NCBI GenBank assembly: GCA_024710805.1
Contig: JANJUB010000106.1
Span: 1-37,349, forward strand
Length of the DNA: 37,349 nt
Source: Fimbriimonadaceae bacterium
GTDB lineage: Bacteria; Armatimonadota; Fimbriimonadia; Fimbriimonadales; Fimbriimonadaceae
Direction of reading: 5' to 3'
Position numbers and translations under genes: made by a program. The notes under the pieces were generated by a model that saw only the letters and a program-made list of their open reading frames with translations, was not told where the DNA came from and ran no database searches. How positions within the stretch are numbered: the stretch's first letter is position 1; every line of letters starts with the position of its first letter. Of the stretch, positions 1 through 37,349 are shown piece after piece.

Positions 1-1
1 T

Positions 2-895
2 GGGGGAGCGATCAAGACGAGGTTCGAGCTGTCAGGTGGGGTGGATAGGATCATTCGCGACACGCCCTACGGAGTGCATCCCGTCACCCAGACCAGCAAG
101 GGGGTTCGCAAGTATCCGGAGGGCGATTGGATGACCTCGCCCCAGTGGTTCGAGAACGTCGAGGGCGCGTTCACGGGTCTAGGCTTTGTCGACTTGGTGC
201 AGTCGGATGGACGCGGATTGCTCATCGCCCACGATGGCACGCAACAGTGGTTCAAGACTGACCAAGGCGCGGAGGCGGTGCTCAACCTACGAGACCCTTG
301 GGACGAAGACCACTTCGAGAGCACCTTCATTTCGCTGTGGCTGATCCCTCACAGCAAGTTGACTGAAACCGAGCGTTGGTCATTGGCGCAAGAGGCAAGG
401 GTGTGGTGTGGTGGCCCGATCGGAGCTGATGGCCCAAGCGGCGACCTTCCCGCCAAGTTCGCACCGCTGCGCCTTGACTCCGACCACGTCCGCGTCACTG
501 CCTTCTACCGCGAGATCGGCGACTACGCCGGGCGTCACACCGAGCGCTACGCGGGCGAGGGCATCGAGTACCCGTTCATCGTTCGCCTGGTCGAGCTCGA
601 GGGCAAGGCCGGCGAGGTTGATCTCATCGTCGCCGGGCCGGTGGCGAAGGCGTTCAAGACCAACCTCCTCGGCCAGATCGAGCAGGAGCTGATCCCCGAA
701 GCCGCCGACCCGAACGCGCTCTACGCGACCCCCGAGGAACTCGCCCCATTCGGCATCGTGCCTCAGCGGCTCCGGTTCAACATGAGAGCCAACGAGATTG
801 CTACGTTGTATCTCGACCTCGTCCCCGGCCGCAAGCAAACCCGAGACCTCGACGCCAAACGCGAGATCTGGGCGACGGTTCACCGGGTGGAGTAA
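2..895 (+). CDS. alpha-mannosidase, GH38 family, C-terminal part (5' end outside window)
   Basis: The frame is open through the left edge, so this is the 3' end of a longer gene; a GTG at 41 lies inside the coding sequence and is not a convincing start. Residues near the beginning read PYGVHPV, RKYPEGDWMTSPQWF and LIAHDGTQQWF, which match the conserved C-terminal beta-domain of glycoside hydrolase family 38 alpha-mannosidases. The catalytic N-terminal domain would be upstream and cannot be inspected. The family removes alpha-linked mannose from glycans. The visible part ends with a normal TAA at 893-895, followed by a strong hairpin. Family assignment is by remembered motif similarity; substrate linkage cannot be told from this fragment. 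Confidence 0.82.
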   Translation, partial: GGAIKTRFELSGGVDRIIRDTPYGVHPVTQTSKGVRKYPEGDWMTSPQWFENVEGAFTGLGFVDLVQSDGRGLLIAHDGTQQWFKTDQGAEAVLNLRDPWDEDHFESTFISLWLIPHSKLTETERWSLAQEARVWCGGPIGADGPSGDLPAKFAPLRLDSDHVRVTAFYREIGDYAGRHTERYAGEGIEYPFIVRLVELEGKAGEVDLIVAGPVAKAFKTNLLGQIEQELIPEAADPNALYATPEELAPFGIVPQRLRFNMRANEIATLYLDLVPGRKQTRDLDAKREIWATVHRVE

Positions 896-901
896 CAGGT
901 T

Positions 902-931
902 CCCTCCCTTTCGCTCCAGCGAGAGGGAGGG
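902..931. terminator. strong hairpin after the mannosidase gene
   Basis: CCCTCCCTTTCGCT pairs with AGCGAGAGGGAGGG around a two-base centre (14 pairs with one G-U). It begins six bases after the stop codon. There is no T run directly after it; GGGAGGG recurs at 936-942. It could be a terminator or a copy of a dispersed palindromic repeat. Confidence 0.5.
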
Positions 932-983
932 TTAGGGAGGGAGATCCTTCAAAAAGGCTCACTGGGAACTTATTGAAAATTAG

Positions 984-1000
984 ACTAGTCTTAGACTAGT
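984..1000. promoter_or_regulatory. palindromic operator overlapping the antitoxin promoter
   Basis: ACTAGTCT and AGACTAGT form a perfect 8-bp inverted repeat around a single T, ending one base before the antitoxin ATG. The same stretch can be read as two direct copies of TAGACTAGT (981-989 and 992-1000), 11 bases apart, one helical turn. Upstream is TTGAAA (973-978), and TAGTCT (986-991) fits a TANNNT -10 box nine bases before the start. Phd/VapB antitoxins usually repress their own promoter by binding such palindromes, so this is the likely autoregulatory site (inference). Confidence 0.65.
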
Positions 1001-1243
1001 ATGAAAACCGTCGGCACCTACGAGGCCAAGACGCACCTTGCTGCTTTGCTCGACGAAGTAGCCCAGGGAGAGACGATCATTATCACCCGGCACGGTCGCC
1101 CGCTAGCCGTGCTCAGCCCCTATGCTCAGGAGCCCGAAACCGTGTCAGTCACGGAGGCGGTGGCGGGCTTGCGCGAGCTTCGTGCCAAGTACCGATTGAA
1201 GCCCGGCGAGATCAAGGAGATGATCGAAGAGGGCCGGAAGTGA
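1001..1243 (+). CDS. type II antitoxin, Phd/YefM family
   Basis: An 80-residue protein beginning MKTVGTYEAKTHLAALLDEV, followed by a GETIIITRHGRPLAVLSP block. This is the standard N-terminal DNA-binding fold of Phd/YefM antitoxins; the C-terminal tail (about 45-80) would wrap and inhibit the toxin. The ATG at 1001 is the only reasonable start because an in-frame TAG lies three codons upstream. There is no Shine-Dalgarno sequence, and the palindrome abuts the start codon, so translation is probably leaderless. The gene overlaps the following toxin gene by four bases (GTGA), so the two are translationally coupled. Confidence 0.88.
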   Translation: MKTVGTYEAKTHLAALLDEVAQGETIIITRHGRPLAVLSPYAQEPETVSVTEAVAGLRELRAKYRLKPGEIKEMIEEGRK

Positions 1244-1659
1244 GGCTCGTCGTTGACGCTTCGATCGGCGGAGCGTGGTGTCTCGGCGACGAGGAGAGCG
1301 ATCTCGCTCTGGAAGTTCTGGCCCGCATTGTCGAGGCGCAGCTGATCGTCCCTGCTCACTGGTCGCTAGAACTCTCGAACCTCCTCGCCGTGGCCGAACG
1401 CAGATCGAGAATCGACATGGAGGGGGTTAGAAATGCGACGCGGTTCGTACGTTCGCTGCCGTTGACGATTGACGGCATGACGGCTGGCCAAGCCCTCAGC
1501 GCCACCCTGGAGTTGGCTCGACGTCACCAGCTCACCAGCTATGATGCGGCCTATCTAGAGTTAGCGATCCGGGAGGGGGCAATCTTGGCAACTTTGGATC
1601 AGCGCCTTACCCGGGTTGCGAGCTCTGAGGGTATTCGCATCTTCGGATCACCTGCGTAA
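1240..1659 (+). CDS. vapC: type II toxin, VapC-like PIN-domain ribonuclease
   Basis: A 139-residue PIN domain covering the whole protein. The expected acidic metal-binding residues are visible: D6 in VVDAS, E44 in WSLELSN, D102 in [11 protein letters not shown] and D120 in LATLDQRL. VapC toxins are Mg-dependent RNases that cleave tRNA or rRNA; the RNA target cannot be predicted here. The start is GTG at 1240, overlapping the antitoxin stop, which is typical of co-expressed pairs. All catalytic residues are present, so the toxin looks intact. Confidence 0.9.
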
Positions 1660-1742
1660 CCTGCATCGGGACGAGCCCACCGATGCCTTCAGGGATTCCA
1701 CGAGGGGCTCGGGGTGCCAGCAATCCCCAATCTCAAATCCGA

Positions 1743-1748
1743 TATACT
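1743..1748 (+). promoter_or_regulatory. -10 box (TATACT) for the half-UvrA gene
   Basis: TATACT lies nine bases before the ATG at 1758. Transcription from it would begin within about two bases of the start codon, giving a leaderless message. No clear -35 element is seen around 1720. Confidence 0.5.
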
Positions 1749-1757
1749 CCTGTCCAC

Positions 1758-2786
1758 ATGTCGGACGCCGATTGGCTGGTATTGAAGGGTGCGCGAGGAC
1801 ATAATCTGCGAGGCGTGGACATCGCCATTCCTCGCGGACTTTTCACCTGCGTCACCGGCGTAAGCGGCAGCGGCAAGTCGACGCTGATTCAAGACACGCT
1901 CTTCCCGCGGCTCATGTTCGAGGTGTACGGCACGCGCGGCGTATGGGAGCCCCACGACACGCTCGAGGGCCACGAGCCGTTCGACAAGGTCATCGACATC
2001 GACCAGTCCCCGATCGGAAGAACGCCAAGATCGAACCCGGCCACCTACACCGGCACCTTCGACATGATCCGCGAGCTGTTCGCCCTCACCCCCGACGCCA
2101 AGATCCGCGGCTACAAGAACGGCCGGTTCAGCTTCAATGTCAAAGGCGGCCGCTGCGAGGCGTGCAAGGGCGACGGCATCATCAAGATCGAGATGCACTT
2201 CCTGCCGGATGTCTACGTGCCGTGCGAGGTGTGCAAGGGCAAGCGCTACAACCGCGAGACGCTGGAGGTCCGCTACAAGGGCAAGAACATCAGCGAAGTC
2301 CTCGACATGACGATCGAAGAAGCGGTCGAGTTCTTCAAGCCGATCCCCAAGATCCACCGCAAGCTCGCGACCCTGCTCGACGTCGGCCTCGGCTACATCC
2401 GCATGGGCCAACCGGCGACCACGCTCTCGGGTGGTGAAGCCCAGCGCGTGAAGCTCGCCGAGGAGCTCTCCAAGCGCGCGACCGGCCGGACGATCTATAT
2501 CCTCGACGAACCGACGACCGGCCTGCATTTCGAAGACGTCAAGCGGCTGCTCGTGGTGCTCCACCGACTGGTCGATCAAGGCAATACGGTGGTCGTCATC
2601 GAGCACAACCTCGACGTGATCAAGACGGCCGACTGGATCATCGACATGGGACCAGAAGGCGGCGACGGCGGCGGCACGGTGGTGGCGATGGGTCCTCCCG
2701 AGAAAGTGGCGGGCGTCGACGCCAGCTGGACGGGGCGGTACCTTCGAGGCATTCTCGGGCGCGTCAAAGTTCCGGCTCCCTCGTAG
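1758..2786 (+). CDS. stand-alone C-terminal half of UvrA (excinuclease ABC subunit A-like ATPase)
   Basis: A 342-residue protein matching only the second half of UvrA, which is normally about 940 residues. In order it has [19 protein letters not shown], Walker [30 protein letters not shown], a zinc module with CEAC and CEVC pairs separated by the hairpin of the family, signature [19 protein letters not shown], Walker [12 protein letters not shown] and the [13 protein letters not shown] switch. UvrA recognises bulky DNA damage as a dimer in nucleotide excision repair. The first ATPase, the UvrB-binding domain and the insertion domain are all missing, and no remnant lies in the 98 bases between this gene and vapC. 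An upstream in-frame ATG (1683) adds only a non-conserved tail. Reading frame and motifs look intact, so this may be a functional half-protein rather than debris; a full uvrA may exist elsewhere. Confidence 0.88.
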
Positions 2787-2787
2787 C

Positions 2788-2809
2788 CTCGGGATGTTTC
2801 GTGCCCGAG
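2788..2809. terminator. weak hairpin between convergent genes
   Basis: CTCGGG and CCCGAG pair across a ten-base loop right after the half-UvrA stop and before the 3' end of the opposing gene. It is short and lacks a T run, so it is only a possible bidirectional terminator. Confidence 0.25.
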
Positions 2810-2822
2810 CGAATGGTCGATC

Positions 2823-3332
2823 TTAAGGTACGTGTACGTAGACCGACGACTCAAGCAGGTTGCCGTCGTCATCGAACTCGGTCGCAAACCCGAGCACCAA
2901 GGGGTAGGGGATCGGCACTCCACCGCCCGGAGGAGGAGGTGGCTTCAGCCGAAACTCCAGCAGGAACGTGGGCAGCAAGGGTGGTCCCGCTGGCTGAAAG
3001 AACGGCTCCATCGTCAATGAGCCGGTCGCTGAGTATCGCAACCCGCTGGTCATGCCGATTCCCGAGGCGTTGGCCAAGTTGGCTTGGGCGTCGATCCGCA
3101 GAGGCTCCAGCGGGCGACTCGGCAGAGCAACGCGGGTGACCAAGTGAACTTTGCCTCGAAGGGCGACGTTCTCCCCGCCGATCCCGTATGCGCTGAGCCC
3201 GTCCAAGCTCATCCAACGGCTGGACGTGACGGTGCGAGGCGCGACTGTTGACGATGAGAACGCGACCAAGTGTGGTCCAGAGTTGAGTGTTCCACCAAGG
3301 AAGGTTACGGAGAGGGCCAGAGTTGCGAGCAT
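2823..3332 (-). CDS. uncharacterised secreted protein
   Basis: About 169 residues with an N-terminal hydrophobic export signal (MLATLALSVTFLGG) and no recognised domain. The middle is small-residue rich (LANASGIGMTSG, SATGSLTM) and there is a proline-glycine tract (KPPPPPGGG) before a C-terminal stretch EFDDDGNLLESSVYVHV. I chose the ATG at 3332 because a TATAAT box at 3372-3367 overlaps the upstream ATG (3368), which therefore cannot be the start, and because GGGAAG sits six bases before 3332. The frame is open upstream as far as 3395. Function unknown; it looks like a small extracytoplasmic protein. It ends convergently with the half-UvrA gene. Confidence 0.6.
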   Translation of the reverse strand: MLATLALSVTFLGGTLNSGPHLVAFSSSTVAPRTVTSSRWMSLDGLSAYGIGGENVALRGKVHLVTRVALPSRPLEPLRIDAQANLANASGIGMTSGLRYSATGSLTMEPFFQPAGPPLLPTFLLEFRLKPPPPPGGGVPIPYPLVLGFATEFDDDGNLLESSVYVHVP

Positions 3333-3366
3333 GAATAACTTCCCATATGGGGACTTCCCCGGCTCC

Positions 3367-3372
3367 ATTATA
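3367..3372 (-). promoter_or_regulatory. -10 box (TATAAT) for the secreted protein gene
   Basis: A perfect TATAAT on the minus strand, 34 bases before the chosen start at 3332. The leader between them contains GGGGA-AG-TCCCC, which can form a small hairpin, and the palindrome CCCATATGGG just before the ribosome binding site. Confidence 0.5.
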
Positions 3373-3418
3373 CGAACCTTTGGCCTCAAAGCCAATGCTA
3401 AACCATCTCAAGCTACGG

Positions 3419-3847
3419 TCAGGGCAAAGCCACGATGATCTGCCAGTGGTCGTCGATGGTGCTCTCGGTCCAGTATGCGAGATCGCCCTCCTTCACCCAT
3501 TCCAGTGACTCGACGTTTGCCCCTGGGCGCTGGACATAACTTACAAAGCGGACCAGTTCGCCGTCGTCCTCGACGAAGAAGCAGACGATTCTTTGGTTCG
3601 CACGCCCGTGCAGGAAGACGGAGCCATTCTTCGATAGGGGCTTGAACTCGGCAGGAAGGGGGAACCACCCGTTAGTCTTCTGTTCGAGGGACCACTCGAC
3701 CGCTGCTTGATAGGAGGTTCGATGATCCGCAAGTCGACCCGCGATGCTTCGAAGGTAGCGAGCGTGTGCCGCAGGTGGCCAGAACACGACGGCGGCAGCG
3801 ACTCCAGCGGCGAAAATCGCGATGATCCAGGCGCGTCGTCGGCCCAC
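3419..3847 (-). CDS. uncharacterised membrane-anchored protein
   Basis: A 142-residue protein with an N-terminal transmembrane or signal segment at about 6-24 (AWIIAIFAAGVAAAVVFW) and a soluble remainder of mixed alpha/beta character (GWFPLPAEFKPL, RIVCFFVEDDGELVRFVSYV). No known domain is recognised. The start is GTG at 3847, immediately after the TAG stop of the preceding gene, with no spacer at all. That arrangement implies translational coupling and membership in the 4965-3419 operon. Function unknown. Confidence 0.65.
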   Translation of the reverse strand: MGRRRAWIIAIFAAGVAAAVVFWPPAAHARYLRSIAGRLADHRTSYQAAVEWSLEQKTNGWFPLPAEFKPLSKNGSVFLHGRANQRIVCFFVEDDGELVRFVSYVQRPGANVESLEWVKEGDLAYWTESTIDDHWQIIVALP

Positions 3848-4285
3848 CTAAGTTCCCGTCTTGCCATAACGGAAGCGGTCGATCTGAAATCGCGTGCCGT
3901 CCGCCTCGAGAGGAAGCTTCTTCTTCATCGTCCCCGGCTTCACGGCGGCGCCGTCTACGCTCGTCCAAGTCAAGTTCATCCAGCCATCGCGAAGCGTAAA
4001 CGTCCCCGCCGACTTCCAGGCCGCGCCGGTGAATGTGAACTCGCTGTAGGGTGTAAACGTGATCTTCGTCGACTTGACCGGCTTGCCCTCGGAGTCCAGC
4101 AAGAACCACGTTCCGACCATCTGAGCGTTCAATGGGTCGACTTTCTTCTTCACGACCGGTGCTTTCTTCGCCGGCACCTTCTTCTTGACCACCGGTTTCT
4201 TAACCGGGGTCCTCTTCTTGGTCTGCGACAGACCCGGGCCGGGGAGCAGGGCCAACACGATCACGGCGAGAGCGAGGCGCATCAT
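3848..4285 (-). CDS. uncharacterised secreted protein with Lys/Pro-rich linker
   Basis: 145 residues. An N-terminal signal peptide (MMRLALAVIVLALLPGPGLS) is followed by a strongly basic low-complexity linker at about 22-48 made of KKPVV, KKKVPAKKAP and VVKKKV units. A compact C-terminal domain at 50-145 starts with MVGTWFLLDSEGKPV and continues TKITFTPYSEFTFTG. The GTW...G opening and beta-strand pattern resemble small lipocalin-like domains, but I cannot assign a family. The linker could bind an acidic polymer or DNA (speculative). The start overlaps the upstream stop (ATGATG, sharing TGA), so it is coupled to the gene at 4282-4965. Confidence 0.68.
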   Translation of the reverse strand: MMRLALAVIVLALLPGPGLSQTKKRTPVKKPVVKKKVPAKKAPVVKKKVDPLNAQMVGTWFLLDSEGKPVKSTKITFTPYSEFTFTGAAWKSAGTFTLRDGWMNLTWTSVDGAAVKPGTMKKKLPLEADGTRFQIDRFRYGKTGT

Positions 4286-4965
4286 CGTGGGTTGGACGCT
4301 TCAGCGGGATCAGCCGTTCCGGCGACCGGGACTTGCTGCACCAGCCGACGCACTTCTTGCTGCAGTTCTCGCTTCCAAGTGAGACTGAACTCACGGTCGA
4401 GCTGGCGCCACATCGCTGGCAGCCCGACAACCGGGTCTCGGCGCAGCCGATCTGCCATGGCGTGCAGGAGCTTCCGTTGGTGCGGGTTGGCGTAGGTCTG
4501 CGGATAATCAAACAGGTCCCGAAAGAGACGGAGTTCGCTCTTCCCGACGGGGGTGGAGAGCCTCGGAAGAGTCTCTAGGAGTTCATTGATGACCCACGCA
4601 TCGAGCGGGTGGCGCAGGTTGTCTCGGAAGAAGGCCAGCACGCACAGGAAATCGACTCGCTCCATATCGGGCAGGCGGTGGAAGCGCATGGCCCGCACGA
4701 ACCGAGACATAAGCCCGATCGACGCAACATTGAGGGCAACGCTACAGCCGATGAGAGCAAGTCCGACAGGAACAGATACGAGCAAGAGACCGATGCCCGC
4801 TAACAACAAGATCGGATGCGCGATCAAGAGTGCCCTCAGCGCGTTGTACTGCCGCGCCAAGTTTGCAGGGAGCTCATGGGTCCAGCGTTGGGTGCTTATC
4901 TGGGACCTCGTGGCTTCCAGTAGCCTGAAACCACCTCTCGATCCGATAGGTCCTATAGGCATCAT
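4282..4965 (-). CDS. uncharacterised membrane protein
   Basis: Up to 227 residues. Two closely spaced hydrophobic segments (about 49-70, LLLAGIGLLLVSVPVGLALIG, continuing into a second stretch) form a probable hairpin in the membrane. The C-terminal 130 residues are soluble, helical and charged (ELRLFRDLFDYPQTYANPHQRK). No domain is recognised. The start is uncertain: the first ATG pair lies inside the loop of a 12-bp inverted repeat, and the first residues (MPIGPIG) are simply the translation of one repeat arm. A downstream TTG or CTG start before the hydrophobic segment is quite possible. It heads a tight three-gene unit with 3848-4285 and 3419-3847. Confidence 0.6.
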   Translation of the reverse strand: MMPIGPIGSRGGFRLLEATRSQISTQRWTHELPANLARQYNALRALLIAHPILLLAGIGLLLVSVPVGLALIGCSVALNVASIGLMSRFVRAMRFHRLPDMERVDFLCVLAFFRDNLRHPLDAWVINELLETLPRLSTPVGKSELRLFRDLFDYPQTYANPHQRKLLHAMADRLRRDPVVGLPAMWRQLDREFSLTWKRELQQEVRRLVQQVPVAGTADPAEASNPR

Positions 4966-4980
4966 AGACCTATAGGACCT
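4948..4980. repeat. 12-bp perfect inverted repeat between the sugar-binding gene and the membrane protein gene
   Basis: AGGTCCTATAGG and CCTATAGGACCT are exact reverse complements separated by nine bases. The element begins 16 bases after the stop codon of the binding-protein gene (minus strand), where a terminator would be expected, but no T run follows. TATGAT on the minus strand (4966-4961) also resembles a -10 box. It could act as terminator, operator, or both. Confidence 0.6.
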
Positions 4981-4996
4981 GTCATCCAGACCGATT

Positions 4997-5989
4997 CTAG
5001 TAGACGCTGTCTGGGAAGTAGAAATCCTTCGCGTTGTCCTTGGTAACGACGTCCAGCTTGATCAGAATCTCCCGCTGATCGACCTTCTTGCCGTTCTTCA
5101 AGAGCTCAACGCACTTGTCGACGGCCTGAGCGGTCATGCTGGGCGGGTAGGTGACGAGCGCCGGGTACATCGGGTCGCCGTCCATAATCCGCTTGACGAT
5201 CTCCTTCTTGCCGCCGCCGCCGAGCATCCAGATGTTCTTGTCGCGGCCGGCTTCCTTGAGCGCCTGCTCCGCGCCTTCGCTCATGTCGTCGTCCGACGAC
5301 CAGATCGCATCGACCTGCGGGTGCTTCACGAGCATGCTCTGGATCACCTTGTAAGAGGTGTCCTTGTTCCACATGCCGGGCTGCGAGTCCAGCACCTTGA
5401 TGCCGGGGTTGGCCTTGAACACTTCCATCGCCGTGTCGTAGCGGTCAGTGTCCACCGTGCTCGGAATCCCCCGCAGGATCAAGATGTTGCCCTTACCGCC
5501 GAGCTTCTCAACCATGTACTCGGCCGACATCTTGCCAAACGCCTTGTTGTCACCCGCAAGGAACACGTCGGCTACCGGCTCGGTGAATCCGCGGTCCACG
5601 TTCACGATGAAGATGCCGCGCTCCTTGAGCTCCTTGGCCTTCGGAGTGAGCGGGGCGCTCTCGGTGGCGAGAATCACAAGTGCATCCACGCCCTTCGTCG
5701 CCAGCGTGTCGAGATCGTTGATCTGATCCGACGGCGTGTCGGCGGTCTCGATGGTCCACTCGATATCCGGATACTTCTTGGTGGCTTCGGTCGCCCAGTA
5801 CAGGGCGCCGCCGGTCCAACCATGATCGGCCGCGGGGACACTCACGCCCACCTTGAACTTCTTGCCGCCTTCCGGCATTGTCGTCGAAGTTCCACCGTCG
5901 GAGGGCTTTTCACCGCCACTTCCGCAACCAACGGCCAGACCCAGCACGAGGGTTCCGGCGCAAGCAAAAAGACTGATCCTCTTGAGCAT
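4997..5989 (-). CDS. sugar ABC transporter, substrate-binding lipoprotein (RbsB-like)
   Basis: A 330-residue type I periplasmic-binding protein. The N-terminus is a lipoprotein signal with lipobox LAVG-C at about 19-23, so the protein is probably anchored by a lipid-modified cysteine. A low-complexity GGEKPSDGG linker follows, then KFKVGVSVPAADHGWTGG, DTLATKGVDALVILATES, IVNVDRGF and NILILRGIPSTVDTDRYD, the usual order of the ribose/xylose/galactose binding family. It should deliver a sugar to the permease and ATPase encoded just upstream. Gene order ATPase-permease-binding protein matches the usual rbsACB order. The start at 5989 is supported by a TATAAT box six bases before it. Ligand cannot be assigned. 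Confidence 0.9.
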   Translation of the reverse strand: MLKRISLFACAGTLVLGLAVGCGSGGEKPSDGGTSTTMPEGGKKFKVGVSVPAADHGWTGGALYWATEATKKYPDIEWTIETADTPSDQINDLDTLATKGVDALVILATESAPLTPKAKELKERGIFIVNVDRGFTEPVADVFLAGDNKAFGKMSAEYMVEKLGGKGNILILRGIPSTVDTDRYDTAMEVFKANPGIKVLDSQPGMWNKDTSYKVIQSMLVKHPQVDAIWSSDDDMSEGAEQALKEAGRDKNIWMLGGGGKKEIVKRIMDGDPMYPALVTYPPSMTAQAVDKCVELLKNGKKVDQREILIKLDVVTKDNAKDFYFPDSVY

Positions 5990-5995
5990 GCGACG

Positions 5996-6001
5996 ATTAT
6001 A
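5996..6001 (-). promoter_or_regulatory. -10 box (TATAAT) for the sugar-binding protein gene
   Basis: A perfect TATAAT on the minus strand, six bases before the ATG at 5989. It contains the TAA stop codon (5999-5997) of the permease gene. This would give a leaderless transcript of the binding protein alone and could explain its higher expression relative to the membrane parts. Confidence 0.6.
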
Positions 6002-6992
6002 CGTCGCGGCGTTCGCGTTGAAGCAACACAGCGAGCAGAATCACTAAACCTTTCACCACGCCCTGCCAGTGCGAACCTACACCGGCGAAAATCAGCATAT
6101 TGTTGATGACCCCGAGCAGCAGCACGCCCACAAAGGTGCCCCAGACGCGCCCATAGCCGCCGCGCAACGATGTCCCACCGATCACCACCGCGGCAATAGC
6201 ATCAAGCTCGAAGAACAGTCCCTGCGATCCGGAGGCCACCGAGTTCATCCGGCCCGAAAGGAAGATTGCGCCGATGCCGACCGCAAGACCGCTGATCGTG
6301 TAGGTGAGAATCTTGATTCGCTCGACGGGAATGGCGCTGTACCGCGCGGCTCGCTCATTCGCACCGACCGCGATCACATATCGGCCGTAGCGGGTCTTGT
6401 TCAAGATGAACGACGCGATGCCGATCACCACGAAGAATGCGATGATCGCGTAGGTGATGACCAGATCCATCCGCCCATCCGCGATCTTGATCCACGGAAT
6501 GTGGATCCCGTCGCTGCCCCATGCTGGCCACACTTCCGTGCTCGACGAGCGAACCTCGCCGCCATTGGCAAGCGCCAACGTCATCGAGCGGAACGCGAGC
6601 ATCCCGATGAGGGTGGTTACGAACGGAGTGACCCTGCCGTAAGCGACGATGAGCCCTTGGACAAATCCCGCCAATCCACCGAGCCCGATCATGGCGCCGG
6701 CGGCGATCATCGCTGCCGTGAGTTCGGGGGTGCCGTTGGCCATTTGCCGATTGAGCAGCGTGAGTCCAAGTCCGCCAACGAAAGCGATCATGCTGCCGAC
6801 CGAAAGGTCGATACCGCCCTTGATGATCACAAAGGTCATCCCAACCGCGAGAATTCCCACGGGAACGTTTTGGTTGATGATGTTCCTTAGATTCTCCGGC
6901 TTCAGGAAGAGGTCGGGCTTCCAAGCCGCGCTGATGATGCACAGCACTAAGAAGGCCACGAGGACGCCGTACTTGCTCAAGAATCCTTTCAT
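5997..6992 (-). CDS. sugar ABC transporter, permease (RbsC-like)
   Basis: 331 residues with about eight to ten hydrophobic segments. The BPD_transp_2 signatures are clear: ENLRNIINQNVPVGILAVGMTFVIIKGGIDLSVGSM near the N-terminus and AIAAVVIGGTSLRGGYGRVWGT near the C-terminus, the latter holding the loop that contacts the ATPase. It forms the channel of a ribose-type importer. The start at 6992 overlaps the end of the ATPase gene by four bases, so the two are coupled. A long polar insert (EVRSSSTEVWPAWGSDG, about 147-163) faces outside in related permeases. Confidence 0.92.
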   Translation of the reverse strand: MKGFLSKYGVLVAFLVLCIISAAWKPDLFLKPENLRNIINQNVPVGILAVGMTFVIIKGGIDLSVGSMIAFVGGLGLTLLNRQMANGTPELTAAMIAAGAMIGLGGLAGFVQGLIVAYGRVTPFVTTLIGMLAFRSMTLALANGGEVRSSSTEVWPAWGSDGIHIPWIKIADGRMDLVITYAIIAFFVVIGIASFILNKTRYGRYVIAVGANERAARYSAIPVERIKILTYTISGLAVGIGAIFLSGRMNSVASGSQGLFFELDAIAAVVIGGTSLRGGYGRVWGTFVGVLLLGVINNMLIFAGVGSHWQGVVKGLVILLAVLLQRERRDV

Positions 6993-8452
6993 GCCACCCC
7001 GCTCGCGCCGACTCCAGCGGCGAGCATCATGATGTTCGATTCGGTCACGTCCTCACCGCGCAGCTCGCCCATGAGACGTCGCTCGCGCAAGACCAGCACC
7101 CGATCGCACAATCCAATCAGTTCGTTCATCTCGCTCGAAATCACCAGACAGCCCATGCCATTTGCGGCCAGCTCGTGGACCAACTGATAAATCTCCGACT
7201 TCGCGCCAATGTCGACACCACGCGTGGGTTCATCCAAAATCAGAAGCCGAGGATTGGTGTCCAGCCACTTGGCTAGCGACACCTTTTGCTGATTCCCGCC
7301 GCTGAGGGACTGCACCGCCACCCGTGGGCCTGGGGCACGGATCCCCAACTTGCCGATCCAGGCCTCCGCCGCCGAGACTTGCTTGCCCTCGTCAACCGTC
7401 AGCGTCCCATAGTTCTTAAGGTTGGCCATCGAGGTGTTCTCTTTTAACTCGAGTGAGAGGTGAAGCCCCGTCCCTTTCCGGTCCTCAGAGACGTAGGCGG
7501 GGTCCTTGGCGGTCAGTCGGCCTGACACCTTGTGGCGCATGCCGATGACGCCCTCAGCGATCTCGGTACGGCCCGATCCGATGAGCCCGCCCAATCCGAC
7601 GATCTCCCCGGCATGGACCTTCAGAGATATGGGGGCCGGGAACCCGTCGAGAACGACCGCGTCGAGCTCAAGAACGACCTCGTTGGGGTGAGATGTGATC
7701 TTCGGCGGGAACAGATCTTCAAGTTCGCGGCCAACCATCAGATTGGCGAGGTTGTGGGGTTCGATCTGCTCGCGCTGACTTGCCCCGTCCAATTCGGCGA
7801 CGACTTTGCCGTCGCGCAACACCGTGACGCGGTCGCTGAGCGAACACACCTCGTCAAGCCGGTGCGACACGTAGATCACCCCGACCCCCTCATCCTTGAG
7901 CTTGTGAACCAAGCGCATGAGTGCGATGGTCTCCGCTTCCGCGAGTACGGCCGTCGGTTCGTCGAGGATCAGGAACTTCGCGCGCTGGGCTACCGCCTTG
8001 GCGATTTCGACCATCTGCTTGGATGCGAGGGGTAGTTCGCCGATCGGAGTCGTCGGGTCGATGGGCGCGCCGAGTTGGGCAAGCGCTTCGTCGGCGATCG
8101 ATCGCATCGTGCCGCGGTCGATAAGTCCCATCCGGTTCGGCTCCGATCCAAGGCAGATGTTCTCCGCGACGGTGAGCGTGTCGATGAGGTTCAGTTCTTG
8201 GTGAACCATCGCCACGCCGTGGTGTTCGGCGGCTTTCACGGAGTGGAGCGCGACCGTCTTCCCGTCGATCTGGACTTCTCCAGAAGTCGGAAGCTGGATG
8301 CCGCTGAGAATCTTGAGAAGGGTGCTCTTGCCCGCCCCATTTTCGCCGATCAGCGCGTGAATCTCACCGGTAGCAAACTCGACGGACACGTCGTCCAGCG
8401 CCCGTACTCCGGGGAACTGCATCGTAAGGTTCCGGACGGCCAGTCGCGCCAT
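6989..8452 (-). CDS. sugar ABC transporter, duplicated ATP-binding protein (RbsA-like)
   Basis: 487 residues with two fused ATPase domains. The first has Walker A GENGAGKSTLLK, signature region LPLASKQMVEIAKAVAQ and Walker B FLILDEPTAVL. The second begins at HAGEIVGLGGLIGSGRTE, where the Walker A is the degenerate form usual for this family, with LSGGNQQKVSLAKWL and LLILDEPTRGVDIGAKSEIY. It powers the importer with the two genes downstream. I chose the ATG at 8452 because domain similarity starts at MARLAVRNLTMQFPGV; the frame is open for 42 codons upstream, but that part overlaps the preceding gene and is not conserved. A TAACTT box lies seven bases before this start. Confidence 0.92.
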   Translation of the reverse strand: MARLAVRNLTMQFPGVRALDDVSVEFATGEIHALIGENGAGKSTLLKILSGIQLPTSGEVQIDGKTVALHSVKAAEHHGVAMVHQELNLIDTLTVAENICLGSEPNRMGLIDRGTMRSIADEALAQLGAPIDPTTPIGELPLASKQMVEIAKAVAQRAKFLILDEPTAVLAEAETIALMRLVHKLKDEGVGVIYVSHRLDEVCSLSDRVTVLRDGKVVAELDGASQREQIEPHNLANLMVGRELEDLFPPKITSHPNEVVLELDAVVLDGFPAPISLKVHAGEIVGLGGLIGSGRTEIAEGVIGMRHKVSGRLTAKDPAYVSEDRKGTGLHLSLELKENTSMANLKNYGTLTVDEGKQVSAAEAWIGKLGIRAPGPRVAVQSLSGGNQQKVSLAKWLDTNPRLLILDEPTRGVDIGAKSEIYQLVHELAANGMGCLVISSEMNELIGLCDRVLVLRERRLMGELRGEDVTESNIMMLAAGVGASGVA

Positions 8453-8459
8453 GCCGGAT

Positions 8460-8465
8460 AAGTTA
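8460..8465 (-). promoter_or_regulatory. -10 box (TAACTT) for the sugar ABC operon
   Basis: TAACTT on the minus strand, seven bases before the ATG at 8452. Its first three bases are the TAA stop codon (8465-8463) of the preceding gene. No clear -35 element is seen. Confidence 0.45.
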
Positions 8466-9188
8466 CCCGCCGAGTCTCTGTTGAAGGGTCTCGGGTTCGT
8501 CGGATTGGGTCGAGGTTTGGGAAGGTGCGGCCCTGACTTCGAGCGATTGGGCCACTCGATCGCGGAGTTCATCGGCAAGCTCGCGACTCTTCTCGTGTCC
8601 TTTTCGGGTCAGAAAGGCGAACATCCCGCCCCCCACCGTGGCCAGTGCAGCCGCGACAGCCACCCCCATCCCGATCATGCCTCTTTCCCCCAGCGAGCCC
8701 ATGGCGATCATCGACCCGATGAACGCAGGGTACAGCGTCATCAGGCCCTGAAAGAGCGCACTTGACCGGACCTGGATTCTCGTTCGCCCCTCACGCGAGG
8801 TGATGTCGATCGAAGATTGGCCGACGCCGTTCCAAGTCTGCATGGTCAGCTTTCGTCCGACCTGGGTGATTGCTTGTGAATGGCGTCGATTCAGCGGTTT
8901 CAATCCATCGATGATCAGGTCATATTGGTTCGGATCGATCTCGCCTTCGACGACTCGCTCATACTCCGAGGAAAGTTGGAAGGGCCCCTTGGCTTCCCGA
9001 ACCGCTCCCGACTCTCGTATTGCTTGCTCGAGCGCAGCGACGGGCACGCCGACTTCTTCGGCGATCTTAAGAAGTTCCTCTCGCGTGACGCCAGGCTGGT
9101 ACTTCGAACCCTCCTGCTCGGTGAGCTCGACCGCGCGCTTGATAATCGCGGCGACCTCTTGCTCGCTGTACATGCGCTCGTCGGACAT
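8463..9188 (-). CDS. uncharacterised membrane protein with N-terminal helical domain
   Basis: 241 residues. The first 60 (MYSEQEVAAIIKRAVELTEQEG, then GVTREELLKIAEEVGVPVAALEQAI) form a helical motif I have seen fused to membrane segments in several phyla, without known function. The middle (75-145) is a beta-rich soluble domain ending in EGRTRIQVRSS. Two transmembrane segments follow at about 150-170 and 175-200, then a charged tail (HEKSRELADELRDRVAQSL) and a low-complexity end rich in Ser, Thr and Gln. The ATG at 9188 is chosen because a TACAAT box lies six bases upstream and conservation begins there. Confidence 0.75.
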   Translation of the reverse strand: MSDERMYSEQEVAAIIKRAVELTEQEGSKYQPGVTREELLKIAEEVGVPVAALEQAIRESGAVREAKGPFQLSSEYERVVEGEIDPNQYDLIIDGLKPLNRRHSQAITQVGRKLTMQTWNGVGQSSIDITSREGRTRIQVRSSALFQGLMTLYPAFIGSMIAMGSLGERGMIGMGVAVAAALATVGGGMFAFLTRKGHEKSRELADELRDRVAQSLEVRAAPSQTSTQSDEPETLQQRLGG

Positions 9189-9194
9189 ATGCGC

Positions 9195-9200
9195 ATTGTA
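9195..9200 (-). promoter_or_regulatory. -10 box (TACAAT) for the 9188 gene
   Basis: TACAAT on the minus strand, six bases before the ATG at 9188, consistent with a leaderless transcript. Confidence 0.5.
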
Positions 9201-9211
9201 GCCGCCATGGG

Positions 9212-9654
9212 TCAGTCCTCTTCCTGCAACGACTTGATATCGATCAAGTCCTGAGGGCGACCTGTGGCCAGCTTGTTTGCGATGAGGTCTTGCTTGGAAA
9301 TGACCCAAGCGGACACGTCCCCATACATGACCTCCCGTCTGCGAATCCATGCCTCCGCGAACTCAACGCCATCCGCGGAGGTAAGAAGGTCAACCCTGAT
9401 CGGCGCCATTCCGATCTGATAGACCCAACCGGGAGTCGCCAGATCCTCGACGTTGAGGCCCTGAAGGGGTGCCCCGAAGTTCTTTAGCGCGAGATGCACT
9501 TTCAGCGCATTATCTCGAGTTGTCAGGACCACACGTCGAGATCCTTAGTAAACCGCGGCTCTGCGTATTCCATGAGGGCGTAGCCCCCGATAATCAGGTA
9601 CTCAGCCTCGACGGCGTTCAAACTTCTCAACAGATCTTTGAAGTCCTTGTTCAT
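9212..9654 (-). pseudogene. nucleotidyltransferase-like gene broken by a one-base frameshift
   Basis: From the ATG at 9654, behind a strong GGGGGAGGT ribosome binding site, the frame reads MNKDFKDLLRSLNAVEAEYL, then IIGGYALMEYAEPRFTKDLDVW, and stops at TGA 9525-9523. The other half continues in the next frame from about 9532: VLTTRDNALKVHLALKNFGAPLQGL, YQIGMAPIRVDLLTSADGVEF and a C-terminal GRPQDLIDIKSL. Together they are one DUF6036-like nucleotidyltransferase, with the GG...D-x-D signature of the superfamily (here DLD). Adding a single G to the GTGTGG at 9534-9529 restores one 147-residue frame. This is either a real inactivating mutation or a base-calling error. Relatives of this family often sit next to small partner genes and may be toxin-antitoxin-like (inference). 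Confidence 0.8.
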
Positions 9655-9805
9655 GAGACCTCCCCCGTCGCTCCAGATAGAGCACCACAAGTTCCCACGC
9701 CGCGGCCGCCCGCGCTTCAGAAGTTTGCGACTGCCAAAACTCCAAGTCGAACTTGCGATCGCATTCGCCTAATCTAACCTTGCGGAACTTGGGCTCAGAA
9801 TCCAT
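9602..9805 (-). CDS. small partner protein of the nucleotidyltransferase
   Basis: 67 residues: a start of KFRKVRLGECDRKFDLEFWQ, then SQTSEARAAAAWELVVLYLE and a basic tail LQRSVEKFERR. I recall this short FWQxQxPEARxxAAWE-type protein as a common neighbour directly upstream of DUF6036-type nucleotidyltransferases. It overlaps the start of that gene (9654) by 53 bases, in another frame, and carries that gene's ribosome binding site. The pairing and overlap suggest a co-regulated two-gene module. No enzymatic motif is visible, and a role as toxin or antitoxin is untested. Confidence 0.65.
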   Translation of the reverse strand: MDSEPKFRKVRLGECDRKFDLEFWQSQTSEARAAAAWELVVLYLERRGRSHEQGLQRSVEKFERRRG

Positions 9806-9813
9806 GGCTTTTC

Positions 9814-10728
9814 TCAGAAGCTATCGCACTTGCGATACGCCTCGATCAGCGCCCGCTCGCCCTCTTTGCCCGGTTTCGCGTTGCCGTGCTCCATCCCCAT
9901 CACTCCGGTGAAACCCTTGGCGTGGATGTGGCGAAACACGTTGAGGTAGTTGATCTCGCCGGTCGTCGGCTCGTTGCGGCCAGGATTGTCGCCTATTTGG
10001 AAGTACGCCACCTCGGACCACGCTAGGTCGATATTGGGAATCAGATTCCCTTCGTGAATCTGCTGGTGATACATGTCGAACAGGATCTTGCATGCCGAGC
10101 TGTTGACGGCGCGGCAAACGTTGTAGGCCTGCGGGATCTTGTTGAGAAACAGATTCGGGTGGTCGCGGAAGTTGAGCGGCTCGAGCACCATTACGAGGCC
10201 CTCTTTCTCGAAGATCTCTGCTCCCCGACGCAGCGCATCGACGACGTAGGCGGTCTGGAAGCCGATATCCAAGCGGGGTTGGATTGTGCCGGGCACAACG
10301 GTCATCCATTTCGCGTTGACTCGCTTGGCAACCGCGACGGAATCCTTGCAGTTCTCCACAAACCGATCGATCTGGTCCTGCTTACCCGTGGTCAGAGTTG
10401 GGTTAGTCCAATCGATGTCATTGGCGACGAACACGCCCATCGTGATGCCGAGGTCGGCCATCGCCTTGCCCAGGCGCTCCTGGTCTTGTGCGCTGCGCCC
10501 GCGCATCCCGTTGTCCTCCCAAGCGCGGAAGCCCTCGTCGGCGGCGAACTTGAGTTGATCTACAAGGTCGTCACCGGCATGGCTGCGGAACATGCCGAAG
10601 TGCGGGGCGTACTTCAGCTTGAACGGGGCTCCCGACGGGAATACAGATTCGGCCATCACCTTGGGGGTCATCATACCGGCGGCGGCAGCGGCTCCAGCGG
10701 TCAGCAGTTCACGGCGGGACGGTTGCAT
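9814..10728 (-). CDS. Tat-exported TIM-barrel protein, xylose isomerase-like / hydroxypyruvate isomerase family
   Basis: 304 residues. The N-terminus SRRELLTAGAAAAAG is a twin-arginine export signal, so the protein probably acts outside the cytoplasm. The rest is an AP-endonuclease-2-like TIM barrel: LKYAPHFGMF, LKFAADEGFRAWEDNGM, LGITMGVFVAND, MVLEPLNFRDHP, ILFDMYHQQI and MGMEHGNAKPGKEG. The E in VLEPLN, D and H in FDMYHQQ and the final E in GMEHG are the usual metal and acid residues of hydroxypyruvate isomerase-type enzymes. The exact sugar substrate is unknown. Its place between sugar transport genes and other hydrolases fits carbohydrate metabolism. A TAAAAT box lies six bases before the start. 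Confidence 0.85.
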   Translation of the reverse strand: MQPSRRELLTAGAAAAAGMMTPKVMAESVFPSGAPFKLKYAPHFGMFRSHAGDDLVDQLKFAADEGFRAWEDNGMRGRSAQDQERLGKAMADLGITMGVFVANDIDWTNPTLTTGKQDQIDRFVENCKDSVAVAKRVNAKWMTVVPGTIQPRLDIGFQTAYVVDALRRGAEIFEKEGLVMVLEPLNFRDHPNLFLNKIPQAYNVCRAVNSSACKILFDMYHQQIHEGNLIPNIDLAWSEVAYFQIGDNPGRNEPTTGEINYLNVFRHIHAKGFTGVMGMEHGNAKPGKEGERALIEAYRKCDSF

Positions 10729-10734
10729 GTTCGG

Positions 10735-10740
10735 ATTTTA
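10735..10740 (-). promoter_or_regulatory. -10 box (TAAAAT) for the TIM-barrel gene
   Basis: TAAAAT on the minus strand, six bases before the ATG at 10728, in a 21-base gap after the upstream gene. The message would be leaderless. Confidence 0.5.
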
Positions 10741-10749
10741 ACCCGAGAA

Positions 10750-11307
10750 CTAGCCCGCCGACTTAAGTGCGACGAGCACATCTCGAAACGCGGGGTGCTC
10801 CGCCGTACCCATCCACTCGTAAGCAATCGCCTCGGTGTGCGCGATCTGCGCGCCGAGTTGCTGCAACCGCGAAAGCGCGCGTTCGTGCATTTCGGCCGAG
10901 CGTGCGCCTACGGCATCATAGGCGAGGGTGACATCGTAGCCCAGTTCGAGCAGTTGAACTGTGGTCTGGGTGATGCAGATCGGCGTTTCGATTCCCGCGA
11001 TGATGATCTGGGTCCGGCCCGTGGATTCAATCCACGGAAGACATCCCGCACAGCCGAGAGCCGAAAAGACTGCCTTGCCTTCGACCGGCGCATGCATGGA
11101 CTCTAGCTGGGCTCGGAGTTCCGCGTGGGTGCCGCCCATTCGCCCGGGAACCTGCTCACTGGCGAATGCGGGCACCTCGAGGAGTCTCGCGGCCTCAAGC
11201 AGGAACCTCGTTCGCCGCACCACCGAGTCACCGCCCTCGATCACCTTGAGGAAGTTGGGTTGGATATCGATCACGAGGACCGCGGATTGGTTGGCATCGG
11301 CAAGCAT
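10750..11307 (-). CDS. isochorismatase-like cysteine hydrolase
   Basis: 185 residues, full length for the family. The catalytic triad is visible: D14 in LVIDIQPNF, K78 in EGKAVFSALG and C111 in IAGIETPICITQT, the last including the cis-peptide neighbourhood. The C-terminal helix pair QLLELGYDVTLAYDAVGAR is also typical. Members hydrolyse nicotinamide, isochorismate or N-carbamoyl compounds; this sequence is closest to the general YcaC-type hydrolases, so I do not assign a substrate. It is a single gene with its own TAAACT box seven bases before the ATG. Confidence 0.9.
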   Translation of the reverse strand: MLADANQSAVLVIDIQPNFLKVIEGGDSVVRRTRFLLEAARLLEVPAFASEQVPGRMGGTHAELRAQLESMHAPVEGKAVFSALGCAGCLPWIESTGRTQIIIAGIETPICITQTTVQLLELGYDVTLAYDAVGARSAEMHERALSRLQQLGAQIAHTEAIAYEWMGTAEHPAFRDVLVALKSAG

Positions 11308-11314
11308 GATGCGA

Positions 11315-11320
11315 AGTTTA
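11315..11320 (-). promoter_or_regulatory. -10 box (TAAACT) for the isochorismatase-like gene
   Basis: TAAACT on the minus strand, seven bases before the ATG at 11307; leaderless arrangement. Confidence 0.5.
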
Positions 11321-11325
11321 TCGCC

Positions 11326-12174
11326 TCAGCGCAAGTCCCAGATGTAGCTATCGTTGTCGGTGATGCGTCCGGTCCAGCGTGCTAGGGCTTCGCACCCGGC
11401 CGTCAAGCTGTTCAACGAAAGGGACTTGGCACTGGAATCGAGCCGGACGACGTTGACTCGGTTGTTGTGCCATGGCCAAACACCGCCGTAGTTACGTATC
11501 TGAGGTTGCCAGCCAATCTCGGGGACGTGGACGGTGCCTTCGGCTCCAAAGGAATCCGCCAGCCCAGAACCTCGCGCCTCGAAGCGGCAAGGCGGAGTAA
11601 CGACCCAACGGCCCCCCCCGGACGGCTTACCTCGGGAGTTGACCTCCCAGACCGAATCCACAAACAGCAAGGTCCGCGACGGATCCGCGGCTTGTCCAGC
11701 CGTCCGAGGCGATGCGGTCCAGGGCCCACCCGCAGGCTTGACAACCGGCGCTAGGTAGAGGTGGTTGTAGCCGAGATTCGATCGCTTCGAGGCCTCGTAA
11801 AACCGGGCTTCCGAATCGCCGGGAACCAGGTCGCTATCGAAAACACCTTCCGACGACGGACGCCGGCCGTAATCGGATGGGCAGCGAAAAACGGCAAATG
11901 ACCGCAGATAAGGCTGGACGATTTGAACCCAGGTTCGGTCATTCGCCGCATTGCCGGACAGTCCGGGGCGATGATTGACCGGGATCAACCGATCCTCGTA
12001 GTCGACCAGATACAACTGGGTAGCGAGGGCGGTCTGGTGGAAGTTGCTGATACAAGTGGTCGCCTTTGCCGAGTCTCGAGCGACGCGAAAGACGGGCATG
12101 AGAATCGCCGTCAGCAACGCCATTGTTGCTAACGCAATGAGCAATTCGGTCAGCGTGAACGCGCGCGTCCTCAT
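11326..12174 (-). CDS. pseudopilin-like protein with prepilin cleavage signal
   Basis: 282 residues. It starts MRTRAFTLTELLIALATMAL, a class III prepilin signal: basic leader, cleavage before F, the E at +5 and a hydrophobic helix. The following SAKATTCISNFHQTALATQLYLVDYEDRL block and C-terminal WPWHNNRVNVVRLDSS resemble the large family of pseudopilins (DUF1559-like, often with an H-x9-DG end) expanded in Planctomycetes and Armatimonadota. It would be cleaved by prepilin peptidase and assembled on, or anchored to, the cell envelope. The chosen ATG at 12174 has GGGGAG ten bases upstream; an earlier ATG at 12198 lies inside the promoter box and only adds a non-conserved tail. Confidence 0.85.
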   Translation of the reverse strand: MRTRAFTLTELLIALATMALLTAILMPVFRVARDSAKATTCISNFHQTALATQLYLVDYEDRLIPVNHRPGLSGNAANDRTWVQIVQPYLRSFAVFRCPSDYGRRPSSEGVFDSDLVPGDSEARFYEASKRSNLGYNHLYLAPVVKPAGGPWTASPRTAGQAADPSRTLLFVDSVWEVNSRGKPSGGGRWVVTPPCRFEARGSGLADSFGAEGTVHVPEIGWQPQIRNYGGVWPWHNNRVNVVRLDSSAKSLSLNSLTAGCEALARWTGRITDNDSYIWDLR

Positions 12175-12196
12175 GCTAGAGCGTCTCCCCGCATAC

Positions 12197-12202
12197 ATTA
12201 TA
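12197..12202 (-). promoter_or_regulatory. -10 box (TATAAT) for the pseudopilin gene
   Basis: A perfect TATAAT on the minus strand, 22 bases before the ATG at 12174. Unlike the leaderless genes here, this one has room for a ribosome binding site (GGGGAG at 12190-12185). Confidence 0.55.
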
Positions 12203-12204
12203 GT

Positions 12205-12942
12205 TCAACTTCCGCAGGATGCAGACCAAACATGCATATCGACGAGTTCGCGCAATCCTTGATCCCGATACCACGGAACAAGACTGGGGTCGCATTGGAG
12301 GGTAAGGCGGCGGCCCTCCGCGAGAGCGCGCTCGGAGACCCACCTCATCATTCTGCGACCCACGCCCCGATCGCGCTCGCTCGAATCCACGCAGAGGTTG
12401 TACAGCCCGATCATCTCTGCACTTCGCCCGAACATGAGAGCGCCGATGATCCGCTTTGCGCCGGGACGCTGAAATGCGACCAGCTCGAGCGCATCCGCGT
12501 TCGTCGTGGCGGTCGCGATCTCGTCTCTGAACTCGCGGCTCATATTGCGGAAGAACTGATGCGCCATGAATCGGGCAATGGCCGCCCGGTCGGCGTCGGC
12601 GAGCTCAAGTTCGGGAAGGGGATGGGCGACCGGGGCAGACTCCTCGACCATCACCGACATGCGATGGACTCGACGAACGTCCGGGTCGTGGGCCGGATCA
12701 GAGCCTCCGGTGAACGTATAGAGCAGCCTCGCCCGATCCTCTTTGACGAAGGCCAGGCACTCGGGGATGGCCTCGCTTTCAAGCGCCATCGCGAAGTTGC
12801 ATGCCGAGTGAGGGAGCGGACCCTGCGCACGCACCCAGCCGGGGCCGGACTCGATTTCGGATCCGGGCAACTCGGCCGCGATGAAGGCATAGGTGGTGGC
12901 GGCATTCTCGGCCGCGAGCCTGACTAAAGCACGGTGCTCCAA
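12205..12942 (-). CDS. GNAT-family N-acetyltransferase
   Basis: 245 residues. The C-terminal half (about 120-235) is a GNAT domain, with acetyl-CoA-binding motif A in LYNLCVDSSERDRGVGRRMMRWV (GVGRRM is the Q/R-x-x-G-x-G/A core) and motif B in LTLQCDPSLVPWYRDQGLREL. The N-terminal half (EHRALVRLAAENAATTYAFIA) resembles the front domain of other two-part acetyltransferases. The start is TTG at 12942, preceded by GGGAG, and the gene overlaps the 3' end of the upstream hydrolase gene by 19 bases, so the two are co-transcribed. Acceptor substrate unknown. Confidence 0.85.
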   Translation of the reverse strand: MEHRALVRLAAENAATTYAFIAAELPGSEIESGPGWVRAQGPLPHSACNFAMALESEAIPECLAFVKEDRARLLYTFTGGSDPAHDPDVRRVHRMSVMVEESAPVAHPLPELELADADRAAIARFMAHQFFRNMSREFRDEIATATTNADALELVAFQRPGAKRIIGALMFGRSAEMIGLYNLCVDSSERDRGVGRRMMRWVSERALAEGRRLTLQCDPSLVPWYRDQGLRELVDMHVWSASCGS

Positions 12943-14105
12943 AACACTCCCGGCGAGACGCGCTTGGGGGTGGCAAACGCTCCGATCGACAAGCCACGAT
13001 CAATGCGCGCCCCCAGATATAGCTGCGGTCCCCGAGGAGTCAGGACGAAACTGGAGAACAGATCGCCGCGCGCGTTCGACTTCCAGACGTCGATGCCGAT
13101 GCCTACCTGCATTCCGCTTTCAGTGTTCGCCTGCACCGCGATGCGGAGCGTTGGGGCATACAGCTTCTTGGGGGGAACGAACCCGCCCTTGGTGAACTCG
13201 ACTGCGAAAAACTCAGCGACGAGCTTCATCACGCGACGTTGCACGAAGACTCCGCCGTAGTGGCCGGTATCCAACCAGAGTGTTTCGCACCCGGGCAGCG
13301 CATCGATCAGCTTCTGGGTGTCCGCGGCGGGAACCACCGTGTCGTACTTCCCGCCGATCACGAAGGTGCGCCCCGGTCGATGTTCCAAGAATGCGCCAGG
13401 TTCGATCGCCGTAAGGGCCGCTCTTAGGCGATCCTCGGTGAATCCTTGCTTTCGGAGTTCGTCACGGACCTTGACGACTCGGGAACTGTGCCAAAGGATG
13501 TGAGCGACATCGATTCCACCTAGCATGAACGCGGCGGTTTCGATCCTTGGCTCCGTCGCGTAGACAAGGCTCCCTACGATTGAGCCCAGGCTCGTGCCGG
13601 CCAGCCCAATTCGCTCGCGATCCAGCTCAGGTCGGGTGATGAGGAAGTCGACCGACCTTCGGACATCGAGGACGGCTTGGGTCATGGTGCGGACCAGATG
13701 GACGGGATCGGGCAGGATGGCACGCTCTCCGGACCGAGCTCCGGCAGGAGTCCGCTCCATATGGTAGGGCAACGAGACGAGAGCGCTCGCCACGCCTTGC
13801 CGAGCCAAGTCGCCGGCAAGCGATCGCTCCATTCGCTGGTCCGAGGCTCCCCAAAAGTGCAACAGCACCACAACCGGAACCGGTCCCGTGCGTCGCCGCG
13901 GCAGGATGACGCGCAGCCGAACTTCGTCGTTGCCCGGGTCGCCGGAGACCACGGGACTTGGGAAGCTGACTCGAAACTCCTCAATCTCGTCATCATCGGC
14001 TCGGTCAGGAGCCCAGTTGGCGAAAGGGATCGAGGGGATCGGATCGTCGACCCGTGCCTGGGCCGGGGCCGAGCGGTATACAATCGCGGCCAGGATGGCA
14101 AACAC
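12924..14105 (-). CDS. secreted alpha/beta hydrolase (acetylxylan esterase / dienelactone hydrolase-like)
   Basis: About 393 residues with an N-terminal signal peptide (FAILAAIVYRSAPAQA). The alpha/beta hydrolase core is clear: VPVVVLLHFWGASD, nucleophile elbow LAGTSLGSIVG (Ser), acid in GGKYDTVVP (Asp) and base in DTGHYGG (His). The C-terminal 70 residues (LRIAVQANTESGMQVGIGID) are beta-rich and may be an add-on domain. No ATG gives a sensible N-terminus; I chose the GTG at 14105 because the signal peptide starts there. The frame is open for 50 codons further upstream, but that stretch is antisense to the next gene's coding region. Likely an exported esterase acting on a small ester or acetylated carbohydrate. 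Confidence 0.8.
   Translation of the reverse strand: MFAILAAIVYRSAPAQARVDDPIPSIPFANWAPDRADDDEIEEFRVSFPSPVVSGDPGNDEVRLRVILPRRRTGPVPVVVLLHFWGASDQRMERSLAGDLARQGVASALVSLPYHMERTPAGARSGERAILPDPVHLVRTMTQAVLDVRRSVDFLITRPELDRERIGLAGTSLGSIVGSLVYATEPRIETAAFMLGGIDVAHILWHSSRVVKVRDELRKQGFTEDRLRAALTAIEPGAFLEHRPGRTFVIGGKYDTVVPAADTQKLIDALPGCETLWLDTGHYGGVFVQRRVMKLVAEFFAVEFTKGGFVPPKKLYAPTLRIAVQANTESGMQVGIGIDVWKSNARGDLFSSFVLTPRGPQLYLGARIDRGLSIGAFATPKRVSPGVFWSTVL
14079..14084 (+). promoter_or_regulatory. -10 box (TACAAT) for the repeat-protein gene
   Basis: TACAAT (within TATACAAT, 14077-14084) lies ten bases before the ATG at 14095 and inside the coding region of the divergent hydrolase gene. The leader would be only a few bases long. 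Confidence 0.45.
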
Positions 14106-16128
14106 AACTCTTGCGATCGTGCTGGCACTAGCGACCCAGGGAACGGCGGGTTTTGAAGCCGAACTCGATACTGCGCTGGGTACGGCAGGTCTCAACACCC
14201 AAACCGCCCGCATGGACGAGAACATCTTGCGCTTCTTCGGCCCGACGGAGTTCACCCATCCGTTTTACTCGGCTTTGCAGGAGCGCCCGTGGCGATTACC
14301 CTTTTTTGCCGACGGAATTCGTCGAGAAATGGCCGCCGCATTCGGCTTGCCGAGCGATCAGCTGAACACCATGATGAGGCTCGGCGGAGCGGGGTCGAGG
14401 CGGACGCTGCTGGGGAGTCCGATCGCCGCCGCTGAAGCGGAAGCCGCCAAACCGGACGGGCTGGAGAAAGTCTTGCAGAGCCTGAAACAAGCGGGGGTGG
14501 TGAAGGGCGACATCCCCAACCTGACCACGGTTCCTGCGGATGTGAAGTCCGCGGCGACGCTGATCCTCAACGCAATGAACACCGCTTTGGGTCACCGCCG
14601 GCTGGCGTTAAGGGGCATTCCCGACGTGGCCGACGCTTACACCTTCGTTGCGCTTCGGGGCCGGGACGACCTCGGAGGCGAAGACATGGAGCGCATGCTT
14701 CGGCTTCATCGCAACGTGGATTCAGGCTACTTTGGCGCCACCGCGCATGACATCTTCTATGCCACGTATCGCTACATCGCCGCCGATCGGGGCCCCGCAC
14801 CCACCGCCCCGCGAGCCGCGGCCCAGCGGCTCAAGTCGGTTTCGCCGCAAACGAAGTACGACGTCGAGATCGACACGACTTGGGGGGTGATTCGGCTCAC
14901 CGGGGGCAGCGACACCCAACACGCCGACCGGCCCACGTTGCTGATCATCGACACCGGCGGAAACGACACGTACTTGAACTGCCCGAGCAACGCCTCGGCG
15001 GGTAACTGGGCGAGCGTCGTCATCGATACCCAAGGGAATGACCGATACCTCAGCGATCCCGTACTCGCAAACACCGACGTCGAGAAGTTCGCCCAACGAC
15101 GCACCGGCGGTGCGAAGCCCGGACCGGGCGGTGCGCTCTTCGGCATTGTATGCCTCGTCGATCTTCAAGGTGATGATCGGTACGCCACCCACCGCCCTGG
15201 GCTGGGCTCGGGTCGCTTCGGGTTCGCTATGGTCCAAGACGACTTGGGCATCGACCGATATGACGCCTACGCCGACAGCCAGGGCTTCGGCTACAGCGGC
15301 TACGGTCTGCTCGAGGATCACGAAGGCAACGATCTCTACCTTTGCTTCACCCAGAGCCAGGGCTCGGGGTCGGTGCGCGGCTCGGGGCTGTTGATCGATC
15401 GCGCCGGCAACGACCGCTATTTTGCCAATGAGACGGTCATCGACTTTCCATCCCCGCAGAGCGACAAGCACAATGTCAGCTTGGCCCAAGGGGCATCGAT
15501 CGGCCGCCGGGCCGACTACATCGATGCCCACTCGCTTGCCGGAGGCGTGGGGATGCTCTATGACGCCGCGGGCGACGATGAGTATCGTGCGGGTGTGTTC
15601 GGGCAAGGCGTTGGATACTGGGAGGGCGTGGGCATGCTCCTCGACGGGGCAGGCAAAGATAAGTATCACGGCCAGTGGTATGTCCAGGGCGCGGCGGCGC
15701 ATTTTGCCGTGGGCTACTTGGAAGACCTGGGCGGAGACGATGAATACACCGCGCCCATGAACATGGCCCAGGGCGCCGGTCACGATTTCTCGATCGGTTG
15801 GCTACTCGACCGGGAAGGGAATGATCGCTACAAGGCCCCCAACCTGAGTCTGGGCGGGGGTAACGCGAATGGTTTGGGCGTATTCATCGATCTACTCGGG
15901 GACGATGTTTACGAGTCCAGCGGACTGACTTTGGGTAAGGCCGCCGAAGCGACTGCCTTCGGGGTGCGGTCCCGTGCGCTTTGCCTTGGCGTGTTCCTCG
16001 ACTTTGCGGGCAGCGACACGTATCCGAGCGCACTCACTTGGGCGCAGAACGGTGCGAGGACCGCCAACTGGACAACGAAGGGCCTTACGCCCGCGGAGAG
16101 CCAGGTAGGAGTGTTCTGGGATCGATGA
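14095..16128 (+). CDS. secreted protein with twelve D-x-x-G-[ND]-D-x-Y repeats
   Basis: 677 residues from the ATG at 14095, chosen because a signal peptide begins there (MANTTLAIVLALATQGTAGF) and a -10 box lies just upstream; the frame is open much further back but that part is antisense to the hydrolase. Residues 25-280 form a helical region with no recognised domain. From about 282 to the end run twelve tandem repeats, with a partial thirteenth (VGVFWDR) at the C-terminus. The consensus is G-x-[LVI]-[LF]-x-D-x-x-G-[ND]-D-x-Y, then about 14 residues often containing QGxG. Period is mostly 25-28 residues. Such acidic, glycine-rich units suggest a calcium-stabilised beta-solenoid, but this is inference. 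The stop overlaps the next gene. Confidence 0.85.
   Translation: MANTTLAIVLALATQGTAGFEAELDTALGTAGLNTQTARMDENILRFFGPTEFTHPFYSALQERPWRLPFFADGIRREMAAAFGLPSDQLNTMMRLGGAGSRRTLLGSPIAAAEAEAAKPDGLEKVLQSLKQAGVVKGDIPNLTTVPADVKSAATLILNAMNTALGHRRLALRGIPDVADAYTFVALRGRDDLGGEDMERMLRLHRNVDSGYFGATAHDIFYATYRYIAADRGPAPTAPRAAAQRLKSVSPQTKYDVEIDTTWGVIRLTGGSDTQHADRPTLLIIDTGGNDTYLNCPSNASAGNWASVVIDTQGNDRYLSDPVLANTDVEKFAQRRTGGAKPGPGGALFGIVCLVDLQGDDRYATHRPGLGSGRFGFAMVQDDLGIDRYDAYADSQGFGYSGYGLLEDHEGNDLYLCFTQSQGSGSVRGSGLLIDRAGNDRYFANETVIDFPSPQSDKHNVSLAQGASIGRRADYIDAHSLAGGVGMLYDAAGDDEYRAGVFGQGVGYWEGVGMLLDGAGKDKYHGQWYVQGAAAHFAVGYLEDLGGDDEYTAPMNMAQGAGHDFSIGWLLDREGNDRYKAPNLSLGGGNANGLGVFIDLLGDDVYESSGLTLGKAAEATAFGVRSRALCLGVFLDFAGSDTYPSALTWAQNGARTANWTTKGLTPAESQVGVFWDR
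14938..16128 (+). repeat. tandem protein repeats (GNDxY units)
   Basis: Twelve units, each containing D-x-x-G-x-D-x-Y, for example IDTGGNDTY, IDTQGNDRY, VDLQGDDRY, EDHEGNDLY, YDAAGDDEY, EDLGGDDEY and LDREGNDRY. Two units have long inserts (near residues 325 and 435). At DNA level the units are diverged, so they are old duplications rather than recent copies. Confidence 0.85.
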
Positions 16129-17233
16129 TCGAGCACTTGCCGCACTCGAGGCGGCGCGCGGCCAGGAGCTAAACCCCAACTCGATTACGGCTCTCGCCCG
16201 GGAGTATGGCGACGACCTCGCGCGCTGGGCGCTGGGTCAATGGGCGTTGCGCAAAGCGGCAACCCGCAAATTCGCGCGGGCTTCGGAGATGCTTTTCGAC
16301 CGAGAAGCGCTGGAGATGGCGAGCTCGGAGGCGGTAGCGGCGTATCACGCCGGCCTCTTTCCAGCCGATGAGGCGGTCGTCGACTTGACCGCAGGCATCG
16401 GGGCGGATACCATCGCCCTCGCTCGCCGCGGGCCGGTCATCGCGTACGAACTTGATCCCAATCGCGCCGACTTGTTGCGCCACAACCTCGGGGTCTTTGG
16501 GCTGGACGTCGATGTCCGGGTAGGCGATGGCTTAGCCCATCCTGCTGCCCCCTACGTGTTTGCGGACCCTGCCCGCCGCGACACCGCCCGCCGCTCGCGC
16601 CAGGTCGATGCGTATCAGCCTGCGCCGGCGGACATCCTTGCCGCCCACCCATGGGCCCAGCGACTCGCCCTCAAGCTCTCGCCGTTGCTGATCGATGATG
16701 CGTTCCCAAAGTTGGCCGAGGGTCGACCCTTCCGGCTTGAGTTCCTGTCTTATCGGGGCGAGTGCCCCGAGGCGCTGTTCATGATCGGCTCCGAGGTCGA
16801 GGAGACTTGGCGCGGCGCGGTGCATCTGGAGTCGGGCGACCGTCTGGCGACGGCTGATCTCTGGGACCATGTCGATGAGGCTCAGGCGTACTTGTATGAG
16901 GCCGATCCGGCGGCGATCCGCGCCCATGCGTTGGGAAGCTTCGGCCTTGCCGGATTGGGCGACAGCAACGGCTACTTGACTGGGGACGAACTCATCGAGT
17001 CTCCTTGGCTGAGACGTTATCGCGTCCTCTCCGACGGCCCCGGGGATGACCGCAAAACTGAACATCGACTCCGAGAACTTGGCATGGGAACGCCCGAAGT
17101 CAAACTGCGGGGACTGCACGCCGATCCGGTCAAGCTACGTAAACGATGGAAGCAGACCGCGGGGCACCCCGGAGTTGTTGTGCTGTATCCAACGGGTCCC
17201 CGGATCCGACACGCTATTGTCGAAGCGATTTAA
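16121..17233 (+). CDS. class I SAM methyltransferase with C-terminal THUMP-like domain
   Basis: Up to 370 residues. The N-terminal helical region ALAREYGDDLARWALGQWAL, then KAATRKFARASEMLFDREAL, leads into motif I VVDLTAGIGADTIALAR and ADPARR. The C-terminus LGMGTPEVKLRGLHADPVKL, then PGVVVLYPTGPRIRHAIVE, matches the THUMP-like domain attached to this family. Members are predicted RNA or small-molecule methyltransferases of unknown target. The start is a problem: coding character extends back to about 16121, but the only in-frame starts after the upstream TAG (16106) are CTG (16226) and TTG (16247), both inside conserved sequence. An ATC at 16121 sits nine bases after GGAG (16108-16111). The ATG at 16125, sharing bases with the previous stop, is in another frame that ends at 16170. 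Confidence 0.8.
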   Translation: MDDRALAALEAARGQELNPNSITALAREYGDDLARWALGQWALRKAATRKFARASEMLFDREALEMASSEAVAAYHAGLFPADEAVVDLTAGIGADTIALARRGPVIAYELDPNRADLLRHNLGVFGLDVDVRVGDGLAHPAAPYVFADPARRDTARRSRQVDAYQPAPADILAAHPWAQRLALKLSPLLIDDAFPKLAEGRPFRLEFLSYRGECPEALFMIGSEVEETWRGAVHLESGDRLATADLWDHVDEAQAYLYEADPAAIRAHALGSFGLAGLGDSNGYLTGDELIESPWLRRYRVLSDGPGDDRKTEHRLRELGMGTPEVKLRGLHADPVKLRKRWKQTAGHPGVVVLYPTGPRIRHAIVEAI

Positions 17234-18053
17234 GGCGGTCCAAGTTCTCCTGATGCCGCTCGGCGTCGGTCTCCAACAACATCGGGACTCGCGTGAACCG
17301 AGGGTCGTTGACCAGCAACTCGAAGGCTCGGATTCCGATCTCGCCCTCACCGATGTCCGCGTGGCGATCGACCCGCGAGCCGAAGGGCTTCAGACTGTCA
17401 TTTACGTGGATCGCCCTGAGCCGGTCAAGTCCGACCAGTCGGTCGAACTCGGCAAAGGTCTTCTCGTACCCTTCGGCAGTGCGGATGTCGTATCCGGCGG
17501 CGAAGACGTGGCAGGTGTCCAAACACACCGCGAATCGAGGGTTTCCCTTCGTCAGTTCGAGGAGCATCGCGATCTCCTCAAACCGCGAGTTGATCGAACT
17601 GCCCTGGCCGGCGGTCGTCTCCATGAGAAGGGTAACCGAGTCCGGGGTGTCCTCAAGGATCTGGCTCACCCGCTCTGCAACGACGAGCAGGGTCTCGCCC
17701 GGGTCTTGCCCCTTGTAGCTGGCGAGATGGGAGACTACGCGGTCGATCCCGTACTTGGCGCACCGCTCGATCTCGCCCTTGAGCCCGGCGAAGCTCTTCT
17801 CGGCGATTTCCGGAGTGGGTGCGCACAGGTTGATCAGGTAGCTGTCGTGGCTCACCACATCCACGATTCCGGTCTCTTCCCGGGCTCGTTGAAACTCGCG
17901 AACCTGGTCATCGCTGACCGGCGCGCTGTACCATTGGCGCGGCGAGGAGGTGAAAACCTGAATCGCGGTGCAACCTATCGTGTGGGCGGTGCGGACGGCA
18001 CTGCCGAGGCCACCCTTGATGGGAATGTGGGCACCGAGAAGTTCTGCGGGCAT
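17214..18053 (-). CDS. nfo: endonuclease IV (AP endonuclease)
   Basis: 279 residues, normal length. It incises DNA 5' to abasic sites in base excision repair. The tri-zinc site residues are in place: H in SHDSYL, H in VVSHLASYKG, E in LLMETTAGQG, D and H in CLDTCHVFAAGYD, H in IHVNDS, D and H in DRHADIGEG and E in LLETDA. The second histidine motif is unusual: SHLAS replaces the common HPGSH, though the metal ligand H is kept. The gene is the last of the 19519-17214 operon, 13 bases after uppS, and its 3' end overlaps the methyltransferase gene by 20 bases on the other strand. Confidence 0.95.
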   Translation of the reverse strand: MPAELLGAHIPIKGGLGSAVRTAHTIGCTAIQVFTSSPRQWYSAPVSDDQVREFQRAREETGIVDVVSHDSYLINLCAPTPEIAEKSFAGLKGEIERCAKYGIDRVVSHLASYKGQDPGETLLVVAERVSQILEDTPDSVTLLMETTAGQGSSINSRFEEIAMLLELTKGNPRFAVCLDTCHVFAAGYDIRTAEGYEKTFAEFDRLVGLDRLRAIHVNDSLKPFGSRVDRHADIGEGEIGIRAFELLVNDPRFTRVPMLLETDAERHQENLDRLKSLRQ

Positions 18054-18066
18054 GCGGCGTGTTTAC

Positions 18067-18759
18067 CTAAGCAAGAGCCCCGAACTTTCGCGTGCGTCCG
18101 GCGAATGCCTCGATCGCCCAGTCGAGCTCCTTCTCGTCAAACTCCGGCCAGGTCTTCTCGGTTACATACAACTCTGAGTATGCAGACTGCCATAAAAGGA
18201 AGTTGCTCCACCGCATCTCGCCCGCGGTACGGATCATGAGATCCGGTTCAGGATGATCGGGGTTGTAGAGGTGGGCGGCCACCGTAGCTTCGTCGATTTG
18301 ATCGGCGGGAATCCCCTCCCGAACGATGCTCTTCATCGCATCCACGATCTCGGCCCGCCCACCATAGTTGATCGCGAGCGTAAACGTGATGCCGGTGTTG
18401 CCCGCCGTGGTCACCATTCCATCTTCGAGCGCTTGGCGGAGGCCGGAGGGGAGTTCGTCCATTCGGCCGGCGACGCGCACCCGAACGCCGTTGCGGTGCA
18501 TCACGCGAAGTTCGTCGCGCGCCGCCCGCTCGATGAGCTTCATCAGCCCGTCGACTTCATCTTTGGGTCGGCGCCAGTTTTCGGCTGAGAAGGCGTACAC
18601 GGTCAGGTATCGGATGCCTCGTTCGCTGGCGTACAGCAGCACCGAACGCAACGTTTTGTAGCCTTCGCGGTGGCCGAGTAAGCGAGGCAGGCTCCGCTTT
18701 TGGGCCCAGCGCCCATTCCCGTCCATGATGATCGCGATGTGCGTAGGGACTTGGCTCAA
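18067..18759 (-). CDS. uppS: undecaprenyl diphosphate synthase (isoprenyl transferase)
   Basis: 230 residues, typical length. It condenses isopentenyl diphosphate onto farnesyl diphosphate in cis to make the lipid carrier for peptidoglycan. Conserved blocks: HIAIIMDGNGRWA with the Mg-binding D13, LLGHREGYKTLR, TVYAFSAENWRRP, FTLAINYGGRAEI and the end block starting PDLMIRTAGEMRWSNFLLW. The last normally reads RTSGExRLSNF, so A and W are mild substitutions. It overlaps the preceding small gene by four bases (ATGA) and is followed closely by nfo. Confidence 0.96.
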   Translation of the reverse strand: MSQVPTHIAIIMDGNGRWAQKRSLPRLLGHREGYKTLRSVLLYASERGIRYLTVYAFSAENWRRPKDEVDGLMKLIERAARDELRVMHRNGVRVRVAGRMDELPSGLRQALEDGMVTTAGNTGITFTLAINYGGRAEIVDAMKSIVREGIPADQIDEATVAAHLYNPDHPEPDLMIRTAGEMRWSNFLLWQSAYSELYVTEKTWPEFDEKELDWAIEAFAGRTRKFGALA

Positions 18760-19118
18760 TACTGTTCGTGGCCCGGGTGCGGGCAGGTCACCGTGCCGGA
18801 CGCGGCATCGTAAGCAAAGGACTCACCGCCGATCGGGCACTTGAGGAAATCCGCGCTCAGCCCGGTTTCGCCGAGGCTCGTTGGTGGCGAATCGTCGGCA
18901 TTGCTGCGCGCGATCATGATGGAGGCGCGGACTTGGCGCAGGTTGCTCATGCAGGCATCGTCCTTGGCTTTCAGCTTCACCTGGGTCGGCAACGTGCGGC
19001 CCAAACCATCGGCGCGCGTACTCTTTCCGCTCCCCCCCAAAAGGGTCACGGCGAGGATGGCGATGATCACAATCACGATGAGCGAAGCGACAAGCGTTTG
19101 GCCGGAACGACGGCTCAC
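18756..19118 (-). CDS. small pseudopilin-like membrane protein
   Basis: 120 residues. The N-terminus SRRSGQTLVASLIVIVIIAIL looks like a prepilin signal with basic leader and hydrophobic helix, but the usual GFTLxE is replaced by GQTLVAS, without the glutamate. The soluble part has ACMSNLRQVRASIMIARSN, as in pseudopilins, and ends with CPIGGESFAYDAASGTVTCP and PHPGHEQY, a cysteine-bearing tail I associate with small pseudopilin-like proteins of Armatimonadota. The two cysteines may bind metal or form a disulfide. It is coupled by ATGA overlaps to the genes on both sides. Function unknown; perhaps a membrane-tethered accessory protein. Confidence 0.72.
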   Translation of the reverse strand: MSRRSGQTLVASLIVIVIIAILAVTLLGGSGKSTRADGLGRTLPTQVKLKAKDDACMSNLRQVRASIMIARSNADDSPPTSLGETGLSADFLKCPIGGESFAYDAASGTVTCPHPGHEQY

Positions 19119-19519
19119 GGCTTCACCCGAAGGAGAACCTGGCCGTACATCACGGGCTGATTCGGTTCGAACAGCACCTCGACCACTTCACCCGAGACGG
19201 CGGATTCGACATCGGTCGCGATGCCCAGTGCGGTCACCGAAGCGACGATTTGTCCGACTTCGAGTTGATCTCCGACCTGCACCGGCTGACGGGCTGGTTG
19301 AACATAGCCGACCAGGGATGCGGTGACTTCGGCGAGGGCGGGTTCACTCGGCGCATCATCGCTTGCCGCAGAGGGCGCAGGACGACTCGCCGACTTGGCG
19401 GCAGGCTGGAGGGCGGCTTTGAACTTGACATCGTCATATTCCAAGACCACCTCCGCGAACCCTCGCTCTCGGGCCAACCCGAGCGCATGGCGGATCGGCG
19501 ACAGATCTTCGTGCGCCAT
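19115..19519 (-). CDS. biotin carboxyl carrier-like protein lacking the biotin lysine
   Basis: 134 residues arranged like AccB: an N-terminal segment (LSPIRHALGLARERGFAEVVLEY), a Pro/Ala/Ser-rich linker (40-62) and a C-terminal biotinyl/lipoyl fold (63-134). In the fold, GYVQP, VQVGDQLEVGQIVASV and SAVSGEVVEVLFEPNQPVMYGQVL align well with BCCP, but the hairpin normally reading EAMKM here reads TALGI (96-100), so the lysine that carries biotin is a glycine. It therefore cannot be biotinylated in the usual way. It could be an acetyl-CoA carboxylase regulator, a lipid-metabolism scaffold, or something else. First gene of the operon with uppS and nfo; TAGACT lies nine bases before the ATG. Confidence 0.85.
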   Translation of the reverse strand: MAHEDLSPIRHALGLARERGFAEVVLEYDDVKFKAALQPAAKSASRPAPSAASDDAPSEPALAEVTASLVGYVQPARQPVQVGDQLEVGQIVASVTALGIATDVESAVSGEVVEVLFEPNQPVMYGQVLLRVKP

Positions 19520-19528
19520 AGGGTCGGA

Positions 19529-19534
19529 AGTCTA
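19529..19534 (-). promoter_or_regulatory. -10 box (TAGACT) for the BCCP-like / uppS / nfo operon
   Basis: TAGACT on the minus strand, nine bases before the ATG at 19519, preceded by TGGG as in an extended -10. It lies in the 88-base divergent region shared with the potassium importer gene. Confidence 0.45.
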
Positions 19535-19607
19535 CCCATCCCCTAGATTGGACTTGGGTTTAGCCGGGTTCTCGGCGAAACGTGCCAAACTTACCGGCGG
19601 CATCACT

Positions 19608-21431
19608 ATGGGCCTCTTATCTGCCGTAAAGCGCATTCTGGTGGGGAAACCCATCCACACGAAGCACGCCCACCACGAGCGACTCCCCAAGGTGTTCGCC
19701 CTTCCCGTCTTCGCGTCCGATGCCTTGTCGTCGGTGGCGTACGCGAGCGAAGAGATCCTCACGATCCTCGTGTTTGGCGGCATGCTCGGGTTCTACAAGC
19801 TGGTCCCGGTCTCGCTCGTGCTAGTCGCGCTGCTCTGGGTTGTGGTGTTCAGCTACTACCAGACGATCAACGCTTATCCGCAAGGGGGTGGCTCGTACCG
19901 GGTTTCCTCCGAGAACATCGGATCGTTGGCCGGGCGGGTAGCGGGCGCGTCGCTCTTGATCGGCTACGTGCTCACCGTCGCGGTATCGGTTTCGGCCGGG
20001 GCGGCGGCGATCACTTCGATGTTCCCGCAACTTCAATCCGCGGGAACGGCGATCGCGTGTGCTGGCGTTGCGATCTTGGCGCTATTGAACCTGCGGGGAG
20101 CTAAGGAAAGCGGCATCGTATTCGCGATTCCAACGTACGGCTTCGTCGTGGCGCTCGTAGGCATGGTCGCCTACGGTCTGTATCAGGCCTCGACCGGCGT
20201 TGGCCCCGTCCCGCCCCAGTTGCCCGAGCAGACCAAGGACGTCACGTGGGTGTTCTTGATCGCAGCCTTTGCCCGAGGCTGCACGGCGCTCACCGGAACG
20301 GAAGCCATCGCGGACGGAGTTCCCGCCTTCAAGGCTCCAGAGGCGAAGAACGCGGCGACGACGCTGGTCATGATGGCCGGACTGCTCACCATTCTTGTGA
20401 TCGGGATCAGTTGGTCTGCCCAGCACTTTGGCATTGTGCCGATGGAGTTCGGCGAAGAGGGTTACCGCACGGTCGTGGCGCAGATTGCCAGCACCCTCTT
20501 CGGTAACTCGCCGATCTTCTTCTTTGTCCTGTCGATGACCGCGCTGATCTTGTTCTTGGCGGCGAATACCGGCTTTGCCGACTTTCCGCGCCTTTCGCAG
20601 TTCATCGCCAAGGATGGCTTCCTTCCGCGACAGTTGATGAGCGTGGGTGACCGTCTTGTTTATCAGAACGGGATCATCACGCTGGCGGTTGTGTCGATCG
20701 CGCTGATCGTCGTGTTCAATGCCGACACGCACTCGCTCATTCCTCTGTATGCGGCGGGCGTCTTCCTTTCCTTCACGCTTAGCCAAGCCGGCATGGTCAT
20801 GCGCTTCGTCCGGCTGAAGCAGGTGGGCTGGAAGGCGGGAATCAGCCTTATCGGAGCGGTCACGACCGCAGCCGTCACGATTATCCTGCTGGTCACGCGG
20901 TTCACCGAGGGGGCCTGGATTCTTGTGGTCGCCATCGTGCTGATGATGGGCGTGATGGCGGGGATTCGAAAGCACTACGACTACTTGTCCCGCGAACTCT
21001 CAGTTGGGCCCGATGACTCCGTGCGAGAGGTCAAGACGACGGTCCTCCTGCTGGTTCCGCGGCTTCATCGGGGCATCCTCAAAGCGATCGCCTATTCGCA
21101 ATCGGTCACGAACGATGTCCGTGCGATCCACGTCACCCTCGATCCTGCCTCCGTCGGCAAGATCAAGGAAGACTGGAATCGGTTCGGGGCGGACATCCCG
21201 CTCGTGATCTTAGATTCGCCCTACCGTTCGTTCATCGAGCCGATCATAAACTACATCGACCAGACGGTGGCCGAGGATCCGTCCGTAATGGTCACCGTGA
21301 TCGTGCCTCAAGCGGTGCCCAAATTCTGGTGGCACGGTTTGCTGCACAACAACGCGGCGGTGCCGCTCAAGCTAGCCCTTCAAAGCCGCCGAAACGTCGT
21401 TATCACCAACGTGAGGTACTTCCTGCGATGA
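19608..21431 (+). CDS. KimA-like potassium importer (APC superfamily)
   Basis: 607 residues, the same length as Bacillus subtilis KimA as I remember it. The N-terminal block (KPIHTKHAHHERLPKVFALP, then VFASDALSSVAYASEEIL), AYPQGGGSYRVSSENIG, CTALTGTEAIADGVPAFK, NTGFADFPRLSQFIAKDGFLP and LIPLYAAGVFLSFTLSQAG follow KimA throughout. About twelve transmembrane segments lie at 35-470, followed by a cytoplasmic C-terminal domain of about 140 residues, which in KimA is the c-di-AMP-responsive part. It should import K+ with protons. The ATG at 19608 is chosen because similarity starts there; the frame is open upstream but antisense to the BCCP-like gene. It overlaps the STAS-USP gene by four bases. 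Confidence 0.87.
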   Translation: MGLLSAVKRILVGKPIHTKHAHHERLPKVFALPVFASDALSSVAYASEEILTILVFGGMLGFYKLVPVSLVLVALLWVVVFSYYQTINAYPQGGGSYRVSSENIGSLAGRVAGASLLIGYVLTVAVSVSAGAAAITSMFPQLQSAGTAIACAGVAILALLNLRGAKESGIVFAIPTYGFVVALVGMVAYGLYQASTGVGPVPPQLPEQTKDVTWVFLIAAFARGCTALTGTEAIADGVPAFKAPEAKNAATTLVMMAGLLTILVIGISWSAQHFGIVPMEFGEEGYRTVVAQIASTLFGNSPIFFFVLSMTALILFLAANTGFADFPRLSQFIAKDGFLPRQLMSVGDRLVYQNGIITLAVVSIALIVVFNADTHSLIPLYAAGVFLSFTLSQAGMVMRFVRLKQVGWKAGISLIGAVTTAAVTIILLVTRFTEGAWILVVAIVLMMGVMAGIRKHYDYLSRELSVGPDDSVREVKTTVLLLVPRLHRGILKAIAYSQSVTNDVRAIHVTLDPASVGKIKEDWNRFGADIPLVILDSPYRSFIEPIINYIDQTVAEDPSVMVTVIVPQAVPKFWWHGLLHNNAAVPLKLALQSRRNVVITNVRYFLR

Positions 21432-22231
21432 TCATCGAGTCTTACGAGGACGTCATTATCCTCTCCGGCGCACTGCGCTCGAACTTTTGGGACGCGATCC
21501 ACACCGCCATTTCTCTCACGCTCAAGCGACATCCGAGCGGAGTCATCATCGACTGCAGCGGACTCAGCGAGGCCACCTCGGCTGGGGCGGAGACCTTCCG
21601 CGACGCCATGGACTTCATCCAGAAGCACGATGCGCGGATCATCGTCGCGGCGGTGCCTCCGGCGGTGATGGAGGTCCTGAAGTCGGTGCCCGAGGTGCGC
21701 TCGCAGCTGGCCGTCGCTAACTCGGTCGAAGCCGCGCGGCGTTCACTTGATCTGCTTCACGAGAAAGACGATTCGCCCGTCAAGAAGAAGAAGCGGCATG
21801 CCCCGGACAACGCCCGGCAGCTCATCGTCTGCCTCTACACCGGAACCTCGGTCGAGGAGGACGACGCCGCCATGAACATCGCGGGCAAGATCGCCGACTC
21901 GCAACCCACCGAGGTCCACTTAGTCTGTGTGCTTCTCGTGCCGCGCCATTTGCCGCTGACGTCGCCGCTCGAGGCCAGCGAAATGGCTGCGTCAAAAGCC
22001 GTTCAGCGCGCCGAGCAGTTCTTTGCGGTACGCGACGTGACCTACGTGTCGCAGGTCGAACGAGCGAGAGACGTCGCTTCGGCTCTGGCTGAGGTCTTAA
22101 CCGCGGTCGACGCCCCGGAGGTCGTCCTTCCCTTGATGCGCGACCCGCTGAAGAAGGATGAGAACTTGAAGCTGGTGGAGTCCGTGCTGGCGCGGGTGAA
22201 TCGGAATGTCATCTTTGTTCGAGGTGGTTAG
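21428..22231 (+). CDS. STAS domain fused to a UspA-like domain
   Basis: 267 residues. The first 105 form a STAS domain (GVIIDCSGLSEATSAGAETF), with the serine in the loop where SpoIIAA-type anti-sigma-factor antagonists are phosphorylated. A lysine-rich linker (PVKKKKRH, about 117-124) leads to a UspA-like alpha/beta domain (RQLIVCLYTGTSVEEDD, EVHLVCVLLVPRHLPL, then APEVVLPLMRDPLKKDENLK). The UspA nucleotide loop G-x2-G-x9-GS is not visible, so ATP binding is doubtful. The ATG at 21428 overlaps the importer stop, so the two proteins are made together. It may regulate the transporter through its C-terminal domain (inference). It also carries the ribosome binding site for gpsA at its end. Confidence 0.78.
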   Translation: MIIESYEDVIILSGALRSNFWDAIHTAISLTLKRHPSGVIIDCSGLSEATSAGAETFRDAMDFIQKHDARIIVAAVPPAVMEVLKSVPEVRSQLAVANSVEAARRSLDLLHEKDDSPVKKKKRHAPDNARQLIVCLYTGTSVEEDDAAMNIAGKIADSQPTEVHLVCVLLVPRHLPLTSPLEASEMAASKAVQRAEQFFAVRDVTYVSQVERARDVASALAEVLTAVDAPEVVLPLMRDPLKKDENLKLVESVLARVNRNVIFVRGG

Positions 22232-22234
22232 CAC

Positions 22235-23254
22235 GTGCAACTGACCGTACTGGGGGCTGGAAGCTGGGGAACTGCGCTCGCGATTCTGCTCGCGCGGAAC
22301 GGCCACGAGGTAACGCTCTACGGCCGTGACGACGAGGAAATCCAGGCGATGTCTTCGATTCGCGAGAACATGGCCTATCTGCCCGGGTTCGTCTTGCCTC
22401 CGGGTGTCAGCTGCGTTTCGAACGCGGAGGACATCGGCGAGACCGACGCCTGGATTGTCGCCGTGCCGTCGACCAGCGTCCGCGCGGTAGCTGGCCTGAT
22501 CCGAGGCAGCGATCCCCTGGTCGTTGTCGCATCCAAGGGGCTCGAGACCGGCACTTCGATGCTTCTGAGCCGAGTGGTGAAAGAGGTCATTCCGGGCGCA
22601 CGCATCGGTGCGTTGAGCGGCCCCAACCTCGCGATCGAGATCGTACGCGGGATCCCGACCGCTGCGGTGTGTGCGTTCCCTGATGCGGCCGACGCTGAGC
22701 GAATCCGCGCCGCGTTCATGTGTCGCACGTTCCGGGTGTATGTGAGCGACGACATCATCGGCGTCGAGCTTGCGGGCTCCCTGAAGAACGTGCTCGCGAT
22801 CGCCGCCGGCCTATGCGACGGGCTGGGCTTCGGTGACAACACCAAGGGCGCACTCTTGGCGCGTGGCCTCCATGAGATGACCTCGCTTGGACTCGCCATG
22901 GGGGCGCGGATCGACACCTTCCTGGGCGTAGCCGGGGTCGGCGACCTGTTCGCAACCGCCGTCTCGACCCTAAGCCGGAACTACCGGGTGGGTCGATCGC
23001 TGGGCACGGGAGCGTCGCTTTCCGATGCGCTGCACCAGGTCGGACAAGTGGCGGAAGGGGTCGGAACGAGCGAATCCGTGATGGTGTTGGCGCGGCGCTA
23101 CGGAATCCCCATGCCTACCTTTGAGGCGATCGAAGCGGTCATCAGGGGGCGGGTTCGCCCGAACGACGCGGTCCAAATGCTGATGGAGCGCTCGCCTCGA
23201 ACCGAGGCGATTTTGAGGTTGGGAACTGGCGTAGAAGAACCGAACGTACAATAG
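22235..23254 (+). CDS. gpsA: NAD(P)-dependent glycerol-3-phosphate dehydrogenase
   Basis: 339 residues, full length. It reduces dihydroxyacetone phosphate to sn-glycerol-3-phosphate for phospholipid synthesis. The Rossmann motif is LGAGSWGTALA (7-17), followed by VVVASKGLE with K101, ALSGPNLAIEI and the catalytic K184 in VELAGSLKNVLAIAAG; GDNTKGALLARGLHEM is also conserved. The start is GTG at 22235 with GAGGTGG seven bases upstream, inside the previous gene's end. The last codons contain the likely -10 box of the following sigma factor gene. Confidence 0.96.
   Translation: MQLTVLGAGSWGTALAILLARNGHEVTLYGRDDEEIQAMSSIRENMAYLPGFVLPPGVSCVSNAEDIGETDAWIVAVPSTSVRAVAGLIRGSDPLVVVASKGLETGTSMLLSRVVKEVIPGARIGALSGPNLAIEIVRGIPTAAVCAFPDAADAERIRAAFMCRTFRVYVSDDIIGVELAGSLKNVLAIAAGLCDGLGFGDNTKGALLARGLHEMTSLGLAMGARIDTFLGVAGVGDLFATAVSTLSRNYRVGRSLGTGASLSDALHQVGQVAEGVGTSESVMVLARRYGIPMPTFEAIEAVIRGRVRPNDAVQMLMERSPRTEAILRLGTGVEEPNVQ
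23222..23252 (+). promoter_or_regulatory. possible promoter of the sigma factor operon
   Basis: TACAAT (23247-23252) overlaps the gpsA stop codon and lies 22 bases before the sigma factor ATG. GGAACT (23222-23227) is followed 17 bases later by CGTACA, which resembles ECF-type GGAAC / CGTC promoters. If real, the sigma factor could transcribe its own operon, as RpoE and AlgU do. A housekeeping reading is equally possible. Confidence 0.35.
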
Positions 23255-23274
23255 GTGCAGGAAACTCAACCACT

Positions 23275-23874
23275 ATGCTAGGCGTGCTTTGGCGGGACCG
23301 TGGAAACACGGCGGAAGAGCGACAGGCTCGATTTGAGAGCCTGATGCGCAGCACCTATCGCCAAGCTTACAGCTTCGCCTCGAAGCTCACTGGCAATGCG
23401 GCGGAAGCCGAAGACTTGGTGCAAGAGACCTACGTTCGCGCTTTCCGGTTCTTCCACCGATTCGATGAGGCTCTACCTTTCACGAACTGGCTGTACCGGA
23501 TCATGAGCAACGCGCACATCGACCAAGTGCGCCGCAAGCAGCGAATCAAGACCAACAGCCTCGAGCAACCGACTGCGTCCGGGATGTCGACGATGGATAT
23601 TCCCGATACCTCGGTGACGGTTGATCGGATGATGGTGGATGAGGCGATGGGCGAGCACGTCACCGACGCCCTGTCGACCATGACGCCCGAGTTCCGAACC
23701 GCGGTTCTCCTCGCCGATGTCGAGGGCATGGCCTACGAGGAGATCGCCGAAGTGATGAACACCTCGGTGGGAACCGTGCGGTCTCGTATCCACCGCGGCC
23801 GCAAGCAGCTGCGGCGACACCTTTTGAATCACGCTCCCGAAGTGTACGGAGGCATGGCCAACGATGAACTGTAA
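23275..23874 (+). CDS. ECF-family RNA polymerase sigma factor (RpoE/SigW-like)
   Basis: 199 residues. Region 2 spans about 22-92 (LMRSTYRQAYSFASKLTGNA, EAEDLVQETYVRAFRFF, NWLYRIMSNAHIDQVRRKQ) and region 4 about 128-185 (MTPEFRTAVLLADVEGMAYE, EIAEVMNTSVGTVRSRIHRGRK). There is no region 3, as expected for ECF sigma factors. The ATG at 23275 has CAGGAA upstream. It overlaps the anti-sigma gene by 11 bases. With the two genes that follow it forms a sigma / anti-sigma / RseB-like set, so it probably directs an envelope-stress response (inference from context). Confidence 0.93.
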   Translation: MLGVLWRDRGNTAEERQARFESLMRSTYRQAYSFASKLTGNAAEAEDLVQETYVRAFRFFHRFDEALPFTNWLYRIMSNAHIDQVRRKQRIKTNSLEQPTASGMSTMDIPDTSVTVDRMMVDEAMGEHVTDALSTMTPEFRTAVLLADVEGMAYEEIAEVMNTSVGTVRSRIHRGRKQLRRHLLNHAPEVYGGMANDEL

Positions 23875-24319
23875 GCAAGTTGAATCAAAGCTGTCCGCGT
23901 ACCTCGATCAGGAGCTTTCCCGAAGCGAGCTTGCCATCGTGCGTTCGCACCTGCACGATTGCCCCGAGTGCGCCGTTGCGCTGGCCCAGTTGTCGCACCT
24001 CAAGGATTTGCTCGCGGTACAGCCCGATCCGGTGGCTCCCGACGGCCTCGAAGAGCGCCTGATGCAGGCGGTGTTTGCAAAGTCGCATCGTCCGGCTCCG
24101 CGTCGACTGGCGCTCGCTTGGGCGGGTTCGGCCGCGTTTGCGTGTGCTTTCGCAGGAGCGTGGATGTGGCTACAGGCCGCTGATGCCCGAGACACCGATC
24201 TGCGCAACCAGATGGCGAAGAGCGACTTTAACCTTGCCCGCGACCAGGCGTATGCCGCCGGCGGTGATCCGTTTGCCGGAAACACCGTCATCTTGACCTC
24301 GACCCATGGCGCGCGCTAA
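23864..24319 (+). CDS. zinc-finger anti-sigma factor (RseA/RsrA-type, one membrane segment)
   Basis: 151 residues. The N-terminal domain is a zf-HC2 anti-sigma domain: C3, then H29-x3-C33-x2-C36 in SHLHDCPECAVAL, the classic zinc motif. A transmembrane segment at about 84-104 (AWAGSAAFACAFAGAWMWLQ) leaves a short extracytoplasmic tail. It should bind the sigma factor encoded immediately upstream and hold it at the membrane until the tail is cut by proteases. The start at 23864 lies inside the sigma factor gene, and the stop lies inside the RseB-like gene, so the three are tightly coupled. Confidence 0.92.
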   Translation: MNCKQVESKLSAYLDQELSRSELAIVRSHLHDCPECAVALAQLSHLKDLLAVQPDPVAPDGLEERLMQAVFAKSHRPAPRRLALAWAGSAAFACAFAGAWMWLQAADARDTDLRNQMAKSDFNLARDQAYAAGGDPFAGNTVILTSTHGAR

Positions 24320-25391
24320 CTCTCTCCTGATTCTCGGCGGTGTCGCCTTTGCCCTGCTGGCTGGGTCGTCGTCGGCCTATGCCCAGCGTCGCGACGACGC
24401 CCGCGATCTGCTCTTCGGAGCGATGGACAAGGGCCGATACCTCGCCGTCGAGGGCATCATCCTCCGCCGCAACAGCACCCGCGACCCGGGCATGATGCAG
24501 CTGCGTATGGCGCAGGCGACCGGCATCTCGAAGACGGTCGTGCTTTCGCCGCTCTCCTTCCAGGGCGTGACAACACTGGATGACGGTCAGAACTGGATGA
24601 CCTACGTGCCCGATGAAAATCGTGTTGTGATCCAAGGTTCACCTCGGTTGATGGGCGGAACCAGCCGACGCAAACGAGCCGCCGCTTCCAGCTACCGATT
24701 TGTGTCCGACACGGGCGATACCATCGCGGGCCGCAAGACGATCGTGGTCGTTGCCACGCCGAAGTCACCCGAGATGCCCACCCGGCGCTACTGGATCGAT
24801 AGCGACTACCCATACATCTTGAAGATGGATGTGGTCGAGGGCGGCACCCCCAAGGTCCTCCTCGACACGAAGGCGATCACGTTCGAGGTGACCCCATCGC
24901 CTGATGCGTTCCGGATTACCCCGGCCACCGGAGTGCGGCGCATCTACTTGGAGTCTCCCGAGGCGATTCGATCTGCTGAGGCAGCAAAGGCGATGGTCGG
25001 ATTCACCCCAATCTTGCCCCGGAATCTCCCCTACGGATTCATCATCCAGGAAGGCCAGGTCGTAGGCGACAAGTCGGAGCGGTTCATTGCGCTTCGACTG
25101 ACCGATGGCCTCGCCTCGGCTACGCTCTATCAGTGGCCGATGTCGCGGAAGAATCCCGTGCCCTGCCAAGACAAGAAGAGCGTGCGCGAAGCCCATGGAC
25201 TCCGCATGCGCCTGGTGGGTGATCTGCCGGAAGTGGTGCTGACCAAGCTCATTGACGCTTTCGTCAAAGAGCTGGCGAAGGGACTTCAGTCCCTCTCGGG
25301 CACTTCGCAGGAAGATTCTGTGTTACCGGATGTAGATCGCGCGAGTCAGCGTGAGGGAAACGGCCCGGTTCCTTTCGGCGTTTCTCCCTAA
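24306..25391 (+). CDS. RseB/MucB-like periplasmic protein
   Basis: 361 residues with a signal peptide (LLILGGVAFALLAGSSSAYA, cut near 26). The body has the LolA/RseB-type half-barrel pattern: AVEGIILRRNSTRD, MTYVPDENRVVIQGSP, then TRRYWIDSDYPYILKMDVVE, where the RxxWID...P...K motif is the RseB/MucB hallmark. The C-terminal part (MVGFTPILPRNLPYGFIIQE) matches the small second RseB domain. RseB shields the anti-sigma factor from proteolysis and senses envelope damage in Proteobacteria. Its position right after the anti-sigma gene, with a 14-base overlap, supports the same role here. The last 40 residues are polar and probably disordered. Confidence 0.8.
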   Translation: MARANSLLILGGVAFALLAGSSSAYAQRRDDARDLLFGAMDKGRYLAVEGIILRRNSTRDPGMMQLRMAQATGISKTVVLSPLSFQGVTTLDDGQNWMTYVPDENRVVIQGSPRLMGGTSRRKRAAASSYRFVSDTGDTIAGRKTIVVVATPKSPEMPTRRYWIDSDYPYILKMDVVEGGTPKVLLDTKAITFEVTPSPDAFRITPATGVRRIYLESPEAIRSAEAAKAMVGFTPILPRNLPYGFIIQEGQVVGDKSERFIALRLTDGLASATLYQWPMSRKNPVPCQDKKSVREAHGLRMRLVGDLPEVVLTKLIDAFVKELAKGLQSLSGTSQEDSVLPDVDRASQREGNGPVPFGVSP

Positions 25392-25428
25392 GCGCTCGCG
25401 CGTCGGTTTCTCATAAGGAAAATCGCGC

Positions 25429-27009
25429 ATGAAGACCTCTCCCTTTTCGAAGAGCATGTTGACGGTGTTGGCGATCGGAGCCGTCATCGGCGGCTTCGCC
25501 GTTGCCAACCTCCAGCAAATCGTCCCTGCCGTACAGGCTGGCCCGGAAGCGCCGGCGGCCCGAGCGATTAGTTCGATCTCGGCGGAAAACATGACCGCCC
25601 TCCGAAACCTCGACGAGAGTTTCGCGAGCTTGGCCGAGTTTGTATCGCCTTCGGTGGTTCACATCAAGTCTGAGGGCAATGGCGGAGCCGACGTGTTCGG
25701 CCGTCGCGTTGGCCGTACCGGCGGGGTGGGCACGGGCGTGATCTTCCGTCCCGACGGATGGATCATCACCAACGACCACGTCGTCAACGGCTTTGACAAG
25801 GTCACCGTCGTCCTCGCGGATGGCCGAGAGTTCTCCGGCCAGGTTCGCCGGGCTGAGGAGAGCGACCTCGCCGTCATCAAGATCGAGGCGAAAGACCTGC
25901 CTGCGGCCAACTTCGGCGACAGCAACAAGGTTCGTCCCGGCCAGTTCGCGATGGCGGTTGGATCGCCGTTCGGCCTCGACAACACGGTTACGATCGGGCA
26001 CATCAGCGCCCTCAACCGTGAGAACAGCATTCCTGACCCGCGTCTGCCCGGTGGCGCGCGCTACTATCCGGATCTCATTCAAACCGATGCCCCGATCAAC
26101 CAGGGCAATTCGGGCGGTCCGTTGGTGAACATCGAGGGCCAGATTGTCGGCATCAACTCCGCGATCATCAGCTCGACCGGCGGAAGCAACGGTATCGGTT
26201 TCGCGATTCCGTCCAACTTGGCGCGATTTCTCGCCGAGACCCTGATCGAGAAGGGCAAGGTCGAGCGCGGCGCCATGGGCCTCATTCCGAGCAATCTGAA
26301 GCCGTACGAGAGGCAGAAGCAGAACCTGGACGGCGGTGCGGTCGTTGAGGAGATTCCCAACAACAGCCCTGCCGCGATGGCCGGGATCAAGAAGGGCGAC
26401 ATTCTCGTTCGGGTTGGCACCTTCCCGATCAAGAATCAGATGGACGTCCGGCTCGCGATGTACCGGTACGCCCCAGGCCAGTCGGTTGAAGTCGAGTTGA
26501 TCCGTGGCGGCGAGAAGAAGACGATCAAGGTCACCTTGGCCGATCCCAAGAAGCTGGACCGCGGAACGCCGAACCCGAACCCGACGCCGAACAAGTCGGA
26601 TGACGGCGAAGACAGCCCGTTCCAAGACTTCCCGAACATCCCCGGCTGGAACTTCGGCCCGCGGACGAACCCGACCCCCGAGAAGGACGTTCCTCCGATC
26701 CGGGAAGGTCAGGCTCGCTTGGGCATCCAGATGGATTCGCTGACCGCTGAGCGCCGCAAGGAGTTCGGCATCCCCGCCAACGTCGAGGGCGTGGTCGTCA
26801 TTGCCGTCGAACCGGGTTCTGTGGCGGAGCGACTCGGCATTGAGCCGGGAACCGTCATCCAGCAGCTGGGCGACAAGAAGATCAAGTCTCCGCAGGATGT
26901 CTCCGAAGTGATGAAGGGGCTGAAGTGGGGCGATCGCACCCGCATCTCTTACGGTAAGTTCACCACGAACAGCCAAATGCAGCAAACCACCGACGTCGAG
27001 TTCCGCTAA
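25429..27009 (+). CDS. HtrA/DegP-family serine protease with two PDZ domains
   Basis: 526 residues. An N-terminal signal or anchor segment (about 9-28) precedes a trypsin-like domain with catalytic H117 in WIITNDHVVNG, D146 in EESDLAVIKIE and S228 in NQGNSGGPLVNIEG. Two PDZ domains follow (about 285-375 and 425-515), separated by a Pro/Asn-rich linker (NPNPTPN, TNPTPEKD). DegP-type enzymes degrade or refold misfolded envelope proteins. The gene lies 37 bases after the RseB-like gene, with AAGGA before the ATG, just as mucD follows mucB in Pseudomonas. A terminator-like hairpin follows at 27030. Confidence 0.94.
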   Translation: MKTSPFSKSMLTVLAIGAVIGGFAVANLQQIVPAVQAGPEAPAARAISSISAENMTALRNLDESFASLAEFVSPSVVHIKSEGNGGADVFGRRVGRTGGVGTGVIFRPDGWIITNDHVVNGFDKVTVVLADGREFSGQVRRAEESDLAVIKIEAKDLPAANFGDSNKVRPGQFAMAVGSPFGLDNTVTIGHISALNRENSIPDPRLPGGARYYPDLIQTDAPINQGNSGGPLVNIEGQIVGINSAIISSTGGSNGIGFAIPSNLARFLAETLIEKGKVERGAMGLIPSNLKPYERQKQNLDGGAVVEEIPNNSPAAMAGIKKGDILVRVGTFPIKNQMDVRLAMYRYAPGQSVEVELIRGGEKKTIKVTLADPKKLDRGTPNPNPTPNKSDDGEDSPFQDFPNIPGWNFGPRTNPTPEKDVPPIREGQARLGIQMDSLTAERRKEFGIPANVEGVVVIAVEPGSVAERLGIEPGTVIQQLGDKKIKSPQDVSEVMKGLKWGDRTRISYGKFTTNSQMQQTTDVEFR

Positions 27010-27029
27010 GTCGGTCTCCACGAAAGAAT

Positions 27030-27058
27030 CAAGCCGCTGGACTCAGTCCGGCGGCTTG
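27030..27058 (+). terminator. terminator hairpin after the protease gene
   Basis: CAAGCCGC-T-GGAC pairs with GTCC-G-GCGGCTTG around a TCA loop, giving 12 pairs plus one T-G wobble. It is followed by TTCGTTT. It starts 20 bases after the protease stop codon and separates this operon from polA. Confidence 0.75.
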
Positions 27059-27102
27059 TTCGTTTGGGTCGAGGGACTCGCGAGGCGGGTACGGTGAGGA
27101 GC

Positions 27103-29703
27103 ATGGCCACCAAGCACCTGGTGATCCTCGACGGCTACAGCCTCCTCTATCGCGCGTTCTACGCGACGCGCTACCTCAGCACCAGCGATGGTCGGCCCAC
27201 CAACGCGCTGTACGGCTTTGTCAGCATGCTCTTCTTCATCCTCGAGAAGGATGACCCGGACGCGGTTGTCGTGGCCATGGATGCGCCCGGCAAGACCTTT
27301 CGCCACGCGGAGTATTCCGAGTACAAGGGCACCCGCCGCGAGACGCCGGACGAACTCCGCTCGCAGCTGGGGGTTGCCCGAGAGCTGATCACGGGTCTTG
27401 GTATTCCGATGATCGAAGCGCCGGGATTCGAGGCCGACGACGTCGTCGGCACGATCGCCAAACTGGGCGAGCAGAACGGCTACCAAACCACGATCGTCAC
27501 CGGCGACCTCGATGCCCTGCAGCTCGTTGATGAGCAGATTCGGGTGATGACCATGAAGCAGGGGGTCACCGAAGTCGTGTTCTACGGCCCCGGCGAGGTG
27601 TTTGGGCGCTACGGATTCCCGCCGACGCTGATTCCCGACTACAAGGCAATCGTCGGCGACACCAGCGACAACATTCCCGGCGTGCCCGGAATCGGCGAGA
27701 AGGGTGCTACCACTCTGCTGCAGAAGTTTCAGGGTGTGCAGGATCTGCTTGATCGCTGGGACGAGGTCGATCCGAAGTTCCAGAAGAAGATCGAGCCGGC
27801 CAAGGAGCAGATGCTCAAGTCGAGGTGGCTGGCTACCATCGACACGAAAGCGCCGGTGAACTACAACTTCGAACCTTTCCAGCTGAGCGATGAAGAGTAC
27901 GAACACGCGCGGGCGATCCTCGAGCAATACGAACTGCGGTCCCAAGTTCGGCGGATGCCGGCGGTGCTGGGAAAGTACCGCGAGAATCGGGAAGGCGACG
28001 CCAAGCCGGTCAAGGTCGAGGTTGAGCAACTGGAGATTGTGCAGCGTGAAGAGCGCGACTACGGCCGTCTCCTCCCGTGGATTGCAGATCGACCCTATGC
28101 GCTCTACTTCGAGACCGTGTCGGCCCAGCTGGGCATGTTCGATGAGCCGGAGCGCGTAGCCTACGTCGCCATTGGCAGCGATGTCCGCCGAACGCCCGAG
28201 ACGGTCGGGAGACGCCTGCTGGTCGAACGACCCCATCTGGCAGTCGTCCACGATGCCAAGCCCCTGTACAAGTCTGGGGAGGCCCCTAAACAGACCGTAC
28301 GCTTCGATACGCTGCTCGCGGGTTACGTGCTTCAGTCGGGAAGGTCGAACTACGCGCTTCGCGACTTGGTCCAGGGCTATCTCGAAGTCACTCCCCCCAC
28401 CACCGGAGGCGAGATGTGCGCAGCGCTGTCGTTGCTCGAGGCTCCTATGCGCGAACGGCTCGAAAAGGAGGGCCAGACCAGCGTTCTGACCGACATTGAG
28501 TTACCCTTGGTGCCCATGCTCGCGGAAATGGAGCAAGCGGGCATCATGGTCAGCCGCGAAGTGTTGGGCCAGTTCTCATCGATTCTCGAAGGCGAGATCG
28601 CCAAGCTCACGGCCCAGATCTACGAAGAAGCGGGGGCGTCCTTCAACATCGCCTCGCCGAAGCAGCTGGGCGAAGTGCTTTTCGAGAAAATGATGATCCC
28701 TGGGGTCAAGAAGGGAAAAACGGGCTACCCGACGGGAGCGGAGGTGCTGCAGCCGCTTGCCCCCGCCTATCCGATCGTGAGTAACGTGCTGAACTGGCGC
28801 GAGCTATCAAAGCTGAAGTCGACCTACGCGGACGCGCTGCCGAAGCTGATCGCGGAGGATGGCCGCATCCACACCACGTACAACCAAACCGTCGCCGCCA
28901 CCGGACGGCTAAGCTCGAACGATCCGAACCTGCAGAACATCCCGATTCGCACGGAGCTGGGCCGGGAGATTCGGCGGGCGTTCGTTGCCGCTCCGGGATT
29001 CCGACTGGCTTCCTTCGACTACTCGCAAATCGAGCTTCGCGTGCTGGCTCACATGTGCGGCGACGGGAACCTCGTCGAGGCGTTCGCGCGCCGTACCGAC
29101 GTCCATGCGGTGACCGCGTCGCTGATGTTCGGAATCTCCGAGTCGGAAGTCACTAAGGAGCAACGACGCCTCGCCAAGCTCCTCAACTACGCGGTGCTGT
29201 ATGGCGTTACCGAGTACGGTCTCGCGAACCAGCTCGGCGGCGGGTTCTCGATCATGGAAGCCCGCACCCTCATCGAGCAGTATCGCGAGCGGTTCCCCAA
29301 AGTGAAGGGCTTCACCGAGGCGACGGTTCAGGAGGCGCGCAGCAAGGGCTTCACCACCACGCTGTGCGGCCGGCGTCGCTACTTCCCGGACATCCACAAC
29401 GCCAACCGCAACGAGCGCATGTACGCCGAAAGGCAGGCAATGAACGCGCCGATCCAGGGCACGGCCAGCGACATGATCAAGCTGGCAATGATCCGCGTCG
29501 ACAAGCTGATGTCGGGTGTCAAATCGCGGATGCTGCTTCAAGTTCACGACGAACTCGTGTTCGAACTCGCCGATGGTGAGGACCATCTCATTGCGCCAAT
29601 CCGAGAAGCGATGGAGAATGCGCTCCCGCTCTCGGTTCCGGTCGAGGTGGATGCCAAGGTCGGGGCGAACTGGGCGGAGATGACGGAGATCGCCCGCGGC
29701 TAG
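27103..29703 (+). CDS. polA: DNA polymerase I, with a degenerate proofreading domain
   Basis: 866 residues. The 5'-3' exonuclease domain (1-290) is intact: LDGYSLLYRAFY, GFEADDVVGTIAKL, TGDLDALQLV, GDTSDNIPGVPGIGEKG. The middle 3'-5' exonuclease domain has lost its acids: the DxE motif reads YFE, and the other aspartates are absent, so proofreading is probably lost, as in Taq polymerase. The polymerase domain has motif A DYSQIELRVLAH, motif B RRLAKLLNYAVLYG and motif C LQVHDELVFE. In motif B the usual F of INFG is Y696 and the next G is A697. The ATG at 27103 has GGTGAGGAG just upstream. Confidence 0.97.
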   Translation: MATKHLVILDGYSLLYRAFYATRYLSTSDGRPTNALYGFVSMLFFILEKDDPDAVVVAMDAPGKTFRHAEYSEYKGTRRETPDELRSQLGVARELITGLGIPMIEAPGFEADDVVGTIAKLGEQNGYQTTIVTGDLDALQLVDEQIRVMTMKQGVTEVVFYGPGEVFGRYGFPPTLIPDYKAIVGDTSDNIPGVPGIGEKGATTLLQKFQGVQDLLDRWDEVDPKFQKKIEPAKEQMLKSRWLATIDTKAPVNYNFEPFQLSDEEYEHARAILEQYELRSQVRRMPAVLGKYRENREGDAKPVKVEVEQLEIVQREERDYGRLLPWIADRPYALYFETVSAQLGMFDEPERVAYVAIGSDVRRTPETVGRRLLVERPHLAVVHDAKPLYKSGEAPKQTVRFDTLLAGYVLQSGRSNYALRDLVQGYLEVTPPTTGGEMCAALSLLEAPMRERLEKEGQTSVLTDIELPLVPMLAEMEQAGIMVSREVLGQFSSILEGEIAKLTAQIYEEAGASFNIASPKQLGEVLFEKMMIPGVKKGKTGYPTGAEVLQPLAPAYPIVSNVLNWRELSKLKSTYADALPKLIAEDGRIHTTYNQTVAATGRLSSNDPNLQNIPIRTELGREIRRAFVAAPGFRLASFDYSQIELRVLAHMCGDGNLVEAFARRTDVHAVTASLMFGISESEVTKEQRRLAKLLNYAVLYGVTEYGLANQLGGGFSIMEARTLIEQYRERFPKVKGFTEATVQEARSKGFTTTLCGRRRYFPDIHNANRNERMYAERQAMNAPIQGTASDMIKLAMIRVDKLMSGVKSRMLLQVHDELVFELADGEDHLIAPIREAMENALPLSVPVEVDAKVGANWAEMTEIARG

Positions 29704-29764
29704 CTCTGATCAACTCCGCTCCATCTGGCCACTCCCGTCCACTCGGGATTGCGGCCGTCTGGAC

Positions 29765-29770
29765 TAAACT
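29765..29770 (+). promoter_or_regulatory. -10 box (TAAACT) for the esterase gene
   Basis: TAAACT lies seven bases before the ATG at 29778, in the 74-base gap after polA; leaderless arrangement. Confidence 0.5.
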
Positions 29771-29777
29771 GCACACC

Positions 29778-31673
29778 ATGAGACTCGCCACCGGCATGGT
29801 TCTGGCGCTCGCGGTCACGATGGCCGCCGCCGAAGTCAAACTCGCTTCCCCGTTCTCGTCGAACATGGTCCTGCAGCGGCAGACCGAGGTGACGATTTGG
29901 GGTACGGCCGACCCCGGTGAGCAGGTCACCCTGCGAGCCACCTGGGGCGCCAACGGCAAAGCCACCGCCGACGACAAGGGTCACTGGCGCGTGAAGCTGA
30001 AGACTGGCCCCGCCGGCGGGCCCCACGAGTTGAGCGTCAGCGGGTCCAACTCCCTCTATCTGCGGAACATCTTGCTGGGCGAAGTGTGGGTGTGCTCGGG
30101 CCAATCGAACATGGAGTGGCCGCTGAACATCGTCGAGAACGGTCCCGCCGAAGTCGCCGCCGCCAACCACCCGAATCTGCGCTTCTTGACCGTGCCCCAT
30201 CGCATGGCCGATCAGCCGGAGACATCGTTCGCGGGCAGCTGGTTCGTGTGTCAGCCTGAGACCGCGCGGGGATTCTCCGCTACCGCTTACTACTTCGGTC
30301 TCGCGCTGCAGCGCGAGTTAGGCGTGCCCGTTGGCTTGATCCAGACCGCGGTCGGGGGAACTGAGGCCGAGCTTTGGACCAGCGAGGCAACCTTGCGATC
30401 CATGCCTGACCTAGCGGCCAGATTCGATGCTGTTCGTCAACGCTACCAAGAGGCACAAGACGCCGCAACCGAGCGTCGAAAGCGCCTCGCCGCCGATCCA
30501 GGGACAGGCAAATGGTCAGCCGACGAGATGGACGATCGCGATTGGCCCCGGATCACCGAGCCCGGCCTATGGCGCGAGGGCGACCTCGCCGACCTCGACG
30601 GCACCGTCTGGTACCGAGCGCGCCTGCTGCTGACCGACAGTCAAGCCAAAGAAGGTGGCACGTTGCGGCTTGGTCAAATCGACGATGAGAACGAGGTATG
30701 GATCAACGGCAAACCTGTCGGCAAGACCGCCGGAGCCAACCAAGAGCGGGCTTACGTGATCAAGCCGGAGGTCCTTCGCGAAGGGTTCAACACCGTGGCC
30801 ATACGCGTCACCGACATCGGAGGCGAGGCCGGCTTCCGCAACCCGAGCTCCATCGGCTTCTTCCCCAAGGAAGGATCGATTCCGCTGACGAACTGGCGCT
30901 ACCGGATCGGCGTGAAGACGAACGATCTGCCCGTTCCGTTCGGCGCACCCCGGCCCGGGGCAAGCCTGTACAACGGCATGATTGCGCCGCTGGTGCCCTA
31001 CACGATCAAGGGCGCGATCTGGTACCAGGGTGAGTCCAACGTCTCGCGCGCCGAGCAGTATCGCACCCTCTTCCCGGCGATGATCGGTGACTGGCGCAAG
31101 GCATGGGGCATGGAGATTCCATTCTATTTTGTACAGATTTCACCCTTTGAATATGGCCAGAATCACGCAAGCGCCGAGCTTCGCGAGGCTCAACTGGACA
31201 CGTACCGCACGGTGCCGATGACCGGCATGGCCGTCACCGCGGACATCGTTCCCAACCTGCGCGACATCCACCCAACGCTCAAACAGCCGGTGGGCGAGCG
31301 GCTAGCGAGGTGGGCGCTGGTGAACCAGTACGGCCGGAAGGACATCGTGCCCTCGGGACCGCTCTATAAGAGCGCGAAGCGAGATGGCAAGACCATGCGC
31401 GTGGAGTTCGACTTCGGTGCAGGGCTGACCGTAAAGGGCGACTCGATTTTCGGACTGGAGATCGCGGGCGAGGATCTAAAGTTCGTGGCCGCGCAGGGCA
31501 AGATCGAGGGGTCGACGCTGGTGGTTTGGGCGGATGGAGTCGAGAAGCCGGCGGCGGTTCGGCTCGGCTGGAAGGATGCGGTGCTGATGAACCTATTCAA
31601 CGGGGCCGGCCTTCCGGCTTCACCGTTCCGTACGGACTCGGCTCCGCGGCTGACCGCAGGCGTGAAGTGGTGA
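29778..31673 (+). CDS. secreted sialate O-acetylesterase-like SGNH hydrolase
   Basis: 631 residues with a signal peptide (LATGMVLALAVTMAAAE). The fold opens with SPFSSNMVLQRQTEVTIWG and WRVKL, then the nucleophile block GEVWVCSGQSNMEWPL with S110, then AVGGTEAELWTS. A jelly-roll insert of about 130 residues (TVWYRARLLLTDSQ, DENEVWINGKPVG) interrupts the catalytic domain, as is common in this family. Then IKGAIWYQGESNVSRAEQY, and the acid-base pair in DIHPTLKQPVGERLA. Members remove O-acetyl groups from sialic acids or other sugars; the real substrate could be an acetylated polysaccharide. Single gene with its own promoter box. Confidence 0.9.
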   Translation: MRLATGMVLALAVTMAAAEVKLASPFSSNMVLQRQTEVTIWGTADPGEQVTLRATWGANGKATADDKGHWRVKLKTGPAGGPHELSVSGSNSLYLRNILLGEVWVCSGQSNMEWPLNIVENGPAEVAAANHPNLRFLTVPHRMADQPETSFAGSWFVCQPETARGFSATAYYFGLALQRELGVPVGLIQTAVGGTEAELWTSEATLRSMPDLAARFDAVRQRYQEAQDAATERRKRLAADPGTGKWSADEMDDRDWPRITEPGLWREGDLADLDGTVWYRARLLLTDSQAKEGGTLRLGQIDDENEVWINGKPVGKTAGANQERAYVIKPEVLREGFNTVAIRVTDIGGEAGFRNPSSIGFFPKEGSIPLTNWRYRIGVKTNDLPVPFGAPRPGASLYNGMIAPLVPYTIKGAIWYQGESNVSRAEQYRTLFPAMIGDWRKAWGMEIPFYFVQISPFEYGQNHASAELREAQLDTYRTVPMTGMAVTADIVPNLRDIHPTLKQPVGERLARWALVNQYGRKDIVPSGPLYKSAKRDGKTMRVEFDFGAGLTVKGDSIFGLEIAGEDLKFVAAQGKIEGSTLVVWADGVEKPAAVRLGWKDAVLMNLFNGAGLPASPFRTDSAPRLTAGVKW

Positions 31674-31705
31674 TCAGCTAGCCTCGATCACCAGCCACGC
31701 AAAGC

Positions 31706-32383
31706 CTAGGGTCTCGCGACCGTAACGCAAATACGCCTCGAACCACCGATCGCTGTAACGACGAACTCTTCTGCGTCGGGGTCGGTGGGGTTATCGGCCA
31801 GCCATGCGAGGATCGTGCTCCGGTAGAGCCCCTCGTAGTGATCCCATTCCGTGGTGGTCGAAGTCGTGAGATACGCGATCCGCGGGACCCTCTCGCACAA
31901 GTTGGTTAGGTGCGGAAGCTCGTCGGGGGTCGCACCCAGCACGTCGAGATACGCGGGGTCCGGGTCGCGCTGCCAGTATCCATCGCCGACAAGTGCGCGA
32001 CCTCCGGACTTCAGCACCCGATCGATCTCATGCAGTCCCGCCGCCAGACCACCCAGAGCGTGGCTGGATCCTATCAGAAGGACCGTGTCAAAGATCCCGT
32101 TGGCCACGAGCTCGGTGTCGTAGTCGCAGTCCATCCACTTTACGCGTGGACCCAAGGCGCGGCCCCGCTCGACGAACTCGGGATTGGGTTCGAACGCAAC
32201 GACCTCCGCGCCCACCTCCACCGCAAGGGCCGCCCAGCCGCCGAAGCCGGCCCCGATATCGAGAACCCGTGCACCCGGGCGAACCCCCGCCACTCGAAGC
32301 AACTCATGAGCGCGGTCGGAGGCAATCGGTACCGCGAACTCGTGCCGGGCATGGGCGATGGTGGAGAATCGGCGGCGATCCAT
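31706..32383 (-). CDS. class I SAM-dependent methyltransferase
   Basis: 225 residues. SAM-binding motif I is VLDIGAGFGGWAALAVE, followed by the acidic end of strand 2 (EVVAFEPNPEF), DTVLLIGSSHALGG and LKSGGRALVGDGYW. The last is the post-III motif, with aromatic residues where the substrate would sit. The overall pattern is of a small-molecule methyltransferase of the UbiE/Methyltransf_11 type; substrate unknown. The ATG at 32383 lacks both a clear ribosome binding site and a TANNNT box nearby. It converges with the esterase gene and diverges from cysS. Confidence 0.87.
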   Translation of the reverse strand: MDRRRFSTIAHARHEFAVPIASDRAHELLRVAGVRPGARVLDIGAGFGGWAALAVEVGAEVVAFEPNPEFVERGRALGPRVKWMDCDYDTELVANGIFDTVLLIGSSHALGGLAAGLHEIDRVLKSGGRALVGDGYWQRDPDPAYLDVLGATPDELPHLTNLCERVPRIAYLTTSTTTEWDHYEGLYRSTILAWLADNPTDPDAEEFVVTAIGGSRRICVTVARP

Positions 32384-32452
32384 CAGAGAGCAGACGGTGG
32401 GCCGAACCCAATCGCGCGGGATACTTTCCCAAGCGTGGTAAGCCCCGCCCGG

Positions 32453-32458
32453 TATCCT
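32453..32458 (+). promoter_or_regulatory. -10 box (TATCCT) for cysS
   Basis: TATCCT lies eight bases before the ATG at 32467, in the 83-base divergent region with the methyltransferase gene. This suggests a leaderless cysS message. Confidence 0.5.
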
Positions 32459-32466
32459 ACAGAAGT

Positions 32467-33963
32467 ATGAGCCACCGTTCGTTCCGACTCTACGATACGA
32501 TGACCCGCCAGGTCAAAGAACTGGTGCCGGCAACTCCCGGGCACCTCAAGTTCTATTCGTGCGGACCCACGGTGTACAGCTACGCCCACATCGGCAACTT
32601 CCGCACGTTCTTGACCGCCGACCTCATCGTCCGAACGGCTGAAGCGCTGGGCTGGAAGGTCGACTACGTGAGCAACATTACCGACGTTGGCCACCTCACG
32701 AGCGACGACCAAGACGGCGGCGAGGACCGCATGGAGAAGGGGCTCAAGTCCAAAGAGGGCGAGCGCTTTGCCAACGTCTGGGACCTGGCCGAGTTTTATG
32801 CGGACTGCTTCAAAGATGACTGGGATCGGCTCAACCTTCGCCGCCCTTTGGTGTGGCCCAAAGCCACCCAACACATGCGCGAGCAGATCGCAGCCGCCGA
32901 AAAGCTGATCGAAACCGGACACGCCTACGAAACCCCGACGGGCGTCTACTATCGGGTGGGCAGCTTCGCGGGCTATGGAAAGCTAAGCGGGAACACCGAT
33001 CGAGAGGAGTTGATCACCGGGGCGCGAGACGTAGTTCGGGATGACAACAAGGAGCACCCCGCCGACTTCGCCCTTTGGAAGAAGGATGAGAAGCATCTGA
33101 TGCAGTGGTATTCGCCTTGGGGCTGGGGCTTTCCGGGTTGGCATCTCGAGTGCTCGGTCATGGCAATGGCTTACCTCGGCGAGACGCTGGACCTGCACGC
33201 TGGCGGAGAGGACCTCATCTTCCCTCACCACGAGTGCGAGATCGCCCAGAGCGAAGCCCTGACCGGAAAGCCGTTTGCCCGGCACTGGATTCACACGCGC
33301 TTCCTGCAGGTGGATGGCCAGAAGATGTCGAAGTCCCTCGGCAACTTTTTTACCGTGCGCGACCTCGTCGATGGCAAGGGTGCCGACCCGCTAGCGGTTC
33401 GCTATGCCCTCATCTCACAAAACTACGGCGTACCGCACAACTTCACGATGGACCTGCTGCGCGACGCCACCCAGAAGATCGAGCGGTATCGCCAGTGCGA
33501 TGAGAAGGCCCGCAAGGCGATCAACCAACCGGGGGAAGCCAACGCCGCGGCCGACGTCTTTGTCGAGAGCCTGCGCGATCTCTACGACGAGGTGCTCGAT
33601 GCGATGTGCGACAACCTGAACACCTCGGTTGCGCTCGCGAAGGCGCTGGAGGGAACTCGCGTCATCTTGCGCGAGTCAAGCCTCGACTTGCCCATGGCGG
33701 AGGCGGCTCTACAGTTCCTGGGTGACATCAATTACCTCCTTGGCATCGTAAGTTCGGATCGTAACGTGCCGAGTGCCAGCGACACTACTTCCTCCGTACC
33801 GGAAGCTTGGATTGAGCAGAAGATCCAGGAGCGAGCCGAAGCGAAGGCCGCCAAGGACTTTTCCAGGGCGGATCAGGTGCGCGATGAACTTGCCGCACTG
33901 GGCATAGAACTAAGAGATACGCCTGAGGGAACAACTTGGAAACATCGCGCAACCATTCTGTAA
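32467..33963 (+). CDS. cysS: cysteine-tRNA ligase
   Basis: 498 residues, slightly longer than the E. coli enzyme. The HIGH motif is HIGN (41-44) in [16 protein letters not shown], and the KMSKS loop is at 286-290. The zinc site is complete: C32, C229 in [16 protein letters not shown]254 and E258 in [14 protein letters not shown], with the same spacing as in E. coli (C209, H234, E238). The C-terminal anticodon-binding part ends [20 protein letters not shown] and [21 protein letters not shown]. The ATG at 32467 is the correct start; the frame is open far upstream, but that region is antisense to the methyltransferase. Confidence 0.97.
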
Positions 33964-34040
33964 TGTTGAGAATCGTGCTGGTGTTTTACAGTCTTTGCTG
34001 GTTTTTGCGCTAGGATGGGCAATTCTGTAGTGATCGCTGA

Positions 34041-34057
34041 ATCGTTTTCATAACGAT
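34041..34057. promoter_or_regulatory. inverted repeat before the LuxR-type regulator
   Basis: ATCGTT and AACGAT form a perfect 6-bp inverted repeat spaced by five bases, just where a -35 element for the box at 34062 would lie. The 111-base gap holding it is less GC-rich than its surroundings. It may be an operator for the regulator itself. Confidence 0.45.
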
Positions 34058-34061
34058 CATG

Positions 34062-34067
34062 TAACAT
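34062..34067 (+). promoter_or_regulatory. -10 box (TAACAT) for the LuxR-type regulator
   Basis: TAACAT lies seven bases before the ATG at 34075; leaderless arrangement. Confidence 0.45.
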
Positions 34068-34074
34068 CATTAGT

Positions 34075-34704
34075 ATGAGAGTAGCCGTCGTTTGCAAGGA
34101 CACGTTAATCCGCGAGGCCGTTTCTAGCCTGCTGACCCATGAAGGACCCTTTTCGGTGACGGCTGGCGGGGACTCCGTCAGTGTCGCCATGCGGTCCGTT
34201 GGTACCGACGCCCGTTCCGTACTCGTGGTCATCGCCGGCGGGCTCTCCATCGAGGACTGGGTGGAGCTTGGCGAAGCCAAGGCACTGAATCAAATTCAGA
34301 TCGTGCTTGTTGTTGATTCCACCAGCAACTCGACGGCCTATCGCATCGCCGATGCGGTTGTCCGGGAAGCAGACGGAAGCGTCAACCTCATCAACGCAGT
34401 CAAGCGCTTTATTGATACCGTCAACCCCGGGGAGCGACCGTTGCAAGCGATGCAGGCGGGAACGCATCCGCTGATCGTGGCTGAGAGCATTCACCAGACC
34501 TACGGCGGCCGCCGACTGACTCGCCGAGAGTTGGAAGTTGCGCAGTTGGTTGCGCAAGGTATGGCGAATCGCCGCATCTCCCAGGTGCTCGACCTGCAAG
34601 AGCAGAGTGTCAAGAACCTCGTCAGTTCGATCATGCGGAAGCTGAACTGCGAGAACCGAACCCAGGTCGCGCTGAAGCTTCACGGCACCGCGGCGCCGAA
34701 CTAA
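34075..34704 (+). CDS. LuxR/NarL-type regulator with a degenerate receiver domain
   Basis: 209 residues. The C-terminal helix-turn-helix (about 147-205) is a standard LuxR domain: LTRRELEVAQLVAQGMANRR, then ISQVLDLQEQSVKNLVSSIM. The N-terminal 115 residues have the strand-helix order of a response-regulator receiver (MRVAVVCKDTLIREAVSSLL), but the phosphoacceptor aspartate is missing: the third strand ends VLVVIAGGLS with I53-A54 at that point. Only one acidic residue (D9) remains where a pair normally binds Mg. It is therefore probably not controlled by phosphorylation and may respond to a ligand, a partner, or its own level. The gene is followed three bases later by cdsA. Confidence 0.85.
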   Translation: MRVAVVCKDTLIREAVSSLLTHEGPFSVTAGGDSVSVAMRSVGTDARSVLVVIAGGLSIEDWVELGEAKALNQIQIVLVVDSTSNSTAYRIADAVVREADGSVNLINAVKRFIDTVNPGERPLQAMQAGTHPLIVAESIHQTYGGRRLTRRELEVAQLVAQGMANRRISQVLDLQEQSVKNLVSSIMRKLNCENRTQVALKLHGTAAPN

Positions 34705-34707
34705 GCA

Positions 34708-35388
34708 TTGAAAGCGCGGATCATTACCGCGCTGATCGGGATTCCGATCGTGTTGGGGGCGTGTTTCCACACGTCCCCGTTTCCGTTCCTTGCCTTGCTA
34801 CTCTTGGCGATTGGGCTTACGGCGATCGAAGCTTACGCATTGTTCATCCGACTGTGGGGTAACGGGGCCCGGGCGAAGTTCACCTCGGCTCTAATCACCT
34901 TTTTGTGGGTCGGCGTTCCGCTCGCCTCTTTGAACATCCTCCATTTGGGCAGCTTGCCCAGCGAGCCCGTTGTCGGCCCTTTTCGTTGGGATACGCCCGT
35001 CCTCATCGTGCTTCTACCCCTCTGGGCGGGAGATTCCGCCGCCATCTTTGCCGGCAAAGCCTTCGGAAAGCACCCCTTGGCTCCTTCGATTTCACCCAAG
35101 AAGACATGGGAGGGCGGCATCGCCAACTTCCTCGCTTGCATTCTTACCGCATATGGAGTTGGACAGTGGATTGGACTGCCGGTCATCCATTCCCTCGCGA
35201 TAGGAGCCTCCACGGGCATCCTGGGCCAGGTGGGCGACCTCTTCGAGAGCTGGCTCAAGCGAAAGGCTGGGGTTAAGGACTCGGGAACGATCTTGCCGGG
35301 GCACGGTGGATTCCTCGACCGCCTGGACTCCTTGCTCTTCACGGCGATCCCCGCCGTCCTGATTACGATTCACGGGCTCTCTAGGTAA
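34708..35388 (+). CDS. cdsA: phosphatidate cytidylyltransferase (CDP-diglyceride synthase)
   Basis: 226 residues, somewhat short for the family, with about six to seven membrane segments. It makes CDP-diacylglycerol from phosphatidic acid and CTP. The family signature near the C-terminus is perfect: S-x-L-K-R in SWLKRKAGVKDSG, followed by PGHGGFLDRLDS. The conserved LAPSISPKKTWEGGIAN block is also present. The start is TTG at 34708, three bases after the regulator's stop, so it is probably co-transcribed with it. No good ribosome binding site is seen, which fits coupling. The short length reflects fewer N-terminal helices. Confidence 0.94.
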   Translation: MKARIITALIGIPIVLGACFHTSPFPFLALLLLAIGLTAIEAYALFIRLWGNGARAKFTSALITFLWVGVPLASLNILHLGSLPSEPVVGPFRWDTPVLIVLLPLWAGDSAAIFAGKAFGKHPLAPSISPKKTWEGGIANFLACILTAYGVGQWIGLPVIHSLAIGASTGILGQVGDLFESWLKRKAGVKDSGTILPGHGGFLDRLDSLLFTAIPAVLITIHGLSR

Positions 35389-35391
35389 CCT
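35386..35391 (+). promoter_or_regulatory. -10 box (TAACCT) for the ABC ATPase gene
   Basis: TAACCT lies six bases before the ATG at 35398 and begins with the TAA stop codon of cdsA. Another case of stop codon and -10 box sharing bases; a weak sequence alone, supported mainly by the pattern. Confidence 0.35.
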
Positions 35392-35397
35392 GCGGCG

Positions 35398-36378
35398 ATG
35401 CTCGCGGTCGAAGCCAAGGCGCTCACGAAGACCTTCACCACGCTCAAGAAAGAGCCCGGGATCATGGGCTCGGTGAAGAGCCTCTTCTCGCGAGCGCGAA
35501 ACGAAGTCCACGCCGTAAAAAGCGTTTCCATGAGCATTGAACGGGGCGAGTTGGTGGGATTTCTCGGCCCGAACGGTGCCGGCAAGACGACGACGTTGAA
35601 GATGCTCACCGGCATCCTCAATCCGACATCCGGCTTCGCCGAGGTTCTCGGCTACACGCCGTTCGACCGTAAGCCGGAAATGCTGCGACGCATCTCCCTA
35701 GTCATGGGCAACAAGAACCAGCTGTGGTGGGATCTGCCCGCCTGGGATAGCTTTGTTGTGTTACGTGAACTGTACGACGTTCCCGCCGACAAGTTCAAGC
35801 AGCGCGTCGATCGGCTCGTCGAAACTTTGGCCATCAGCGACAAGGTGAACACGCAGGTTCGAAAACTAAGCCTCGGTGAGCGGATGAAGTGCGAGCTCGT
35901 CGCCGCCCTCCTCCACGGTCCCGAGGTCGTCTTCCTGGATGAGCCTACCCTCGGACTTGATGTGGTCAGCCAACAAGCGATCCGCGAGTTCTTGAAGCAA
36001 CTCCACCACGACGAGGGCACGACCGTGCTCTTGACCTCACACTACATGCAGGACGTGCAAGCGCTATGCGACCGAGTCATTGTGATCAACCACGGCGAGA
36101 AGATCTTCGACGACTCTCTGGAGGCCCTAGGCAAGACCTTCGGGGATCGCCGCCGCATCGTCCTTCGCTTCCGAGAAACGGTGGAGCCTAGCGCACTGGC
36201 GCGTTACGGGGAGGTCAGCGAGGCTCCGGATAACGGCATCGCGATCGATGTTCCGCGAGAAGATACTCCCGCTGTCGCGGCCGCGGTGCTGCAGCACTTC
36301 CCGGTCGAGGATATCTCGATCGAGGACGTCGACATCGAGGACATCATTCGCCGGCTCTTCACCAACTCCCCCGCGTAA
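35398..36378 (+). CDS. ABC-2 type transporter ATP-binding protein
   Basis: 326 residues. Walker A is GPNGAGKTTTLK (about 57-68). The Q-loop region reads RRISLVMGNKNQLWWDLPA, the signature is KLSLGERMKCELVAAL (the LSGGQ variant with LGERMK seen in ABC-2 exporters), Walker B is VVFLDEPTLGLD and the H-switch is LTSHYM. A C-terminal extension (250-326) ends in the acidic stretch VEDISIEDVDIEDIIRRLF, typical of exporters of the NatA/YbhF-like ABC-2 group. An N-terminal insert (KEPGIMGSVKSLFSRARNE) also fits that group. No membrane partner follows: valS is next on this strand, so the permease is encoded elsewhere. Confidence 0.9.
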   Translation: MLAVEAKALTKTFTTLKKEPGIMGSVKSLFSRARNEVHAVKSVSMSIERGELVGFLGPNGAGKTTTLKMLTGILNPTSGFAEVLGYTPFDRKPEMLRRISLVMGNKNQLWWDLPAWDSFVVLRELYDVPADKFKQRVDRLVETLAISDKVNTQVRKLSLGERMKCELVAALLHGPEVVFLDEPTLGLDVVSQQAIREFLKQLHHDEGTTVLLTSHYMQDVQALCDRVIVINHGEKIFDDSLEALGKTFGDRRRIVLRFRETVEPSALARYGEVSEAPDNGIAIDVPREDTPAVAAAVLQHFPVEDISIEDVDIEDIIRRLFTNSPA

Positions 36379-36379
36379 G

Positions 36380-36395
36380 TGTTTCGCGCGAAACA
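36380..36395. promoter_or_regulatory. perfect 16-bp palindrome resembling a parS site
   Basis: TGTTTCGCGCGAAACA is a perfect palindrome placed just after the ABC gene stop codon and about 55 bases before valS. It matches the ParB-binding consensus TGTTTCACGTGAAACA at 14 of 16 positions, differing only at the two symmetrical inner bases. It also overlaps the expected -35 region of the box at 36407, so a repressor operator is the alternative. Confidence 0.5.
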
Positions 36396-36406
36396 TAGCC
36401 CTGCGG

Positions 36407-36412
36407 TATCCT
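36407..36412 (+). promoter_or_regulatory. -10 box (TATCCT) for valS
   Basis: TATCCT lies 37 bases before the valS ATG, leaving a leader of about 30 bases that contains the ribosome binding site AAAGGGAG (36435-36442). Confidence 0.45.
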
Positions 36413-36449
36413 CTGAGTGACCTTTCAAAACGGGAAAGGGAGCACACAT

Positions 36450-37349
36450 ATGGCAACTGAACTGGCTTCGACTTACGATGCCTCGTCCGTGGAATCGCGG
36501 TGGTACGAGGCTTGGGAACAGGCGGGACTCTTCCGGCCGCAGAATGACGGCAAGCCGCGATTCACGATCGCGATTCCCCCTCCCAACATCACGGGATCGC
36601 TCCACATGGGGCACGCGCTCTGCTATCCCATCCAAGACCTGCTCGGGCGATACCAGCGACTCCGCGGCAAGGATGTCTTGATCCTGCCCGGCACCGACCA
36701 CGCCAGCATTGCCACCCAGAGCGTCGTCGAGAAGATGCTCCGCAAAGAGGGCACGAGCGGTGCCCAGATTGGCCGCGAGAAGTTCCTTGAGCGCGCTTGG
36801 CAGTGGCGTGAGGAGATCGGCGACGCGATCCTCCAGCAGTTCCGGCGGTTCGGTTGCGCTTTCGATTGGGAGCGCACCGTGTTCACGATGGACGAGAGCT
36901 ACATTCGCGCCGTGAACACCGCGTTTATCGACTGGTTCGAGCGCGGTCTCATCTACCGCGGCAAGCGGGTTATCAACTGGGACCCCGTGCTCAAGACCAA
37001 CATCAGTGACATCGAGACCGAGCGGCGCACAGTTAAGGGCAAGCTGTACTACATCAAGTATCCGTTCGCGGACGGCAGCGGCCACGTCACGATCGCCACG
37101 ACCCGACCCGAGACGATGCTCGCCGACGTCGCCGTCGCGGTTCACCCCAGCGACTCCCGCTATCACGGACTCGTTGGCAAGGATCTCATCCTGCCCCTCG
37201 TGAACCGTCCGATTCCGCTGATCGCGGACATCTACCCTGATCCCGAGTTCGGCAGCGGAGCGGTCAAGATCACGCCTGCCCACGACGCCAATGACTTCAC
37301 GGTCGGCCAGCGTCACAAGCTACCGATGCCGGTGGTCATCGACGAAGCC
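36450..37349 (+). CDS. valS: valine-tRNA ligase, N-terminal part (3' end outside window)
   Basis: 300 residues are visible and the frame runs off the right edge. It starts MATELASTYDASSVESRWYE, followed by PRFTIAIPPPNITGSLHMGH, where PPPNITGxLHMGH is the ValRS form of the HIGH motif. Next come LILPGTDHASIATQSVVEKML, the motif distinguishing ValRS from LeuRS and IleRS, and the start of the CP1 editing domain with TIATTRPETMLADVAVAVHP and FGSGAVKITPAHDANDF. It charges tRNA-Val and hydrolyses Thr-tRNA-Val. The ATG at 36450 follows GGGAAAGGGAG with seven bases spacing. Confidence 0.96.
   Translation, partial: MATELASTYDASSVESRWYEAWEQAGLFRPQNDGKPRFTIAIPPPNITGSLHMGHALCYPIQDLLGRYQRLRGKDVLILPGTDHASIATQSVVEKMLRKEGTSGAQIGREKFLERAWQWREEIGDAILQQFRRFGCAFDWERTVFTMDESYIRAVNTAFIDWFERGLIYRGKRVINWDPVLKTNISDIETERRTVKGKLYYIKYPFADGSGHVTIATTRPETMLADVAVAVHPSDSRYHGLVGKDLILPLVNRPIPLIADIYPDPEFGSGAVKITPAHDANDFTVGQRHKLPMPVVIDEA

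Follow-up and report, generated by a model that had tools for sequence, protein, structure and literature searches.

The window, meaning the whole 37,349-nucleotide stretch of contig JANJUB010000106.1 analysed here, carries a four-gene operon flanked by gpsA on one side and polA on the other (Table 1). The initial annotation listed an ECF sigma factor, a one-span zf-HC2 anti-sigma factor, an RseB-like protein and a two-PDZ HtrA protease in this order, and both the open reading frames and the Pfam domains agree with it. The first three genes overlap, by 11 bases between sigma and anti-sigma and by 14 bases between anti-sigma and rseB, which suggests co-translation; htrA starts 37 bases beyond the rseB-like gene. 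The operon likely ends at the hairpin after htrA, the one hairpin found; with a shuffle mean of 3.6, it is weak statistically. Elsewhere in the window, sialate O-acetylesterase (SASA) and glycoside hydrolase 2 N-terminal domains occur together in a large protein encoded at positions 29778-31673.

Table 1. Features of the operon, in window coordinates
Feature	Position	Strand	Basis
ECF sigma factor gene (SigE/SigH-like)	23275-23874	+	ORF list, Pfam, NCBIfam, PDB matches
Membrane anti-sigma factor gene (zinc domain, one span, tail)	23864-24319	+	zf-HC2, hydropathy
RseB/MucB homologue gene (N- and C-terminal domains, signal-like segment)	24306-25391	+	Pfam, orthologue profile
HtrA protease gene (two PDZ domains)	25429-27009	+	Pfam, NCBIfam, motifs
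Putative sigma-dependent autoregulatory promoter	23222-23250	+	Conserved site; overlaps gpsA 3' end
Conserved anti-sigma tail codons, candidate RseB-binding segment	24227-24316	+	Column conservation
Terminator-like hairpin 3' of htrA (13 pairs)	27030-27058	+	Hairpin search

The four-gene order recurs across Fimbriimonadaceae and a sister family. Placement in Fimbriimonadaceae, and so in Armatimonadota, follows from a genome of the same family (5.2 Mb in a single contig) in which the 20-base prophage core published for Fimbriimonas ginsengisoli Gsoil 348 (PMC4072686) occurs exactly twice, at a distance of 45.5 kb, in agreement with that publication. Almost every orthologous locus of families f1 and f5 keeps the order, a few loci being interrupted by contig ends, with HtrA undetected at L042 and L043. 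RseB proteins of these operons are mostly 19-36% identical, and gene order is kept nonetheless. Sampling of further families in the order and in the phylum showed the sigma/anti-sigma/RseB trio at all loci but two, L145 and L146, where the anti-sigma went undetected; HtrA was undetected at most trio loci sampled outside f1 and f5. The RseB profile described below matches 133 of 151 phylum genomes, a count of profile matches, with gene context seen at the sampled loci. Genomes of the same order also contain paralogous sigma/RseB sets that have no HtrA (L075-L081), in some of which the anti-sigma was not recognised by the search. One orthologous locus lies on JADZEW010000015.1, a metagenome-assembled contig titled "Methanoregulaceae archaeon isolate SJ84" that belongs to the same genus as the window; because it carries a bacterial sigma/anti-sigma operon, together with gpsA and polA, the archaeal label is almost certainly wrong.

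The third protein can be assigned firmly only with an orthologue profile, and no more than marginally from the window protein alone. Its Pfam MucB_RseB match (8.5e-5) reaches 22.6 bits against a cut-off of 22.3, a phmmer search of the PDB with this single sequence gave no matches, and a contig scan with the same query recovered one relative only. By contrast, a family profile built from 37 aligned orthologues retrieved MucB (6in8, 1.1e-9) and RseB (2v42, 2.9e-7) from the PDB and no other significant matches. The MucB matches are collinear through both domains; for RseB, the best stretch takes in part of the N-domain. An hhalign comparison of the family with Escherichia coli RseB (probability 94.6, E 6.7e-8) extends from the end of the N-domain over the entire C-domain. 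Pfam recognises the N-terminal LolA-like domain PF03888 in 31 of the 37 orthologues and the C-terminal domain PF17188 (MucB_RseB_C) in 16, the window protein alone not being among the latter. Two structurally conserved inter-domain residues of MucB, Y119 and D247 (PMC7400510), correspond to family positions Y130 (37/37) and D267 (36/37) at an offset of 17 inferred from the construct; at the same offset, R146 and Y147, which that study also names, aligned to no conserved family positions. Hydropathy places a signal-like hydrophobic segment at residues 6-24, followed by AYAQ. An AlphaFold2 model from two sequences was uninformative (pLDDT 31.6); whether the protein is RseB-like, which the initial annotation would have judged by fold, is answered by the comparison of profiles. 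On this evidence Armatimonadota, a phylum outside the Proteobacteria, has a real RseB/MucB homologue in the third protein, as anticipated in the initial annotation. Among the results listed in our literature search, no publication linked RseB with this phylum.

The sigma factor that accompanies it is of a different type from those that go with RseB in the Proteobacteria. Beyond its Pfam regions (Sigma70_r2, 1.5e-18; r4_2, 1.2e-17), its best NCBIfam match is PRK09647 SigE at 152 bits, below the cut-off of that model, and its 102.6 bits against the RpoE equivalog TIGR02939 (cut-off, 236) leave it outside RpoE. PDB searches returned SigH/SigE at 1e-33, with about 118 bits for Mycobacterium tuberculosis SigE/SigH chains, 66 for AlgU and 64 for E. 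coli RpoE. Judged by these scores, it is closer to mycobacterial SigE/SigH than to AlgU or RpoE.

Upstream of the sigma gene, GGAACT (23222-23227) and CGTACA (23245-23250) are separated by a spacer of 17, exactly as first annotated, and the proposal that they form an autoregulatory promoter gains from comparison of orthologous operons. GGAAC-N17/18-NGTA precedes sigma in 38 of 38 (shuffle mean for GGAAC..NGT, 4.4), mostly 31-75 nt upstream, and the stricter GGAAC..CGT in 31 of 38 (shuffle mean, 1.6). The site was also present, at -50 to -61, in all eight held-out family genomes, including Fimbriimonas ginsengisoli, three further loci having been left aside as repeats of earlier genomes. Beyond f1 and f5 it occurs at L108, L110, L111 and L113, loci with a close sigma, and is absent from most loci with a more distant one. 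Since ECF operons are in general autoregulated, the sigma factor would by analogy use this putative promoter. The loose motif shows no enrichment across the genome (445 occurrences versus 516 for a reversed control), so the credibility of the promoter comes from conservation alone. The strict motif occurs only five times in the window's genome; a broad regulon is therefore not evident.

The initial annotation suggested looking for the motif upstream of other envelope genes. Such a search gave a positive result for omp85/bamA only; strict sites in 12 genomes disclosed no recurrent regulon besides the operon. A single sigma site upstream of omp85/bamA prompted a test in 30 family genomes, in which sites of at least 12 bits preceded 6 of 29 omp85/bamA genes, one of two same-genus genomes having been dropped, versus 3 of 142 other genes (p 9e-4). 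When the prompting genome was excluded, the count was 5 of 28 (p 3e-3). Five thresholds were tried, 12 bits among them, and each gave p below 0.02. We regard this as moderate evidence, drawn from site counts, for a link between the sigma site and outer-membrane assembly. In single family genomes, strict sites also precede genes of BamA-like, membrane-fusion-like and TolC-like type (L198, L205, L206, L228).

The anti-sigma factor joins a zf-HC2 domain (7e-11) to one hydrophobic span at residues 82-100 and an extracytoplasmic part of about 48 residues with no evident similarity to MucA/RseA; the corresponding parts of MucA and RseA have about 89-97 residues (PMC7400510). Past the span, the linker at residues 104-121 is unconserved (1.08 bits per column), in contrast to the tail at residues 122-151 (1.96 bits per column; permutation p 5e-5). 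This conservation is not a by-product of overlapping frames, since rseB shares only the last few anti-sigma codons. We propose the tail as a candidate segment for binding of RseB or of a protease.

Taken together, these features point to an RseB-guarded, autoregulated envelope-stress response operon, a reading to which we assign a probability of roughly 0.7. Weighing against it are the marginal Pfam score of the window RseB, the uninformative structure model, the shortness of the anti-sigma's extracytoplasmic part and its lack of evident similarity to MucA/RseA, and the small number of strict promoter sites in the genome. The parts, their homologies and their conservation being read from sequence, we infer RseB-tail binding, cleavage and its order, the signal and the action of sigma on its site as follows. 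At rest, the zinc-domain anti-sigma would hold the ECF sigma at the membrane while the RseB homologue, in the periplasm, lies over the conserved tail and blocks its cleavage. Envelope damage, sensed as misfolded outer-membrane proteins and/or mislocalised lipid bound by RseB, would free the tail for a first cut by a membrane-anchored HtrA, either the operon's own or a DegS-like enzyme encoded elsewhere in the genome, and for a second cut by RseP. The freed sigma would then drive transcription of its operon from GGAACY-N16/17-CGTA, with omp85/bamA as a probable further target. The genome encodes an RseP equivalog (194.8 bits; cut-off, 147.6) and Omp85, which is found in 30 of 30 family genomes; with the lipid A genes of F. 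ginsengisoli (PMC4072686), we count the latter as support for a diderm envelope.

Which HtrA makes the first cut is evenly balanced. The operon protease combines a trypsin-like domain (Trypsin_2, 7.8e-33), a catalytic triad (His, TNDHV; Asp, DLAVI; Ser, GNSGG) and two PDZ stretches, the architecture of two-PDZ HtrA/DegP proteases, at 350.9 bits against TIGR02037, below the curated cut-off of 416.2. At G000:C10:61398-62534, the same genome encodes a second HtrA of 378 aa that is anchored at its N terminus and has a single PDZ domain, as in DegS. We give even chances to a variant of our explanation, differing only in which HtrA cuts, whereby this DegS-like enzyme is the site-1 protease and the operon HtrA a quality-control protease of the regulon. 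The DegP/MucD-like domain content of the operon HtrA and the existence of the separate anchored enzyme favor this variant, as do the many phylum trio loci without HtrA, from which it follows that the trio does not need one; but, as in DegS, a hydrophobic segment without an obvious cleavage site is retained at the N terminus of the operon HtrA (residues 10-28 in the window protein) in nearly all orthologues.

An intracellular signal is a less probable alternative. The sigma could be freed directly when the zinc cysteines are oxidised, as happens with RsrA or M. tuberculosis RseA, and RseB and HtrA would then act as downstream effectors. The zinc residues C3, H29, C33 and C36 are indeed invariant (Hx3Cx2C plus C3 in 39 of 39; at L107, among the more distant loci, the exact pattern is missing), the N-terminal Hx3Cx2C places the protein among class I zinc anti-sigma factors (ZAS), TIGR03988 RsrA matches it at 5.7e-11, below cut-off, the partner sigma is closest to SigH/SigE, and M. 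tuberculosis RseA is redox regulated (PMC10027907). Nevertheless, about 48% of the membrane-bound anti-sigmas of class I carry Hx3Cx2C, which is mixed across their tree and probably structural there (PMC7406223). A motif so common and scattered says little on sensing; its interpretation as Gram-positive-type sensing was thus not sustained, and a Gram-positive origin was dropped on the same grounds. The membrane span, the conserved extracytoplasmic tail and the adjacency of rseB to the anti-sigma gene across the phylum further make redox or zinc sensing unlikely. It is very improbable that the third protein, instead of guarding the anti-sigma, is a LolA-like carrier of lipids or lipoproteins placed in the operon by chance: RseB and LolA have a common N-domain fold and LolA_like PF17131 matches 9 of 37 members (0.027 for the window protein), but the second domain matches MucB_RseB_C and the E. 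coli RseB C-domain, LolA chains are absent from the significant PDB matches of the orthologue profile, and linkage to the anti-sigma extends over the phylum.

As a probable RseB-guarded operon, the locus is built like known systems without coinciding with any of them. Its equation with algU-mucA-mucB-mucD was right as to gene order: Pseudomonas aeruginosa algU-mucA-mucB-mucC-mucD has the same succession of sigma, one-span anti-sigma, RseB/MucB homologue and two-PDZ HtrA, and is autoregulated. It went too far in other respects, since the window operon has a SigE/SigH-like sigma, an anti-sigma that carries a zinc motif and is shorter on its periplasmic side, no counterpart of the mucC included in the Pseudomonas operon, and a CGTA -10 element in place of the TCTGA of RpoE/AlgU promoters. 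With E. coli rpoE-rseA-rseB-rseC and its DegS/RseP proteases it shares an RseB homologue adjoining the anti-sigma, a genome that also encodes RseP and an anchored one-PDZ HtrA, and omp85/bamA as a likely target; unlike that system, it includes HtrA, lacks rseC and draws its sigma and anti-sigma from other subfamilies. Bacillus sigma-W type promoters (TGAAAC...CGTA) have the same -10 element but a -35 different from GGAAC, and we know of no RseB in that system. Among sigma/anti-sigma/HtrA arrangements, M. tuberculosis sigE / rseA-htrA-tatB comes nearest, with the closest sigma type and an anti-sigma followed by htrA (PMC10027907). It differs in being without RseB, in that sigE and rseA are not co-transcribed (PMC10027907), and in the regulation of RseA by redox and PknB/ClpC1P2.

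Armatimonadota is a little-studied phylum, and its RseB modules, also found in the cultured F. ginsengisoli, sit on another sigma/anti-sigma lineage. RseB guarding has been studied in a few Proteobacteria. Somewhat short of even odds, we tentatively suggest that it is an ancient or transferable module and not an RpoE/AlgU invention, one that operates phylum-wide on zinc-type anti-sigmas of SigE/SigH-like sigmas and recognises a short motif in the C-terminal tail (around D127, D135-P136 and G139) that is unrelated to RseA/MucA. The phylum-wide set allows one to ask whether RseB-type sensing predates the RpoE system or was recruited twice, and the roughly 40 diverged anti-sigma tails form a natural panel to define RseB recognition.

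A strict site near ahcY is shared by two species of one genus but was not counted towards the regulon, as it lies near an S-adenosylhomocysteine (SAH) riboswitch. This riboswitch (RF01057, 46.7 bits) accompanies ahcY in both same-genus genomes (L134:1501-1760 and L130). Beginning about 190 nt upstream, the two species have a near-identical block that starts with GGAACTTTGG and ends in a hairpin-like repeat and a T run, perhaps a separate small RNA.
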